A stretch of 64,000 bases of DNA, from the NCBI RefSeq assembly GCF_019396345.1, contig NZ_JAHKRM010000018.1:124001-188000 (forward strand). Reading direction: 5' to 3'. Below the pieces are notes generated by a model. The model searched no databases. It had not been told where the DNA came from and was given only the letters and a program-made list of their open reading frames with translations. This DNA comes from Nonomuraea guangzhouensis. Its GTDB lineage: Bacteria; Actinomycetota; Actinomycetes; Streptosporangiales; Streptosporangiaceae. Made by a program: the position numbers and the translations under genes. Shown here one piece after another: positions 1 through 64,000 of this stretch. Position 1 is the stretch's first letter; each line of letters starts with the position of its first letter.

Positions 1-599
1 AGCCGGGCCAGCGCGTCGATCTCCGCGGCCGGAGGCGTACTCGACAAGGGGCCGGCCACCACGCGCTGGGCCGCGATCATCTGGTCGAGGAACTCGCCGA
101 TCAGGCCGCGCCACGGGACGATGTCCTGCTGCACGTCGAGCGGCAGGTTGAGCACCACCGTGCGCCGGTCGCGGGCGGCCGCGCGGTAGGCCGACAGCGT
201 CTCCTCGACCGCCTCGCTGCCGGCGGTGACGCGGAGCGGCACCGCGCCGACCGCCGCCGCCAGCGCGTCCTGGTCGACGTGGAAGTTGGAACGTACGTCC
301 GTCGCCTCGCCGGTGAGCACGATCATCGGGGTACGGCTCTTGGCCGCCTCCGCGATCCCGGTCATGGCGTTGGTGAGGCCGGGGCCCTGGTGGACGGAGA
401 CGATCCCGACCTTGCCGCTCATCCTGGCGTACGCGTCGGCCATGGTGGCGGCCCCGCCCTCGTGGCGGGCGGCGACGAAGCGTGCGCCGTGCTCCACGAG
501 GGCGTTGGTGACGTGGAAGTTGCCGCTGCCCACCACGCCGAACACGGTGTCGACCCCGACCTCGGCCAGCACCCGCCCGACGGCCTCGGCGACGATCAT
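1..599 (-). CDS. Thiamine-diphosphate-dependent enzyme, acetolactate synthase-like (partial, C-terminus outside window)
   Basis: This is the N-terminal ~199 residues of a TPP enzyme; the gene runs off the left edge. The protein begins MIVAEAVGRVLAEVGVDTVF and shows the PYR-domain pattern of the acetolactate synthase/benzoylformate decarboxylase superfamily: FGVVGSGNFH near residue 20, the RHEGGAA segment whose Glu activates the cofactor, DAYAR, and HQGPGLTNAMTG. The ATG overlaps the stop of the upstream cyclase gene in an ATGA, so the two are translationally coupled. The substrate cannot be told from this part. The cyclase neighbour suggests a catabolic pair acting on a keto acid or an amide/lactone, which is inference. 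Confidence 0.85.
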   Translation of the reverse strand, partial: MIVAEAVGRVLAEVGVDTVFGVVGSGNFHVTNALVEHGARFVAARHEGGAATMADAYARMSGKVGIVSVHQGPGLTNAMTGIAEAAKSRTPMIVLTGEATDVRSNFHVDQDALAAAVGAVPLRVTAGSEAVEETLSAYRAAARDRRTVVLNLPLDVQQDIVPWRGLIGEFLDQMIAAQRVVAGPLSSTPPAAEIDALAR

Positions 600-1369
600 C
601 TCTCGACCAGAGCCAACACCCGCACAGGGCTTCCAGAACCGCCCACGATCGGCAGCGGCGGGGCCAGGACGACGGCGCCGGTGACCGGCAGGCGGTCGAG
701 GTTGCGCAGCTGGGTCAGGCCGTACTTGCCCGCCCCCAGCAGGAACGAGTGGCACGGGAAGGCCGGGTCGAAGGAGTGGGCCGCGCCCGCGTCCGTGCCG
801 ACGGTCTCGACGCCGACCCCGAGGATGGGCGTCTCGTCGGCCAGCCAGCCGGCGCATTCGACGGAGATGCCGGGAGTGTGCGGGCCGGTCTCGTTGGCGT
901 TCAGGAAGGCGGCCTGGTCGGCGGACCTGGCGTCCCAGCCGGTGCGGTAGAGGAGCCAGCCACCGTCGGGCAGCGGGCCGTTGACCCGCTCCCACTCCTT
1001 GACGTGGTCGATCTGGAGCAGGAAGTCGGGGTCCTTCTCCGCCTCCGCCGACAGGTCGAGCACGACGGCGGGTGCCAGCAGGCTGGACACGGGCACCTGG
1101 GAGACGTCCTGGCCGTCGCGGCCGGTCACCCAGTGGATCGGCGCGTCGAAGTGGGTGCCGGTGTGCTCGCCGGTGTGGATGTCGTTCCAGTACCAGGCGG
1201 GGCCGCGGTCGTCGTAGCGGCTGATCTCCTCCAGCCGGAACGGGATCGTGTTGCCGAACGGCTCGGGCAGCTGGAGGATCGGCGTCTCGGGTGACAGCGG
1301 CGAGGTGAGATCGACCACCTCGATGGCGCCACCGCGCAGGCTCTCCACCAGGCTCCGCAAGATCGACAT
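596..1369 (-). CDS. Cyclase family protein (kynurenine formamidase-like metal-dependent hydrolase)
   Basis: The 257-residue protein belongs to the cyclase/kynurenine formamidase fold. The diagnostic metal-binding motif HTGTHFDAP sits at residues 69-77 (His69, His73, Asp75 are the expected ligands), and VVDLTSPLSPETP near the N-terminus is typical. The family hydrolyses amide or lactone bonds, for example N-formylkynurenine, or cyclises polyketides. The exact substrate is unknown here, and no tryptophan-pathway gene is adjacent. The start is supported by a strong AAGGAGG just upstream. The stop overlaps the ATG of the TPP enzyme, so the two form an operon. Confidence 0.85.
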   Translation of the reverse strand: MSILRSLVESLRGGAIEVVDLTSPLSPETPILQLPEPFGNTIPFRLEEISRYDDRGPAWYWNDIHTGEHTGTHFDAPIHWVTGRDGQDVSQVPVSSLLAPAVVLDLSAEAEKDPDFLLQIDHVKEWERVNGPLPDGGWLLYRTGWDARSADQAAFLNANETGPHTPGISVECAGWLADETPILGVGVETVGTDAGAAHSFDPAFPCHSFLLGAGKYGLTQLRNLDRLPVTGAVVLAPPLPIVGGSGSPVRVLALVER

Positions 1370-1429
1370 GTCATCCTCCTTGATGGGCTGGCTGCATCCT
1401 CCTATATCGGCTGACCGGCGCCAAACATC

Positions 1430-2101
1430 TCAGGCTTTGGTCCATTCGGCGCAGCCGGCCGTCTGGAACGCCTTGTCGGTGGCCTGGATCGTCACGGTGG
1501 CGGGGCCCGCGGGCATGCCGGCCGCGATCACATCGCTGAACTGGGCGGACGCGCTCTTCATCCGGGCCCAGTAGCACTTGGCCGAGCCTGCCACGGGGCC
1601 CGTCGTACGGTAGTTACCGGGCTGGATGTCCACGCCCACGATGAGCGTCCGCGCGGCACCGAGCCCACCCGGCGGAGCGGACGACCCGACCGGCGCGGAC
1701 GCGGTCGGACTCAAGCCTGCCGGGTCCGAGCCCGTCGGAGCCGAGCCGGTCGGAGCCGAGCCCGTCGGGCCTAAGCCTGTCGGAGCCGAGCCGGTTGGAG
1801 CCGAGCCCGTCGGAGCCGAGCCCGTCGGGCCCAGGCCGGCCGGATTCGACGCGGTCGAGTCCGGCTGGGCCGTCTGCTGGTCGGCCGGCGGGGTCGAGTC
1901 CTCGATCGTCACCGTCATCTGGGGCGCGGCAGAGGGCGAGTCCGTCGTTTCCTCAGCACCGATCCCGATGAAGAACCCGAGCAAAAACCCCAGCACGCAG
2001 GTCAGCCCGGACACGAGCACGATGATCGGCGGACTTTTCGTCGCCCGCGGATATTCAGGAGCCGGCGGGTATTCGGGAGGAGGCCCGTACATCACGGGCA
2101 T
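1430..2101 (-). CDS. Membrane-anchored protein with SAPTG repeats and a C-terminal secreted domain
   Basis: The 223-residue protein has a Pro/Tyr-rich cytoplasmic N-terminus (PPPEYPPAPEYP), one membrane segment at about 26-48, a Thr/Ser/Pro-rich linker with tandem five-residue units (mostly GSAPT) at roughly 85-135, and a C-terminal domain of about 75 residues. That domain (VGVDIQPGNYRT, CYWAR, CAEWTK) contains two cysteines that may pair outside the cell. Similar small extracytoplasmic domains occur in many actinomycete proteins of unknown function; I recognise the architecture, not a function. The gene lies 16 nt after the CBS protein on the same strand. Its start has only a weak ribosome-binding site. 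Confidence 0.7.
   Translation of the reverse strand: MPVMYGPPPEYPPAPEYPRATKSPPIIVLVSGLTCVLGFLLGFFIGIGAEETTDSPSAAPQMTVTIEDSTPPADQQTAQPDSTASNPAGLGPTGSAPTGSAPTGSAPTGLGPTGSAPTGSAPTGSDPAGLSPTASAPVGSSAPPGGLGAARTLIVGVDIQPGNYRTTGPVAGSAKCYWARMKSASAQFSDVIAAGMPAGPATVTIQATDKAFQTAGCAEWTKA
1715..1845 (-). repeat. 15-bp tandem coding repeat (SAPTG units)
   Basis: About eight copies of a 15-bp unit (consensus on the plus strand GTCGGAGCCGAGCCC) lie inside the linker of the membrane-anchored protein. Each copy encodes GSAPT or a near variant (GLGPT, GSDPA). Near-identity of adjacent copies at the DNA level suggests recent slippage, so copy number may vary between strains. Confidence 0.85.
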
Positions 2102-2117
2102 TAGCGTCCCACTTGTG

Positions 2118-2546
2118 TCAACGGTGGAGGTAGTCGACCAGCGACGCCTTCTCCGTCTCCAGCTCCTCGATCGCGCTCTTGACCACGTCGCCGATGCTCA
2201 CGATGCCGACCAGCCGCCCGTCCTCGACCACGGGCATGTGGCGGAAGCGGTGCGTGGTCATGGTCCGGCGCAGCTCGTCGACGTTGTCGTGCGGACCGAC
2301 CGTGCGTACCTCAGAGGTCATGATCGCGGATACCGGCTGGTCGAGCACGGCCGCGCCGCGGTCGTGCAGGCGCCGGACCACGTCGCGCTCGGACACGATG
2401 CCGGTGATCGTCACGCCGTCGGCGGAGACGACCACGGCGCCGATGTTGCGCTCGGCGAGCTTGGCCAGCAGCTCGCGGACGGTGGCCTCCGGCGCCACGG
2501 TCGTCACATCGCTTCCCTTGCCGCGCAGAATCGTCCCGATGAGCAT
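2118..2546 (-). CDS. CBS-domain pair protein
   Basis: The 142-residue protein consists of two CBS domains (about 7-60 and 72-130), as shown by NIGAVVV..GITGIVSERDVV and RHMPVVEDGRLVGIVSIGDVV. Stand-alone CBS pairs bind adenosine nucleotides (AMP, ATP, SAM, NADH) and act as energy or redox sensors; no output domain is attached. I chose the ATG at 2546, which has GAGG 8 nt upstream; a GTG at 2555 would add three residues but would overlap that ribosome site. It is divergent from the aminopeptidase gene and first in a minus-strand group with the repeat protein. Confidence 0.87.
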   Translation of the reverse strand: MLIGTILRGKGSDVTTVAPEATVRELLAKLAERNIGAVVVSADGVTITGIVSERDVVRRLHDRGAAVLDQPVSAIMTSEVRTVGPHDNVDELRRTMTTHRFRHMPVVEDGRLVGIVSIGDVVKSAIEELETEKASLVDYLHR

Positions 2547-2708
2547 CTGAACCACCTCGGCTCTCAGTTATCCCGAGCAGTTACCCCAAGCGGGCTCCGG
2601 TTATGCGCTTCACCCGCGTCACTTTCAGGCAAGCAAGCAGGTAGGGACGCCGTCAAGCGTTCCCGTAGGCTGCATGCCGTACACGGACCTTGTGAAACAG
2701 GATGCGTC

Positions 2709-4094
2709 ATGACAGAGCCGCTCAATACCGGCAGCCACGACCTGCCCATCACCGCGGAACTCGCCGCGTTCATGCGGACGGGCTGGGCCGACACCCGGCG
2801 CACCGACGTGGCGGCACTGCCGATCGCGCCCTGGGCGGCCCGGCGCCGCGCCGCGCTCGCCGCCCGCTTCCCCGGCGAGCGGCTCGTCGTGCCGTCGGGG
2901 ACGCTGAAGGTGCGCAGCAACGACAGCGACTACCCGTTCCGGCCGCACAGCGCGTTCTCCTATCTGACGGGCGCGGGTGAGCCGGGTGACGTGCTCGTCA
3001 TCGAGCCGTCGGGCGAGGCCACGCTGTACCTCAGGCCGCGCTCGCCGCGCGAGGACGGCGAGGAGTTCTACCGCGACAGGCGTTACGGGGAGTTCTGGGT
3101 GGGGCGGCGGCCCGACCTGGCGGAGGCCGCCGAGCTCTACCAGATCGGCTGCGCCCACATCAGCGACCTGTCGCTGCAGGGGCCCGCCAGGGTGCTGGGC
3201 GGCGTGGACGCGGCGGTCGACGCGCTGCTGCCGGGCGACGCGGAGTTCGAGGGCTTCCTGGCGGAGCTGCGGCTGATCAAGGACGAGTGGGAGATCGGCG
3301 AGCTGCAGTCGGCGGTCGACGCCACCGCGCGCGGCTTCGAGGACGTCGTACGCGCGCTGCCCGCCGCGCTCGGGCACCCGCGGGGCGAGCGCTACCTGGA
3401 GGGCGTGTTCGGGCTCCGTTCGCGCCTGGAGGGCAACGCCGTCGGCTACCCCAGCATCGTCGCCTCCGGCGCGCACGCGTGCGTGCTCCACTGGATCCGC
3501 AACGACGGCCGCCTCGACGGCGACGACCTCCTGCTGCTCGACGCGGGTGTCGAGTCCGACACCCTCTACACGGCCGACGTCACCCGCACGCTGCCTCTGT
3601 CCGGCCGCTTCAGCCCGGTGCAGCGGCAGGCGTACGAGCTGGTGTACGAGGCGCAGACGGCGGGGATCGCCGCCCTCAAGCCCGGCGCCCGCTTCCGCGA
3701 CTTCCACCTGGCGGCGATGCGCGTCATCAGCGAGGGCCTGCACGACTGGGGGCTGCTGCGCGACTCGCCGGACACGCTGATGGAGTCGGGCCTGTACCGG
3801 CGCTACACGCTGTGCAGCAGCGGCCACATGCTCGGCCTGGACGTGCACGACTGCGCCCGCGCGCGGTCCGAGGTCTACCTGGACGGCGTGCTGGAGGAGG
3901 GCCAGGTGCTCACCGTCGAGCCGGGCTTGTACCTGCAGCCCGACGATCTCACGCTGCCGGCGGAGTTCCGGGGGCTGGGCATCCGGATCGAGGACGACCT
4001 GGTGATCACCGCCGACGGCGCCCGCCTGATGTCCGGCGCCCTGCCGCGCCACCCGGCCGACGTCGAATCGTGGATGGCCGAGCTACTGGGCTGA
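2709..4094 (+). CDS. Aminopeptidase P family protein (M24B Xaa-Pro peptidase)
   Basis: The 461-residue cytoplasmic metallopeptidase has an AMP_N-type N-terminal domain (about 40-175) followed by the pita-bread M24 domain. All five metal ligands are in place: Asp278 (LLLLDAG), Asp290 (YTADVTRT), His373 (SSGHMLGLDVHD), Glu404 (VEPGLY) and Glu428 (RIEDD). The enzyme removes an N-terminal residue preceding proline. The same frame is open far upstream, but the AMP_N domain begins shortly after the ATG at 2709, and the upstream part is antisense to the CBS and repeat genes, so this start is preferred. A stem-loop follows the stop. Confidence 0.92.
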   Translation: MTEPLNTGSHDLPITAELAAFMRTGWADTRRTDVAALPIAPWAARRRAALAARFPGERLVVPSGTLKVRSNDSDYPFRPHSAFSYLTGAGEPGDVLVIEPSGEATLYLRPRSPREDGEEFYRDRRYGEFWVGRRPDLAEAAELYQIGCAHISDLSLQGPARVLGGVDAAVDALLPGDAEFEGFLAELRLIKDEWEIGELQSAVDATARGFEDVVRALPAALGHPRGERYLEGVFGLRSRLEGNAVGYPSIVASGAHACVLHWIRNDGRLDGDDLLLLDAGVESDTLYTADVTRTLPLSGRFSPVQRQAYELVYEAQTAGIAALKPGARFRDFHLAAMRVISEGLHDWGLLRDSPDTLMESGLYRRYTLCSSGHMLGLDVHDCARARSEVYLDGVLEEGQVLTVEPGLYLQPDDLTLPAEFRGLGIRIEDDLVITADGARLMSGALPRHPADVESWMAELLG

Positions 4095-4126
4095 CCGGCT
4101 ACGAGTTGATCACATTTCGTAGCCGG
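4095..4126 (+). terminator. Stem-loop immediately after the aminopeptidase stop
   Basis: A perfect 10-bp inverted repeat (CCGGCTACGA / TCGTAGCCGG) with a 12-nt loop begins on the base after the stop codon. There is no T-tract, which is common for actinobacterial terminators. It separates the aminopeptidase from the mce operon. Confidence 0.55.
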
Positions 4127-4186
4127 CTGACAACATGTGACCTGGGTCTCATACCTTTTCCTCAAATTCCAGCGAAAGCATCGACT

Positions 4187-4206
4187 TACTAGACGGACCG
4201 TCAGTA
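4187..4206. promoter_or_regulatory. Palindrome upstream of the mce operon, possible operator
   Basis: TACTAGACGGACCGTCAGTA contains a perfect GACGG-A-CCGTC dyad with flanking TACT/AGTA arms offset by one base. It lies 40 nt before the yrbEA start, in the only non-coding gap ahead of the mce operon. TetR-family repressors such as Mce3R control some mce operons, and this is the right kind of site, but no such regulator is encoded nearby. Confidence 0.4.
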
Positions 4207-4246
4207 GGGTTACTGCTCCGTAGTCGGCTGGTTACGAGGTGGTCAG

Positions 4247-5032
4247 TTGTCCGGATACGTGGGCCGCAAGGCCGTGTCCGTGCTGGGCCAGGTGGGCGAC
4301 CTCTTCGTCATCGTCCTGGAGGGACTGCGCCGTAGCTGGGACGTCCGGAGCTGGTGGTGGGAGTTCGTCGACCAGTGCTGGTTCCTGGCCCGGGTGACCA
4401 GCGTTCCCGTGCTGCTCGTCTCGTTACCCCTCGGCGCGACCGTGGCGTTACAGGTGGGCGACCTGGCCTGGCAGCTCGGCGCGGCGTCCGCCACCGGGAG
4501 TGCCGTGTTCGTCGGGCTCATCCGGGAGGTCGCGCCGCTGGCCAGCGCCCTGCTGATCGCCGGGGCCGGCGGCAGCGCGATGACCTCCGACATCGGCGCG
4601 CGGCACATCCGTGACGAGCTCAGCGCCATGGAGGTGATGTCGGTCAATCCGATCCACCGCCTGGTCACGCCGCGCATGTGGGCGGCCAGCACGGTCGCGG
4701 TCTGCCTGTGCCCGCTGGTCATCCTGGCCGGGGCCAGCGGCGGCTACTTCTTCAACGTGGTCGTCCAGGGCGTGACCTCCGGCGCGTACTTCGACGGCGC
4801 GCTGTCCCTCGTGGTGAGCTCCGACCTCTATGTGACCCTGTTCAAGGCGTGGATCTTCGGCTTCATCGCCGCGGCCGTCGCCTGCTACAAGGGCATGACC
4901 TGCGCCACCAGCCCCGTCGGCGTGGGCCGCGCGGTCAACCAGTCGACGGTGGTCACGTTCATGCTGGTGTTCGCCTTCAACTACGTGATCTCCGCGGTCT
5001 ACTTCCTCGCCTACCCGCCGAAGGCGCTGTGA
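4247..5032 (+). CDS. yrbEA: MlaE-family ABC permease, YrbEA of the mce operon
   Basis: The 261-residue integral membrane protein is the first of two permease subunits of the Mce lipid importer. It has the MlaE signature region (FVGLIREVAPLASALLIAGAGGSAM, ELSAMEVMSVNPI) and about five to six hydrophobic helices; its length equals that of mycobacterial YrbEA. The start is a TTG with a GAGGTGG ribosome site 6-12 nt upstream. The stop overlaps the next ATG (TGATG). No MlaF/MceG ATPase is encoded in the window; in actinobacteria it is usually elsewhere and shared. Confidence 0.93.
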   Translation: MSGYVGRKAVSVLGQVGDLFVIVLEGLRRSWDVRSWWWEFVDQCWFLARVTSVPVLLVSLPLGATVALQVGDLAWQLGAASATGSAVFVGLIREVAPLASALLIAGAGGSAMTSDIGARHIRDELSAMEVMSVNPIHRLVTPRMWAASTVAVCLCPLVILAGASGGYFFNVVVQGVTSGAYFDGALSLVVSSDLYVTLFKAWIFGFIAAAVACYKGMTCATSPVGVGRAVNQSTVVTFMLVFAFNYVISAVYFLAYPPKAL

Positions 5033-5886
5033 TGGTCACGCGTACGGCCGGCCTCAGGCTCGCCGTCACCGGGCGCGAATGGGCGGAGCGGTTCGCGACC
5101 CTGGCCAACTGGCCGCTGTTCGTGTGGAAGGTGCTGTTCTACTCCGTCCGAGACGTGATCCTCCGGCTGAAGTACGTCAAGGTCGTCGTCCGCCAGGTCA
5201 GCGACGTGGTGGTGGGCGTCGGCGCGACCGTCATCGGCGGCGGCATGATCTTCGTGGTGTTCACGATGGCCTTCGTCGTGGGCGCGACCGTCGGGCTGCA
5301 GGGCTACCAGGGGCTGGCCGCGATCGGCGCCGAGTCGTTCATGGGCCTGGTCGGCAGCTTCGCCAACGTACGCGAGATCACCCCGATCATCGCCGCGACC
5401 GCGCTGGCCGCGCAGGTCGGCTCGTCGTTCACCGCCGAGCTCGGCGCGATGCGGATCTCCGAGGAGATCGACGCGCTGGAGGTGATGGGCATCAACGCCT
5501 TCACCTACCTGATCTGCACCCGGGTGGTCGCGGCGCTGCTGGCGCTGGTGCCGATCTACCTGATCGCGCTGTTCGCCAGCTTCTTCGCCACCCGGCTGAT
5601 GAGCACGGTCCTGTTCGGGCTGGCGCCGGGCGTCTACGACTACTACTTCTACCTGTACCTGCCGGTCAGCGACATCGTGTTCAGCGTCACCAAGGTGGCC
5701 GTGTTCGCCTTCACCGTCGTCGTCATCCACTGCTACTACGGCTTCTACGCCACCGGCGGCCCGGTGGGCGTGGGGGTGGCCGCGGGGCGCGCGATCCGTC
5801 AGTCGATCGTCACGATCGTCCTGCTCAACCTGCTGTTGTCGTACCTGTTCTGGGGTGGCGGCGGCAGCGTGAAGCTGACGGGGTGA
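5032..5886 (+). CDS. yrbEB: MlaE-family ABC permease, YrbEB of the mce operon
   Basis: The 284-residue paralogue of YrbEA has the same permease domain (VREITPIIAATALAAQVGSS, EEIDALEVMGINAF) and ends in hydrophobic helices (VTIVLLNLLLSYLFW). Together the two permeases form the membrane channel to which the Mce tube delivers lipid substrates such as sterols or fatty acids. It begins at the ATG within the TGATG overlap with yrbEA; longer upstream reading in this frame is antisense-like and rejected. MceA follows 3 nt later. Confidence 0.93.
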   Translation: MVTRTAGLRLAVTGREWAERFATLANWPLFVWKVLFYSVRDVILRLKYVKVVVRQVSDVVVGVGATVIGGGMIFVVFTMAFVVGATVGLQGYQGLAAIGAESFMGLVGSFANVREITPIIAATALAAQVGSSFTAELGAMRISEEIDALEVMGINAFTYLICTRVVAALLALVPIYLIALFASFFATRLMSTVLFGLAPGVYDYYFYLYLPVSDIVFSVTKVAVFAFTVVVIHCYYGFYATGGPVGVGVAAGRAIRQSIVTIVLLNLLLSYLFWGGGGSVKLTG

Positions 5887-5889
5887 GCG

Positions 5890-6909
5890 ATGGGACGCGA
5901 CGGGTTCTCCCTGCCGGTGCGCGCGGGCATCGCGCTCGCGCTCATCCTGGTGCTCACGGCGACGACGATCTTCATCGTACGGACCGCGTCCGAGATCAGC
6001 GGCACCAGGATCGACGCCGTGTTCGACCGGGCCGGTCAGGGCCTGGACACCCAGTCCCCCGTCAAGATCCGCGGCATCACGGTCGGCGACGTGACGAAGG
6101 TGTCGCTCGACGCCAAGGGCAAGGCCGTGGTGAGCATGGCCATCGAGCCCGGCGTCCGGCTGCCGGGCAGCACCGTCGCGGCCATCGAGCCGTCGTCGGT
6201 GTTCGGGCCCAAGTTCGTCGACCTCAAGCTCGGCGCGGGCGAGACCACCGGCCCCTACCTGGCGAGCGGCGCGGTCATCACCACGACCGAGGAGCCGCTA
6301 GACCTGTCCGACACGCTGGGCGCCGCCTACCGCGGCCTGAACGCCGTCGACCCGCGTGAGGTCACCATCATCGTGCACACGCTGGCCCAGGGGCTCGACG
6401 GCGAGGGGACGCGGCTGCGCGAGCTCATCGACGACGCGGGCACGGTCGTCGGCGTCGCGCACCGGCAGCGGGCGCGGGCCAGGCAGTTCCTGCACGACGT
6501 GGCCGGGCTGTCCACCGCGCTGTCGGACAAGGGCGACGAGCTGGTGTCCATCTCCTCCGATGTCAACGTCATCACCCCCGACCTGCTGGAACGGGCCGAC
6601 AAGGTGCGGGTCCTGCTCCAAGAGGTCACCTCGGTCTCCGGCCTGGCCGCGCACGGCCTGCGCAAGCACCGCCAGGACCTGCGGGCGGGCGTCCACTCGG
6701 GCGAGCGGGTGGCCGCGCTCATCTACGCCCAGCTCGGCCTGGCCGGTGACGGCGTACGCGGCCTGAACCGGCTGGTGGACCTGCTGAACAAGCTGATCGA
6801 GGCGCCGGGCCCCGGAAACACCCGCCAGCTGCAGGTGGAGGCGTTCGTCTCGACCGACATCTGCGAGCTCGTCGTCGGCTCCTGCGGCCCGACCGACGGG
6901 AGGGACTGA
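5890..6909 (+). CDS. Mce family protein, MceA position
   Basis: The 339-residue protein has an N-terminal signal anchor (about 10-32) and an MlaD/MCE domain (about 38-115: GTRIDAVFDRAGQGLDTQSP, VKIRGITVGDV), followed by a long helical region rich in D/E/K/R that builds the periplasmic tunnel needle. It is the first of six Mce subunits that hetero-oligomerise to shuttle lipids across the envelope. The C-terminus has a conserved Cys pair (DICELVVGSCGP) also seen in other MceA proteins. One base separates its stop from the GTG of the next gene. Confidence 0.92.
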   Translation: MGRDGFSLPVRAGIALALILVLTATTIFIVRTASEISGTRIDAVFDRAGQGLDTQSPVKIRGITVGDVTKVSLDAKGKAVVSMAIEPGVRLPGSTVAAIEPSSVFGPKFVDLKLGAGETTGPYLASGAVITTTEEPLDLSDTLGAAYRGLNAVDPREVTIIVHTLAQGLDGEGTRLRELIDDAGTVVGVAHRQRARARQFLHDVAGLSTALSDKGDELVSISSDVNVITPDLLERADKVRVLLQEVTSVSGLAAHGLRKHRQDLRAGVHSGERVAALIYAQLGLAGDGVRGLNRLVDLLNKLIEAPGPGNTRQLQVEAFVSTDICELVVGSCGPTDGRD

Positions 6910-6910
6910 C

Positions 6911-7969
6911 GTGGCGCTGTCCAGGGAACGGGTGACCCGCCGGTGGACACTGCTCCGCGTCGTCCTGTTCGTCGGCGTGACGCTGACGCTCATCGTGCTG
7001 ATCGCCGTACAGATCGCCCGGGTCAGCACCGGCGGCGGATACCAACTAATCGCGACATTCGATGATGTGTCGGGGCTGACGGAGGGCGACCAGGTGAAGA
7101 TCGCCGGGGCGCCCGTGGGCCAGGTCGACACGATCAAGGTGGTGAACGGCCGCGCCGAGGTCACCATGGAGGTCCAGGACGCCGTCAGGGTGCCGTCGGA
7201 CACCGAGGCCGCGATCAGGTGGCGCAACGCGGTCGGCCAGCGGGTCGTCTACCTGCTCCCCGGCACCGCGCCCGGCCGGCTCGCCCCCGGCTCACGGGTG
7301 ATCCACACCTCGTCCGTGGTCGACATCGGCCAGCTCGTGAGCGACCTCGGACCGCTGACCCGCAGCCTGGACCCGGACCAGATCAACCAGCTGCTCACCG
7401 CCGCCGCCAAGTCCCTGAAGGGCAACGACAAGAACATCCCGCGGCTGCTCGACAACATCAACGCCATCACCGGCACGATCAACGAGCGCAAGCGGACGAT
7501 CCAGGGGCTGCTGAAGGACTACGCCACCGTCACCGGCGTGGTCGCCCAGCGCGACCAGCAGATCGAGCAGCTCGTCGACAACCTGGTCACGCTCTCCGAG
7601 GCGTTCGCCGACAACCGCAAGCTGATCGACGACTCGATCGTGCAGCTGTCGACCACCGTCCACACCTCCAACGAGGTGCTCGGCAAGAACGCCGACGAGC
7701 TGGGCGCGCTGGTCGACCACCTGTCCGGCCTGACCGGCGGCGTCAGGCGGCACGTGGGCGAGATCGACAAGACGATCAGCACGTTCCAGCCGCTGTTCGC
7801 GCGTGCCTACTCCAGCGTCGATCGCGGCCACTACTTCATCACCGCGGTCCCCTGCCTGGCACTGAGCGCCGCGCCCTGCCCGTACCCGATGAAGACGCCG
7901 CCCCCGCTGCGCGGCAGCACCCGGGTCCAGAGCTCGAAAGACCTGCAGAAGCTCATGGTCGGTGAGTGA
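6911..7969 (+). CDS. Mce family protein, MceB position
   Basis: The 352-residue protein has a membrane anchor at about 15-37 and an MCE domain at about 42-120 (YQLIATFDDVSGLTEGDQVK, IAGAPVGQV). The long helical part contains heptad-like segments with NLVTLSEAFADNRKLID. It ends with the YFITAVPCLALSAAPCPYP cysteine region typical of MceB. The GTG start is one base after the mceA stop, and its own stop overlaps the ATG of the next gene (TGATG), consistent with one transcript. Confidence 0.92.
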   Translation: MALSRERVTRRWTLLRVVLFVGVTLTLIVLIAVQIARVSTGGGYQLIATFDDVSGLTEGDQVKIAGAPVGQVDTIKVVNGRAEVTMEVQDAVRVPSDTEAAIRWRNAVGQRVVYLLPGTAPGRLAPGSRVIHTSSVVDIGQLVSDLGPLTRSLDPDQINQLLTAAAKSLKGNDKNIPRLLDNINAITGTINERKRTIQGLLKDYATVTGVVAQRDQQIEQLVDNLVTLSEAFADNRKLIDDSIVQLSTTVHTSNEVLGKNADELGALVDHLSGLTGGVRRHVGEIDKTISTFQPLFARAYSSVDRGHYFITAVPCLALSAAPCPYPMKTPPPLRGSTRVQSSKDLQKLMVGE

Positions 7970-8994
7970 TGGCGCTCAAGTCCTTCCGCGACCGCAACAA
8001 GATCGTCGTCGGCCTGGTCTCGCTGGCGGTGCTCGGCGCGGTCCTCGTGGCCACCTTCCTGGTCGGCAACCTCGGGCTGCTCGAAGGCGGCTACTACATG
8101 TCCGGCACGTTCGTGGACTCCGGGGGCCTGCGCACCGGCAACGACGTGCGGGTCGCGGGCGTACGCGTCGGCAAGGTCACCGAGGTGCGGCCCGACTACG
8201 GCCAGGGCAACGTGGTCGTCACCTGGAAGGTCGACACCGACGTACGGCTCGGCCGCGCCACCCGGGCCGACATCACGCTGTCCAACCTGCTCGGCGGCCG
8301 GTACGTCAAGCTGACCGGCCCCGTCGCCGCCCCGTACATCGACCAGCTCCCCGAGGCCCAGCGGCGGATCCCGGTGACCCGGACCGGCGTCCCCACCCTG
8401 ATCAACGACGCCATCAAGGACGCCACCCACCTGGTCCAGAAGCTCGACACCAAGGCCGTGGACGACCTGCTGACCGAGCTGGGCAAGATCGACACCAGCA
8501 AGCGCGGCCGGATCACCAAGCTGCTGAAGAACATCGGCGACCTGTCCGACACCATCAGCGAGAGCGAACCGCAGCTGCAGAAGCTCCTCGACAACGGCAC
8601 CAAGATCATGAACGTCCTGGAGCGGAAGGACAAGCAGCTCGCCCGCCTCATCGACGCCATCGAGGTCATGCTGGACGAGCTGCGCTCGCGCCGCAACGAA
8701 CTGCGCACGCTGCTCGGCGACGGCAGCGACCTGGTCCAGAGCACCACCCGGCTGATCAACGAACACGAGGGGACGCTGGTCCGGGTCCTCGACGACACCG
8801 GCGCGATCACCACCAAGCTGAACAGCGGCAACAAGGAGTTCAACAAGCTCCTGGCGTGGGCCGGCCCGACGTTCTCCGGGCTGTCCACGATGGGCGGCCA
8901 AGGCCCGTGGCTCGAGGCCATAGCCACGGGCCTGGGCCCCATCAACCCGGAGGTGCTCGGCGCCATCGCCAAAGACAGGAAGAACGACAGATGA
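7969..8994 (+). CDS. Mce family protein, MceC position
   Basis: The 341-residue protein has an N-terminal anchor (about 12-36), an MCE domain (GYYMSGTFVDSGGLRTGNDV, VAGVRVGKVTEV) and a long C-terminal helical region with a coiled-coil-like run around KLLKNIGDLSDTISESEPQL. I chose the ATG at 7969 in the TGATG overlap; an in-frame GTG one codon upstream is the alternative. The stop overlaps the next start as ATGA. Confidence 0.92.
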   Translation: MALKSFRDRNKIVVGLVSLAVLGAVLVATFLVGNLGLLEGGYYMSGTFVDSGGLRTGNDVRVAGVRVGKVTEVRPDYGQGNVVVTWKVDTDVRLGRATRADITLSNLLGGRYVKLTGPVAAPYIDQLPEAQRRIPVTRTGVPTLINDAIKDATHLVQKLDTKAVDDLLTELGKIDTSKRGRITKLLKNIGDLSDTISESEPQLQKLLDNGTKIMNVLERKDKQLARLIDAIEVMLDELRSRRNELRTLLGDGSDLVQSTTRLINEHEGTLVRVLDDTGAITTKLNSGNKEFNKLLAWAGPTFSGLSTMGGQGPWLEAIATGLGPINPEVLGAIAKDRKNDR

Positions 8995-10025
8995 CCCGTT
9001 TCCTGGCGGTCCTGCTGGCCGTGACGCTGCTGGCGGGCAGCGGCGGGTGCACGCTGCTCGGCGCGGAGCCGTACCGGCTGACCGCGATCTTCAGCAAGGC
9101 GCCGTCGCTGTACGAGCAGGCGCGGGTGAAGGTGATGGGGCTCGACGCCGGATACGTGACGAACATCCGCATCGACGGCGACAAGGTACGCGTCGAGCTG
9201 TCGGTGGACCGTGAGGTGCCGCTGCCCGCGAACGTCAAGGCCGTGGTCGCCCCACAGAACACGCTGGGCGAGCGGAACGTGGTGCTCTACCCGCCGTGGA
9301 AGCCCGGCGACCAGCGGATCGCCGCCGGCGCCACCATTCCGCTGGAGCGCACCGACCTGCCGGTGGAGATCGACGACGCGCTCGACGCGTTCACCAAACT
9401 GACCGACGCGCTGGACTCCGACAAGCTGGGCGACGTCGCGGGCAACCTCGCCGACAGCGTCAGAGGCCGCGGCAAGACGGTCAACAACGCGATCGCCGAC
9501 ACCGCGCACCTCACCGACACGCTGGCCAAGCAGGACCAGCAGCTCATCGACCTGGCCAAGGGCCTGAACAAGCTGGCCACCAGCCTCAACAAGCGACAGG
9601 ACCAGGTGACGGGCGCGATCGACTCCTTCGCCGAGGCCAGCGCCATCCTGGCCGAGGAGCGGCGGCGGCTGCGTACGTTCATCTCCGGCATGGCCGACTT
9701 CGTCCGCCGCGGCGACGTGATCATCGAAGCCTATTCCGAACGCCTCCCGCAGGCCGCCGGCACGCTGGCCGAGCTGGTGCTGACGGTCCGGGCGAACAGC
9801 GCGTCGATGGCCCAGGCGGTCAAGGGCGCGGCCGACTTCGCCGACATCCTGATCGACTCGTGGGACAAGAAGCAGCACGTGCTGAAGATCCGCGTGGTGC
9901 TCAACGCGATGACCAGGGCCTGGCTGACCCCGCTGTTCGACGCCCTGAACCTCGGCAAGGTGCCGTGCCTGCCCGCCGGCCTCAGCAACTGCCCCTACGA
10001 GCAGGGGAAGAAGAAGAGCCGATGA
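8991..10025 (+). CDS. Mce family lipoprotein, MceD position
   Basis: The 344-residue protein starts with a lipoprotein-type signal (hydrophobic core LAVLLAVTLLAG, candidate lipidated Cys20 in GSGGC). An MCE domain (YRLTAIFSKAPSLYEQARVK, VMGLDAGYV) and the long helical region follow. The lipobox is imperfect at position -3. In Mycobacterium tuberculosis the lipoprotein is the fifth Mce (MceE/Lpr); here both the fourth and fifth look lipidated. The start lies in an ATGA overlap with the previous gene, so the longer upstream reading of this frame is not used. Confidence 0.9.
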   Translation: MTRFLAVLLAVTLLAGSGGCTLLGAEPYRLTAIFSKAPSLYEQARVKVMGLDAGYVTNIRIDGDKVRVELSVDREVPLPANVKAVVAPQNTLGERNVVLYPPWKPGDQRIAAGATIPLERTDLPVEIDDALDAFTKLTDALDSDKLGDVAGNLADSVRGRGKTVNNAIADTAHLTDTLAKQDQQLIDLAKGLNKLATSLNKRQDQVTGAIDSFAEASAILAEERRRLRTFISGMADFVRRGDVIIEAYSERLPQAAGTLAELVLTVRANSASMAQAVKGAADFADILIDSWDKKQHVLKIRVVLNAMTRAWLTPLFDALNLGKVPCLPAGLSNCPYEQGKKKSR

Positions 10026-11044
10026 AGGCACGTGTCCTGTCAGGGCTGCTCGCGCTGACCATCACCGCCTCGTGCTCGCTCCAGACGCTCGGCGCCACCG
10101 GCGGCGACCTGACGATCAACGCCACCTTCGACGACGTACAGAGCCTGGTGGCCGGGCACAGCGTGCAGATCTCGGACGTGCGGGTGGGCACGGTCACCGG
10201 CATCCGGCTGCAGGGCTACCAGGCCAGGGTCACCATGTCGATCATGTCGGAGCACCCGGTGCCCGAAGGCAGCACCGCGACCGTGGCCAAGACCTCGGTG
10301 CTGGGCGAGAACTACGTCCAGCTCACGCCGCCCGCGGGCAAGGACCTGTCGAAGGGCCCCTACCTCAAGAGCGGCGCCACGATCACCGACACCTCGGTCG
10401 AGCCGGACATCGAGCAGGTCACCGCCAAGGCCGGGCCGCTCATCGAGGCGCTCGGCACCCAGGACGTCAACGCCATCCTCGACGCCGCCTCGACCGCGTT
10501 CGCCGGCAAGGGCGCCGACGTCAACAAGCTGATCAAGCAGACGGCCGAGGTGACCGACACCTACGCCGCGGCCCGCCAGGACATCGCCACCACCGTGGAC
10601 GCCCTGGCCAAGCTGGGCGACCAGCTCGCCAAGGGCAGCAAGGAGCTGGACCGGCTGCCCGGCACGCTGGCGGCGGCCACCGCCCGCCTCGCGCACGGCC
10701 GCAAGCACGTGAAGAAGGCCATCATCGCCCTGACCGACCTGGCCAAGGAGGCCAACCTCACCGTCTACCCGCGGCACGCCGCCCGGCTGCGCACGCTGCT
10801 GCGCGAGCTCGACGCGATCACCACCTCGATGCTGCGCGGCAAGGAGGACCTGAAGGCGCTGGTGACCAAGCTCCAGGCGTTCATCGACACGCCGCCGATC
10901 ACGGTCAACGGCCAGGTGCTCATCTACGTGTGGCTGAAGGGCCTGCTGCTGCCCAAGCACAAGGGCCTCCTGCCGGACGGCAAGACGGGCGTGCTGCCCA
11001 ACCGGGTCGAGGACTTCCGCCTGCTCCTGGAGCCGCCGCGATGA
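10022..11044 (+). CDS. Mce family lipoprotein, MceE position
   Basis: The 340-residue protein has a short signal with a probable lipidated Cys18 (LALTITASC), as expected for MceE, then an MCE domain (LTINATFDDVQSLVAGHSVQ, ISDVRVGTV) and a helical needle region. It overlaps the preceding stop by an ATGA. The C-terminus contains the hydrophobic motif VLIYVWLKGLLLP, which may contact membrane or partner subunits. Confidence 0.91.
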   Translation: MKARVLSGLLALTITASCSLQTLGATGGDLTINATFDDVQSLVAGHSVQISDVRVGTVTGIRLQGYQARVTMSIMSEHPVPEGSTATVAKTSVLGENYVQLTPPAGKDLSKGPYLKSGATITDTSVEPDIEQVTAKAGPLIEALGTQDVNAILDAASTAFAGKGADVNKLIKQTAEVTDTYAAARQDIATTVDALAKLGDQLAKGSKELDRLPGTLAAATARLAHGRKHVKKAIIALTDLAKEANLTVYPRHAARLRTLLRELDAITTSMLRGKEDLKALVTKLQAFIDTPPITVNGQVLIYVWLKGLLLPKHKGLLPDGKTGVLPNRVEDFRLLLEPPR

Positions 11045-12378
11045 GGAACCGCCGCATCTACCTGAATCTCGGCTTCTTCGCCGCCCTGGGCATCGTGATG
11101 ACGATCTGGGCGTTCACCACGATCATCAAGCTCGACGCGATCACCAAGCCCTATCGGGTGTCGGCGGAGTTCGTCTCCTCCCCCGGCCTGATCCGCGGCT
11201 TCGACGTCGCCTACCTCGGTGTCCGGGTGGGCAAGGTCGGCGACGTACGGCTGGCGCCCGGCAAGATCATCGTGGGGCTGGACATCGACAAGGAGATCCG
11301 GCTGCCGAAGGCCAGCACGGCCGAAGTACGGCGCAAGTCCGCGATCGGCGAGCCGTACGTGGAGCTGTCGCCGCCCGCGACCGGCGTGAACGGCCCGTCG
11401 CTGGCGGCCGGCGACGTGATCCCGCTGTCCAAGACCACGGTGCCGCTCGACTACAAGAAGCTGTTCGAGGGCGTCGGCAAGCTGCTCGCCGCGGTGCCGC
11501 CCAAGGATGCCAAGACGATCACGCACGAGCTGGCGGTGGCGCTGGACGGCCGGTCGTCGTCGATCAGGAGCATCATCGAAGACGCGCACGACCTGACCGG
11601 GACGCTGGCCGACAACTCCCAGGTGCTCGACGACCTGTCCGTACAGCTCACCCAGCTCACCCACACGCTCGCGGGCCGCAAGGACAAGCTGGCCTCGGGC
11701 ATCACGGACCTGAGCACGGTGACGGCCACGCTGCGCGAGTCGCGTACCGACCTCGACGCCTTCCTGGACCAGGGGCCGGGCGTGTTCGGGCAGCTCGACC
11801 GGGCCATCAAGCGGGCCAGGCCGGGCCTGTCGTGCCTGCTGACCGCGGCCGGCCTGCCGCACAAGCCGGTCTTCTCCGCGGAGACCGAACGGAACGTGCA
11901 CCACCTGCTGGCCATCGTGCCGACGGCGCTGAGCCTGGCGGACGACATCAGCGCGAAGGAGGGCGACACGGTGTACGGCAAGGCGCAGTTCGTCTTCAGC
12001 GTCCCGGGCGGCCCGAAACCGGCCGAGGAGTACGCGGGTCCGGTCGGCCCGCCGACCGTTCCCCGCCTGCGTGCCTGCCCCGACCGCGCCGTGGACGATC
12101 CCGTCCGTACGGAGGACGCCGCGGACAAACCCCGCAAGGACCCGACGACAGAGCAGACCAGGCGGCCGGCCGCCAAGGCCACCGCATCGCCCGAGCGGAC
12201 CCCGGAAGCCGCGGCAGGTGCGAAGTCGCCCGCCGCGGCTGCCGGGCCCGCGTCCCGTACCCCGGTGGACGCCGCTCCGCTGATTGCCGCGATATTCCTC
12301 GCGGTGGCGGCGAGTGGTGGAATCTTGGGGTGGATCGCGGTGGGCCGGGCCGCCCGCCGCCGTGAGGAGAACTCATGA
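11041..12378 (+). CDS. Mce family protein, MceF position, with extra C-terminal membrane segment
   Basis: This 445-residue protein is the last and longest of the six Mce subunits. It has an N-terminal anchor (about 9-31), an MCE domain (YRVSAEFVSSPGLIRGFDVA, YLGVRVGKV) and a helical region. A Pro/Ala/Lys/Thr-rich linker (about 345-405) leads to a second hydrophobic segment (LIAAIFLAVAASGGILGWIA) near the end, followed by positive residues (RAARRREENS). MceF proteins with a C-terminal transmembrane anchor would be tethered at both ends. ATGA overlaps occur on both sides. Confidence 0.9.
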   Translation: MRNRRIYLNLGFFAALGIVMTIWAFTTIIKLDAITKPYRVSAEFVSSPGLIRGFDVAYLGVRVGKVGDVRLAPGKIIVGLDIDKEIRLPKASTAEVRRKSAIGEPYVELSPPATGVNGPSLAAGDVIPLSKTTVPLDYKKLFEGVGKLLAAVPPKDAKTITHELAVALDGRSSSIRSIIEDAHDLTGTLADNSQVLDDLSVQLTQLTHTLAGRKDKLASGITDLSTVTATLRESRTDLDAFLDQGPGVFGQLDRAIKRARPGLSCLLTAAGLPHKPVFSAETERNVHHLLAIVPTALSLADDISAKEGDTVYGKAQFVFSVPGGPKPAEEYAGPVGPPTVPRLRACPDRAVDDPVRTEDAADKPRKDPTTEQTRRPAAKATASPERTPEAAAGAKSPAAAAGPASRTPVDAAPLIAAIFLAVAASGGILGWIAVGRAARRREENS

Positions 12379-13133
12379 CCACCAAGCAGGACCTCGCCGC
12401 GGAGGAGGCCACAGCGGCGGAACCCCCACCCACCTCAGACGCACCCACCGAAAGACCCTCCGGCAGCACCGCCCCGGACGCCCCCGCCCCGGATGGCAGC
12501 GCCCCGGACCGTCCCACCTCGGACGCCCCCGCCGCGGACGGTGCCACGCCGGAGGGCGGCGCCTCGGAGCCGGGGCGGTTGGGTCGGGCGCGGATCATGG
12601 TGGTGATGGCGGCCCTGCTGGTGGCCGCCCTGGCCGCCACGGCCGCGCTGCAGTGGATCTCCGCGAGCCAGGCCCGCGACTCGCTGGCCCGGCTGGAGAG
12701 CGAGCGCGCCCTGCGGCTGGAGGTCTCGGGTGCGGCCAGCGCGTTCGGCAAGGCCCTGCTCAGCTACGACTACCAGGACCTGCAGGCCACCCGCGCCACG
12801 CTGACGGCCCAGGCCACGGGCGACTTCCTGGCCACCTACGACGAGGCGTTCGGCGGCGCGATGGCCCAGGTCATCGTCAAGCTCAAGGCCGTCTCGCAGG
12901 CGAACGTCCGCGAGGTCTACCTGTCGGACGTCGACGAGGCCACCGCGCACGCCATCGTCGTGGTCGACCAACAGGTCAACACTTCTGAGGCGATACGCTC
13001 GGTCAAGGACTCCCATCTCAAGATCAGCTTGGTCAAGGAGAAGGGCGTCTGGAAGGTCCACGACGTCTCCGTGCTCGGCGCGGCCAAAGAGGACCAGTAC
13101 AAACTGGACAGCGGCTCGAAGAAGAAGGACTGA
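12375..13133 (+). CDS. Mce-associated membrane protein (Mas/VirB8-like fold)
   Basis: The 252-residue protein has an acidic, Pro/Ala-rich cytoplasmic N-terminus (1-70), one membrane helix (about 75-95: IMVVMAALLVAALAATAAL) and an extracytoplasmic domain with ALLSYDYQDLQATRATLTAQ, QANVREVYLSD and VDQQVNT. This matches the Mce-associated (Mas/Mam) proteins that follow mce operons and stabilise the transporter. Only one such gene is present, whereas mycobacterial loci often have two to four. It is coupled to mceF by an ATGA overlap. Confidence 0.88.
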   Translation: MTTKQDLAAEEATAAEPPPTSDAPTERPSGSTAPDAPAPDGSAPDRPTSDAPAADGATPEGGASEPGRLGRARIMVVMAALLVAALAATAALQWISASQARDSLARLESERALRLEVSGAASAFGKALLSYDYQDLQATRATLTAQATGDFLATYDEAFGGAMAQVIVKLKAVSQANVREVYLSDVDEATAHAIVVVDQQVNTSEAIRSVKDSHLKISLVKEKGVWKVHDVSVLGAAKEDQYKLDSGSKKKD

Positions 13134-13151
13134 CCAATCGGCCCCCTGGCG

Positions 13152-13739
13152 ATGGGCGGACGCCCCGATGAGGTGCTCGCCCCAGAAGACTGGCTGACCG
13201 ACGTCGAGCGGACCCGCGCCGCCCGGTTCGCGTTCGAGCCCGACCGCCGCTCCTTCATAGCGGCCCACCTGCTCGTACGCCTCTGCGCCGCGGCGGTGCT
13301 CGACACCGATCCGGCCGGGCTGACCCTGTTACAGCACTGCGACGTGCACGGCCCCGGCCACGGCCGCCCGTACATCGAGCAGGCCCCCTCACTCGGCGTC
13401 AGCCTCAGCCACACGCGCGGCTACGTCTGCGCGGCGGCCGGCGAGGGCCGGGTCGGCATCGACGCGGAGCGGGTGCCGCCGGGCCCGTTCGACCGGCTGC
13501 TCGCCGGCCGGGCGCTCAGCGAGCAGGAGCTGGCCGTGGTCACCACCAACGAAGAGCTGATCAGGCACTGGACGCGCAAAGAGGCGCTGATCAAGCGCGG
13601 CGAGCTGACCATCGACGGACTGCGGGAGGCCGACGCCGACGCGGCGGGCCGTCACCTGCTCGAATGGACCGCCGAGGGGGACATCGTGGTGGCCGCTATC
13701 ACAGACGCACCAGCGGAATTGATCCCTATATCCGGATAA
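13152..13739 (+). CDS. 4'-phosphopantetheinyl transferase superfamily protein
   Basis: The 195-residue enzyme transfers phosphopantetheine from CoA to a carrier-protein serine. Visible motifs are SLGVSLSHTRGYVCAA, the Mg-binding GIDAERV at about 101-107, and RHWTRKEALIKRGE at about 138-151, which match the Sfp/AcpT family. The length is slightly short for Sfp. It begins 18 nt after the Mce-associated gene on the same strand with no obvious terminator, so co-transcription with the lipid-import operon is likely. Whether it serves fatty-acid, polyketide or peptide carriers is not visible. Confidence 0.88.
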   Translation: MGGRPDEVLAPEDWLTDVERTRAARFAFEPDRRSFIAAHLLVRLCAAAVLDTDPAGLTLLQHCDVHGPGHGRPYIEQAPSLGVSLSHTRGYVCAAAGEGRVGIDAERVPPGPFDRLLAGRALSEQELAVVTTNEELIRHWTRKEALIKRGELTIDGLREADADAAGRHLLEWTAEGDIVVAAITDAPAELIPISG

Positions 13740-13742
13740 AAT
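13737..13742 (+). promoter_or_regulatory. Candidate -10 element for a leaderless small gene
   Basis: TAAAAT overlaps the stop codon of the phosphopantetheinyl transferase gene and ends 6 nt before the ATG at 13749, the spacing expected for a leaderless transcript. There is no clear -35 box. Confidence 0.4.
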
Positions 13743-13748
13743 GGCCGC

Positions 13749-13925
13749 ATGTTCTACCGCAAGCCGCTAGAGGAGCGCATCGCCGATCGGGTGGCGCAGC
13801 GCAGGCCGCTCGAGGAGGGCAAGACCTTCGAGCACGGGCCGGCCAAGTTCGTCTTCGTCTCGCTGATCGTGGCCGTCGTGGTCATGCACGTCGTCGGCCT
13901 CGCCGTGGTGATGGCTCTGCACTAG
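13749..13925 (+). CDS. Small single-pass membrane protein, 58 residues
   Basis: A short ORF starts 9 nt after the phosphopantetheinyl transferase stop: MFYRKPLEERIADRVAQRRP, then a charged stretch, a hydrophobic helix (FVFVSLIVAVVVMHVVGLAV) and an MALH end. The charged N-terminus followed by a C-terminal helix suggests a small inner-membrane protein. Its TAG stop overlaps the TAG stop of the convergent cation-efflux gene in a shared CTAG. No Shine-Dalgarno is seen, but a TAAAAT lies 6 nt upstream. Function unknown; the coherent amphipathic/hydrophobic design argues that it is real. Confidence 0.7.
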   Translation: MFYRKPLEERIADRVAQRRPLEEGKTFEHGPAKFVFVSLIVAVVVMHVVGLAVVMALH

Positions 13926-14848
13926 CGGCGCCGGGTGGGAGTGGGATCCAGGAACACCTGGGAGATGGCGGGATAGCGGTCCCGCAGCCGGCGGTCGAGC
14001 TCGTCGCAGGCGATCTCCACGCCGGCCGCACTCGCGTCGTCCCGAAAGTCGATCTTCGCGGCCACCATGAGGCTGCCCGGACCGAGGTACATCGTGAGCA
14101 GCTCGACCACGCTCATCACCTCGGGCTGCGCCGCCAGCACCTCGCGGATCTCCTTCTCGACCGGGTCCGGCGCGGACTGGCCGATCAGCAGCGACAGGTT
14201 CGACCGGATCAGCGTGAGCGCGGCCACCAGCAGGAGCAGGCCGATCGCGATCGACGCGCCGCCGTCCCACACGGCCGAGCCGGTCACCTGGGAGCCGAGC
14301 AGGCCCAGCGCCGCGATCACCAGCCCGACCAGCGCCGCCGCGTCCTCGTACACGACGGCCTTCAGCGCGGTGTCCGAGGTGATCGAGACCAGGCGGAACG
14401 GGCTGACGTCATGCCTGCGGGCCTCCCTGCGCAGCTGCGCGAGCGCGTTGAGGAAGGACCCGCTCTCGATCGCGAAGGAGACGGCCAGCACGATGTACGA
14501 CGGGAGCAGGTTGCCGAGGTCCTCGCCGTGACTGATCTCGTGCACGCCGTGGGTGATGGAGAAGCCCGCGCCGCCGACCAGGGTCGCGACCGCGGCCATC
14601 ATCGCCCAGAAGAAGCCCGCCTTGCCGTGCCCGAACGGATGGCGGCCGTCAGCGGGCCGCTGCCCCCGGCGTACGGAGACCAGCAGCAGGAGCTCCGTCA
14701 CCGTGTCCGCGGCCGAGTGGGCGGCCTCCGACAGCATCGCCGCGGAGCCGCCGATCAGGCCCGCGATCAGCTTGGCCACCGCGATGGCCAGGTTCGCGCC
14801 GCCCGCCACGAGGACGGTGCCCAAACTCTCACCCGAGTTGTCCGCCAT
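13922..14848 (-). CDS. Cation diffusion facilitator family transporter
   Basis: The 308-residue membrane antiporter exports divalent metal ions (Zn, Fe, Co or Mn). The sequence has SEAAHSAADTVTE in helix II (HxxxD-type metal site), HPFGHGKAGFFWA after it, DTALKAVVYEDAAALVG in helix V (a D..ED variant) and a C-terminal cytoplasmic domain with VVELLTMYLGPGSLMVAAKI. The VYEDAAAL variant is typical of the FieF-like subgroup with relaxed specificity. It is convergent with the small membrane protein and divergent from the MarR gene; specificity cannot be assigned. Confidence 0.9.
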   Translation of the reverse strand: MADNSGESLGTVLVAGGANLAIAVAKLIAGLIGGSAAMLSEAAHSAADTVTELLLLVSVRRGQRPADGRHPFGHGKAGFFWAMMAAVATLVGGAGFSITHGVHEISHGEDLGNLLPSYIVLAVSFAIESGSFLNALAQLRREARRHDVSPFRLVSITSDTALKAVVYEDAAALVGLVIAALGLLGSQVTGSAVWDGGASIAIGLLLLVAALTLIRSNLSLLIGQSAPDPVEKEIREVLAAQPEVMSVVELLTMYLGPGSLMVAAKIDFRDDASAAGVEIACDELDRRLRDRYPAISQVFLDPTPTRRR

Positions 14849-14941
14849 AACGGGTCACCTTATGGTGGGCCGCGTTCGGCCGCCCACAGCAGGTAACGCC
14901 GGCACCCACGCGCGGGCGGCGGTTTTCACGGCTTGGTGCGC

Positions 14942-14947
14942 TAGATT
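14942..14947 (+). promoter_or_regulatory. Candidate -10 element for the MarR gene
   Basis: TAGATT ends 7 nt before the ATG at 14955 with no ribosome site between them, so the mRNA is probably leaderless. Confidence 0.45.
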
Positions 14948-14954
14948 GGAGATC

Positions 14955-15413
14955 ATGAGCGCGCCCCGCTGGCTTTCCCCCGCTGAGCAGCGTGCCTGGC
15001 GTACCCACCTGGCGCTGCACAAGCTGCTCATGCACCGGCTCGACCGCGAGCTGCAGGAGCACGCTCTCTCGGTGAACGACTACGAGATCCTGGTCAACCT
15101 CTCCGAGAGCCCCGAGCACCGGATGCGGATGAGCGACCTGGCCGACGCGACCATCCAGTCGCGCAGCCGGCTGTCGCACCAGATCTCCCGCATGGAGGCC
15201 AAGGGACTGGTCGCCAGGGAGGACTGCCACGACGACCGGCGCGGCACGTTCGCCGTGCTCACCGACGAGGGCTGGGCCACGATCGAGAGAGTCGCGCCTG
15301 ATCACGTGGCCAGTGTCCGTGAGCATTTCGTCGACCGGCTCACCGACGACCAGCTCGACGCGCTCGTGGTGGCCTACGAGCCGATCGTGGAGCATCTGAA
15401 GAAGCTTCGCTGA
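14955..15413 (+). CDS. MarR family transcriptional regulator
   Basis: The 152-residue winged-helix dimeric regulator has the MarR core: LHKLLMHRLDRELQEHALSV, YEILVNLSESPEHRMRMSDL, TIQSRSRLSHQISRMEAKGL as recognition region, and the DRRGTFAVLTDEG wing. Such proteins bind small aromatic ligands and repress nearby efflux or catabolic genes. The cation-efflux gene is divergent and the lprG-P55 pair lies just downstream, so either could be a target. No palindrome was identified in the 106-nt divergent gap. Confidence 0.88.
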   Translation: MSAPRWLSPAEQRAWRTHLALHKLLMHRLDRELQEHALSVNDYEILVNLSESPEHRMRMSDLADATIQSRSRLSHQISRMEAKGLVAREDCHDDRRGTFAVLTDEGWATIERVAPDHVASVREHFVDRLTDDQLDALVVAYEPIVEHLKKLR

Positions 15414-15473
15414 ACGCCCAGGCCGACACCTAACCGATATGCCCGACGGCACACGATCGTTCCGGGCGCTCGC

Positions 15474-15479
15474 TACGAT
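15474..15479 (+). promoter_or_regulatory. Candidate -10 element for lprG
   Basis: TACGAT ends 6 nt before the lprG ATG at 15486; the intervening CCGCTC has no ribosome-binding character. This fits a leaderless lprG-P55 mRNA. Confidence 0.45.
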
Positions 15480-15485
15480 CCGCTC

Positions 15486-16136
15486 ATGCTCCGAAAGCTG
15501 CTGTTCGTCGTCATCCTCGCGCTGGTGTCCGCCTGCTCATCCGGTGGCGGCGGCAGCGAGTTGCCCGCCGGACCCGATCTGCTGAAGAAGTCGGCCGAGG
15601 CCATGAAGGCGGTCAAGTCGGCCACCTTCTCCATCGCCACGGACGGCAAGCCCAAGGTGCCGGTGAAGAAGGCCGACGGCAGGCTGACCGCCACCGGTGA
15701 CGCCGACGGCACGATCACCATCGAGGTCCTGGGCAGCCTGCAGGAGCTCACCTTCGCCCTGGTCGGCGACACCGTCCACTTCAAGGGCCCGACGGGTGGC
15801 TTCCAGAAGATGACCAGAAAGGACCTGGCGCAGATCTACGACCCGTCGCTGATCCTCAACCCGGCCAAGGGCCTCGCGCAGCTGCTCGGCACGGCCACCG
15901 ACCCGCGCGTCGAGGCCGAGGAGAGCGGCGTCTACCGGGTGGCCGCCACGTTCTCCGGTCAGGTCCTCGGGACCCTCGTCCCGGGCGTCACCCAGGGCGT
16001 CAACGCCAAGATCTGGGTGGACAAGGCCACCAGCCGGCTCACCAAGGTCGAGCTGCCGCTGCAGGACGGCACGGTGACCGTGTCGCTCAGCGACTACGAC
16101 GCGCCGGTGACGATCACGCCGCCCGCCGCCGGATGA
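15486..16136 (+). CDS. lprG: LppX/LprAFG-family lipoprotein (LprG-like)
   Basis: The 216-residue secreted lipoprotein has a clean lipobox (LALVSAC, Cys17). The mature part has the LppX_LprAFG pattern: LLKKSAEAMKAVKSATFSIA, then beta strands ending in VNAKIWVDKATSRLTKVEL. In mycobacteria LprG carries triacylglycerides and lipoglycans in a hydrophobic pocket and works with the P55 exporter encoded next to it. Here the stop overlaps the start of an MFS exporter (ATGA), preserving that pairing. The gene symbol rests on family plus synteny. Confidence 0.82.
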   Translation: MLRKLLFVVILALVSACSSGGGGSELPAGPDLLKKSAEAMKAVKSATFSIATDGKPKVPVKKADGRLTATGDADGTITIEVLGSLQELTFALVGDTVHFKGPTGGFQKMTRKDLAQIYDPSLILNPAKGLAQLLGTATDPRVEAEESGVYRVAATFSGQVLGTLVPGVTQGVNAKIWVDKATSRLTKVELPLQDGTVTVSLSDYDAPVTITPPAAG

Positions 16137-17650
16137 GGCGCGCCCGCCGGGTCGCGCTCGGCGTCGGCGGGGCGGTGGTGCTGCTCGCCGCCCTCGACGC
16201 GTACGTGGTCGTGACCGTCCTGCTGGACATCGCCACCGACGTGGGCATCCCCACCAACCGCCTGGAGCGGGCCACACCGGTGGTCACCGGGTTCCTGCTC
16301 GGCTACATCGCCGCGATGCCGCTGCTCGGCCAGCTCTCCGACCGGTACGGCCGGCGGCCCCTCATCCACGCCTGCCTGGCGGCGTTCTCGCTCGGCTCGG
16401 TGCTGACCGCGCTGGCGGCCGGTGAGGTGATGGTGGTGACAGGCCGGACGATCCAGGGGATCGCGGGCGGCGCGCTGCTGCCGATCACGATGGCGCTCAT
16501 CGGCGACATGTGGGACGAACACGAGCGCCCGGTGGCGCTCGGCGCGGTCGGCGCGGCGCAGGAACTGGGCAGCGCGCTCGGTCCCCTGTACGGCGGGGTG
16601 CTGGCGCTGATCCCCAGCACCTCGGTGTTCGGCATCGAGCTGGGCGGCTGGCACGCCATCTTCTGGATCAACCTGCCGCTGGCCGCGCTGGCCGCCGTCG
16701 CGGTCCAGCTGACCGTTCCCCCGCCGGCCGGGGCCTCCTCCGGTGCCTCGTCTGGGGCCTCCGGTCGCGTGGACGGGGTTGGCGGCGCGTTGCTGGCCCT
16801 GAGCCTCGCCCTTCTGGTGGTGGGCCTGTACAACCCGGAGCCCGCCACGACCGTACTGCCGCCGTGGGGCCTGCCGGTGATCGCGGCGGGGGTTCTGGCC
16901 GGAGCGGCGTTCGTCTGGTGGGAGATCCGGTCGAAGGTCCGGCTGCTCGACCTGACGGGCATCCGCAAGGGGCCACTGCTGGCCACGCTGGGCGTGAGCT
17001 TCCTGACCGGGGCCGCGCTGCTGATCACCATGGTGTTCGTCCAGTTCACCGCGCAGACGCTGCTCGACATGGAGGCGCTGGAGGCGGCGCTGGTGCTGGC
17101 CAGGTTCCTGATCGCGCTGCCGGTCGGCGCGGTGCTGGGCGGTGTGCTGGCCCGCCGGCTCGGCGACCGCCTGGTGGCGATTGTGGGCCTGATCGTGGCC
17201 ACGGCCGGATATGTGCTGATGAGCCGCTGGCCGCTCGACCTGGCGAACGCCGGACTGCTGGTGGACCTCGCGCTGATCGTGGCCGGACTGGGCCTGGGGC
17301 TGGTCATCGCGCCCGTGTCGGCGGCGGTGCTGCGGGTGACGCCGGCCACGCAGCACGGGGTGGCCTCGGCGGCGGTGGTGGTGGCCAGGATGATGGGCAT
17401 GCTGATCGGCATCGCGGGGGTGTCGGCCTGGGGGTTCCACCGGTTCCAGTCGCTGACCGCGGACCTCGACACACCGCTCCCGGTCGGGGTCGAACCCGCC
17501 GTGTACACCAAGCAGCTGAGCGAGTACCTCGCGAAGGTGGACGCGGCGCTGCATCTGGAATATACGGAGATGTTCTTCCTCACCGCCCTGATCTGCCTCC
17601 TCGGCGCGGTGGTCGCCGCCTTCCTCCCCCGCCGTCCGGTGAGCGACTGA
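16133..17650 (+). CDS. MFS transporter, P55-like exporter
   Basis: The 505-residue, about 14-helix major facilitator has the antiporter motifs LGQLSDRYGRRPLI (motif A) and GRTIQGIAGGALLPITMALI, and an extended loop (GASSGASSGASG) in the middle. It begins ALDAYVVVTVLLDIATDVGI, like the EmrB/P55 group. In M. tuberculosis, P55 with LprG exports triacylglyceride and affects drug sensitivity; overlap with the upstream lprG supports the same function. It lies 3.5 kb from the mce lipid importer. Confidence 0.85.
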   Translation: MRRARRVALGVGGAVVLLAALDAYVVVTVLLDIATDVGIPTNRLERATPVVTGFLLGYIAAMPLLGQLSDRYGRRPLIHACLAAFSLGSVLTALAAGEVMVVTGRTIQGIAGGALLPITMALIGDMWDEHERPVALGAVGAAQELGSALGPLYGGVLALIPSTSVFGIELGGWHAIFWINLPLAALAAVAVQLTVPPPAGASSGASSGASGRVDGVGGALLALSLALLVVGLYNPEPATTVLPPWGLPVIAAGVLAGAAFVWWEIRSKVRLLDLTGIRKGPLLATLGVSFLTGAALLITMVFVQFTAQTLLDMEALEAALVLARFLIALPVGAVLGGVLARRLGDRLVAIVGLIVATAGYVLMSRWPLDLANAGLLVDLALIVAGLGLGLVIAPVSAAVLRVTPATQHGVASAAVVVARMMGMLIGIAGVSAWGFHRFQSLTADLDTPLPVGVEPAVYTKQLSEYLAKVDAALHLEYTEMFFLTALICLLGAVVAAFLPRRPVSD

Positions 17651-17651
17651 T

Positions 17652-19010
17652 TCAGTCATCGCCTTGACCGCTGATAGGGATTTTTAGGACAAATCGTGCG
17701 CCTCGCTCCGAGTCCTCGATGGTCAGCGTCCCGCCGTGGCGCTCGGCGATCTCCCTGGCGATCGCCAGGCCGAGTCCCGTACCCCCCTTGTCCTTGCTAC
17801 GGGCGGCATCCAGCCGGGTGAAGCGCTGAAACACGAACTCCCGCAGGTCGGGCGGGATGCCGGGGCCGTCGTCGTTGATCTCGAGCACCGCCTCGTCGCC
17901 CTCGAGGCTGACCGAGACCGCCACGCTGGAGGTGGCGTGCCGGGCGGCGTTGTCCATGAGGTTGGTGAGCAGCCGGCCGAGTTGCAGCCGGTCCCCGCTG
18001 AGGACCACGCCCGGCTGGAGGTTCGTCACGATGCGCACCTGAAGGGCGCGGCGTCCCAGCTCGGACTCGATCAGCTGGCTCAGGTTCACACTGTCGTCCG
18101 CGCGCGCGGCACCGGAGTCGAGCCGGGCGAGCACCAGCAGGTCGACGACGATCGCCTCCAGCCGGTCGAGGCTGGCCAGCAGGGCTCGCGTCATGGCGGG
18201 CCAGTCCGCCTCGTCCGGGTGCAGCAGCGCCTCCTCCACCTGGGTGCGCATGGCGGTGATGGGACTGCGCAGGTCGTGCGAGGCGTCGGTGGCGAAGCGC
18301 CGCTGCTGCTCGACCGTCGCCTCCAGCCGGTCCAGCGTCAGGTTCGCGGCCTCGGCCAGCTTCCGGATCTCGTCGTGGTGCTCGGGCACGGGCACGCGGC
18401 GGCCCAGGTCGGTCGAGGTGATCTCGGCCAGCTCGGCGCTGATGGCGTCGACCGGGTCGAGAGTCTTGCTGACGGTACGGTAGGCTCCGAACGCCGTGGC
18501 GCCGACCAGCAGCACAGATCCGATCAGGAGCCGGGCCAGGAACGAGCGGTCGACGTACCACGGGATGACGGCATCGGCGCCGTAGACGATGTATTCGGTT
18601 CCGTCCTTGTGGATCTTTATGGCCTCGACGATCATGCACTTGCCCGGGAAGCTCGGCACGCTGCAGACGACCCGGTCCGCTCGCAGGTTCTCCCCGGGCA
18701 GGGAGAAAGTGGCCATCCGCGGTTGGCCGGCCATCCGCTCGGTGGACGTCACGACCCGGCCGGCCGGGTCGACCACCTGGATGGCGGCGACGCCGAGGTC
18801 GGGCAGCACGGGAGGGATCTGATCCAGCAGGATGTAACGGACCGCCCGTAGGTCCGCGGCCAGAATCCGGTCCGCCTGATCATCCGTGGCATGGTCGTGA
18901 GCGCTCCCCAGGATCGTCCCGCTGAAGATCGCGCACAGCAACGCCATGACGACACCGGACAGCAGCGTCATCCGAGTCCGCACGGACCAGTCGCGCCGCA
19001 AGCTCACCAT
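17652..19010 (-). CDS. Sensor histidine kinase (HAMP, HisKA, HATPase)
   Basis: The 452-residue membrane kinase has TM1 at about 13-35, an extracytoplasmic sensor of about 120 residues, TM2 near 158-180, a HAMP domain, a HisKA box with ATDASHDLRSPITAM (phospho-acceptor His), then the N box NLMDNAARHA, G1 DDGPGIP and G2 GGTGLGLAIAREIAERHGG. The sensor region contains two cysteines (VVCSVPSFPGKCMIV) that could form a redox-sensitive disulfide; that is inference. No response regulator is adjacent on either side, so its partner must be elsewhere. Confidence 0.9.
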   Translation of the reverse strand: MVSLRRDWSVRTRMTLLSGVVMALLCAIFSGTILGSAHDHATDDQADRILAADLRAVRYILLDQIPPVLPDLGVAAIQVVDPAGRVVTSTERMAGQPRMATFSLPGENLRADRVVCSVPSFPGKCMIVEAIKIHKDGTEYIVYGADAVIPWYVDRSFLARLLIGSVLLVGATAFGAYRTVSKTLDPVDAISAELAEITSTDLGRRVPVPEHHDEIRKLAEAANLTLDRLEATVEQQRRFATDASHDLRSPITAMRTQVEEALLHPDEADWPAMTRALLASLDRLEAIVVDLLVLARLDSGAARADDSVNLSQLIESELGRRALQVRIVTNLQPGVVLSGDRLQLGRLLTNLMDNAARHATSSVAVSVSLEGDEAVLEINDDGPGIPPDLREFVFQRFTRLDAARSKDKGGTGLGLAIAREIAERHGGTLTIEDSERGARFVLKIPISGQGDD

Positions 19011-19120
19011 GCCCCTCCATCCACCTGACGATCACGCTAAATGCGCATCGTCCGAGGCTGAGGCAGGGGACCGGCAAGACGCCACAAACTATGCACCAAG
19101 AACGTGGCCATGAGCGGTTT

Positions 19121-20377
19121 TCACGGCGAGAGCCGGTGCAGGTCGCGCGGGAACAACGTCGCCTGACGGATGTTCGCCGCGCCCACCAGACGCGCCGTCC
19201 AGCGCTCGAGGCCCAGCGCGAACCCCCCGTGCGGCGGCATGCCATGCGCGAAGGCCCGCAAATACCCCTCGTACGGCCCGGCATCCTCACCCCGCGCGGC
19301 GAGCGCGTCGAGGTAGTCCTGGTGCCGGTGCAGCCGCTGACCACCCGTCACCAGCTCCAACCCCCTGAACAGCAGGTCGAAGCCGTTCGAGTAGCCCGGA
19401 CGCAGCGGGTCCGGATGCGTGTAGAACGGGCGCTTGGCCATCGGATATCCCGTGACGAACAGGAACTCCGACCCGTGCTCCCGCACCGCCCACTCCGACA
19501 GCCACCGTTCCTGCTCCGGCGACAGGTCCGGCTCGAACTCGCCCGTGAGCCGCTGCGCCTGCGTGAAGTGGATCGCCGGGATCTCGGCGGGCACCTCCGG
19601 CAGCGCCACGCCGAGCAGGTCGATCGCGGGCTGCCCCCGTACCACCTCCAGCATGCCCGCCACCGCCTCGCGCAGCACGGCCATCACGTCGCGGTGGTCG
19701 CGCACGAAGCCCAGTTCGGCGTCCAGGCTGGTGTACTGGGCCAGGTGGCGGACCGTGTCGTGCGGCTCGGCCCGGAAGACCGGGCCCACCTCGTACACCC
19801 GCTCGAACACGCCGACCATCGCCTGCTTGTAGAACTGCGGCGACTGCGCGAGGTAGGCGGGGCGCCCGAAGTAGTCGATGCCGAAGACGTTCGCGCCCGA
19901 CTCGGTGGCCGAGGCGACGATCTTGGGCGTGTGGATCTCGGTGAACCCGAGCCGGTCCAGCGCCCGGCGGAACCCGGCCACGCTCGCCGCCGAGATCTCC
20001 AGCGGTGCCCGGAGCCGCGGATGGCGCAGCGCGACCGGCGCGTGGTCGAGGATCGTGGGCAGCGCGGCGGGCACGACGGGCCGGTAGAGGTCGAACGGCG
20101 GCGCCTCAGTGGGCTCGGCCAGCACCTCGATCTCCGGCTCCGTGAGCTCGACGCCACCCGGCGCCTGCGGGTTCGCGGTCGCGACGCCCGTCACCTGGAC
20201 GACCGTCTCCTCCCCCGGGACCGCGCCGGGCGCCACCACCTGGGCGAGCCCGCTGCGGTCCCTGACGACCAGGAAGGACACGGATTTGAGCCGCCGGCGG
20301 CGATGGACCCAACCGGCGATCGTCACTCGTTGTCCGGCGTGCTCAGCGAGCTCCGCCGACAGGACACGAGAGATCAT
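19121..20377 (-). CDS. aspS: Aspartyl-tRNA synthetase, archaeal/non-discriminating type
   Basis: This 418-residue class II synthetase is much shorter than the bacterial AspRS (about 590 residues) because it lacks the GAD insertion domain. It has an OB-fold anticodon domain (about 1-100, TIAGWVHRRRRLKSVSFLVV) and a catalytic core: motif 2 FRAEPHDTVRHLAQY, FLFVTGYPMAKRPFY, and motif 3 GLERWTARLVGAANIRQATL ending FPRDLHRLSP, the archaeal signature. Such enzymes often also charge tRNA-Asn with Asp, feeding amidotransferase synthesis of Asn. ATG 20377 is chosen with GAGGAG 5 nt upstream; GTG 20380 is the alternative. A T-box leader with an Asp specifier precedes it. A standard bacterial AspRS may exist elsewhere. 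Confidence 0.9.
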   Translation of the reverse strand: MISRVLSAELAEHAGQRVTIAGWVHRRRRLKSVSFLVVRDRSGLAQVVAPGAVPGEETVVQVTGVATANPQAPGGVELTEPEIEVLAEPTEAPPFDLYRPVVPAALPTILDHAPVALRHPRLRAPLEISAASVAGFRRALDRLGFTEIHTPKIVASATESGANVFGIDYFGRPAYLAQSPQFYKQAMVGVFERVYEVGPVFRAEPHDTVRHLAQYTSLDAELGFVRDHRDVMAVLREAVAGMLEVVRGQPAIDLLGVALPEVPAEIPAIHFTQAQRLTGEFEPDLSPEQERWLSEWAVREHGSEFLFVTGYPMAKRPFYTHPDPLRPGYSNGFDLLFRGLELVTGGQRLHRHQDYLDALAARGEDAGPYEGYLRAFAHGMPPHGGFALGLERWTARLVGAANIRQATLFPRDLHRLSP

Positions 20378-20410
20378 CACAGCTCCTCACGAGGAATTGC
20401 ATGATCCCTT

Positions 20411-20622
20411 GGGAGTGCGGGGGAGAAGGGAACTCCCGGTGCCACCGCACTTTCGCCGCCCACGACGGGGCGGCCTCCACGACCCGATAACGGGGGTCAG
20501 ACCGGCGGGGCATTTCCTCCCCGCACTCGGGAGTGTCTTCGCCGAAGGGCGCGGGGCCGCCTTCACAGCTACCGGCGGCTCTCTCCGGCCCGCGCGGGCC
20601 TTCGGCTACTCGTCTCCGTCCA
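20411..20622 (-). ncRNA. T-box riboswitch leader with Asp (GAC) specifier
   Basis: On the minus strand, Stem I opens with GGACGGAGACGAGTAGCC (about 20622-20605), contains the AGAGAG...GGTAGCTGTGAAGG distal region, and presents GAAGACACTCCCGAGT (20540-20525), where GAC at 20537-20535 sits in the specifier position and is an Asp codon. CCGTTATCGGG follows, as in the Stem II region. The T-box core CGGTGGCACCGGGAG has TGGCACC at 20444-20438; the variable C would pair with the G discriminator of tRNA-Asp. A competing hairpin GTGCGG...CCGCAC spans 20450-20415 without a U-run. The Shine-Dalgarno GAGGAG can pair with TTCCTC just upstream, so control may be translational. Confidence 0.85.
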
Positions 20623-20641
20623 CGTGTTGCCGATGATCGTA

Positions 20642-22042
20642 CTACTTCTTGGGCTGGCCGCCCTTCCGCTTTTCGCGGATCTTCATCGACACGTCGATCG
20701 GCGACCCGGCGAAGCCGAACTCCTCGCGGAGCCGGCGTTCGATGAACCGGCGGTAGGTGTCCTCGAGCCAACCCGAGGTGAACAGCACGAACTTGGGCGG
20801 CTCCACCGACGCCTGCGTGGCGAAGAGGATCTTCGGCTGCTTGCCGCTCCGCACCGGCGGCGGCGTCTGGTGCACCAGGTCGGTCAGGAACGCGTTGAGC
20901 CTGGACGTCGGCACCCGCGACGACCACGAGTCCAGCGCCTTCTCCAGTGCCGGGACGAGCCGGTCCATGTGGCGCCCGGTCTTGGCGGAGATGTTGACCC
21001 GCAGCGCCCACGGAGTGCGGACGAGCTGCCGGTCGATCTCCTTCTCCAGGTAGTAGCGGCGGTCCTCGTCGACCAGGTCCCACTTGTTGAACGCGACCAC
21101 CATCGCCCGGCCCGACTCGATCACCAGGCCGATGATCCGCAGGTCCTGCTCGGTGAGCACCTCGCTGGCGTCGATCAGCACGATCGCCACCTCGGAGCGT
21201 TCGAGGGCGGCCCTGGTGCGCATGGCGGCGTAGAAGTCGGCGCCCTGCAGCTCGCGGTCGCGCCGCCTGATGCCGGCGGTGTCGACGAAGCGCCAGGTCT
21301 TGCCGCCCAGCTCGATCAGCTCGTCGACCGGGTCGCGGGTGGTGCCCGCCATCGGGTCGACCAGCACCCGCTCCTCCCCCGCCAGCTTGTTGAGCAGCGA
21401 GGACTTGCCGACGTTGGGCTTGCCGAGCAGCGCCACCCGGTAGGGGCCGCGCTCCGCGTCGAACTTCAGCTCCGGCGTCTCGGGCAGCGCCTCGAGGATC
21501 ACGTCGAGCAGGTCGCCGCTGGAACGGCCGTGCAGGGCCGACACCGGCTGCGGCTCGCCGAGGCCGAGCGCCCAGAGCGAGGCGGCCTCCAGCTCCAGCT
21601 GCTGGTTGTCGACCTTGTTGGCGGCCAGGATGACCGGCTTGCCCGACTGGCGGAGGACGGAGCCGACCGTCTCGTCGGCGTCGGTCGCGCCCACGGTGGC
21701 GTCAACGACGAACACGATCACATCGGCCAGCTCGACCGCGACCCGCGCCTGGTCGGCGATGCGCAGGTTCATCCCGGTGGCGTCGGGGTCCCAGCCGCCG
21801 GTGTCGACGACCGTGAAGCGGCGCCCGCGCCAGTTGGCGTCATAGGTGACGCGGTCGCGGGTGACGCCCGGCACGTCTTCGACGACCGCCTCGCGGCGGC
21901 CGATGATGCGGTTGACCAGCGTGGACTTGCCCACGTTGGGCCGGCCGACGATGGCCACGACCGGCTGCGGGCCGCTGTCGACGACGTCGTCGGATACTTC
22001 GAGATCGCCGAGGTCAGCCTCGACCCAATCCCCCGTAGACAC
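20642..22042 (-). CDS. der: Ribosome biogenesis GTPase Der (EngA)
   Basis: The 466-residue protein has two tandem G domains and a C-terminal KH-like domain. Domain 1 shows [19 protein letters not shown] and NKVD; domain 2 shows [19 protein letters not shown] and NKWD. The basic tail ([13 protein letters not shown]) contacts rRNA in homologues. Der is essential for 50S subunit maturation. It is preceded by cmk on the same strand, the usual actinobacterial arrangement, with a 32-nt gap. The T-box leader of aspS begins about 20 nt after its stop. Confidence 0.96.
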
Positions 22043-22074
22043 GATTTTTCATCCTTTGTGAGTGCCGCACCTTG

Positions 22075-22731
22075 TCAGGTGCGCTCCTTGACCAGACTCA
22101 GCACCTCGCCGATGACCTCTTCGAGGGTCAGCGGCGTGGTGTCGAGCTCGACGGCGCCATCCGCCATCGAGAGTGGATCCGCTTTACGTGTGGAGTCGAG
22201 GGTGTCGCGCCGGGCCATGGCGGCCTGCTGCGCCTCCACCGTGGTGCCGGCCAGCTCCGCCGTACGACGCAGGGCACGGGCCTCGGCGCTGGCCGTCAGG
22301 TAGACCTTGACGGCGGCGTCGGGGGCGACCACGGTGCCGATGTCGCGGCCTTCGACCACGATGTCGCCGGCGCCGATGATCTCCCGCTGCAGTTGCACGA
22401 GACGCGCGCGCACCTCGGGAACCGCCGCGACGACGGAGACCGCCCCGGTGACCTCGGCCTCCCGGATCGGCCCTGCCACGTCGACACCGCCGACCTGGAT
22501 GGACGGGCCGTCGGGGTCGGTGCCGCAGGTGATCTCGGGCTCGCCCGCGCGGGCCGCGACAGCGGCGGGATCGGTCAGATCGACGCCCTGCTGGAGCATC
22601 CACCAGGTCATCGCACGGTACATCGCCCCGGTGTCCAGGTAACGCAGCCCGAGCGCCCGGGCGACTCCGCGCGACACACTCGACTTACCCGACCCCGAAG
22701 GACCGTCCATGGCGACGACCAGACCGGTCAC
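22075..22731 (-). CDS. cmk: Cytidylate kinase
   Basis: This 218-residue (d)CMP kinase has the P-loop GPSGSGKSS at about 10-18, YLDTGAMYRAMTW for nucleotide binding, the VEGRDIGTVV loop, and RDTLDSTRKADPL near the C-terminus. It phosphorylates CMP/dCMP with ATP. It lies directly upstream of der. In related actinomycetes tyrA would abut it on the other side, but here an NDH-like flavoprotein and pseudogenes intervene. Confidence 0.96.
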   Translation of the reverse strand: MTGLVVAMDGPSGSGKSSVSRGVARALGLRYLDTGAMYRAMTWWMLQQGVDLTDPAAVAARAGEPEITCGTDPDGPSIQVGGVDVAGPIREAEVTGAVSVVAAVPEVRARLVQLQREIIGAGDIVVEGRDIGTVVAPDAAVKVYLTASAEARALRRTAELAGTTVEAQQAAMARRDTLDSTRKADPLSMADGAVELDTTPLTLEEVIGEVLSLVKERT

Positions 22732-22828
22732 GGCCTCTCCCTCTTCACGTTCTTCTCCAACCTGAAGAGGCTACCGCCTCTCGACGACGCGATAGGCCGG
22801 TAGAGCGGCCGTCCGGGAGACTGACCGT

Positions 22829-23977
22829 TCACTTGAGGCCCGCCGTCAACCGGAACAGGCCGACCGGCACCAGCCCGCGCTTGAGCAAACGGTAGGTGGG
22901 CATCGGGCTGCTGCTCACGGTCTCCTTGTAGGCGATGGCCCACCGCCCCGTCAGGTACCACCTGCGTGGCGTGTCATCGGGGTGGGTGAACTGGATGACC
23001 GCGTCCTCGCGCCCGAGGCTGAGCGGCTGATGGACGTACCCGAAGCGGAGCGCCTTCACCCGGCGGCCGAGCAGCCCGTCGGCGAGCGCGTCGGCCGCGT
23101 GCAGGCCCGTCGGGATGCCGCCCTGGCAGGTCCCGTGCATGACGCCGTACGGCTGGCGCACCGCGGCGGCGTCGCCCACGGCGTAGACGTCCGGGTGGGA
23201 CACCGAGCGGAGCGCGGAGTCGACCACGATCCTGTCCTGCCCGTCCACCGTCAGCCCGGCCTCGGCGGCCAGCGGCAGCCCTCTGGTGCCGGCGGTCCAG
23301 AGCGTCGCGTCGGAGTCGACCAGTTCGCCGTCGGACAGCTCGACGGCGTCCGGCAGCACCTTGACGACGTCGGCGCCGCACCGTACCTGGATGCCCAGCC
23401 GGGCCATCGCCTTGTCGACGTACGCGCGGGCCTTGTCCCCCATCATCGAGCCCGGACGGCCCCGGCTGAGCAGGACGACGCGCAGGTTCGGGTGCGCCTC
23501 CGCCAGTTCGGTCGCCGACTCGACCCCGGTCAGGCCGCCACCGGCCACGACGACCGTGCCCCTGTCGAGTTCGCCGAGCCGGTGCGCGAGCCGTACGGCC
23601 TGGTCGTGGTCGTCGTAGACGTAGGCGTGCTCGGCCACGCCCGGGGTCGAGAGGTCCGTGACGGTGCCCAGGGCGTAGATCAGCTTGTCGTACCCGATCA
23701 CCCGCCCGCCGTCCACGATGACCTCGTGGCGGGCGGGGTCGAGGGCGGTCACGCGGCCGAGGACGAGGTCGATGCCCGTTCCGGAGATGATGTCGGCGAT
23801 CGCGTGGTCGTCCAGCCGTTCGCCCGCGGCGGTCTGGTGCAGCCGCAGCCGTTCGGTGAACCTCGGCGCGGCGCTGACCAGCGTCACCTTCCCGCCGTGG
23901 CGGCGGGTCCTGGTGGCGACCCTGATCGCCGCCGCGATGCCCGTGTAGCCGGCGCCCAGTATCAGGATGTTCGTCAT
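22829..23977 (-). CDS. FAD-dependent pyridine-nucleotide oxidoreductase (NDH-2-like)
   Basis: The 382-residue flavoprotein has an N-terminal FAD dinucleotide fold (ILILGAGYTGIAAAIRVA), an NAD-binding fold (VVVAGGGLTGVESATELAE at about 150) and a DVYAVGDAAAVR flavin motif near 275. It resembles type II NADH dehydrogenase/ferroredoxin reductase-like enzymes, but no C-terminal membrane-binding helix of classic NDH-2 is obvious beyond a hydrophobic LVPVGLFRLTAG end. The start has a good GAGGAGACAGGGAC ribosome site. It is inserted between cmk and tyrA, so it is probably an accessory acquisition. Confidence 0.85.
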   Translation of the reverse strand: MTNILILGAGYTGIAAAIRVATRTRRHGGKVTLVSAAPRFTERLRLHQTAAGERLDDHAIADIISGTGIDLVLGRVTALDPARHEVIVDGGRVIGYDKLIYALGTVTDLSTPGVAEHAYVYDDHDQAVRLAHRLGELDRGTVVVAGGGLTGVESATELAEAHPNLRVVLLSRGRPGSMMGDKARAYVDKAMARLGIQVRCGADVVKVLPDAVELSDGELVDSDATLWTAGTRGLPLAAEAGLTVDGQDRIVVDSALRSVSHPDVYAVGDAAAVRQPYGVMHGTCQGGIPTGLHAADALADGLLGRRVKALRFGYVHQPLSLGREDAVIQFTHPDDTPRRWYLTGRWAIAYKETVSSSPMPTYRLLKRGLVPVGLFRLTAGLK

Positions 23978-24046
23978 GTCCCTGTCTCCTCGCGGTTGCG
24001 GGTGGATTCCGCACTGAAGACGGAGCGAGAAGCCGGGGATGTGACA

Positions 24047-24640
24047 TCAGCCGGATGCGAAGTAGCTCTCTGGCGGGCCGAGGTAGCTCTCAGCCAGGTC
24101 GCCGGTCGCGACCACCAGCTTCTGCACGACCACGGTCGGGTCGACCATCCAGAACCTGAGCGTGTGCGCGCCGGGAGTGGACACGGTGAACGTGGTCGAC
24201 GTGCGGTTCGCCGCGTCGGTGGTGTTCATCTCCCAGCCCTTGTTCATGGTGGTGTCGTTGGCCCCGGTGGCCGTCGTGATGTCGACGGTCTTCGGCGCCT
24301 GATCGTCGATCGACACCGCGTACCGCAGCCCGCTACCGGACAGCACGTTGTTCCTGGGCGACAGATACGCCCAAACGGTGTACGTGCCGGCCGTGGTGGA
24401 AGATGGTGCCGCGCTGGTCGCTGCCGACGATCACCAGCGCGCGGCTCACCCCGGCCATGGGATTCTCCACCACTTGCTGCAGCGAGGTCTCCCACTTGCC
24501 GCGGATGGCGGCGACGTCCAGCTTCCCGGCCGTCACGAGCCCGTCGATGAGCGCGCTGCGACCGATCGTGCCCACCAGCACCGGCTCCCCGGACGAGGGG
24601 ACGGTGGTCGAGACTGCCGGCTGGACGCCGGTCACCTACC
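24047..24640 (-). pseudogene. Remnant of a GH115 (xylan alpha-glucuronidase family) gene with large internal deletion
   Basis: Two pieces of one family are joined out of frame. Residues read from about 24635 to 24400 (VLVGTIGRSALIDGLV, GKLDVAAIRGKWE, ALVIVGSDQRGTI) match the N-terminal substrate-binding region of GH115. From about 24390 to 24047 another frame reads TYTVWAYLSPRNN, LRYAVSIDDQAPKTVDI, MNKGWEMN and ESYLGPPESYFASG, which match the C-terminal beta domain of the same family. The catalytic middle, several hundred residues, is missing, and the signal-peptide end is absent too. The gene is clearly dead. Confidence 0.8.
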
Positions 24641-24662
24641 CCCACCCCGGATAGAGGTAAGC

Positions 24663-25067
24663 ATGCGCAGGTGGAGACGATGGTCAACCGCGACGCTTCT
24701 GGTCGACATGTACAGCGCCCTGACCACTGCCGACCTCGCCGACGGCGTCCACCCCAATGCCGGCGGCTACAGCAAGATGGCCACCGTCTGGTACAACGCA
24801 CTGCGCTCAGTGCCCGGCAGTTTGGACCCTGCCACCCCGACCCCTTCGTTCCGGCTGCGTAACGAGGGGGCCGGGCGGTGTGTGGACTCGCCGAACAGCG
24901 CCGGCGCCAACGGCACCCAGCTGCAGATCTACGACTGCCACACCAACGGCACCGTCACCAACGGGGCCAACAACCTCTGCCTCAGCGTCACCGGCACCGC
25001 CAACACCTCCGGCGTGACCATCGCCACCTGCAACGGCCGGGCCACCCAGAGATGGACCAGGTCGTGA
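24663..25067 (+). pseudogene. Collapsed SGNH hydrolase-ricin lectin (CBM13) gene
   Basis: After a good GAGG ribosome site, the ORF starts like a signal peptide (MRRWRRWSTATLL) but jumps directly to the extreme C-terminus of an SGNH/GDSL hydrolase (VDMYSALTTADLADGVHPNA, GYSKMATVWYNALRSV), keeping the catalytic Asp-x-x-His block but losing the Ser block. It then reads a ricin-B-type lectin (FRLRNEGAGRCVDSPNSAG, QLQIYDCHTN, NNLCLSVTG, TCNGRATQRWT) that also lacks the expected QQW segment. The frame is open for 134 codons, but the enzyme cannot be active. At least two in-frame deletions are implied. Confidence 0.75.
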
Positions 25068-25074
25068 ACGGTAA

Positions 25075-26172
25075 CTAGGGGACCTGCCAGCCGCGTTCGT
25101 GCAGGGCCTTGGTGAGCACGGCCGCCGCGTCGGGCTGCACGGAGACCTCGGCGATGCCCAAGGGCAGGCCAGGAGCGTGCTCCAGGCGTACGTCCTCGAC
25201 GTTCACGCCGACCTCGTCGCAGATCTGGAAGAGCCTGGCCAGCTGGCCGGGGCGGTCGCCCACGACGACCTGGACCACCACGTACGCGGGCGCGGGGCCG
25301 CCGTGCTTGCCGGGGATGCGGCCGTGACCGGCCACGCCGCGCTTGAGCAGCTGGGTGAGCTCCTGCGTGGCGGTGCCGTCGCCGTCGGCCAGCGCGCGGA
25401 GCGCCGTCGCGGCCTCGGACAGGTCGCGGGAGACGGCCTCCAGCACCTCGGCCACCGGGGCCGCGTTGCCCGACAGGATGCCCAGCCAGAGTCCCGGGTC
25501 GCTGCCCGCGATCCTGGTGACGTCGCGGATCCCCTGCCCGGCCAGGCCGAGCGCGATGTCGGACGCGTCGGCCAGCCGGGCGGCGACGGCGGACGCGGTC
25601 ACGTGCGGCGCGTGCGAGACGACCGCCACGGCCCGGTCGTGGTCGGCGGCGTCCACCTCGACGGGGTTGCCGCCGCAGAGCTCCACCAGCTGTTGTACGG
25701 CCGCCCGGGCCTCCGGGGTGGCGTCAGGGGTGGGGCAGAGCGCCCACGGACGGCCCAGGAACAGGTCGGCCCTGGCGGCTCCGGGGCCCGACTTCTCGCG
25801 TCCGGCCAGGGGGTGGGAGGCAACGTAGGTGGACAGGTCGCAGCCCAGCTGGCCGGCCCGCTCGATGGGCTCCACCTTGACGCTGGCCACGTCGGTGTAG
25901 AACGTGGCGGTGCCGTTGCGCTGCAGGGCCAGCAGCTCGCTTGCGACGTGCGCGGGCGGCACCGCGATCACCGCGAGATCGATCGGCTCGGCCGGGGTGC
26001 CGGCCTCGGGGTGCCATTCCTCGCCCGCGCCGAGCTCCCGGGCCAGCCGTACCGCTCCCTGGTCGTGGTCGGCGAGCAGCACGCGCACTCCGCGCTGGCG
26101 CAGGGCCAGCGCCATGGAGGTGCCGATGAGACCGGTGCCGACTACGAGCACGGTGCGGAGTTCGGAGGCCAT
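25075..26172 (-). CDS. tyrA: Prephenate dehydrogenase with C-terminal ACT domain
   Basis: The 365-residue NAD(P)-dependent enzyme of tyrosine synthesis has a Rossmann start (VLVVGTGLIGTSMALALRQR), TDVASVKVEPI, the catalytic ASHPLAGREKSGPGAA segment with its His, and an all-helical middle. A C-terminal ACT domain (about 290-365: VVVQVVVGDRPGQLARLFQI, VNVEDVRLEHAPG) suggests feedback by tyrosine. It sits directly downstream of aroH chorismate mutase, giving consecutive pathway steps. Confidence 0.95.
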   Translation of the reverse strand: MASELRTVLVVGTGLIGTSMALALRQRGVRVLLADHDQGAVRLARELGAGEEWHPEAGTPAEPIDLAVIAVPPAHVASELLALQRNGTATFYTDVASVKVEPIERAGQLGCDLSTYVASHPLAGREKSGPGAARADLFLGRPWALCPTPDATPEARAAVQQLVELCGGNPVEVDAADHDRAVAVVSHAPHVTASAVAARLADASDIALGLAGQGIRDVTRIAGSDPGLWLGILSGNAAPVAEVLEAVSRDLSEAATALRALADGDGTATQELTQLLKRGVAGHGRIPGKHGGPAPAYVVVQVVVGDRPGQLARLFQICDEVGVNVEDVRLEHAPGLPLGIAEVSVQPDAAAVLTKALHERGWQVP

Positions 26173-26240
26173 CTACATGTCCTGATTTATCGGGCGTCGG
26201 AGAAGCTCTGTCGGGTGAAACTTCGTCTACTGGTGGTCGT

Positions 26241-26600
26241 TTACTGAGCGATGTCCTGGCGCAGCGCGACGGCGCCGCGCAGGTAGACATGCTGGATCTC
26301 GGAACGCGGCCGGTCGGTCTCGACGTGGGCCATCAGGCGTACGACCCGGGGCAGCGCGCCCGGCACGTCGATCTCGGTGCAGCAGATCAGCGGCACGTCG
26401 TGGAAGCCGAGCTTCCGCGCCGCCAGCGCCGGGAACTCCGCCGTCAGATCGGGAGACGCCGTGAACAGCACGCTGATCACATCGTCGGTGGTCAGCCGGT
26501 TGCGCTCCATCAGCTCGCTGACCAGCTCCGTGGTCGCTTCGATGATCGCCTCACGGTTGTTGGCGTCCACCTGGATCGCCCCGCGGATCGCCCGCACCAT
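26241..26600 (-). CDS. aroH: Chorismate mutase, AroH class
   Basis: The 119-residue trimeric chorismate mutase of the Bacillus AroH type has VRAIRGAIQVDANN at the N-terminus, LFTASPDLTAEFPALAARKL in the active site, VPLICCTEIDVPGALPRVVR and HVYLRGAVALR near the end. It converts chorismate to prephenate, the substrate of the tyrA product encoded next. The segregation-operon position rluB-aroH-tyrA-cmk is usual in actinobacteria. Confidence 0.95.
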   Translation of the reverse strand: MVRAIRGAIQVDANNREAIIEATTELVSELMERNRLTTDDVISVLFTASPDLTAEFPALAARKLGFHDVPLICCTEIDVPGALPRVVRLMAHVETDRPRSEIQHVYLRGAVALRQDIAQ

Positions 26601-26669
26601 GTGATCCGTCCCCTCTATAGCGGTGAAGCCCGTGCGGAGGTTCGCACGGGCTCCTGCGTTCCCGCCAGA

Positions 26670-28835
26670 TTACAGCTTCACGGCCGCGTAAAGCTCACCG
26701 ACCTCGTGCAGGGACAGCGCCCTGACGGTGCCCGCCTTGGTACGGCCCAGCTTGACCGGCCCGAACTCGATCCTGGCCAGGTCGATCACGCGATGACCCG
26801 CCTCCTCCAGCATCCGCCGGACGACGTGGTTGCGGCCTTCGTGCAGGACGATCTCAACCAGCGCCTGCTGGCCGTGCTCCTGCACGATCGAGAAGGAGTC
26901 GGCCTTGGCGATGCCGTCCTCGAGCTCGATGCCCTGCTTGAGCCTTTTGCTCAGATCACGCGGGATCGGCCCGGGGACCTTCGCCCAGTACTTCTTCTGC
27001 ACCCCGTAACTCGGGTGAGTCAGCCGGTTGGCCAGCTCGCCGTCATTGGTGAGCAGCAGCAGCCCCTCGGTCTCGGTGTCGAGCCGGCCCACGTGGAACA
27101 GCCGCGGCGCGAGCTCCTGCACGTAGTCGGCCAGGCACGGGCGGCCCTGCGGGTCGTCCATGGTGGACACGACGCCGATGGGCTTGTTGATGGCGTAGTA
27201 GACCAGGTCGGGGGCGGTCGGGATGCGCTTGCCGTCCACGTGGATGACCTGCGCGGCGGGGTCCACCTTGGCCCCGAACCGCCGTACGACCTGCCCGTTC
27301 ACCGTGACGCGACCGTCACCGATCATCTCCTCGCAGGCGCGGCGGCTGGCGACGCCCGCTTGGGCGAGCACCTTCTGCAGCCGTACGCCGCCGGGGACCT
27401 CGGTGGTGTCGCGCTCGTCGGAGTAGCCCTCGGGGTAGAAGTTGCGGTCCCGCATGGGCTGGCGAGCGGTCTTGAACCTGTCGCGGGGCGCGGCGCTGCC
27501 CGTCCCGCCGGAGGTACGGCCCCCGATGGTCTGAACGTCGTCGCGTCTCGGGGTACGGCTCGGGCGGCTGTCCTCGCGTCGCGAGCCGGCGTCGTCACGG
27601 CGTCCGAAGCGGGCTCGGGTGGAGGACTCTCCGCGGCCGTAGCCGGTCCGTGCGGACTCGCTACGGGGACCGCCTTCCCTGCGCCCACCACGGTCGGCCC
27701 GGAAGCCGCCACGGTCGTCACGCCGCTCGGGACGGAAACCACCACGGTCATCGCTGCGGTCGGAACGGAAGCCACCGCGGTCGTCACGGCGGTCCGACTG
27801 GAAACCGCCACGGTCGGAGCGGAAGCCGCCGCGGTCGTCACGGCGCTGGGGACGGGAGCCGTCACGGGCACCGCGCTCCCGGGAGGCGGAGCCGCCACGG
27901 TCGTCACTGCGGTCGGAACGGAAGCCGCTCCGGTCGTCACGGCGGTCCGACTGGAAACCGCCACGGTCGGAGCGGAAGCCACCGCGATCGTCACGCCGCT
28001 CGGAACGGAAACCACCACGGTCGTCCGTACGCTCGGGACGGAAGCCACCGCGGTCGGCACGGCGGTCCGGCTGGAAGCCGCCACGGTCGGTACGGAAGCC
28101 GCCGCGGTCGTCACGGCGCTGGGGACGGGAGCCGTCACGGGCGCCGCGCTCGCGGGAACCGGACCCGGCGCGGTCGCCAGGGCCGGAGCCGGTGCGGTCG
28201 GAGCGGTATCCGCCACGGTCGCCCCCGGACGACGAGCCATAGCCGCCGCCCTCGCCACGGGAGGACGCGCCGTAGCCACGGTCGCCGCGCGGCTGCGCGC
28301 CATATCCGCCTCGGTCACCACGGGACTGCGAGTAGCCGCCGCGGTCGTCTCGGGACCGCGTACCGTAGCCGCCGCGGTCGCTTCTGGGCGCCGAACGGTC
28401 GTCGTCGCGGGAGGATGTGCGGTCGTCGCGGGAAGGGCGGTCGTCGCGCGAGGACGTACGGTCGTCGCGGGAAGGACGGTCGTCGCGGGAAGGACGGTCG
28501 TAGCCGCCCCGGTCGCCCGTGGAGCCGGAGCGGTCGCGGGCGTCGCCGGAGGCCGGCCTGCCGTACCGGGCGCGGGAGCCGCCACGGTCGGCGCGGAGCG
28601 AGTCGCGGCCGGAGCCCAGCTCGCTTCCGGAGTCGCGGCTGCCGCCGCGGTCACTGTCGTCGCGGCGCGGTCCGCCGCGGGAATCGTCTCGGTGGGAACC
28701 GCCACGGAACCCCTCACGGCGGGGGCCGCCGCGCGAGTCGTCCGAACGGAAGGCGGGACGGCCGCTACGGCTTGCGCCGCCGGTGCGTCCACGACCGCGT
28801 CCATCACCGGACGGGGTGCTGCGCCTGTTGATCAC
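26670..28835 (-). CDS. rluB: 23S rRNA pseudouridine synthase RluB-like with a very long RGG/RDD-rich N-terminal domain
   Basis: The C-terminal ~245 residues are a normal RsuA/RluB enzyme: S4 domain (RLQKVLAQAGVASRRACEEM), catalytic Asp in HVGRLDTETEGLLLLTNDGE, GRNHVVRRMLEEAGHRV. Residues 1 to about 475 are low-complexity Arg/Asp/Gly/Ser with dozens of RGG, RGGF, RSDR and RDDRGG units and almost no hydrophobics except periodic Phe/Tyr. Streptomycete RluB proteins often have a basic N-terminal tail, but this is longer than the enzyme itself. RGG-type tails bind RNA and can drive condensation. The start overlaps the scpB stop (ATGA). Confidence 0.93.
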   Translation of the reverse strand: MINRRSTPSGDGRGRGRTGGASRSGRPAFRSDDSRGGPRREGFRGGSHRDDSRGGPRRDDSDRGGSRDSGSELGSGRDSLRADRGGSRARYGRPASGDARDRSGSTGDRGGYDRPSRDDRPSRDDRTSSRDDRPSRDDRTSSRDDDRSAPRSDRGGYGTRSRDDRGGYSQSRGDRGGYGAQPRGDRGYGASSRGEGGGYGSSSGGDRGGYRSDRTGSGPGDRAGSGSRERGARDGSRPQRRDDRGGFRTDRGGFQPDRRADRGGFRPERTDDRGGFRSERRDDRGGFRSDRGGFQSDRRDDRSGFRSDRSDDRGGSASRERGARDGSRPQRRDDRGGFRSDRGGFQSDRRDDRGGFRSDRSDDRGGFRPERRDDRGGFRADRGGRREGGPRSESARTGYGRGESSTRARFGRRDDAGSRREDSRPSRTPRRDDVQTIGGRTSGGTGSAAPRDRFKTARQPMRDRNFYPEGYSDERDTTEVPGGVRLQKVLAQAGVASRRACEEMIGDGRVTVNGQVVRRFGAKVDPAAQVIHVDGKRIPTAPDLVYYAINKPIGVVSTMDDPQGRPCLADYVQELAPRLFHVGRLDTETEGLLLLTNDGELANRLTHPSYGVQKKYWAKVPGPIPRDLSKRLKQGIELEDGIAKADSFSIVQEHGQQALVEIVLHEGRNHVVRRMLEEAGHRVIDLARIEFGPVKLGRTKAGTVRALSLHEVGELYAAVKL
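27690..28510 (-). repeat. Degenerate coding repeats in rluB (RGGFRSDR / RDDRGG units)
   Basis: A long array of imperfect 18-45 bp units encodes blocks such as DDRGGFRSDRGGFQSDRRDD. Several blocks recur almost exactly, including GSRPQRRDDRGGF three times. The repetition opens long meaningless frames on the opposite strand. Confidence 0.85.
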
Positions 28836-30157
28836 TTTGTATTCTCCTCGAGGTTTTCCACGTCGTCGGGGAGGAAGGGGGCGAGCTCGGGGAGTTCGCC
28901 GATGTCCTTCAGTCCCAGGCGTTCAAGGAAGTATGAGCTTGTCCGGTAGAGCACTGCCTGGCTCTCCGGGTCGGTGCCGGCCTCTTCGACCAGCCCCCTG
29001 GCGACGAGCGTCCGCATGACGCCGTCGCTGTTGACGCCGCGGACCGCGGCGACACGTGCACGGCTCACCGGTTGCCGGTAGGCCACGACCGCGAGCGTTT
29101 CCAGCGCGGCCTGGGTAAGCCGGGTCTGCTGGCCGTCGCGTACGAACCGCTCGACCAGCGCGGCACAGTCGGCTCGCGTGTAGAACCGCCAACCGCCTGC
29201 GACTTCCCTGAGATCGAAACCCCGTCCGGCTTGGGTGTATTCCGCGGCCAGGGCCCGAAGTGCGGTGCTCACCTCATGGGTAGGCCGTTCGAGCACCTGC
29301 GCCAGGGTCACGTCGGGGACGGGTTCGTCCACGACCATGAGGATGGCTTCAAGCGCCGCCCCAAGCGTGGGCCCGCTTTCGGCGGGTTCAATGGGCGCGC
29401 CCGAACTGGGTTGCTCGGACGCGTCTGGGTGGGATTGCTCGGGTACTTCTGCAGCAGGCTGCACGGATTCGCCCGCGCTCGGCTGATCGGGCACATCTGC
29501 GTCGGGCTGATCGGACGCGCGTATTGCGCCGCGCTCCGCCGTACCACCACCCGCCGCACCGGCGCCAGAAGGGGCCGCCGCAGTCTCGTCGGCGCCGGAG
29601 GGAGCCGCCGTAGTCGGACCGGCGCCGGAGGAAGCCGCCACGGTCGCGCCGAGGAAGGACGCCTCGTCCGGATCAGGAAGCGCGCCCGGCTCAGGAGACC
29701 CGCCCGCGGGGGGCCGCTCGGAGGACGCGCCCTCCGCCCGTGGAGCAGCCCCGTCGGCGAGTGTCACGTCCTCGAAGCCGTCGGCCCGACCCGGCTCCGA
29801 CACCATGACCTGGGGGTCATCGGCCGAATCCGGCTCCGACACCGCGTCACGGCAACCGTCGTCCACACCCGATTCGGGCGCCAAGTCCCGCAGACCGACC
29901 GCCGCATCCGGCTCAGGCGCCAAGTCCCGCAGACCGACCGCCGCATCCACCTCAGGCGCCAGGTCTCGCAGATCGTCGGCCACATCCGGCTCACGCGACA
30001 CACCCTGCAGACCATCGTCCGCCCCAGGCGACACACCACCCTCCGGCTCATCCAAAGTGTCGGAGGTCTTCTGGTTGGCGAGGGAGCCCGGAAGGGTCAT
30101 CCAGGCGGGCAATGGGGCGGAGTCGTGCGGCGGGTTGTCGTCCAAGCGGTCACTCAT
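28832..30157 (-). CDS. scpB: Segregation and condensation protein ScpB with long acidic N-terminal extension
   Basis: The last ~180 residues are canonical ScpB: two winged-helix domains with LGAALEAILMVVDEPVPDVT, LTQAALETLAVVAYRQPVSR and VRGVNSDGVMRTLVARGLVE. The first ~260 residues are a disordered, acidic Asp/Glu/Pro/Ala extension with three 13-residue repeats (LRDLAPE.DAAVG). ScpB with ScpA and SMC forms the condensin that compacts origin DNA. The start overlaps the end of scpA by 8 nt, and the stop overlaps rluB by an ATGA. Confidence 0.93.
   Translation of the reverse strand: MSDRLDDNPPHDSAPLPAWMTLPGSLANQKTSDTLDEPEGGVSPGADDGLQGVSREPDVADDLRDLAPEVDAAVGLRDLAPEPDAAVGLRDLAPESGVDDGCRDAVSEPDSADDPQVMVSEPGRADGFEDVTLADGAAPRAEGASSERPPAGGSPEPGALPDPDEASFLGATVAASSGAGPTTAAPSGADETAAAPSGAGAAGGGTAERGAIRASDQPDADVPDQPSAGESVQPAAEVPEQSHPDASEQPSSGAPIEPAESGPTLGAALEAILMVVDEPVPDVTLAQVLERPTHEVSTALRALAAEYTQAGRGFDLREVAGGWRFYTRADCAALVERFVRDGQQTRLTQAALETLAVVAYRQPVSRARVAAVRGVNSDGVMRTLVARGLVEEAGTDPESQAVLYRTSSYFLERLGLKDIGELPELAPFLPDDVENLEENTK
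29560..29975 (-). repeat. Tandem repeats in the scpB extension
   Basis: Two near-identical 39-bp units (29882-29920 and 29921-29959) plus a partial third encode LRDLAPE.DAAVG. A second, looser set around 29560-29655 repeats GCGCCGGAGGAAGCCGCC-like units. Both look like recent duplications within a disordered coding region. Confidence 0.75.
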
Positions 30158-30965
30158 CAGCCGTCTTCTCCGCGCTCTCCTCGTAGTCGTCCCCCACCGC
30201 GACGTCCCCGTCGTCCGAGCCGGTCCAGGTCACGTGCAGGTCACCCAGGGCTTCGACCTGTTCGAAGGTGACCGCGGACTCCCGGAAGAGCTCCAGCACC
30301 GCCAGGAAGCGGGCGATGACCTCGATGGTGCCTTCGCAGTCGGCAACCAGGGCCCGGAAGGTGGCCCGCCGCATCCGCCGCAGGTGCGCCACCAGGATAG
30401 CGGCTTGCTCCCGCACGCTGGCCAGCGGTTGGTAGATGTGTCCGACGCTGACGGTGGGCGGGAGCTTGGGGACGAAGGCGCGGGCGGCGATCCGGGCGAG
30501 GTCGTCCGGGCTGATGCCGAGGATGAGCTGCGGGAGCAGGTTGGCGAACTGCGGCTCCATGGGCGCGGTGCGGGGGAAGCGCAGCGCCTCTTCGGCCATG
30601 CGGCCGGAGAAGACCTTCGCCACCTCCTTGTACGCCTTGTACTGCAGCAACCTGGCGAACAGCAGGTCGCGGGCCTCCAGCAGCGCCAGGTCCTCTTCGT
30701 CCTCGACCTCGCCCGACGGCAGCAGACGGGCCGCCTTGAGATCCAGGAGCGTGGCCGCGACCAGCAGGAAGTGGCTGGTCACGTCGAGATCCCACTCGGG
30801 GCCGCGAGCCCGGATGTAGGCGATGAACTCGTCGGTGACCTTGGAGAGTGAGATCTCGGTGATGTCGAGCTTGTGCTTGGAGATCAGGCCGAGGAGCAGG
30901 TCGAAGGGCCCCTCGAAAACGTCCAGGTGAACCCTGAACCCCTGTGGCTCTGCCTCCTCCGTCAC
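30150..30965 (-). CDS. scpA: Segregation and condensation protein ScpA
   Basis: This 271-residue kleisin bridges SMC heads: N-terminal FRVHLDVFEGPFDLLLGLIS, KHKLDITEISLSKVTDEFIA, SHFLLVAATLLDLKAARLLP, and a C-terminal winged helix with RATFRALVADCEGTIEVIARF and LAVLELFRESAVTFEQ. I start it at the GTG that overlaps the parA stop in a GTGA; a TTG nine codons upstream is possible but adds unconserved residues. Order parA-scpA-scpB is standard. Confidence 0.95.
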   Translation of the reverse strand: MTEEAEPQGFRVHLDVFEGPFDLLLGLISKHKLDITEISLSKVTDEFIAYIRARGPEWDLDVTSHFLLVAATLLDLKAARLLPSGEVEDEEDLALLEARDLLFARLLQYKAYKEVAKVFSGRMAEEALRFPRTAPMEPQFANLLPQLILGISPDDLARIAARAFVPKLPPTVSVGHIYQPLASVREQAAILVAHLRRMRRATFRALVADCEGTIEVIARFLAVLELFRESAVTFEQVEALGDLHVTWTGSDDGDVAVGDDYEESAEKTADE

Positions 30966-31903
30966 CTGGCCATTGTGGCAGGCGCCGGCCAACGGGACAG
31001 CACCTCTCTGGCCAGCTCACGGTAAGCGTTCGCGCCGAGGGACGACGGGTCGAACGTGGTGATCGGCTCGCCGGCGACCGTGGCGTCGGGGAAGCGTACG
31101 GTGCGGTTGATCACGGTGTGGAACACCTTGTCGCCGAACGCCTCGACGACACGGGCGAGCACCTCGCGGCCGTGCAGGGTGCGGGCGTCGTACATGGTGG
31201 CGAGCAGGCCCTCGATCTCGAGGTCCTCGTTGAGGCGTTCCTGCACCTTGGTGATGGTGTCCATGAGCAGGGCCACGCCGCGCAGCGCGAAGAACTCGCA
31301 CTCCAGCGGCACCATGACGCCCTGCGCGCAGGTCAGCGCGTTGATCGTGAGCAGGCCGAGCGACGGCTGGCAGTCGATCAGGCAGACGTCGTAGTGCGGC
31401 AGCAGCGGCTTGATCACCCGGCCGAGCACCTGTTCGCGGGCGACCTCGGTGACCAGCTGGACTTCGGCGGCGGACAGGTCGATGTTGCTGGGCAGCAGGT
31501 CGAGGCCCTCGACGCCGGTCTCCAGCAGCACGTCCTCGGCGGTGACGTTGCGCTCCATCAGCAGGTTGTAGACCGTGAGGTCGAGCTGGAGCGGGTTGAT
31601 GCCGAGGCCGACGGACAGCGCGCCCTGCGGGTCGAAGTCGACGAGCAGCACCTTGAGGCCGTATTCGACGAGCGCGGCGCCCAGGTTGATGGTGGTGGTG
31701 GTCTTGCCGACCCCACCCTTCTGGTTGACCATCGCGACCACCCGCGCGGGCCCGTGAACCTCGGGCGCGACAGGTTCGGGGAACACCGGGCGGGGACGCC
31801 GGGTCGGACCCAGATTCACGCCCACGGAGGGCGTGTTGGTCTTCGTGTCACCCCAGGGGTTGTCGGGGGTCCCCGGGGTCGAACCGTTGGTCTTCACAGT
31901 CAC
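30962..31903 (-). CDS. ParA/Soj-family ATPase
   Basis: The 313-residue deviant-Walker ATPase has a Pro-rich N-terminal extension of about 50 residues, then VVAMVNQKGGVGKTTTTINL (Walker A' with signature Lys), LLVDFDPQGALSVGLG, LIDCQPSLGLLTINAL and a C-terminal VINRTVRFPDA. This is the ParA paralogue always found with scpAB in actinobacteria rather than the oriC-linked ParA. A role in chromosome organisation is likely but less defined. Confidence 0.93.
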   Translation of the reverse strand: MTVKTNGSTPGTPDNPWGDTKTNTPSVGVNLGPTRRPRPVFPEPVAPEVHGPARVVAMVNQKGGVGKTTTTINLGAALVEYGLKVLLVDFDPQGALSVGLGINPLQLDLTVYNLLMERNVTAEDVLLETGVEGLDLLPSNIDLSAAEVQLVTEVAREQVLGRVIKPLLPHYDVCLIDCQPSLGLLTINALTCAQGVMVPLECEFFALRGVALLMDTITKVQERLNEDLEIEGLLATMYDARTLHGREVLARVVEAFGDKVFHTVINRTVRFPDATVAGEPITTFDPSSLGANAYRELAREVLSRWPAPATMAR

Positions 31904-32019
31904 CAGCTCGAACCTCCCTGACGATCCCGAACCGGACCGTCCGGACGGACACTATGGCGTCACCACTAAACGCGGCAAGGCGGCACGCCGAAGTGCCGCA
32001 CGTCGCAAAAGACTATAGA

Positions 32020-32925
32020 TCACTGCCGGGCACGGGGATGCGCGGCGGCGTACACCTCGCGGAGTTTGTCGACGGTGACCAGGGTGTAGACCTGCGTGGT
32101 CGTCACCGAGGCGTGGCCGAGCAACTCCTGGACCACCCTAACGTCGGCGCCACCGTCGAGGAGGTGGGTTGCGAAGGAATGACGGAGAACGTGCGGAGAT
32201 ATCCCGGCGAGTCCGGCCCGTTCGGCGGCGGCCTGGAGCACCTCCCAGGCGCCCTGCCGGGTGAGCCGGCCGCCCCTGGCGTTGAGGAAGGCGGCGGGCG
32301 TGCCCCGGCCGTGGGCCACGAGGCCGGGCCGGGCCCTGACGAGGTAGGCGTCGAGCGCGGAGCGGGCGTAGCGGCCCAGGGGGACGACGCGGGTACGGCT
32401 GCCCTTGCCGCGCAGCCGTACCTGCTCCGCCTCCAGGTCGTCCACGGCCAGGCCGACGGCTTCGGAGATGCGGGCGCCCGTGCCGTACAGGACCTCCAGC
32501 AGGGCCCGGTTGCGCAGGGTCAGCGGCGCGCCGTCGGGGCCGGAGGCGGCGATGAGCCGCTCGACCTCGTCGACGGTGATCGCTTTGGGCAGCCTGCGGA
32601 GCTGTCGCGGCGGGCGTACCTGGTGCGCCGGGTCGTGGGCCGTGACGCCCTCGCGCAGCGCGAAGCGGTGCAGGCCGCGGACGGCCGACACCGCCCGCGC
32701 GGCCGAGCTGGCCACGAGGGCGGGGTGGTCGCAGTCGCCCTGACGCAGTGCGGCGAGGAAGTCGAGGACGTCGGCCTCGCCCACCTCGCCGAGCGTCGCC
32801 CGTCCGCGTGAGCGCAGGTGCTCGACGTAGCGGCGCAGGTCACGGCGGTAGGAGGCCAGCGTGTTGGCAGCCAGGCCCCGCTCCACCGTCAGGTGGGCGA
32901 GGTAGCTGGAGAGCACCGCCTCCAC
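32020..32925 (-). CDS. xerD: Tyrosine recombinase XerD
   Basis: This 301-residue site-specific recombinase resolves chromosome dimers at dif. All catalytic residues are visible: Arg152 (GTGARISE), Lys174 (RGKGSRTR), His245 and Arg248 ([14 protein letters not shown]), His271 ([11 protein letters not shown]) and nucleophile Tyr280. The N-terminal SAM-like core-binding domain starts [20 protein letters not shown]. The neighbouring parA-scpAB genes and the full catalytic set support XerD rather than a mobile integrase. The start is GTG with a GGAAGGA site upstream. Confidence 0.94.
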
Positions 32926-32940
32926 GAAGTGGTCCTTCCG

Positions 32941-35270
<2,330 letters not shown>

Positions 35271-35335
35271 TCAGGATATCAAACAACGCCCCCGACATGC
35301 CCGAACGGCATGACCTAGCGGTAACTTTGGGCCCT

Positions 35336-36004
35336 ATGTCATTAGTACGGCGGGCAACGGGCGCGCTGATTCACCGTGCCTACAAGGCGATCCGCGCGGC
35401 AGGGGCGATCACTCCCGCCAGTCCGGGCGGCACCCGCTTCCGGCATTTGGGCGACGGAGTCAGCATCGCCTTCCCGCCGGGCGCGATCTTCGGCGAGCAG
35501 TGGATCGAGATCGGCGACCACACGCTGATCGGCGAGCGCGTGTCGCTCTCCTGCGGCATGGGTCCCGGCGTCGACCTGGGCCCGGACTCGATCCTGCGGA
35601 TCGGCGGCGGCTGCTCGATCGGCCGGGGCTCGCACATCGTGGCCCACCAGTCGATCGACATCGGCGAGCACGTCTTCACCGGCCCGTACGTCTACATCAC
35701 CGACCAGAACCACGTCTACGACGACCCGGAGACGCCGATCGGCAGGCAGTGGCCACGCAACAGTCCGGTATCGATCGGCGCGGGCTCCTGGCTCGGCGCG
35801 GGCGCGATCATCCTGCCCGGCACCAGGATCGGCCGCCAGTGCGTGGTGGCGGGCGGCGCGGTCGTGCGCGGGGAGTTCCCCGACCACAGCGTGGTCGCGG
35901 GGGTGCCCGCCAAGCTGGTGCGCAGCTACGATCCCGCGCTCGGCTGGCACACGCCGCCTCGTGATCCCACCCTCGTGGACGGTCTGGACCGAACAACCTT
36001 CTGA
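35336..36004 (+). CDS. Hexapeptide-repeat (left-handed beta helix) acyltransferase
   Basis: The 222-residue protein has isoleucine/valine-rich hexapeptide coils: IEIGDHTLIGERVSLSCG, LRIGGGCSIGRGSHIVAHQS, IDIGEHVFTGPYVYI, the characteristic TDQNHVYDDP loop with its catalytic-type His, and the end VSIGAGSWLGAGAIILPG, VVAGVPAKLV. This is the WbbJ/maltose O-acetyltransferase-like family that acetylates sugars or polysaccharides. It is divergent from pyrG. A TAACTT hexamer lies 10 nt before the ATG. The acceptor is unknown. Confidence 0.88.
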   Translation: MSLVRRATGALIHRAYKAIRAAGAITPASPGGTRFRHLGDGVSIAFPPGAIFGEQWIEIGDHTLIGERVSLSCGMGPGVDLGPDSILRIGGGCSIGRGSHIVAHQSIDIGEHVFTGPYVYITDQNHVYDDPETPIGRQWPRNSPVSIGAGSWLGAGAIILPGTRIGRQCVVAGGAVVRGEFPDHSVVAGVPAKLVRSYDPALGWHTPPRDPTLVDGLDRTTF

Positions 36005-36008
36005 CGGT

Positions 36009-36014
36009 TAGCGT
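36009..36014 (+). promoter_or_regulatory. Candidate -10 element for the nitronate monooxygenase gene
   Basis: TAGCGT ends 6 nt before the ATG at 36021, giving a probable leaderless transcript that starts just after the acyltransferase stop. Confidence 0.4.
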
Positions 36015-36020
36015 CGGTCC

Positions 36021-37145
36021 ATGCGGACCGCTCTTTGCGAACGTCTCGGCGTCGAGTTCCCGTTGTTCGCCTTCAGCCACTGCCGTGACGTGGTGGCCGC
36101 GGTCACGAACGCGGGCGGCTTCGGCGTCCTGGGCGCGATCGCCTACACGCCCGAGCAGCTCGACACCGAGCTCACCTGGATCGACGAGCGGGTGAACGGC
36201 CGTCCGTACGGGGTGGACGTGCTGGTGCCCGGCAAGCTCGACGCGTCGGCGCTCGATCGCGACGCCCATCTGACCGACTTCATCCCGGAACGGCACCGCG
36301 ACTTCGTCACGCACCTGCTGTCCAAGTACGGCGTGAGCACGCCGCCGCAGCCGGTGGCCGCCTCGGCGGACGAGTTCGGCAGGCGGGTGACGGCGGCGGG
36401 CGCGACCGGGCTGATCGACGTGGCGCTCAAGCATCCGATCGGCCTGATCGCCAGCGCGCTCGGGCCACCGCCGCCGGAGATGGTGGCCGCCGCCCGGCAG
36501 GCGGGCATACCGGTGGCCGCGCTGGTCGGCACCGTCGAGCACGCCCACCGGCAGGTGGCGGCGGGTGCGGACCTGATCGTGGCGCAGGGCACCGAGGCGG
36601 GCGGGCACACCGGCGAGATCGCCACCATGGTGCTGGTGCCGCAGGTCGTGGACGCGGTCGCGCCGGTGCCGGTGCTGGCGGCGGGCGGCATCGCCTCGGG
36701 ACGGCAGATGGCGGCGGCGATGGCGCTCGGCGCCGAGGGCGTGTGGTGCGGGTCGGTCTGGCTGACCACCGAGGAGGCGGAGACGGCGCCCGCGGTGAAG
36801 CGGAAGCTGCTGGCCGCCTCCTCGCTCGACACGGTCAGGTCCAGGTCGCGTACCGGCAAGCCGGCCAGGCAGCTCAAGTCGGCCTGGACCGAGGAGTGGG
36901 ACTCGGGGCAGGAGAGCCCCGGCCCGCTCGGGATGCCGCTGCAGATGCTGGTGGCCGAGGCCGCGATGGCCCGTGTCGGCCTGGCCGCCGAGCGTGGCGA
37001 GCCGGGGGCCGTGGAGCTGGCCAACTACTTCGTCGGGCAGGTGGTCGGCCAGCTCGACCAGGTCAAGCCCGCTCGCGAGGTGGTCTACGAGATGGTGAGC
37101 GAGTTCGCCGACGCGGTGGAACGGCTGTCCAGTTTGTCGCAGTGA
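36021..37145 (+). CDS. Nitronate monooxygenase family flavoprotein
   Basis: The 374-residue FMN-binding TIM barrel of the NMO/2-nitropropane dioxygenase family has AVTNAGGFGVLGAIAYTPEQ, the GTEAGGHTGEIATMVLVPQV phosphate/FMN loop, and VLAAGGIASGRQMAAAMALG followed by GVWCGSVWL. It oxidises alkyl nitronates (such as propionate 3-nitronate) or a related substrate. The stop overlaps the GTG of the GntR regulator (GTGA), so regulator and enzyme may be co-transcribed. Confidence 0.87.
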   Translation: MRTALCERLGVEFPLFAFSHCRDVVAAVTNAGGFGVLGAIAYTPEQLDTELTWIDERVNGRPYGVDVLVPGKLDASALDRDAHLTDFIPERHRDFVTHLLSKYGVSTPPQPVAASADEFGRRVTAAGATGLIDVALKHPIGLIASALGPPPPEMVAAARQAGIPVAALVGTVEHAHRQVAAGADLIVAQGTEAGGHTGEIATMVLVPQVVDAVAPVPVLAAGGIASGRQMAAAMALGAEGVWCGSVWLTTEEAETAPAVKRKLLAASSLDTVRSRSRTGKPARQLKSAWTEEWDSGQESPGPLGMPLQMLVAEAAMARVGLAAERGEPGAVELANYFVGQVVGQLDQVKPAREVVYEMVSEFADAVERLSSLSQ

Positions 37146-37939
37146 CCAGCTACGATGCGCGTGTGGTCGGGACACCCGAGGTCGAGCGCGGCACCGGTGT
37201 CCCCGCGCACGTGCAGATCGAGCGGTGGCTGCTGGAGTCCATCGGCAGCGGCGAGATGGAGCCCGGCGACCGGCTGCCGGGCGAGCGGGAGCTGTCGGCC
37301 CGCCTGGGCGTGAGCCGGATGACGCTCAGGCAGGCGCTGGCGACGCTGGAGCACGACGGCGTCCTGATCAGGCTGCCGGGCAGGTCGGGCGGCGCGTTCG
37401 TCGCCGACCCGCGCGTGGAGTGCGATCTGACGGGGCTGGCGGGGTTCACCGAGCAGATGCGGCGCGCCCACCTTCAGGCCGAGGCCAGGGTGCTGCTCGC
37501 CGCGACCGTCCCGGCCCCCCGCTCCGTCGCCGCCGCGCTGCGGACCGCCGTGGGCGAGCCGGTGCACGAGGTGGTCAGGGTGCGCTCGGCCGGCCAGTCG
37601 CCGGTGGCGCTCGAACGCTCCTTCTTCCCCGCGCTGCCCGGCTTCCTGGAGGAGGATCTCGGCGGGTCGCTCTACGCGCTGCTCGCCGAGCGCTACGACC
37701 TGGAGCCACGCACGGCCGTCGAGCACCTCGACCCGGTCATCGCCAGGTCCGACGAGGCCGCCGAGCTGGGCGTGGCGCCGGGCACGCCGCTCATGCTGAT
37801 CGAGCGCACCGCCTACGCGGCGGCCGGGGAGCCGGTGGAGTTCGCCCGCGACCTGTTCCGCTCCGACCGGGTGCGCATCTCCGTCCGCAGCGGTCTCAGC
37901 GCACCCGCTCCCCCGCCGGGTCGTAGAGCGGTTCCTTGA
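37142..37939 (+). CDS. GntR family regulator, HutC/UTRA subfamily
   Basis: The 265-residue regulator has an N-terminal winged helix (PAHVQIERWLLESIGSGEME, ERELSARLGVSRMTLRQALA, VLIRLPGRSGGAFVA) and a C-terminal UTRA effector domain (SPVALERSFFPALPGFL, LMLIERTAYAAAGEPVEFAR). A GTG at 37163, 6 nt after TACGAT, is an alternative leaderless start. The 3' end overlaps the convergent dehydrogenase gene by 44 nt. A matching HutC-type operator lies at the far end of that gene, so it probably controls the dehydrogenase and the choline-kinase-like gene. Confidence 0.87.
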   Translation: MTSYDARVVGTPEVERGTGVPAHVQIERWLLESIGSGEMEPGDRLPGERELSARLGVSRMTLRQALATLEHDGVLIRLPGRSGGAFVADPRVECDLTGLAGFTEQMRRAHLQAEARVLLAATVPAPRSVAAALRTAVGEPVHEVVRVRSAGQSPVALERSFFPALPGFLEEDLGGSLYALLAERYDLEPRTAVEHLDPVIARSDEAAELGVAPGTPLMLIERTAYAAAGEPVEFARDLFRSDRVRISVRSGLSAPAPPPGRRAVP

Positions 37940-40274
37940 CCACGGTCCCGGTCACCCAGGCGCCCTCCACCTCGACCTCGACCTTGACGCCCGGTCCCAC
38001 GGGCAGGTAGGCGTAGGCGATCGGCGTTCCGATCGTGTAGCCGTGGCCGCCGGAGGTGATCCGGGCCACGACCTGGCCGTCCAGGCGCACCGGCTCGTTG
38101 CCGAGCGCGATCGCCCCCGGCTCCAGCGTCAGGCAGCGCAGCCGGCGCTCGGGGGCGGGGTCGAGCGCGTCCTTGCCGAGGAAGTCCTTGTCGAGCTTGA
38201 CGCAGAAGCCGAGCCCCGCCTCGTACGGCGTGGTCTCGGGCCCGATGTCGGCGCCCCAGACGCGGTAGCCCTTCTCCAGGCGCAGGCTCTCGATGGCCCG
38301 GTAGCCTCCGGCCCGCAGCTCGTACGCCCCGCCGGCCCGCCACAGCGCCTGCCAGAGCGCCAGGCCGTACTCGCTGGAGCAGTACAACTCCCAGCCCAGC
38401 TCCCCCACGTACGTCACCCGCAGCGCCAGCACCGGCACGTCGCCCACGGTGAGCTCGCGCGAGGACATGAACGGGAAGTCGAGCGGGTCGGGCGTGAGCG
38501 TCCCGAGGATGTCGCGGGCGCGCGGCCCCCACAGGGCGAAGCAGGCGTACTGGCCGGTCACGTCGGCGATCCGCACGTGGGCGTCCCTGAGCGCGGCCTG
38601 CTTGCGCAGCCAGCCCAGGTCGTGCGAGCCGAACGCGGTGCCGGTCACGATGAGGAACTCGTCCTCGGCCCGCCTGGTGACGGTGAAATCGCACTCGATG
38701 CCGCCGCGCCGGTTGAGCGCCTGCGTGTACGTCACCGCGCCCACCCGGCGGGCGACGCGGTTGTCGCAGACCCATTCGAGCAGCTCGGCGGCGTCCGGCC
38801 CGGAGACCTCGATCTTGGCGAACGAGCTCTCGTCGAACAGGCCCGCCGTCTCCCGCACGGCCCGGTGCTCCACCCCGATCGCGGGCGACCACAGCCGGCC
38901 GGCCCAGCCGGGGGGCCGCTCGTCGGTGCCGTCCTGCTCGTTCGAACGGTAGAAGTTGACCCGCTCCCAGCCCGCCTTCTCGCCGAACTCGGCGCCGTGC
39001 TCGGCGTGCCAGCCGTAGGCCGGGGAGACCTTGAGCGGGCGGCCCGCCGAACGCTCGTGGCCGGGGTAGCGGATGTCGTAGTAGGTCTCGTAGTTCTCGA
39101 TCGCGCGGGCGAGGGTGTAGGACGGGGAGCGGTACTGGCGGCCGAAGCGGCGGATGTCCATGTGCCAGACGTCCATGGCGGGCTCGCCCTCGACGATCCA
39201 CTCGGCCATCACCTTGCCGATGCCGCCAGCGCCCGCGATGCCGTGCGCGCAGAAGCCGGCCGCCACGAAGAACCCGCCGACCTCGGTCTCGCCGAGGCAG
39301 AACTCGTTGTCGGGGGTGAACGCCTCCGGGCCGTTGATCATCTTGCGGATGCCGACGTCGGCCATGGCCGGCACACGGATCCGCGAATTCTCCGAAATTT
39401 CGGTGAATCGGTCCCAGTCTTCGGCGAGCAGGCGGCCGTTGAAGTCGGCCGAGATGGCGTCGTACGAGGTCTCGTCCGCCGTCCAAGGGGCGCAGGTGCG
39501 CTCGTAGCCGCCCATGACCAGGCCCTGCACCTCCTGCCGGTAGTAGACGAGCAGGTCGGGGTCGCGCAGCGTCGGCAGGCCGTTGTGCTCGTGGAAGGCG
39601 TCGGTGACCACGTACTGGTGCGACATCGGCACGATCGGGATCCGCACCCCGGCCATCCGGCCGATCTCGGCGGCGAACATGCCGCCGCAGTTCACCACCA
39701 CCTCGCAGTCGATGTCGCCCTGGTCGGTGCGGACCCGCGTGACCCGGCCGCGTTCGGTGTCGATGCCGAGCACGCGGGTCCTGGGCCGGACGCGGGCGCC
39801 GCCCTCGCGGGCCTTGGCGGCCAGCGCGTAGCAGAGCGCGGAGGGGTCGATCTGCCCGTCGGTCGGCAGGTACGCCGCGCCGACGACGCCCGACGGGTCC
39901 ATCAGCGGGAACAGCTCGGCCGCCTCGGCGACGGAGATCTCCTCCAGCGGCAGGCCGAACGTGCGCGCCCAGCCGATCTGGCGGCGGATCTCGGCCATCC
40001 GCTCGGCCGTGGAGGCCAGCTTGATGCCGCCGCACTCTGTCCAGCCGGCGTCGAGCGTGCGATAGAGCTCGACCGAGTACTGGTTCATCCTGGTCAGCGT
40101 GGGGTCGGCGCGCAGCTGGCCGACGAGCCCGGCGGAGTGGAAGGTGGAGCCGCTGGTCAGCTCGTCGCGGTCGAGCAGGACGACGTCGCGTTCGCCGAGC
40201 TGGGTCAGATGGTAGGCGACGGAGGCGCCGCCCACGCCGCCGCCGATGATCACGATGCGGGCCGAGTCGCTCAT
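37896..40274 (-). CDS. Dimethylglycine/sarcosine dehydrogenase-like flavoprotein (DAO-GcvT fusion)
   Basis: The 792-residue protein has an N-terminal FAD oxidoreductase domain (VIIGGGVGGASVAYHL; LTSGSTFHSAGLV, where the His is the expected covalent flavin site) followed, after an FAO_M-like linker at about 370-425, by a GcvT folate-binding aminomethyltransferase domain (EISGPDAAELLEWVCDNRVA; C-terminal half with RITSGGHGYTIGTPIAYAYL). This architecture oxidises N-methyl groups of dimethylglycine or sarcosine and passes the one-carbon unit to tetrahydrofolate. A choline-kinase-like gene is divergent, suggesting choline/betaine-derived amine metabolism. Confidence 0.9.
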   Translation of the reverse strand: MSDSARIVIIGGGVGGASVAYHLTQLGERDVVLLDRDELTSGSTFHSAGLVGQLRADPTLTRMNQYSVELYRTLDAGWTECGGIKLASTAERMAEIRRQIGWARTFGLPLEEISVAEAAELFPLMDPSGVVGAAYLPTDGQIDPSALCYALAAKAREGGARVRPRTRVLGIDTERGRVTRVRTDQGDIDCEVVVNCGGMFAAEIGRMAGVRIPIVPMSHQYVVTDAFHEHNGLPTLRDPDLLVYYRQEVQGLVMGGYERTCAPWTADETSYDAISADFNGRLLAEDWDRFTEISENSRIRVPAMADVGIRKMINGPEAFTPDNEFCLGETEVGGFFVAAGFCAHGIAGAGGIGKVMAEWIVEGEPAMDVWHMDIRRFGRQYRSPSYTLARAIENYETYYDIRYPGHERSAGRPLKVSPAYGWHAEHGAEFGEKAGWERVNFYRSNEQDGTDERPPGWAGRLWSPAIGVEHRAVRETAGLFDESSFAKIEVSGPDAAELLEWVCDNRVARRVGAVTYTQALNRRGGIECDFTVTRRAEDEFLIVTGTAFGSHDLGWLRKQAALRDAHVRIADVTGQYACFALWGPRARDILGTLTPDPLDFPFMSSRELTVGDVPVLALRVTYVGELGWELYCSSEYGLALWQALWRAGGAYELRAGGYRAIESLRLEKGYRVWGADIGPETTPYEAGLGFCVKLDKDFLGKDALDPAPERRLRCLTLEPGAIALGNEPVRLDGQVVARITSGGHGYTIGTPIAYAYLPVGPGVKVEVEVEGAWVTGTVVKEPLYDPAGERVR

Positions 40275-40289
40275 GCGGGCGAGGCTACA

Positions 40290-40310
40290 CTAAAGGTCTA
40301 GACCGTTTAG
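40290..40310. promoter_or_regulatory. HutC/GntR-type operator in the divergent promoter
   Basis: CTAAAGGTCTAGACCGTTTAG holds a perfect GGTCTAGACC palindrome (40295-40304) with CTAAA/TTTAG outer arms. Its core GTCTAGAC fits the HutC-subfamily consensus GT-N-TA-N-AC. It covers the expected -35 region of the kinase promoter (whose candidate -10 TAGCAT is at 40324-40329) and lies 16 nt upstream of the dehydrogenase start, so one repressor could silence both genes. Confidence 0.65.
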
Positions 40311-40323
40311 GGGGTGGCGGGGC

Positions 40324-40329
40324 TAGCAT
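40324..40329 (+). promoter_or_regulatory. Candidate -10 element for the choline-kinase-like gene
   Basis: TAGCAT ends 5 nt before the ATG at 40335; the GGTCTAGACC operator occupies the -35 position about 20 nt upstream. Confidence 0.4.
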
Positions 40330-40334
40330 CGACC

Positions 40335-41234
40335 ATGACCGAGATCTTCGATCGCATCCCTCTGCTGTCCGGCGCGCCGCGTTCCGTCGAGGAGCTGCCC
40401 GGCGGGCTGACCAACCACAACTACAAGGTGACCGTTCCCGGCGGCGCCTATGTGGTGCGGGTGTCCGCGAGCGAGGGATCGCTGCTGGCGATCGACCGGG
40501 ACGTCGAACACTCCTGCTCCCTGGCCGCCGCGCGGATCGGGGTGGGGGCGCCGGTGCACGGCTATCTGCCGGAGCTCGGGGTGCTGATCGTGGGGTTCCT
40601 GCCGGGCCGTACGTTCACGGAGGCCGACCTGCGCGAACCCGCGAACCTGCGGCGGCTGGCCGAGGTGTGCGGGCGACTGCACGCGGGGCCTCGGTTCGCG
40701 CGGGACTTCGACATGTTCGAGGTACAGCGGGGATATCTGGAGATCGTCCGGGCCCGGGGCTACCGGCTTCCGGCGAAATATCTTGATTTCATGCCCGACG
40801 TTGAGCGGATCCGGAAATGTCTGGATATTCGGGATGTGGGGCGGGTGCCGTGTCACAACGACCTGCTGCCCGGCAACATCATCGACGACGGCGGGCGGCT
40901 CTGGCTGATCGACTACGAGTACGCCGGCAACAACGACCCCTGCTTCGAGCTCGGCAACATCTGGAGCGAGTCGAACCTGTCCCTTGACCTGCTGGAAGAG
41001 CTGGTCACGGCCTACTACGGCCGCCGCCTGCGCCACAAGATCGCGCGGGCGCGGCTGCTCGGGCTCATGTCCAAGTACGGCTGGACGCTGTGGGCCTCGA
41101 TCCAGGACGGCGCCAACCAGAGCATCGACTTCGACTTCTGGTCGTGGGGCATGGAGAAGTACGAGCGGGCGGTCGCCGAGTTCACCGGATCCGGTCTGGC
41201 GGCGCTCATGGACGAGGCGGTCCGGGCAGACTAG
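40335..41234 (+). CDS. Choline kinase/aminoglycoside phosphotransferase family protein
   Basis: The 299-residue kinase-like protein has GGLTNHNYKVTVPGGAYVVR at the N-lobe, Brenner motif VPCHNDLLPGNIIDDGGRLW and the following LIDYEYAGNNDPCFELGNIW metal-binding segment, all typical of LicA/choline kinases. It probably phosphorylates choline, ethanolamine or a related amino alcohol. The ATG at 40335 follows a TAGCAT by 5 nt; a GTG at 40314 would add seven residues. Its divergent partner is the N-methyl amine dehydrogenase. Confidence 0.86.
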   Translation: MTEIFDRIPLLSGAPRSVEELPGGLTNHNYKVTVPGGAYVVRVSASEGSLLAIDRDVEHSCSLAAARIGVGAPVHGYLPELGVLIVGFLPGRTFTEADLREPANLRRLAEVCGRLHAGPRFARDFDMFEVQRGYLEIVRARGYRLPAKYLDFMPDVERIRKCLDIRDVGRVPCHNDLLPGNIIDDGGRLWLIDYEYAGNNDPCFELGNIWSESNLSLDLLEELVTAYYGRRLRHKIARARLLGLMSKYGWTLWASIQDGANQSIDFDFWSWGMEKYERAVAEFTGSGLAALMDEAVRAD

Positions 41235-41238
41235 GGGC

Positions 41239-41844
41239 ATGTTCGCCGCATTGACCGGGCTCGGCCTGTCCACCGCCGCCGGGCTGAACGCCTACATTCC
41301 ACTCCTCGTGGTGGGCGTGCTGGCGAACGTCACCGACCGGGTGAAACTGCCCGACGGCTACTCCTGGCTGTCCAACTGGGGCGTGCTCGCCGTGATCGCG
41401 GTGCTGCTGGTCGCGGAGATGGTGCTGGACAAGGTCCCGGCCGTCGACAGCGTCAACGACGCCATCCAGACGGCGGTACGACCGGCGGCCGGCGGCGTGG
41501 TGTTCAGTGCCACGAACGCGGCCGCCGAGCTCGACCACTCGACCTGGATGACCGAGCACCCGTGGGTGGGCTGGGTGGCGGGCATCCTGGTGGCGCTGGC
41601 CGTACACGCGCTGAAGGCGACGGCCCGTCCCATGATCAACGTGGGGACGGGCGGCGTGGGCGCGCCCGTCGCGAGCACGGTGGAGGACGTCGGATCGCTC
41701 GGTATGAGCCTGGTCGCGGTGTTCGTGCCCGTGCTGGTGGTCGTCGTGCTGCTGCTGATGGCCGTGCTCGCCTGGTGGACGATCAGGAAGGTACGCCGCT
41801 ACCGCGCCGCCCGCCGGGCCAGACGCGCGTCAGGAAGCCCGTAG
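41239..41844 (+). CDS. DUF4126 family membrane protein
   Basis: The 201-residue hydrophobic protein has the DUF4126 start LTGLGLSTAAGLNAYIPLLV, DKVPAVDSVNDAIQTAVRPA in the middle and a C-terminal basic tail after the last helix (IRKVRRYRAARRARRASG). About four to five membrane segments are seen. Family function is unknown. It follows the kinase by 4 nt, so the two are probably co-transcribed, and its end overlaps a convergent hydrolase gene by 15 nt. Confidence 0.85.
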   Translation: MFAALTGLGLSTAAGLNAYIPLLVVGVLANVTDRVKLPDGYSWLSNWGVLAVIAVLLVAEMVLDKVPAVDSVNDAIQTAVRPAAGGVVFSATNAAAELDHSTWMTEHPWVGWVAGILVALAVHALKATARPMINVGTGGVGAPVASTVEDVGSLGMSLVAVFVPVLVVVVLLLMAVLAWWTIRKVRRYRAARRARRASGSP

Positions 41845-42627
41845 CCATCGGCGCAGGACGACGAGGAACTCACCGGGACGCTCCTCGTGCAGCCGGTGGC
41901 TGGAGCCCTCCCAGCACACGACCTTCGACGCCGGGTGCTTGCAGAGCCCCGACTCCCAGGCCGCGCGTTCCGCGTCACTCCAGATCGACAGCACCGGACA
42001 CTGCCTGCGGACGATGTAGTCGTCGCTCGCCGGCCGTACCCCGATCGCGCCGGGCAGCGTGAACATGGCCTCGAACGCCTGGAGCAGCACGTGCGGCGCC
42101 ATGCCGTACAGCCGGCGCTGGTGCCAGCGCCTGATGACGGCCGGGGTGGCGGAGGTGGTGCACCACCGGTCGAGCTGTACGGCGGCGGCGTGCGGGTGCG
42201 GGCCGCGCAGTCCGGCGACCGTCTCCGGGAACGTGCGCGCGAGGTCCGCCGACATGCCGTAACCGGGATCGACCGCGACCAGCTTGCGTACCTTGTCCGG
42301 ATGCTCGACCGCCAGGATGGAGACGACCTGGCCGCCCATGGAGTGGCCGATCGCGATCACCTCGGGGATGGCCAGCACGTCCATCAGCGCGGCGAGGTCG
42401 TCGGCCATCTGGCGCGGCGTGTTGCCCTCGTCGGGCACGGACGAGTAGCCGTGGCCGCGTAGATCCACCGCGATCACCCGGTGCTTGGCGGCGAGCTCGT
42501 CGATGTGCCAGGACCACTGGTGGGAGTCGGTGCCCCAGCCGTGCACGAGCAGCAGCGGAGGGCCGTCACCCGAGCCGTCATCGGTATAGAAAAGCCGGAT
42601 GTTTTGCCCTATATCCGCGTAAGGCAT
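41830..42627 (-). CDS. Alpha/beta hydrolase
   Basis: This 265-residue hydrolase has a classic alpha/beta fold: oxyanion region LLLVHGWGTDSHQW, nucleophile elbow GHSMGG (Ser at about 95), a downstream acid region near SIWSDAERAAW, and catalytic His in GSSHRLHEERPGEF near the C-terminus. The family includes esterases, epoxide hydrolases and haloperoxidase-like proteins. It starts 3 nt after the lipase-like gene, with GAAGG as ribosome site, so it is the third gene of an SDR-lipase-hydrolase operon. Confidence 0.88.
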   Translation of the reverse strand: MPYADIGQNIRLFYTDDGSGDGPPLLLVHGWGTDSHQWSWHIDELAAKHRVIAVDLRGHGYSSVPDEGNTPRQMADDLAALMDVLAIPEVIAIGHSMGGQVVSILAVEHPDKVRKLVAVDPGYGMSADLARTFPETVAGLRGPHPHAAAVQLDRWCTTSATPAVIRRWHQRRLYGMAPHVLLQAFEAMFTLPGAIGVRPASDDYIVRRQCPVLSIWSDAERAAWESGLCKHPASKVVCWEGSSHRLHEERPGEFLVVLRRWLRAS

Positions 42628-42630
42628 CCT

Positions 42631-43551
42631 TCACCCCACCTGCTCATGGATAGTGGCGCAGACCTTCGCCCCGGCCTCCTTGGCGGCGGGCAGCAGCGAG
42701 CCCAGCCCGAAGAAACCGTGGAACATCCCGTCATAACGCACGCTCCGCGTGTCCACCCCGGCCGCGCGCAGCCGCTCCGCGTACGCCTCGCCCTCGTCAC
42801 GCAGCGGATCGTGCTCCGCCGTGATCACCAGCGCGGGCGGCAGACCGCTGACATCCGCGTTGATCGGCGAGCTGTACGGCTCGGCTCGGCGCGCGTGGTC
42901 GGGCTGGTAGCAGTCCCAGTACCACCGCATGTGCGCCGTGGTCAGGAAATATCCGTCCGCGTTCTCCGCGTACGAGGGCGCGTCCTGGGCGGCGTCGGTG
43001 ACGGGATAGATCAGCACCTGCAGCGCGATCGGCGGCCCGCCCTCGTCCCTGGCCTTCAGGCACGTGACGGTCGCCAGGTTCCCGCCCGCGCTGTCGCCGG
43101 CGACCACCAGCCGCCTGGGATCCGCGCCCAGCTCGCGGGCGTGCTCGTACACCCAGCGGGCCGCGGCGTACGCGTCCTCGACGGCGGCCGGATAGGGGTG
43201 CTCCGGGGCCAGCCGATAGTCGACGGACACCACGATCACGTCGGCGTCCGCGCAGATCAGGCGGCAGATGGGGTCATGCGTGTCCAGCGAGCAGAGGGCG
43301 AACCCGCCGCCGTGGAAGTACACGACCACCGGCCATACTTCTTGTTTCGTCGGCGGCCAGTAGACGCGCACGGGGATGTCCTCCGCCAGCCGATTCTCCA
43401 CCCGGCCCACTGCATACGGCTCGGGCTCCAGCGGGGGCATCTCGGTGATGATCCGCCGGGCCTCGACGGGGTCCGTCACCTCGGTGCCCACCTGGGGGAA
43501 GACCGCCGTCATCGCGTCGATGACCGCCCTGGTGAGATCGTCAACGGCCAT
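42631..43551 (-). CDS. Alpha/beta hydrolase, hormone-sensitive-lipase (HSL) family esterase
   Basis: This 306-residue esterase has the HSL family features: HGGG oxyanion motif (VVYFHGGGFALCS at about 75-87), GDSAGGN nucleophile elbow, EHDPLRDEGEAYAERL (Asp) and GMFHGFFGLGSLLP (His). It hydrolyses short to medium acyl esters. The ATG at 43551 lies one base after the SDR stop; the longer upstream reading in this frame is antisense to nothing known but overlaps the SDR gene and is rejected. Confidence 0.9.
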   Translation of the reverse strand: MAVDDLTRAVIDAMTAVFPQVGTEVTDPVEARRIITEMPPLEPEPYAVGRVENRLAEDIPVRVYWPPTKQEVWPVVVYFHGGGFALCSLDTHDPICRLICADADVIVVSVDYRLAPEHPYPAAVEDAYAAARWVYEHARELGADPRRLVVAGDSAGGNLATVTCLKARDEGGPPIALQVLIYPVTDAAQDAPSYAENADGYFLTTAHMRWYWDCYQPDHARRAEPYSSPINADVSGLPPALVITAEHDPLRDEGEAYAERLRAAGVDTRSVRYDGMFHGFFGLGSLLPAAKEAGAKVCATIHEQVG

Positions 43552-43552
43552 G

Positions 43553-44311
43553 TCACTCACCGTCCCCGCGGGAGAGCAGTTGGGTCTCCCCCGCCGTCCA
43601 GCCGCCGTCCACCGCCAGCTCGGCGCCCGTGATGTACGACGCGGCGTCGGACAGCAGGAACGCGATCGCCTCCGCCACCTCCTCGGGTTCACCACACCGC
43701 CCGGCCGTGGCCAGCGGGAACCTGCCCTCGCCCGAGACCGCGCCATGCGGAAGCGTCATCGCGGTGACGATCATCCCAGGATGTACGGAGTTGACCCTGA
43801 TCCGGTGCGGGCCGTACTCGATCGCGGCGATCTTGGTGAGGCCGCGGACACCCCATTTGGACGCGCCGTACCCACCCGTACCGGGGAGCGCCGTCAGACC
43901 GGCCGCCGACGACAGGTTCACGATCGAGCCGCCGCCGGACGCGCGCATCGGCGCCACCACCGACTTCAGCCCGAGGAACACGCCGACGAGGTTGACCTTG
44001 AGCACCCGCTCGAAGTCGTCGAGCGAGTGCTGCTCCAGGGGCGCCGAGGGGGCGATGCCCGCGTTGTTGACCAGCCCGTCGAGCCGGCCGTAGTCGTCCA
44101 GGACCTCCTCGACCACCTCAGCCCACTGGTCATGATTGGTGACATCGTGCGGGATAAATCGTGATTCGAGGTCTTTTGCGGTGGCGGTGCCGTCCTCCAC
44201 CAGAACATCGGTGATCACGACGCTCGCCCCCGCCGCGACGCAGCGGCGGGCCGTCGCGGCCCCCATGCCCCTGGCGCCGCCGGTGATGAGCACTACCTTG
44301 CCGTCAAGCAT
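43553..44311 (-). CDS. Short-chain dehydrogenase/reductase (hydroxysteroid dehydrogenase-like)
   Basis: The 252-residue classical SDR has the NAD(P) motif VVLITGGARGMGAATAR, DGLVNNAGIAPSAPL, catalytic Ser in VNLSSAAGL, YxxxK in GGYGASKWG and the C-terminal FLLSDAASYITGAELAVDGG. It resembles 3-alpha(20-beta)-hydroxysteroid and cyclohexanol dehydrogenases, but the substrate is open. I chose ATG 44311, with GGAG in the right place; an upstream TTG/GTG extension would add 23 unconserved residues. With two downstream hydrolases it likely forms an oxidoreductase-esterase catabolic operon. Confidence 0.9.
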   Translation of the reverse strand: MLDGKVVLITGGARGMGAATARRCVAAGASVVITDVLVEDGTATAKDLESRFIPHDVTNHDQWAEVVEEVLDDYGRLDGLVNNAGIAPSAPLEQHSLDDFERVLKVNLVGVFLGLKSVVAPMRASGGGSIVNLSSAAGLTALPGTGGYGASKWGVRGLTKIAAIEYGPHRIRVNSVHPGMIVTAMTLPHGAVSGEGRFPLATAGRCGEPEEVAEAIAFLLSDAASYITGAELAVDGGWTAGETQLLSRGDGE

Positions 44312-44463
44312 GCGTGGCTCCTTCGCGGTAGGTGAACTGAACCACGCCCCCGCCACACAATCAAGAGCTTGCTTGGTCACGCGAAGCCTGCTCGGCCACG
44401 CATCCGCCCGGCGCTCGCACTATCCTCTAGGCAGCGGCCAATCAGCAGCAGGAGGCAGGGACG

Positions 44464-45060
44464 ATGATGGAGGTCATTCTCATCATCCTGGCGGTCCTGG
44501 CCTTCCTCGGCCTGGTGGCCGGCGTAGGCATCTACTTCTTGGTCAAGGTGGGCCAGAAAGCGGCGGTCAAGGCCAAGCAGGCGGCGACCCAGCTGACCAC
44601 GCACGTCAACGCCATGGGCCCCGGCGACGCCGCCGAGGTCGAACGCCTCCGCCTCGACCTGCGCCGCGAGGTCTCGATCACCCGCCAGGCCGTCGACCAC
44701 GCGCACCGCCAGGGCTGGGGCCTCGGCGACCTGCCCCGCCTGCTGGCCGACCTGTCCGCGCAGGCCGACATACACGACGCGCAACTCGCCATGTACGCCC
44801 AGCAACGCCGCGCCTCACCGTACGTCGACCACGCCACGCTCCACCGCCTGCGCGAGCACCAGGCCAAGCTGACCGCCATGTGCGCCCGCATCCGCGCCGA
44901 CCTCCTCGGCGACCAGCTCCAGCACGCCGCGGCCGGCATCGACGACCTCAACTCCCGCACCGACCTGGAGATCGAGGCCCGCCGCCGCCCCCCGGACCCG
45001 CTGGACGAGATCGACGAGCTCTATCGCAAGAGCACGCAGGAGCGCCGAGACCTCCCCTGA
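44464..45060 (+). CDS. Membrane-anchored helical protein of unknown function
   Basis: The 198-residue protein has an N-terminal transmembrane helix (about 4-27: VILIILAVLAFLGLVAGVGI) followed by an almost entirely helical, charged cytoplasmic region with coiled-coil potential (VERLRLDLRREVSITRQAVD, HRLREHQAKLTAMCARIRAD). It has no recognised domain. Ribosome site AGGAGG is 10 nt upstream; ATG 44467 is an equivalent start. Architecture resembles membrane-tethered scaffold or divisome-associated proteins, but no function is claimed. Confidence 0.75.
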   Translation: MMEVILIILAVLAFLGLVAGVGIYFLVKVGQKAAVKAKQAATQLTTHVNAMGPGDAAEVERLRLDLRREVSITRQAVDHAHRQGWGLGDLPRLLADLSAQADIHDAQLAMYAQQRRASPYVDHATLHRLREHQAKLTAMCARIRADLLGDQLQHAAAGIDDLNSRTDLEIEARRRPPDPLDEIDELYRKSTQERRDLP

Positions 45061-45119
45061 CGGCTACCTGACGTGTCATGATGACGCCGTTCAGTCAGCA
45101 TCGGGCGGAGGCATGCGCG

Positions 45120-45453
45120 ATGACCACGGCATTTCCCGAGTGGTTCTACCCGGGTCCCTCCGGCGGATGGACCGCCGACATGCTCGATCATCTTCCCTCC
45201 GACGCACCCGAGCACGTCGAGCTGATCGACGGGATGCTCATCTTCCGGCCACCGCAGACCGCATTCCACATGCTGGTTCTTCGTCTTCTCGAACGGAGCC
45301 TCGCACCGCCAGAACGCCTGTTCGTAGCCCGCGAGATGACCGTGACACTCGGCCTGCGGCAGCGTGCCCACCGGCATCCACCGCGGACGCCTGCGGGCCA
45401 ACCCCGGTTTCCCTGTGGACATCGACCTCGATCTGAACAAGTTCATGGGCTGA
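45120..45453 (+). pseudogene. Broken Uma2-family endonuclease gene
   Basis: The first frame reads a normal Uma2 N-terminus after GGAGG (MTTAFPEWFYPGPSGGWTAD, HVELIDGMLIFRPPQTAFH, LFVAREMTVTLGLRQR). The conserved PD-(D/E)xK core is then missing, and a different frame gives the family C-terminus (RGRLRANPGFPVDIDLDLNK, ending FMG). An internal deletion of perhaps 60-80 codons with a frameshift explains this. No nuclease activity is possible. Uma2 copies are numerous in actinomycete genomes, so loss of one is unremarkable. Confidence 0.75.
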
Positions 45454-46012
45454 CCTCGCGCCCCCAAGTGCCGTGGATGAACGCGTCATACTCCTCCGCG
45501 CTCACGCCGTCGTTCAGCAGGGCGCGGGCCGACTGTGCCTGCTGAGTGGTGGGGAGCCGCCCTTCGAGCAGGATCGGCAGCGAGAGCCGCCGCGCCAGCA
45601 GCTCAACCGCCGAGATCTCGTACGGCCTGCGCACCACCGACACGTTGACCCACAGCCCGTGCTCGTTCCCGGGCGCGGCCCCCGGCCGATCGATCTCGAT
45701 CGCGGCATAGCGGAAGCCGTTCGCCAGGTCACACGGCCCGCACCCGGCCGGGCCTCGGCTCAGCCGACCGCCGCACTCGGGGCAGGTCAGCCGGTCGTAG
45801 GCCGCGTCGACCACCCGCCACGGGTGCCTGTCGGGCTCGTCGACCACCATCTCCGCGATGGCCCGCTCGTCGGCCTGCCCGGCCGTACCGAAGTCCCGCT
45901 CCAGGAACGCCCGCCAGCCGTCCTCGACGATCGTGTCCACCAGCCGGGCACACCGAACACACTCCGGAGCACCGGCCGGTTCCCAGTGGGAGCATTCCTC
46001 GCATCGTCGCAC
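45443..46012 (-). CDS. Zinc-ribbon protein of unknown function
   Basis: The 189-residue protein carries two CxxC pairs at the N-terminus (RRCEECSHWEP, PECVRCAR) and a second cluster (LTCPECGGRLSRGPAGCGPC at about 75-95), suggesting two zinc ribbons flanking an acidic helical segment (GTAGQADERAIAEMVVDEPD). The C-terminal half has IDRPGAAPGNEHGLWVNVSV and an alpha-helical tail. The start is GTG. It may be an actinomycete-specific regulator or protein-interaction module; no family is recognised. It converges on the broken Uma2 gene, overlapping its end by 11 nt. Confidence 0.65.
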   Translation of the reverse strand: MRRCEECSHWEPAGAPECVRCARLVDTIVEDGWRAFLERDFGTAGQADERAIAEMVVDEPDRHPWRVVDAAYDRLTCPECGGRLSRGPAGCGPCDLANGFRYAAIEIDRPGAAPGNEHGLWVNVSVVRRPYEISAVELLARRLSLPILLEGRLPTTQQAQSARALLNDGVSAEEYDAFIHGTWGREVSP

Positions 46013-46148
46013 TCCAGCACCATACGGGCGACGGCGAACGGCTTCACCCGATTATCCAGCCATGGCCCGGGAGCCCATCAGAGCGCGAGTAAGCAGACCT
46101 CCGACCTGGCGCACAGGTGACTGTGATCACACACGCCTCCGATTTCGA

Positions 46149-46179
46149 CTTAGTAATCGGTACCGTATCGTTTACTAAG
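46149..46179. promoter_or_regulatory. TetR-type operator overlapping the monooxygenase start codon
   Basis: Perfect arms CTTAGTAA (46149-46156) and TTACTAAG (46172-46179) flank a centre containing CGGTACCG (46158-46165). The right arm ends on the G of the GTG start. A TATCGT -10-like hexamer (46166-46171), 7 nt before the start, lies inside the palindrome, so a bound repressor would block a leaderless promoter. The TetR gene at 47666 is the natural candidate. Confidence 0.7.
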
Positions 46180-47696
46180 TGACTGACACCGTACTCATCG
46201 TGGGCGCCGGCCCCACCGGGCTGGCCCTGGCCATCCACCTGGCCCTGCACAAGATCCCCGTCCGCATCATCGACGCCGCCCCCGGCCCCGCCACGACCTC
46301 CCGCGCTCTCGGCCTGCAACCACGCGGCGTCGAGGTCCTGGAACGCATCGGCGCGCTCGGCAACCTGCCCCAGCGCTCCCAGTCCTCGCTCAACATGTCC
46401 TACAACGAGGGATCGCGCACCGTACTGCGCCTCCACGTCGGGCGAGCCGTCGCCGACCAGCCGAAACAGGCGCTGCTGATCTCACAGGCCGAGGTCGAGG
46501 GCACGATGCGGCAGCGCCTGGCCGAATTAGGCGGCCACGTGGAGTGGGGCACGGGGCTGGTCGCGGCTCGACAGGACGACACCAGCGTCATCGCTACCGT
46601 CCAGACGGCCGACGGCGCCGAGCACCGCATCGAGACGCACTGGCTGATCGGCTGCGACGGCGCGCACAGCACCGTACGCAAACTCGCCGGCATCGGCTTC
46701 CCCGGTCGCAAACTCCTCGAACGTCTGCTCATGGTCGACGTGCGAGCCCAGTGGCCGCTGGACAAGAACGGCAGTACGACCTGGATGGACGCCGGTCACA
46801 TGCTGTCGGTCACCGCGCTGCCCGACGACACCTGGCGCGTGTTCACCGAACCACCAGCGGATCTGCCGGACCAGTTGTCCGAAAATGAGATCAGCGAGCG
46901 GGTGCTGAGCGAGTTCTCCCGCCGCAGCGGTGTCGGCCTCGACACGGTCACCGACATCCGCTGGGCCTCGGAGTTCCGCATCCACCGCCGACTCGCCGAC
47001 ACCTACCGGCGCGGCCGGATCCTGCTGGCCGGCGACGCGGCACACATCCAGAGCCCCACCGGCGGCCAGGGACAGAACACCGGGCTGGGCGACGCCGAAA
47101 ACCTGGCCTGGAAGCTGGTGCTGGTCGCCCGCGGCCGCGCCCACCAGAAACTCCTCAACACCTACGAGGGCGAACGACGGCCGCTGGCTCGAAACGTCCT
47201 GCGAGCCACCAGCACCGCCGTGGACATCATGCTTCCCCATGACCCGTGGAAACGCCTGCTGCGCGACAAGGTCGTCCTGCCGCTCGTCCGCCTGCCCGCA
47301 GTGCAACGCCGGCTATGGCTGGCCGCCTCTCAACTCGGCATCAGCTACCGGGGCGGCCCACTGGCCCCCAACTCGCACCGGTGGATGCGCGGTCCGTGTC
47401 CCGGCGACAGGATGCCCGACCTCACCTGCCGACGTCTCGACGGTGGCCAGACCACGCTGCACGCCGCGATCTCCGGACGCTGGGTGGTGCTCGCCGGCGA
47501 TCAGCACGTCGCCGCCCGCCACGCCGAGGCAGCCGCGGCACAACTGAGCGCCGACCTGATCCTCGCGCTCACACCAGTGGAGCCCGGCTCGCCCGACGTG
47601 GTGCTGATCCGCCCTGACGGCCACATCGGTTGGCGTGACCATCCGGCACCCGACAAACTGACGGCATGGCTGAACCAGGTGCTGTGTCCGGCGTAG
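46179..47696 (+). CDS. FAD-dependent aromatic monooxygenase (PheA/TfdB family)
   Basis: The 505-residue class A flavin monooxygenase has VLIVGAGPTGLALAIHL, WLIGCDGAHSTVRKLAGI and the DG/GD motif region RGRILLAGDAAHIQSPTGGQ, GQNTGLGDAENLAWKL, plus a thioredoxin-like C-terminal part (about 385-505). It hydroxylates a phenolic or polyketide-type aromatic using NAD(P)H and oxygen. The GTG start has no ribosome site and is embedded in the operator. The downstream TetR overlaps its 3' end by 31 nt, forming a self-regulated pair, often seen in resistance or detoxification. Confidence 0.9.
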   Translation: MTDTVLIVGAGPTGLALAIHLALHKIPVRIIDAAPGPATTSRALGLQPRGVEVLERIGALGNLPQRSQSSLNMSYNEGSRTVLRLHVGRAVADQPKQALLISQAEVEGTMRQRLAELGGHVEWGTGLVAARQDDTSVIATVQTADGAEHRIETHWLIGCDGAHSTVRKLAGIGFPGRKLLERLLMVDVRAQWPLDKNGSTTWMDAGHMLSVTALPDDTWRVFTEPPADLPDQLSENEISERVLSEFSRRSGVGLDTVTDIRWASEFRIHRRLADTYRRGRILLAGDAAHIQSPTGGQGQNTGLGDAENLAWKLVLVARGRAHQKLLNTYEGERRPLARNVLRATSTAVDIMLPHDPWKRLLRDKVVLPLVRLPAVQRRLWLAASQLGISYRGGPLAPNSHRWMRGPCPGDRMPDLTCRRLDGGQTTLHAAISGRWVVLAGDQHVAARHAEAAAAQLSADLILALTPVEPGSPDVVLIRPDGHIGWRDHPAPDKLTAWLNQVLCPA

Positions 47697-48265
47697 AACG
47701 CCACGGCCGCCCACGCGACCCGGAAAACGACGCCGCCATCCTGGACGCGGCGTTGGACCTGCTGATCGAACGCGGCGCGGCGGGCACCAGCATCGAAGCG
47801 GTCGCCCAACGCGCCGGCGTGGCGAAACTGACCGTCTACCGGCGCTGGCGAGCCAAAGACGACCTGCTGATGGCCGCGTTGGAGCACGCCCGCACCCCCG
47901 ACATGGACGCCGCCCCGGCCCGGCAGTCGATCGACGAACTCGTCTCGACCACCGCCGAACTACTCAGCCGACCCCGCTTCCGCGCGCTGATGGCGCGCGT
48001 CATCGGCGCCTCGGTCGACTACCCGAAACTGGTGACCGCCTACACGGAGCGCTACCTGCAGCCACGACTGAACGCGCTGGCGCAGATCGCGCAGCAGGCC
48101 ATCGACGCCGGTCGCCTCCCAGCGGACACTGACCCCAGCGTCATCCACGACATTCTGGCCAGCTCGATCGGGTCCGTCCTGCTCCAGCATGGGGAAGACG
48201 TGACCGCGGCACAAGTCGAACGCCGGCTGCGGACTCTGTTGCGCCACATCGGATACCGGGCTTGA
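47666..48265 (+). CDS. TetR family transcriptional regulator
   Basis: The 199-residue regulator has an N-terminal helix-turn-helix (AILDAALDLLIERGAAGTSI, EAVAQRAGVAKLTVYRRWRA, KDDLLMAALEH) and a C-terminal all-helical ligand domain of the TetR_C type. It is translationally coupled to the monooxygenase by overlap; GTG 47684 is an alternative start outside most of the overlap. It most likely represses its own operon through the 46149-46179 palindrome and is released by the enzyme's substrate. Confidence 0.88.
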   Translation: MAEPGAVSGVERHGRPRDPENDAAILDAALDLLIERGAAGTSIEAVAQRAGVAKLTVYRRWRAKDDLLMAALEHARTPDMDAAPARQSIDELVSTTAELLSRPRFRALMARVIGASVDYPKLVTAYTERYLQPRLNALAQIAQQAIDAGRLPADTDPSVIHDILASSIGSVLLQHGEDVTAAQVERRLRTLLRHIGYRA

Positions 48266-48361
48266 TTCCTTAGGCAACAACGGCAGGCGATCGGAAGGCC
48301 GAAAATTCAGTTGCCGAGGCCAGACCCCGCTCGGCATACTCAGCCAGGTTGAGCGCAACGC

Positions 48362-48379
48362 GTTACGCAACCGCGTAAC
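48362..48379. promoter_or_regulatory. Palindrome upstream of the RIO-kinase leader
   Basis: GTTACGC-AACC-GCGTAAC is a perfect 7-bp inverted repeat with a 4-nt spacer, 42 nt before the small leader ORF and 97 nt after the tetR stop. It could be an operator in the RIO kinase promoter or a terminator stem of the tetR operon; there is no T-tract. Confidence 0.4.
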
Positions 48380-48404
48380 CAGTGCAGCCCGTACGTGAAG
48401 GGCG

Positions 48405-48510
48405 AAGGGAGGTTGAGACCGTGATGAAGACGACTGTTCGCGTGCCGTTTTCCGCGTCCTCTGACCTCCCCACCGGGTTCTCGCCAATCTGATCGCTGAG
48501 CCGGTGGGCC
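48405..48510 (+). promoter_or_regulatory. Attenuator-like leader of the RIO kinase gene with competing stems
   Basis: The ribosome site of a small leader ORF (GGGAGGT, 48407-48413) can pair with ACCTCCC (48463-48469). Alternatively CCCACCGG (48469-48476) pairs with CCGGTGGG (48501-48508), a stem that encloses the leader ORF stop. Because the segments adjoin and share a base, ribosome position on the leader ORF would decide which stem forms. No U-run follows the second stem; the kinase ribosome site GGAGAAAT lies 11 nt beyond it. Confidence 0.45.
48421..48492 (+). CDS. Candidate leader peptide (uORF), 23 residues
   Basis: A GTG (or the next codon, ATG 48424) follows an excellent AAGGGAGG by 8 nt and encodes a 23-residue peptide beginning VMKTTVRVPFSASSDLPTGF and ending at a TGA 40 nt before the RIO kinase GTG. 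It has no homology I recognise. The strong ribosome site, the placement and the overlapping stems suggest a regulatory uORF rather than a functional protein. Confidence 0.5.
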   Translation: MMKTTVRVPFSASSDLPTGFSPI

Positions 48511-48532
48511 TCATTCCTGGAGAAATCCCACC

Positions 48533-49402
48533 GTGCCCAAGCACTCCTCGCCCCGCCGCCGGGGCAAGTACGCCCTCGACGCCGATGATCTCGAATGGCT
48601 CGACAGCGCCCCCGTGGACGACGGACCACCTGTGGGTGACCGCTGGTCCACCTGGGACCAGAGCACACCCACTGAGCGCGGCCCGAAACCGCACCCGGAC
48701 TGGCTCGTCACCGAGCTCGCCGCCGTGGACACCGAACTCGGCATCCTCAAAACCGGCAAGGAAGCCGACGTCCACCTGCTCTCCCGCGGCGTACCGGACA
48801 CGGAGCGGGTCTGCCTGCTGGCCGCCAAACGCTACCGCTCAGCGGAACACCGCTTGTTCCACCGGGACGCCGGCTACCTGGAAGGCCGCAGCACCCGCGA
48901 AAGCCGGATGAACCGCGCCATGGCCAACCGCACCGCCTTCGGCAAGCAACTCATCGCCGGCCAGTGGGCCGCGGCCGAATTCGGCGCCCTGTGTCGCTTG
49001 ACCGAGCTCGGCCTGCCAGTCCCCTATCCGGTGCAGATCGTCGGCACCGAGATCCTCCAGGAATTCATCGGCACCCCGGACGGCTACGCGGCGCCCCGCC
49101 TCGCCAACGTCTCGGATGACCTGGACGACCTCTGGGCGCAACTGGTGGCGGCGCTGGTCGTCCTGGCCAGGGAGGGACTGGCTCATGGCGACCTGTCGGC
49201 GTACAACCTGCTGGTCCACGAGGGCAGGCTGGTCATCATCGACCTTCCCCAGATCGTCGATGTGATCTCCCACCCCACGGGGCCGCAGTTCCTCGACCGG
49301 GACGCTCGCAACGTGGCCACCTGGTTCGCCGCGAAGGGCGTCGCGTCGGCAGACCCCGACGCCCTTTCCGTCCTGCTCCAGTCAGAAGCCGGGATGCTCT
49401 GA
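48533..49402 (+). CDS. RIO-family serine protein kinase
   Basis: The 289-residue atypical kinase has a basic N-terminus (SSPRRRGKYALDADDLEWLD), the RIO nucleotide loop LKTGKEADVHLLSRG, the catalytic loop EGLAHGDLSAYNLLVHEG and the metal-binding IIDLPQIVDVISHP. In archaea and eukaryotes RIO kinases mature small ribosomal subunits; bacterial members are common in actinobacteria but poorly studied. The start is GTG with GGAGAAAT upstream. The leader with uORF and stems suggests control by translation status. Confidence 0.9.
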   Translation: MPKHSSPRRRGKYALDADDLEWLDSAPVDDGPPVGDRWSTWDQSTPTERGPKPHPDWLVTELAAVDTELGILKTGKEADVHLLSRGVPDTERVCLLAAKRYRSAEHRLFHRDAGYLEGRSTRESRMNRAMANRTAFGKQLIAGQWAAAEFGALCRLTELGLPVPYPVQIVGTEILQEFIGTPDGYAAPRLANVSDDLDDLWAQLVAALVVLAREGLAHGDLSAYNLLVHEGRLVIIDLPQIVDVISHPTGPQFLDRDARNVATWFAAKGVASADPDALSVLLQSEAGML

Positions 49403-49812
49403 CACCCACGCGCCGGACCCTCGCCGCACATATGCATCACCGGCCGTACGCGCGAACAGCGTCCGGCCGATGATGCGCGGGCACAGCCAGCGGAGGGCGT
49501 TGACGTGAGGGTCGTGGACCACGACCGCCACGACGACGGCCGGCGACGGCGACGGCGATGCCCAGCGGGATCAGGGCGCGCAGTTCCGCCCCGTGCTGGG
49601 GCGCATCAAGATCCGCCTGCCCATCGGCCGCCCGCGCGCCCGCCCAGGCGCGGGGGCCGCCGACAAGGCCTACTCCTGCGGCTCCCAAGGCGGCCGGCTT
49701 GTTACCGGGGAATTTCATTGGGCTGAGCCCTTGACCTGGGCCCCGGGAGGGGGGAGTTTGGTCGGCATCGGATTTACGAGTCACTTCCGAACCTAGTTCG
49801 CAAAGGGGTGTC
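49403..49812 (+). mobile_element. IS5-family transposase relic within a gene-free 410-bp stretch
   Basis: No intact gene is present. From about 49543 to 49690 one plus-strand frame reads AQFRPVLGRIKIRLPIGRPR followed by ARPGAGAADKAYSC, which matches the region before the catalytic residues of IS5-type DDE transposases (pattern QFxPVLxxIRVPR..GRPRTRPDxVxADKAYS). Flanking frames are degenerate and both ends are missing; no terminal repeats were found. It marks the left border of the ABC/esterase operon. Confidence 0.55.
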
Positions 49813-51120
49813 GTGGCGATTGTGATCGGAGTGGTGACCCACTCGACGCACAGGGAGTTGTTCCGGCAAGCCGCGAACACGCTCGGTGGTGGGGTCGACC
49901 TGGAGTGGGTCAGCTACGACCACGAGGACGAGATCCGCGCCAAGGTCGCCGAGTTCCTCAGCACGACGCGACTCGACGGCTTCCTGGCCGGCCCGGTCCC
50001 GTACACGGCCAGCCGCGAACTCCTCCCACCCGGCCTCCCGGTCGGTGTGATCCGCTCGTCGGCGCTCGACCTGACCCTCGCGCTCTATCGCGCCCAGGAG
50101 CGTGGCTGGGGTCGCACCCCGGTCAGCATCGACACCTTCCCCGCCGAGGCGGTCGAGGCGGTCGCCACCGCGCTCGAACTCGACACCGACGCCATCGACT
50201 GCCTGCCGTACGCCCCCACGCAATCCGTGGAGGACATCGTCGAGTTCCACCGTTCCGCGTACCACCGGTTCGGCGACCGCAGCTACGTGATCAGCGTCCG
50301 CGCCGACGTCCGCGAGCGACTGTCCGGCGAGATCCGGATCATGAGCGGCATGCCGGTGCCGGCGACGATCCGGACCGAGCTGCACGAGCTCGCGCTCCGG
50401 ATCGAGTCCGAACGAGCCAGCGCGCAACGCTTCGCCGCCGGAGTCTTCCTGATCTCGCATTCGCAGGACGAGGAACGGGCCCGGATCGGCCTGATGAATC
50501 TGTTGCTCAACACCCCCGAGTTCGCCGGCGCGTGGATCGAGGACCGCGGCCGGCGCGGTGTCGTCGTCTTCGCCCACAAGGCCTTGTTCGAGCGCATCAC
50601 CCGCAACTGGGTCGCCGTACCCGCGCTCGCCGAGGCGGCCACGGCGCTCGGTGCGCAGGTCTCGGCGGGGTTCGGCGTCGGCGCGTCCGCCCGCAACTGT
50701 GTGGCCCTGGCCGAACAAGCGGCCGACCGGGCCGAGCAGGAGAGCGAGCCGTGCGCCTACCTGATCGAGGACAGCGGCGTGATCATCGGCCCGATGGGTC
50801 CGGTCCGGGCGGCGCTCAGCTACTCCTACCGCGAGCACGGCGACGACGTCGAACGGCTCGCCAAGTCCGTCGGCCTCAGTGCCGCGACCGTCTCCCGGCT
50901 GGCGGCGCTGGACCACGAACTGGAAGGTCGCGCGATCTCGCCCGGTGAGCTCGCCGACCATCTCGGCATCACGGATCAGAGCGGGCGCCGACTGATCCGG
51001 ACACTCGACGCTGGGGGCCTGGTGAGCGTCGAAGGCACTGCTCAGCACCATCCGAAAGGACGCCCGACGCGTCTGTACCGGCTACGCATCGCCCAAGCGC
51101 TACTGCGCGCATCCCGTTGA
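49813..51120 (+). CDS. Three-domain transcriptional regulator of the ABC/esterase operon
   Basis: The 435-residue protein combines an N-terminal ligand-type domain (about 1-125, VIGVVTHSTHRELFRQAANT), a middle domain resembling a degenerate GGDEF/GTP-cyclohydrolase-III-like fold (about 165-330, GVFLISHSQDEERARIGLMN, VSAGFGVGASARNCVALAEQ) and a C-terminal winged helix (VERLAKSVGLSAATVSRLAA, LADHLGITDQSGRRLIRTLD). It is the first gene of the operon, 11 nt before the binding protein, GTG start. I infer that it senses the imported sugar or a metabolite; domain names beyond HTH are tentative. Confidence 0.7.
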   Translation: MAIVIGVVTHSTHRELFRQAANTLGGGVDLEWVSYDHEDEIRAKVAEFLSTTRLDGFLAGPVPYTASRELLPPGLPVGVIRSSALDLTLALYRAQERGWGRTPVSIDTFPAEAVEAVATALELDTDAIDCLPYAPTQSVEDIVEFHRSAYHRFGDRSYVISVRADVRERLSGEIRIMSGMPVPATIRTELHELALRIESERASAQRFAAGVFLISHSQDEERARIGLMNLLLNTPEFAGAWIEDRGRRGVVVFAHKALFERITRNWVAVPALAEAATALGAQVSAGFGVGASARNCVALAEQAADRAEQESEPCAYLIEDSGVIIGPMGPVRAALSYSYREHGDDVERLAKSVGLSAATVSRLAALDHELEGRAISPGELADHLGITDQSGRRLIRTLDAGGLVSVEGTAQHHPKGRPTRLYRLRIAQALLRASR

Positions 51121-51131
51121 AGGGACCCCCC

Positions 51132-52460
51132 ATGGAGTTCAACCGCCGCCAGATCCTCAAGTACGCAGGCCTCGGCCTGGCCCTGCCCGCCGCATCCCCC
51201 CTGCTGTCCGCCTGCTCCAACGACAAGTCCGGAGGCTCCGGCGACGGCAGCGTGAAGTTCGAGGGCTGGGACTACGAGGCCGCACTCGTCCAGCAGAACC
51301 TCGACAACTTCACCAAGACCAGCAAGATCAAGGTCAACTACACCCCGATCACGAGCGCGCAGTACGTGCAGAAGGTCGTCGCCGAGTTCACCGGTGGCGG
51401 CGGCCCGGACGCCCTCTATGTGTACGACGATTCCCTCGCCTCCTGGGTGGAGGGGGACTACCTGCAGCCACTCGACGGCATGGCCGGCGTCGACGAGGTG
51501 TACAACGCGATCTACCCGGGCAACGCGACCGCGATGACGTACCAGGGCAAGCGCTACGGCCTGCCGTACTACACGGACTCCAACTGCCTGACCTACAACG
51601 CCGACATCCTGGCCAAGGCCGGAATCACGAAACCCCCTGCCAGCCTGGAGGAGCTGGAAGCGCAGGCGATCAAGATCAAGAAAGCCGGCCTCCTGCAGTA
51701 TCCCATCGGCGTACCGGCGCAACTGTCCGACACCTGGTGGTCCTGGGTGTGGGCGCTGGTCTTCGGCAGCGGCGGCAACATGTTCGACGACCAGCAGGCG
51801 CCGATCATGAACACCACCGACACCGTGGTGAAGGACGTCTTCGCCTGGCTGCAGCAGGCGGCGACCAAGTCGAAGGTGATCGACCCGGCCTGCCTGCAAC
51901 TGCTGGCGGTCCCGATCGACAACGCGATGAAGGCGAACCGGTACGCGTACACGATCGGCGCGCGGTACGCGAGCCGCGACTACAACGACCCGACCAAGTC
52001 CAAGGCCGCGGGCAAGATCCGGATGGCGCTGGTACCGAGCCTCGACGGTCAGGTACACGGAACCGTCAGCAACACCCGGCTCTACGCGCTGGCCAAGGAC
52101 ACCGAGGTCAAGGACAACGCGTTCAAGCTGCTCACCTACCTGGGCGGACTCGACGCGAACAAGCAGCCTTACACCGCGAAGTTCTGGTTCCTGCAGCGTG
52201 GTCTCGGGTTCGCCTACAAGTCGATGGCGACCGACCCGGAGATCACCGCATCGCTGAAGAAGTTCGCCGACCCGGAGATCTACGCCCACCTGGGCGAGAT
52301 CGCCAAGCCGCGCAACGTGCTCGGCGTGCCGTGGTACACCGAGTTCGAAATCGAGATGCACAAGGTCGTGCAGGGCGTGCTGAGCAACCAGACGCAGCCG
52401 GCCGCGGCGGTGGCGAGCTTGGCGCAATCCGTTGACACGCTGAAGAAGAAATACAACTGA
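51132..52460 (+). CDS. ABC transporter extracellular solute-binding lipoprotein (family 1, carbohydrate type)
   Basis: The 442-residue protein has a Tat-like lipoprotein signal: NRRQILKYAG twin arginines at 5-6 and a SAC lipobox at Cys28, followed by a Ser/Gly linker. The mature part has family-1 binding-protein features (VKFEGWDYEAALVQQNLDNF, GGGGPDALYVYDDSLASWVE, YYTDSNCLTYNADILAKAGI, WWSWVWALVFGSGGNMFDDQ). Many Trp residues in the cleft suggest an oligosaccharide ligand. The ATG at 51132 has AAGGGA upstream. It is directly followed by two permeases. Confidence 0.92.
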   Translation: MEFNRRQILKYAGLGLALPAASPLLSACSNDKSGGSGDGSVKFEGWDYEAALVQQNLDNFTKTSKIKVNYTPITSAQYVQKVVAEFTGGGGPDALYVYDDSLASWVEGDYLQPLDGMAGVDEVYNAIYPGNATAMTYQGKRYGLPYYTDSNCLTYNADILAKAGITKPPASLEELEAQAIKIKKAGLLQYPIGVPAQLSDTWWSWVWALVFGSGGNMFDDQQAPIMNTTDTVVKDVFAWLQQAATKSKVIDPACLQLLAVPIDNAMKANRYAYTIGARYASRDYNDPTKSKAAGKIRMALVPSLDGQVHGTVSNTRLYALAKDTEVKDNAFKLLTYLGGLDANKQPYTAKFWFLQRGLGFAYKSMATDPEITASLKKFADPEIYAHLGEIAKPRNVLGVPWYTEFEIEMHKVVQGVLSNQTQPAAAVASLAQSVDTLKKKYN

Positions 52461-52462
52461 GG

Positions 52463-53368
52463 ATGGCTGTCCTCACCGAACGCCGGCCGCTGGGCGACAA
52501 CGCCAAGGCCTGGGCGCTGAACGCGCCGGCCATGATCGTGATCGCCCTGCTGGTCGCCTACCCGATCGCGTACTCGTTCTGGGTCAGCCTGCAACGGAAC
52601 AACCTGAAGCGCCCGCGAGCGAACAAGTTCATCGGCTTCGACAACTACCAGGCCCTGCTCAGCGATCAGGCCTTCCTGTCCGCGCTGAAGGTGTCGGCCC
52701 TGTTCGTCCTCGTGGTGCTTGGGCTGACCGTCGTACTCGCGCTGATCCTGGCGCTGGTGCTGAACGAGCAGTTCCGCGGCCGCGGTCTGCTGCTCAGCCT
52801 GGCTCTGTTGCCCTGGGCGATGCCGGGGGTGGTGAACGGCCTGATGTGGCGGACCATCTTCGACGCGAAGACCGGAGCCCTGAACGGTCTGCTGACGCAG
52901 CTCGGACTGATCGACGAGTATCACGCCTGGCTGACGTCCGGGACCGGCGCGTTCCTGTTCACCGCGCTGGCCCAGGTGTGGAACACGCTCCCGTTCTCGG
53001 TCATCATTCTGCTCGCCGGACTGTCAACCATCCCCTCGGAGTTGTACGACGCCGCCACCGTCGACCGAGCGGGTGCGGTGCAGCGGTTCGTCCAGGTGAC
53101 GTTGCCGTGGTTGCTGCACCCCCTGCTGATCGTGCTGATTCTCGAGACGATGAACGCCTTCCGCGCCTTCGACACCATCTACGTACTGACCGGTGGCGGA
53201 CCGGGTGACGCGACCACCACCATCGCCCTGCTCGACGTGCAGACCGTCCTGACCTTCACCGACTTCGGCCTGGGCAGCGCCTACGCCTGGGTGATCACCG
53301 CGATCACCCTCCTGATCTCGGTCGGCTACATCGGCCTGCTCTACCGGAAGGGGAACTTCGAGGTATGA
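52463..53368 (+). CDS. ABC sugar transporter permease, MalF/UgpA type
   Basis: The 301-residue permease has six helices, with the N-terminal AWALNAPAMIVIALLVAYPI segment and the EAA loop region STIPSELYDAATVDRAGAVQ, RFVQVTLPWL that contacts the ATPase. It pairs with the next permease to form the CUT1-type importer. It begins 2 nt after the binding-protein stop and overlaps the next gene as ATGA. Confidence 0.93.
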   Translation: MAVLTERRPLGDNAKAWALNAPAMIVIALLVAYPIAYSFWVSLQRNNLKRPRANKFIGFDNYQALLSDQAFLSALKVSALFVLVVLGLTVVLALILALVLNEQFRGRGLLLSLALLPWAMPGVVNGLMWRTIFDAKTGALNGLLTQLGLIDEYHAWLTSGTGAFLFTALAQVWNTLPFSVIILLAGLSTIPSELYDAATVDRAGAVQRFVQVTLPWLLHPLLIVLILETMNAFRAFDTIYVLTGGGPGDATTTIALLDVQTVLTFTDFGLGSAYAWVITAITLLISVGYIGLLYRKGNFEV

Positions 53369-54258
53369 GCACCGTGGTCAAGGTCCCCCTGCGCTACCGG
53401 ATCCCCTGGAAGAAGATCTTCCTGTACGTGCTGGCGGTCGCGTTCGCGCTGTATCTGGTGTTGCCGTTCTACTGGATCGTCGCGATGAGCTTCATGCACG
53501 AGGTGGACGCGATCGCCGTTCCGCCGCACTGGATTCCGGTCCACCCGACAGTGGAGAACTATCTCGGTTTCGTTCATCCGAGTGAGGCCCAGCAACTCGT
53601 CGGCGGCCGGGCGATCGACGAGACGCCGTACTCCTTGCGCAACAGTCTGATCGTCGCCACCTCGACGGCGATCCTGAATCTCGTGCTGGCCACGTTCGCG
53701 GCGTACTCGTTCTCCCGGCTGAAGTTCCGCGGCAGTCAGGTGCTGCTGGTGCTCTACCTGCTCACCCGGATGGTGCCGGGGATCGCGATCATCATCCCGT
53801 TCTACCTGCTGATGCGGACGTTCGGGCTGCTGGACAGCTACCTGGCGCTGATCCTTTCGTACACGACGTTCGCGCTGCCGATCACGATCTGGATCCTGAA
53901 GGACTTCTTCCGCTCGGTCCCGCGCGAGCTCGAGGAGGCGGCCCGGGTGGATCGGTGCGGCTGGTTCCGGACCATGTGGTCGGTGTTCCTGCCGGTCGCG
54001 GCGCCGGGGCTGGTCGCGGCCGCGGTGTTCGCGTTCATGACCGCGTGGAACGAGTTCATGTTCGCCTTGTTCCTGACCAGTACGAAGGCGGCGAAGACGA
54101 TCCCGGTGGTGGCGGCGAACTTCGCCACCGACTTCAACACCCAATTCACCGTGATGGCCGCGGCCGGCGTGCTCGCGGTCGTCCCACCCCTGGCACTGGC
54201 CCTGCTCTTCCAGCGCAAGCTGGTCCAGGGCATGGCCGCCGGATCCGTGAAGGGCTGA
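53365..54258 (+). CDS. ABC sugar transporter permease, MalG/UgpE type
   Basis: The 297-residue permease has the CUT1 second-subunit pattern: NSLIVATSTAILNLVLATFA, AAYSFSRLKFRG, and the EAA loop FFRSVPRELEEAARVDRCGW followed by FRTMWSVFLPVAAPGLVAAA. The periplasmic loop (about 40-90) is longer than usual, including PSEAQQLVGGRAIDETPYSL. It is coupled to the preceding permease by an ATGA overlap; the ATPase follows after 3 nt. Confidence 0.93.
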   Translation: MSTVVKVPLRYRIPWKKIFLYVLAVAFALYLVLPFYWIVAMSFMHEVDAIAVPPHWIPVHPTVENYLGFVHPSEAQQLVGGRAIDETPYSLRNSLIVATSTAILNLVLATFAAYSFSRLKFRGSQVLLVLYLLTRMVPGIAIIIPFYLLMRTFGLLDSYLALILSYTTFALPITIWILKDFFRSVPRELEEAARVDRCGWFRTMWSVFLPVAAPGLVAAAVFAFMTAWNEFMFALFLTSTKAAKTIPVVAANFATDFNTQFTVMAAAGVLAVVPPLALALLFQRKLVQGMAAGSVKG

Positions 54259-54261
54259 CAG

Positions 54262-55353
54262 ATGGCAGAGGTTCGACTCGAAGGCATCACCAAGAGGTTC
54301 GGCGGCAAGACCGCGGTGAACGACCTGAATCTGACCATCGAGGATCAGGAGTTCCTCACCCTGGTCGGCCCGTCCGGTTGCGGAAAATCGACGACCCTGC
54401 GCATGATCTGCGGCCTGGAACGGGCCTCCGAGGGCAACATCTTCTTCGACGGCAAGCCGGTCAGCTGGCTGCCGGCCAACAAGCGCGACGTCGCGATGGT
54501 GTTCCAGAGCTACGCGCTCTACCCGCACAAGACGGTCCGGCAGAACATAGGGTTCGCGCTGAAGATGATGCGGGTGCCCAAGGCGACGATCGCCGAGCAG
54601 GTGCTGCAGGCGGCCCGGACGCTGGACATCGAGGACCTGCTGGATCGCAAGCCGCGCGAGCTGTCCGGTGGCCAGCGGCAACGAGTCGCGCTCGGTCGCG
54701 CGATCGTGCGGGACGCCGGCGCGTACCTGCTCGACGAGCCGCTGTCCAACCTGGACGCGCAGCTCCGGGTGCTGATGCGCGCGGAGATCAAGCGGCTGCA
54801 CGTGGATGTCGCCCGGACGTTCATCTACGTCACCCACGACCAGGTCGAGGCGATGACGATGTCGGACCGGATCGCGGTGATGCGCGACGGCGTGGTCCAG
54901 CAGTGCGCGACGCCGGAGGAGATCTACGAACGCCCGGCGAACCGTTTCGTCGCGTCGTTCATGGGCTCGCCGCCGATGAACTTCCTCACAGGTGAGCTGG
55001 CCGACGTCGACGGCGTCCGGACCTTCCGCAGCGGCGCGCTGAGCCAGGAGCTGGGCCGGTACGACGTCTCACCGGACGACCCGGCCGTCGTCCTGGGCGT
55101 CCGGCCGGAGGACGTGACGTTGTCGCCGACCCCGGTCGCGGGCTACCAGCCCGGCAAGGTGTTCGTGTCCGAGCCGCTCGGTCCGGATGTGCTGGTCACG
55201 GTCCGGATCGACGGCGAGCTGCTGAAGGCCCGCGTCCCGGTGCCGTTCCGGCTGGGTCATGACAGCACGGTGTACGTCGGCTTCAACCAGAACCGCCTGC
55301 ATGTGTTCAAGGCCTCCGACGGCACCGCGCTGCAAGCACCACAGCGGGTATAG
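54262..55353 (+). CDS. ABC transporter ATP-binding protein, MsmK/UgpC type
   Basis: This 363-residue ATPase has Walker A GPSGCGKST, Q-loop MVFQSYALYPHKTV, signature LSGGQRQRVALGRAI, Walker B YLLDEPLSNLDA, switch His in YVTHDQVEAMTM and a C-terminal TOBE/regulatory domain. Having a dedicated ATPase in the operon is less common in actinomycetes, where a single MsiK often serves many CUT1 importers; this fits a self-contained acquired module. Confidence 0.95.
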   Translation: MAEVRLEGITKRFGGKTAVNDLNLTIEDQEFLTLVGPSGCGKSTTLRMICGLERASEGNIFFDGKPVSWLPANKRDVAMVFQSYALYPHKTVRQNIGFALKMMRVPKATIAEQVLQAARTLDIEDLLDRKPRELSGGQRQRVALGRAIVRDAGAYLLDEPLSNLDAQLRVLMRAEIKRLHVDVARTFIYVTHDQVEAMTMSDRIAVMRDGVVQQCATPEEIYERPANRFVASFMGSPPMNFLTGELADVDGVRTFRSGALSQELGRYDVSPDDPAVVLGVRPEDVTLSPTPVAGYQPGKVFVSEPLGPDVLVTVRIDGELLKARVPVPFRLGHDSTVYVGFNQNRLHVFKASDGTALQAPQRV

Positions 55354-55391
55354 GCACCCGCCCCGCAAGTCCCCCACCGAGAGGAACGCTC

Positions 55392-56318
55392 TTGAGAGAC
55401 CCCGAGAACGCGATCGTCGAGGTCGAGCTGCCGGACGACTTCGACGACTTCTGGGCGGCCGGCCTGGCGGACTGCGCGTCGTACCCGCTGGACCCGGTCC
55501 TCACAGAAATGCCGTCTCTGTCCACGGACAAGGTGATCGTCTACGATCTGCGCTACACCAGCTATGGCGGTCTGCGGATCGCGGGCTGGTACACCGTCCC
55601 GCGCGATGGGCCGGCTCCGTTCCCGGCGTTGGTGACGATCCCCGGCTACATGTCCGAGCCGACGATCCCGAAGGAATGGTCCGAGCTCGGGTACGCCGCG
55701 CTCGCGGTGGCGCCGCGCGGAAAGCTGCGGTCGAACGACGTGTTCAACCCGGGCTACCCGGGACTGCTGACGCACAACATCGTCGACCACCACACGTACG
55801 GGTATCGCGGGTTCTACCTCGACGTGGTGCGGGCGGTCGAGGTACTGCTCGACCGCCCGGAAGTCGACGATCTGCGGATCGGACTGCAGGGGTCGAGTCA
55901 GGGCGGTGGCCTCGGGATCTCGACAGCCGCGCTCATGCCTGACGTGATCCGGTGCGTCGCGGCGGGAGCGCCGTACCTGTGCGGGATCATGACCGCGCCG
56001 ACACTGACCCGGTCGTATCCGTACGAGGAGATCAACGAGTACTTGCGGCTGCACCCGAAGGACGTCGACCGGGTGCGCGAGACGGTCGCGTACTACGACG
56101 GGCTCAACTTCGCGCCGAAGGTGCGGGCGCCGACGCTGCTGTACCTCGGGCTCGAGGACGACGTGTGCCCGCCGGAGACCGGGTTCGCGCTGCGGCGGGT
56201 GCTGACGTGTGAGACCACCCTCCACGCCTACCCGCACTGCGCGCACCACGCCGGGCTGCCGGGCGTGCTGCGGATCGTGGAGGACTTCCTTGCCGAACAC
56301 CTCACCCCGGGACGATGA
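55392..56318 (+). CDS. Acetylxylan-esterase-like (CE7/AXE1-type) alpha/beta hydrolase
   Basis: The 308-residue enzyme has the CE7 hallmarks: RYTSYGGLRIAGWYTVPRDG, PGYPGLLTHNIVD, nucleophile elbow LQGSSQGGGLG with Ser169, Asp256/257 in YLGLEDDVCPP and His286 in PHCAHHAGLPG. CE7 enzymes deacetylate xylo-oligosaccharides and cephalosporin C inside the cell as hexamers. No signal peptide is present, consistent with cytoplasmic action on an imported acetylated sugar. The start is a TTG preceded by GAGAGGAAC. It stands 38 nt after the ATPase gene. Confidence 0.87.
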   Translation: MRDPENAIVEVELPDDFDDFWAAGLADCASYPLDPVLTEMPSLSTDKVIVYDLRYTSYGGLRIAGWYTVPRDGPAPFPALVTIPGYMSEPTIPKEWSELGYAALAVAPRGKLRSNDVFNPGYPGLLTHNIVDHHTYGYRGFYLDVVRAVEVLLDRPEVDDLRIGLQGSSQGGGLGISTAALMPDVIRCVAAGAPYLCGIMTAPTLTRSYPYEEINEYLRLHPKDVDRVRETVAYYDGLNFAPKVRAPTLLYLGLEDDVCPPETGFALRRVLTCETTLHAYPHCAHHAGLPGVLRIVEDFLAEHLTPGR

Positions 56319-56322
56319 ACCG

Positions 56323-57168
56323 ATGAACTTCGACAGCTACTGGTCCGCCGTCGACGAAGAGCTGGCCGCGATCCCCGCCCGGCCCGTGCTCGACCTGGTG
56401 CCGGCGCGGACGACGGACGAGGCGACCAGCTACACCGTGCGGCTCACCAGCATCGGACCGTACCGCGTCTACGGTCATCTCAGCATCCCGGCCGGTGACG
56501 GGCCGTTCCCCGCGCTCCTGCAGACGCCGCGCTACGGGAGCGTCAACGAGACGCCGCACCCGAACGATCGGAGCCGGTACGTCGTGTTCGGCCTGGTGCA
56601 CCGTGGTCAACGGCTGGCCGACGAAGGGTTCTCGGCGGCGTACCCGGGATTGCTGACGATGGGCATCGACGACCCGGCGTCGTACATCTATCGCGGGATC
56701 GCGGCGGACTGCCTGCGGGCCGCCGAGTTCCTGATGAGCCTGGACGAGGTCGATCCGGCGCGGGTGGCCGTGCGGGGGAACGACCTGGCGGTGCTGACGG
56801 CTGCGCGGCGGTCCGGGTTCAGCGCGGTCCGGGTCTCGGAGTTGCTGTTCTACCGGGCGGCGGAGGCACGGCTGAAGTCGAGCCGCTATCCGCTCGAGGA
56901 GCTCAACGATCACCTCCGTGCCGGCTCGTCGGCGCAGGTCGTTGACAACACTCTTGCCTACTTCGATCCGGTCCGGCATGCGTCCGCGGTGACCGCTCGG
57001 ACGTTGCTCGCCGTCGACGATCCCGACTGGTGTGCCGCACTGATCGAGGCCTTGCCCGCCGCGACTGTCTACCAGCTGACCCGCCTCGATGGCACCGACA
57101 ACGACTTCCTGGATGCCTGGCTGGCCGAACTCTCCGGCGTACCACCGATGTCGAAGTTCCTCGTATGA
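56323..57168 (+). CDS. CE7-like paralogue lacking the catalytic nucleophile (pseudo-esterase)
   Basis: The 281-residue protein is clearly related to the preceding esterase: RLTSIGPYRVYGHLSIPAGD, GFSAAYPGLLTMGIDDPASY, YIYRGIAADCLRAAEFLMSL and YPLEELNDHLRAG align with the same segments. However, the GSSQGGG elbow is replaced by RGNDLAV (residues 151-157, Asp at the Ser position), and the HHAG histidine region reads LDGTDNDFLD. It therefore cannot use the family mechanism. It may be a structural or regulatory partner of the active copy. Its stop overlaps the next ATG. Confidence 0.8.
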   Translation: MNFDSYWSAVDEELAAIPARPVLDLVPARTTDEATSYTVRLTSIGPYRVYGHLSIPAGDGPFPALLQTPRYGSVNETPHPNDRSRYVVFGLVHRGQRLADEGFSAAYPGLLTMGIDDPASYIYRGIAADCLRAAEFLMSLDEVDPARVAVRGNDLAVLTAARRSGFSAVRVSELLFYRAAEARLKSSRYPLEELNDHLRAGSSAQVVDNTLAYFDPVRHASAVTARTLLAVDDPDWCAALIEALPAATVYQLTRLDGTDNDFLDAWLAELSGVPPMSKFLV

Positions 57169-58262
57169 CCAATCCCTTCGGGGTCCGGCCTGTCATCAAC
57201 GCCTCCGCGACGCTCACCGCGCTGGGCGGCTCGCTGATGCCGCCTTCGGTGCTGAAGGCGATGACGGAGGGGGCGGCCCACTTCGTCGACCTGCCCGAAC
57301 TCCACGACCACGTCGGTGAGCGCCTGGCCGCGCTCACCCGCAACGAGGCGGCCTGCGTGACGTCCGGTGCCGCGGCGGCGATCACCCTCACGGTCGCGTC
57401 GTGTGTCGGTGAGCCCGCGCAGGCGTTCCCGGCCGATGCCGAGGTCGTCATGTTCACCGGCCAACGCAACGGCTACGACTACGCGGCCCGCCTGACCGGC
57501 GCCCGCATCGTAGACGTCGGCCCGTCGATCGAGGAGCTCCGAGCCGCCCTGGTACGACGCCCCGCCTGCGTCCTGTGGTTCGCCGGCGCCCACTACGCGG
57601 CGGGTGCGCTGCCGATCGAGGACGTGATCCGGGTCGCCCGGGAGCACGGTCCACCGGCTGTGCCGGTGATCGTGGATGCGGCGGCCCAGATTCCACCCCT
57701 CTCCTCGCTGTGGCGATTCACCACGGAGCTCGGTGCGGATGCGGTGATCTTCAGCGGTGGGAAAGGGTTGCGCGGACCGCAGTCCAGTGGGCTGGTGCTG
57801 GGGAAGCGGTGGATCGTCGACAGGTGCCGGGCGCACGCGTCGCCGAATCAGCAGATCGGGCGCGGGATGAAGGTCGGGAAGGAAGAGCTGCTCGGGCTGT
57901 ACGCCGCGGTCGAGTGGACGCTGGAGCAGGACGAGGAGGCACTGCTCGCGAGCTATGAGCAGATGGTCGACCGGTGGGTCGCCGGCTTGCGCGAAGTGCC
58001 GGGTGTCGTTGCCGAGCGCGGGTACCCGAGTGAGGCGGGCCAGCCGCACGGGCGAGCGGTTGTCCGACTGTTGACGACCAGCGGCTGGACCCGGGACGGG
58101 TTGGTGCGGGCTTTGTGGGACGGGGACCCGCGGATCGCGGTCGGTGTGTCCGGCGTACCCGACGACGCCATCGCGCTGAACCCGCAGACGATCGAGCCGG
58201 GCGAAGACCTGGTGGTGCTCGACGCACTGGTTCGGCACCTGAGCTCTGGAGACGGTTCTTAG
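57165..58262 (+). CDS. PLP-dependent SelA/DgaE-like enzyme
   Basis: The 365-residue fold-type I PLP protein has RPVINASATLTALGGSLMPP at the start, TSGAAAAITLTVASC, the cofactor Asp171 in VPVIVDAAAQIPP and the Schiff-base Lys200 in VIFSGGKGLRGPQSSGLVLG. This matches the SelA-related family that includes D-glucosaminate-6-phosphate ammonia-lyase. No selenocysteine machinery is nearby, so a lyase or aminotransferase acting on an amino-sugar derivative is more likely. It is the last gene of the operon, joined by an ATGA overlap. Confidence 0.83.
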   Translation: MTNPFGVRPVINASATLTALGGSLMPPSVLKAMTEGAAHFVDLPELHDHVGERLAALTRNEAACVTSGAAAAITLTVASCVGEPAQAFPADAEVVMFTGQRNGYDYAARLTGARIVDVGPSIEELRAALVRRPACVLWFAGAHYAAGALPIEDVIRVAREHGPPAVPVIVDAAAQIPPLSSLWRFTTELGADAVIFSGGKGLRGPQSSGLVLGKRWIVDRCRAHASPNQQIGRGMKVGKEELLGLYAAVEWTLEQDEEALLASYEQMVDRWVAGLREVPGVVAERGYPSEAGQPHGRAVVRLLTTSGWTRDGLVRALWDGDPRIAVGVSGVPDDAIALNPQTIEPGEDLVVLDALVRHLSSGDGS

Positions 58263-58328
58263 CGCCTGCTGACAAAGGATTTGGTCGCTGAGGACGGGAC
58301 AGGGATACGGGTGATGCCGGGAGAGCCG

Positions 58329-58856
58329 CTACGCTCCCGTGGCCCCATCGATGCGCTCCCGGATCAGGTCGGCGTGCCCGGTGTGCTGCGCGTACTCCTC
58401 CAGGAGGTGGATGTAGATCCAGCGGAGGCTGACCTTGCCGGTCGGCGCCCGGGGGTCGTCGGCCAGTTCCTCGAGGTCGATGTCCGCAACCGCGGCGTCG
58501 CAGGCAGCCGTCTCCGCGAGGAAGGCGGCGTAGTCCGCCTCGGCGTCGGCGTCGGCCACCAGGTCGAAGTCGCCGTCTTCGTACTCCTCCGTGATGTGCA
58601 GCTCGGGCAAGCTTTCGTGCAGGAACTTCTGCCGGAACCACCAGCGCTCGACTTCCGTCATGTGTCGCAGGAGGCCGAGTAGCGTCATGTTGGACGGCTC
58701 CACGGAGGCGGTCTTCAGCTGCTCGGAGGTGAGGCCGGCGCATTTGCGCAGCAGGAACACCCGGCGGAGCTTCAACCAGTCATCCAGCATCTCGCGTTCG
58801 CCACAGGCCATGTCCGTCCGAGGTCCCCGCTCTACGTCGGGTGCTGTCCACGTCAT
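58329..58856 (-). CDS. DinB-family protein (DUF664)
   Basis: The 175-residue four-helix bundle of the DinB/DUF664 family has the metal-binding His pattern: LLGLLRHMTEVERWWFRQ in helix 2 and LLEEYAQHTGHADLIRERID near the C-terminus. Such proteins act as thiol-dependent transferases (mycothiol S-transferase type) or are of unknown function. It is convergent with the SelA-like gene at 66 nt and lies between the operon and the mobile-element relics. Confidence 0.88.
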   Translation of the reverse strand: MTWTAPDVERGPRTDMACGEREMLDDWLKLRRVFLLRKCAGLTSEQLKTASVEPSNMTLLGLLRHMTEVERWWFRQKFLHESLPELHITEEYEDGDFDLVADADAEADYAAFLAETAACDAAVADIDLEELADDPRAPTGKVSLRWIYIHLLEEYAQHTGHADLIRERIDGATGA

Positions 58857-58887
58857 GCCACCATCATGACGACCTGCGCAACCGATT

Positions 58888-59200
58888 TTGCGGGGTAGCT
58901 CTAAGATCGCGGCCAGGGCGATGACCCGGGCGGCGTGGGTGACGAATCACCCGGCGGACCTGATCAACGTGGCGTTGGAGCGGCTGGCCCAGGCGCGGTT
59001 GGAACCGCCGGCGTTCTCCACGTTGGACAGCATGGAGTCAGGGAATCTGCGACACCGAGGCGGCGCTGGAGGGCATCGCCGCCTCGAAGATCGTCGGCTT
59101 CGCCGGGGAGGCGGATGCGGCCGACGCTGATCTGGCATGCGGTGGCCGCGCCGCTGACCGCGAGCGACGCTCGCGGTCAGGGTGAACATCGAGGGGCGGG
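58888..59200 (+). mobile_element. Tn3-family transposase relic (N-terminal DUF4158 fragment)
   Basis: The frame from about 58918 reads MTRAAWVTNHPADLINVALE, RLAQARLEPPAFSTLDSM, matching the N-terminal domain of Tn3-type transposases (pattern PADLINVALEELxRxRxELPAFSTLDRxA). A second piece in another frame (EAALEGIAASKIVGFAGEAD) fits the following region after a deletion. The rest, including the DDE domain, is missing. No 38-bp terminal repeat was found. Confidence 0.6.
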
Positions 59201-59611
59201 TTGACGCTGGCCGTGGTGCGGCCTCTGCGGGATGTGAGGGCGCCGGCGACAGAGGAGGAGCTCGCCGATTTCGAGTTGGACGTGCTGTCCGAGTTCGTTC
59301 TCGCACGACTCTCGGCAGGGCTGGCCGACAGCACGATCCGGGGCGATGTCAGCCACCTCCAGCTAGTCCGGGATTGGTTCGACCGACCGCTGTGGGAGAT
59401 GGAGCCGAGAGACGCGGACCGGTACTTCGGCACCGTCCTGCGCAACGCGTCGTTGGCGACCCGGGCGGCGCGGGCGCAGGCATTGGTGACCTACTTCGAG
59501 TTTCTGGAGCCGCGTCACAAGGTCGAGTTACATGAGCTGACGGGTCGCGTGGCTGACAGCATCCACAACGTCGACCGGGACATCGGCGGCGCCCGGCGTT
59601 TCGTTCTGTGA
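59201..59611 (+). pseudogene. Truncated tyrosine-recombinase/integrase (N-terminal SAM-like domain only)
   Basis: The 136-codon ORF encodes an integrase core-binding domain: ELADFELDVLSEFVLARLSA, TIRGDVSHLQLVRDWFDRPL, YFGTVLRNASLATRAARAQA, LVTYFEFLEPRHKVELHELT. It ends at a TGA with no catalytic R-H-R-Y domain following in any frame. Multi-recombinase elements of actinomycetes (RIT/Tn554-like) have such proteins. As it stands it is a remnant, although the short ORF is intact. It begins immediately beside the Tn3 relic. Confidence 0.55.
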
Positions 59612-59768
59612 GCCGTGTCGACGTCATGCGAACACTCCGGCTGTCGTTGACAACCCGCAAGGTGTCAGGCGCCAATCGGACTTGTATCGGGCTGCAAAGC
59701 TTCGCCAAGGCTTCGCCAAGGCGGGCGGGTAATGCTGCATGGATTCATCCATCAAAACGGAGCGGACC

Positions 59769-60956
59769 ATGACAGGCGACAATGCCCGGCAGCACGTACA
59801 AGTCCAGGACCCGCACCAGGACGTGCCGATCCGGCGGTGGCACCTGGAGAAAGTCGGCCAGCCACCCCAACCCTTCGGCGGCCCGATCGCTCAAACGATC
59901 GGCGCGATCAGAGTCCTCAACCGCGAGCGCGACCCCCTGGCGGTCCCCTTCGTCCAGGACGTCAACGGGCACCTGTGGGCTGCCTTTCCCAAGGGCGCCG
60001 GACTGTGGGAGTGGTCCCACATCACAGGTGGATTCGATCAGCCGGTGGGCGTCGTCGCCGTCGACGACGGCTACAACAACTATCCAGGTACCCGCCCCTA
60101 CATCTTCGGCCTGCTCCTCAACGGGGAACTGCAGCTGTACTGGTGGAACGGCGTCCGCTATGTGCCGACGACCCTGGAACCGCCGCCCGGCACGACCCTC
60201 GACAAGGGCATCGGCGCGGTCTCGCTCGCGCTGTTCCCGGGGACCAGCGCTCAGCCGTTCGTGGTCGTCAGTGGCAAGGACCGCAACCTGTGGGTCGGCT
60301 GGTGGGATACCAGCAAGCAGCCCCCGGCTTGGCATTGGGTCAACCTGGGCCGTCCCGAGGGCGTCACCTTCATCTGGAAGATCGGTGTGGTGGGTGTCAC
60401 CGCCCGCGCGACCGGCCACGGCCTTCTGTACATCTACATGTACTGCGACGACGGGAACGTGTGGCGGTGCGTCTCGGACACGGGCGAGACACAGTGGACC
60501 AACCTCCAAAAGCCGCCATTCCCGCCCACCGGAACCGCCGGCGTGACGGCTGTCCAGAACGCCGACGACAAGACCCCGAAGGTCTGCGCCTTCGTCACCG
60601 ACCACGGGCAGCCGCTGTACGCCCACGTCACCGACAGCGGCGGCACGGGCTGGCACGACGCCGGCACCCCGCCCACGCCGATCAACTTCGGCCTGGGCAC
60701 CGCACTCATCCAGCCGCGCGCCGGCGGGGATTTCGTTCCCGCTGCCCTCGTGGCCGACACCTCCCCCGCCGTCTGGGCCGATCAAGCCGACCCCGACAAC
60801 CGCTGGTCCTGGTACCGCGTCGGCGACGCCCCGGAGGAGGGCTTTGGGCCGCAACTCGCTGCGGGCGTCATCGTCGAGGAACCCCCCGGGATCACCTACA
60901 CCCACGTCTTCCTGCTCGGGCGTAACGGCGACCTCTACGACGCCTGGTACGGATAG
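59769..60956 (+). CDS. Tryptophan-rich beta-propeller-like protein (tectonin/PLL-lectin-like), function unknown
   Basis: The 395-residue protein has five to seven repeats of about 50-60 residues, each ending in an aromatic strand: GHLWAAFPKGAGLWEWSHIT, GELQLYWWNGVRYVPTTL, RNLWVGWWDTSKQPPAWHWV, GNVWRCVSDTGETQWTNL, QPLYAHVTDSGGTGWHDAG, and final GDLYDAWYG. This W-rich pattern resembles tectonin or fucose-binding PLL propellers. There is no signal peptide. I chose ATG 59769, with CGGAG 8 nt upstream; ATG 59739 is possible. It lies beside recombinase relics, so may be cargo. Confidence 0.7.
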   Translation: MTGDNARQHVQVQDPHQDVPIRRWHLEKVGQPPQPFGGPIAQTIGAIRVLNRERDPLAVPFVQDVNGHLWAAFPKGAGLWEWSHITGGFDQPVGVVAVDDGYNNYPGTRPYIFGLLLNGELQLYWWNGVRYVPTTLEPPPGTTLDKGIGAVSLALFPGTSAQPFVVVSGKDRNLWVGWWDTSKQPPAWHWVNLGRPEGVTFIWKIGVVGVTARATGHGLLYIYMYCDDGNVWRCVSDTGETQWTNLQKPPFPPTGTAGVTAVQNADDKTPKVCAFVTDHGQPLYAHVTDSGGTGWHDAGTPPTPINFGLGTALIQPRAGGDFVPAALVADTSPAVWADQADPDNRWSWYRVGDAPEEGFGPQLAAGVIVEEPPGITYTHVFLLGRNGDLYDAWYG

Positions 60957-61843
60957 TGCCGCAGCAGATCGGGGTTTGCCCTGATTCGTGCGCCACACCG
61001 ACCGAAATCGCGCCAGGACCACCTCGACGCAACAAGCGCTCAAGGACGGTGGCCTGCTCCATAGCGAAAACGGCGGGAATGCGCGCCAAGGTGCGCCAGC
61101 GCTAGGGCGTAGTAACCCGCGCGAGAAGCTCCGCTCGGGTGATTGAGAATGGGGACCACACGGCCAGACAAGGACGCCTGGGAGCGTCTGGGACTGCCTG
61201 GCCGTGCGGCGTTCACGCCCCTCGCCATTCGGGCCAGTCATGAACGTAGCTTATGAAGGCGCCGTATATCCTCCGCCATAGGTGGAGGGTCTTCCTCCAA
61301 GAGGGGGAATCCTCCTACTCTGATATTGATCTTTCCTCCACGTTCCACTTCGGGCGCCTATCGTCGAGGCTGGACGCCTGGGCAGCGAGACACCCACCCA
61401 GTACGAGCGGGGTGGGCGTTTCGTGGCTCTCAGCTCGCCCGGCGATCCTGGACGTCGGCTGGGCCAAGCGCTCGCGGCGCCGCTTCCGCAGGCTGACCAC
61501 GCCGAGCTTGATCCGCTGCGCCTCCAGCAGTTCGCGGCCCCGATGCGCGTTATCCGGCGCACCCGCGCAAAGAAGGAATCCCACAGGAGCGAGCTACTTC
61601 GCGCGGGTACGGTGAGCCGCCCCTACGTCTCGATAGCCGCCACGCTCCCGATGGCAGAAGGAGCCAGGCTCGTGCCCTAGATCTCCGACCGGCCGTGCCT
61701 AGGCTGGGGTCAGGGCCATGCGGTAGGAGCGAGCGGCAGGAGTCGGTGCCGGTCTCGATGGTGGTCCCGCCAAGACAGCTCGCTCCGACCAGCCGGCCCG
61801 GCGAAGCGTTCAGGAAGGGCGTCCGAGCGCAGCGAGGCGTCGC
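60957..61843. other. 887-bp stretch without a convincing gene
   Basis: Only short, mutually overlapping frames occur, and none shows a recognisable domain. A large hairpin is present at 61159-61206, and several TCCTCC/GGAGG-rich short inverted repeats lie around 61268-61345. The composition is less GC-biased at third positions than in neighbouring genes. It may be decayed mobile DNA adjoining the recombinase relics, but no transposase fragment is identifiable. Confidence 0.5.
61159..61206. repeat. Large imperfect hairpin
   Basis: Outer arms CACGGCCAG (61159-61167) and CTGGCCGTG (61198-61206) are perfect 9-bp complements. Inner arms GACGC (61173-61177) and GCGTC (61184-61188) close a 6-nt loop. 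No T-tract follows on either side. It may be a terminator for the propeller gene or a remnant of an element end. Confidence 0.55.
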
Positions 61844-63952
<2,109 letters not shown>

Positions 63953-63958
63953 GATGCC

Positions 63959-63980
63959 ACTTTAGGCGGCGCCACTGACA
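63959..63980 (-). promoter_or_regulatory. PafBC-type (RecA-NDp) DNA-damage promoter of uvrB
   Basis: On the minus strand TGTCAGTG (63980-63973), 8 nt, TAAAGT (63964-63959) matches exactly the TGTCRGTG-N8-TAnnnT consensus of the RecA/LexA-independent mycobacterial damage response. Transcription would start at or next to the uvrB ATG. No LexA box (GAAC-N4-GTTC) is seen in the 48 nt available. Confidence 0.8.
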
Positions 63981-64000
63981 GAAACCGTCAACCGGGTGAG

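Follow-up and report, generated by a model that had tools for sequence, protein, structure and literature searches.

Why would an actinobacterium keep two aspartyl-tRNA synthetases (AspRS), and what would decide when the second one is made? The question is raised by a locus of Nonomuraea guangzhouensis, in a stretch of 64,000 nt that we call the window. Its reverse strand carries aspS2 (19121..20377, stop included), an archaeal-type AspRS gene that starts with ATG and lies behind a leader described in the original prediction as a T-box reading aspartate. We consider it likely that this leader is a tRNA-Asp-sensing T-box riboswitch, controlling the translation of a spare AspRS.

The product of aspS2, AspRS2, has 418 residues and the archaeal architecture expected of it. 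It scores 523 bits with the NCBIfam model NF003483 (aspartate--tRNA(Asn) ligase; cut-off 353) and 328 bits with TIGR00458, under the cut-off of 368.4. Its Pfam domains are an OB domain and the class II core only; the bacterial GAD insertion is absent. The nearest solved structure is AspRS2 of Thermus thermophilus (1n9w, 408 bits), with 3nel as runner-up (282 bits). Residues H25 and P73 align with the histidine and proline of 1n9w, in places where 3nel has tryptophan and lysine; among the 81 AspRS2 compared, H25 is conserved in 80 (tyrosine in L017) and P73 in all. We take the H and P pair in the anticodon-binding domain as the mark of non-discriminating archaeal-type AspRS, and W and K as that of discriminating ones. 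The enzyme was probably acquired laterally.

We searched the genome for other AspRS, an AsnRS and GatB. PF00152 is found in three genes: aspS2, a bacterial AspRS (AspRS1) and a frame of 525 amino acids read as LysRS. AspRS1, located at G000:C71 next to a frame read as HisRS, reaches 839 bits with NF001750 and has 579 residues from the chosen start. The same search finds no AsnRS, and one GatB is present, behind a frame read as GatA. An RF00230 search of the whole genome returns two T-boxes, at ileS and at aspS2, and none at the gene of AspRS1 (L003). Thus, aspS2 encodes a second AspRS, as had been supposed, beside a T-box-free bacterial one.

Since PF00152 reveals no AsnRS and one GatB is present, the gene content fits a non-discriminating AspRS2, which probably charges both tRNA-Asp and tRNA-Asn, the latter for GatCAB. 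The idea of a non-discriminating enzyme, raised from the start, therefore agrees with gene content and with H25 and P73 alike, under the meaning that we assume for these residues. Species of Thermus and Deinococcus have an AspRS2 of the same protein family (1n9w being the best match), and according to the accessible text of PMC4206432 it is there, too, a second AspRS accompanied by GatCAB; in contrast to the Nonomuraea genome, they have an AsnRS. The same text reports an additional AspRS with GatCAB in Actinomycetales, mostly without AsnRS, and mentions the T-box twice, in its reference list only. On these grounds AspRS2 might serve mainly for tRNA-dependent asparagine supply, making Asp-tRNA-Asn for GatCAB as proposed for Deinococcus and Thermus, with the T-box reading aspartate as a proxy. 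The missing AsnRS, the single GatB and the residues shared with the T. thermophilus enzyme favour such a role; the specifier codon and the natural losses described below speak against it, and we regard it as unlikely.

The leader is matched by RF00230 along the full model (positions 1 to 219) at 20631-20414 of the reverse strand, with 71.6 bits in a covariance-model scan and an E-value of 1.1e-15 for the 451 bases searched or 7.7e-15 for the whole 13.7-Mb genome. The Rfam gathering score for this family is 93 bits, hence a default scan of the window comes out empty and the match was obtained in a permissive one. A plain fold of the leader gives a z of -2.0. The specifier loop reads GAA-GAC-ACUCC, with the aspartate codon GAC (20535..20537) placed 3' of the conserved GAA by the model alignment. 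The second T-box of this genome, at ileS, supports this register and has AUC in the equivalent position (GAU-AUC-ACCCC). In the accessible part of the TBDB paper, GAC makes up 94% of aspartate specifiers, the genes not being named there (PMC7778990).

The conserved A1-bulge-A2 element that forms the antiterminator or antisequestrator of T-boxes is present in aspS2 leaders. In the window, the 5' strand of helix A1, GUGCGG (20445..20450), pairs with CCGCAC (20420-20415); all cells of the alignment are paired here, and two of the pairs have changed on both sides. The bulge UGGC (20441..20444) follows, and then the A2 hairpin (20421..20437) with its stem GGGAG/CUCCC and loop UUCCCUU, paired in 98.3% of cells and with three pairs changed on both sides. 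A tRNA-Asp gene of the genome (L126), located with a looser sequence pattern after two earlier tRNA patterns had given no match, has the anticodon GTC and ends in ...CAGGACC-G, so that its discriminator is G73. The bulge is the complement of the resulting GCCA end, as had been predicted from a G discriminator; specifier and bulge both fit one tRNA, tRNA-Asp (GUC, G73). Judged by its sequence, the leader is a full Asp-specific T-box, built to sense uncharged tRNA-Asp.

The arrangement is well conserved in the relatives that we compared, the best 80 of 341 from a scan of the genome collection, whose record titles name Actinomycetota. In a motif test applied in place of RF00230, supplemented by reading 37 of the 80 rows in an alignment, a leader with the GAC specifier lies directly upstream of aspS2 in 79 loci, and L076 has none. 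All 79 leaders read carry GAC as specifier, never a codon for asparagine, which argues against an enzyme kept mainly for asparagine supply; in the bulge, 74 of them have UGGC and five UGGU. Among 26 same-genus genomes listed, 24 have aspS2. An order-level sample of 200 genomes holds 60 with an archaeal-type AspRS (58 above the family cut-off), and RF00230 matches upstream on the same strand in 56 of these 60, at a gap of 32-592 nt, the two largest gaps belonging to protein matches that lack the N-terminus. The leader of G504, missed by the model, is visible by eye and brings the count to 57; RF00230 finds no T-box at AspRS2 of G539, G491 and G592, and the G539 locus was also read for motifs.

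Two wider samples were searched as well. The family occurs in 11 of 396 genomes of a phylum sample (E 1e-80 or better) and in 36 of 394 of a class sample (E 1e-100 or better), with a T-box found at 14 of these 36 genes. The permissive RF00230 scan detected a T-box at three of 13 class loci, and a motif search added L149 and L150. The 22 class-sample genes with no T-box found come from family f9 (fifteen, five of which had no locus to examine), f8 (four), f83, f84 and f4 (one each).

A T-box inherited with the gene could also be vestigial or non-functional, a reading suggested by the score under the gathering threshold and by the decayed leader of one genome, G506. We hold it to be very improbable in view of the compensatory changes seen in A1 and A2 as well as in the loop helix described below, of a specifier fixed across several families, and of the presence of the leader on a second AspRS lineage.

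How would such a leader act on aspS2? The Shine-Dalgarno sequence GAGGAG (20383..20388) is predicted to be paired inside a hairpin (20369..20409, -17.9 kcal/mol, z -3.1) that also holds the start codon. Over 76 leaders (four more were dropped, having no start codon by the rule used), the mean z of this hairpin is -2.5, against 0.06 for 240 coding segments. The pairing probability of the Shine-Dalgarno averages 0.66 and exceeds 0.7 in only 40 of the 76; five hairpins are weak (L048, L061, L063, L073 and L081), with z values from -0.5 to +0.2. No terminator-like site shows up in the leader in a simple pattern scan, one that requires a T-run. With a predicted hairpin over ribosome binding site and start codon and no such terminator, control is probably translational.

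We set transcription attenuation aside, as the scan had shown no terminator-like site. Control at transcription could still come from Rho or from a terminator that has no U-tract: Actinobacteria can terminate without a long U-tract. Furthermore, a long Stem I is commoner in transcriptional T-boxes, according to the accessible part of PMC7778990. The negative terminator scan and a downstream hairpin that, in the window, encloses the Shine-Dalgarno and the start codon make this improbable, and translational control remains our preferred reading.

Translational T-boxes have precedents in the phylum. Those of Actinobacteria were reported upstream of ileS, with no classical ones, in the accessible text of Seliverstov 2005 (PMC1262725), and the aspS2 leader resembles them in its bulge, its specifier and a hairpin sequestering the Shine-Dalgarno in place of a terminator. 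It differs in reading aspartate instead of isoleucine and in its longer Stem I. In the genome of N. guangzhouensis, the ileS T-box (L002, G000:C70:65832-65670) is shorter and has the specifier AUC; its A1 3' strand, CCCUU, is itself the anti-Shine-Dalgarno, which is the known design. Such actinobacterial ileS T-boxes, acting on translation, are also said to have been treated by Sherwood in 2015.

This double use of the A1 strand is specific to ileS in the comparison of the two leaders; aspS2 has instead an additional helix between the A2 loop and downstream sequence. The leader of the window folds without a shared strand, and its relatives were folded from AAGGG onward only, a range in which a strand shared between A1 and the Shine-Dalgarno is not detectable. 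A simple mutual exclusion of A1/A2 and the Shine-Dalgarno hairpin was rejected for the window, where both form together in constrained folding. As the hairpin stays with the antisequestrator enforced, folding energies do not explain how A1 would open it. An anti-Shine-Dalgarno in the CUCCC linker was considered as well and dropped, the linker sequence being variable. One relative of family f84, L149 (G660, 1389-1440), carries the Asp T-box of aspS2 with what seems, by eye, a classical sequestrator using the A1 3' strand.

The additional helix is formed by the loop segment CCCUU (20426..20430), directly 5' of the A2 3' strand, and by AAGGG (20406..20410), whose GGG may alternatively close the base of the Shine-Dalgarno hairpin. 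AAGGG follows 15 nt on in each of the 79 leaders; across the relatives' loci, 1.1% of positions can form five pairs with this spacing. Over 46 distinct sequences, which include L149 (helix absent by eye) and L155 (helix defect), 98.3% of cells are paired, and two pairs have changed on both sides, in nine and two sequences respectively. With the partners slid by 1-3 columns, the whole structure has 42-64% of its cells paired, instead of 98.9%, and none of 500 shuffles reaches the covariation score of the structure. One change, UA to GC, appears in three separate clades as read on the tree (L038/L048, inside the Nonomuraea group; L061/L063/L065/L073; L150/L155/L087), while the program's minimum, with 47 unlabelled rows left out, is two changes.

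When the leader of the window is folded without pseudoknots, the on fold is favoured over the one with CCCUU/AAGGG by 8-9 kcal/mol. The pairing fits an H-type pseudoknot on A2 with the A1 3' strand in its third loop. A rough A-form estimate, with the strand assignment picked to give the known deep groove, asks for about 42-44 Angstrom over 11-12 bp, against a linker of 4 nt; being too short for that span, the linker makes it unlikely that the loop helix and a complete A1 exist together.

The T-box has also been joined to a different enzyme. In a protein tree of 72 of 104 rows, with Nonomuraea thinned, L118, L119 and L162 fall outside the main lineage, in another one that lies nearer to the family f9 enzymes; their proteins are 37-39% identical to AspRS2 of the window. 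The leaders of these three loci, in contrast, share 78-84% identity with three Streptomycetaceae leaders from the main lineage. Leaders this similar on such different proteins mean that the T-box was joined to two AspRS lineages; from these comparisons, the aspS2 leader can be called a movable cassette. There is a parallel in the LysRS T-box of Bacillus and Clostridium, a single T-box that precedes the genes of two different synthetases. In Bacillus cereus, it stands before a class I LysRS of archaeal type that was acquired laterally as a second synthetase, beside an unregulated one. As described in the accessible text of PMC2916919, this T-box differs from the aspS2 leader in acting by antitermination, in responding to lysine (and asparagine) and in belonging to Firmicutes.

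We then counted AspRS genes with PF00152 over 28 genomes. In G225, G268 and G343 (family f9) and in G220, two genes were found each, an archaeal-type AspRS and one of LysRS size; the former is thus apparently the sole AspRS, and no T-box was found at it in any of the four. All 14 census genomes with a T-box at the archaeal-type AspRS also have a bacterial-type AspRS gene (377-399 bits). The T-box apparently goes with a second rather than a sole archaeal-type AspRS, by a rule with exceptions: of the two AspRS in each of G236, G034, G059, G539 and G491, the archaeal-type one lacks a T-box.

Within the genus, aspS2 was lost by different routes in two genomes; both keep AspRS1, which makes AspRS2 dispensable there. 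In G548 (L113, from about 2084) the T-box and start are kept, and the in-frame AspRS2 match stops after about 92 residues. In G506 (L114, around 1857) a sequence read as TnpB lies inside the antisequestrator of the decayed leader, and the AspRS2 C-terminus remains further on. Neither genome shows an AsnRS, so AspRS1 must be non-discriminating in both; AspRS2 is therefore not needed for the asparagine route there, again contrary to a main role in asparagine supply.

The surroundings of aspS2 are of a housekeeping kind. The gene der, for the GTPase EngA, was identified by a protein family scan (20642..22042, same strand) and ends 10 nt before the T-box match; it stands upstream of aspS2 in 36 of 37 Nonomuraea loci, with a frame read as cmk ahead of it in most. 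Twenty of the 55 open reading frames of the window were scanned, and they include uvrB, CTP synthase, scpA, scpB, a pseudouridine synthase, a prephenate dehydrogenase, Mce-type proteins and transporters, as well as der; no biosynthetic cluster was found among them. On the other side, a histidine kinase (17652-19010) lies between aspS2 and an MFS gene, with a close copy among the 80 loci only in L075, and weak matches elsewhere in L053 and L060.

The original prediction had suggested self-resistance: AspRS2 would withstand an AspRS inhibitor made by the strain itself and be induced when AspRS1 is blocked. Synthetase duplicates related to antibiotics are known, and the idea would suit an additional enzyme, different in type, whose leader is of a charging-responsive kind. 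Two names met in secondary metabolism also occur near relatives, an EryCIII-like glycosyltransferase beside the Kutzneria locus L039 and a PhzC-PhzF protein near L064. Against these stand the position of the gene behind der among housekeeping genes, the lack of a cluster in the scanned frames of the window, and the occurrence of aspS2 in 24 of the 26 same-genus genomes. Moreover, no recurring cluster or common pathway appears among 20 proteins encoded near the gene at eleven loci from other genera (six of these proteins lack a Pfam match). With housekeeping neighbours and no shared pathway, a self-resistance role is not supported, and we judge it quite improbable.

We now propose how the riboswitch would work. 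The trigger would be a failure of AspRS1 to keep tRNA-Asp loaded, whether through aspartate shortage or through loss or inhibition of AspRS1. As long as A1 is open, CCCUU would pair with AAGGG and stack flush on the Shine-Dalgarno hairpin, and the H-type pseudoknot with A2 would lock the off state. Uncharged tRNA-Asp would bind the GAC specifier and the UGGC bulge and stabilise helix A1; its formation would exclude the CCCUU/AAGGG pairing, because only 4 nt join A1 to AAGGG. The ribosome binding site would then open and AspRS2 be made, probably charging tRNA-Asp and, for GatCAB, tRNA-Asn. The least certain step is the relay of the signal to the Shine-Dalgarno hairpin through the antisequestrator loop. 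The whole may, tentatively, represent a new T-box platform: an A2-loop pseudoknot, exclusive with A1 and stacked on the Shine-Dalgarno hairpin, would relay tRNA binding without a strand shared by antisequestrator and sequestrator, in a cassette that has passed between two AspRS lineages and serves to run a spare AspRS. We see this fuller proposal as possible, with the odds somewhat against it.

A T-box of Clostridium acetobutylicum (Saad 2012, in the reference list of PMC4206432) is also linked to a redundant AspRS and GatCAB; it reportedly serves tRNA-dependent amidation, with Asn/Glu specificity and action at transcription, whereas the aspS2 leader reads aspartate. No title or abstract opening that we found mentions an Asp-specific T-box in front of an AspRS gene of Actinobacteria, although an entry in a TBDB table is possible. 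The actinobacterial T-boxes of the accessible literature passages are described for ileS, and an Asp-specific one on a second AspRS goes beyond them.

As a sensor of unloaded tRNA-Asp, the leader would probably have the spare AspRS made only when normal loading fails. It thereby offers an explanation for the presence of two AspRS in these bacteria, one of them as a charging-triggered backup, and the two natural losses of aspS2 give a comparison for the backup idea in soil strains. If true, the relay through the helix between loop and downstream sequence would give T-boxes a second route to translational control.
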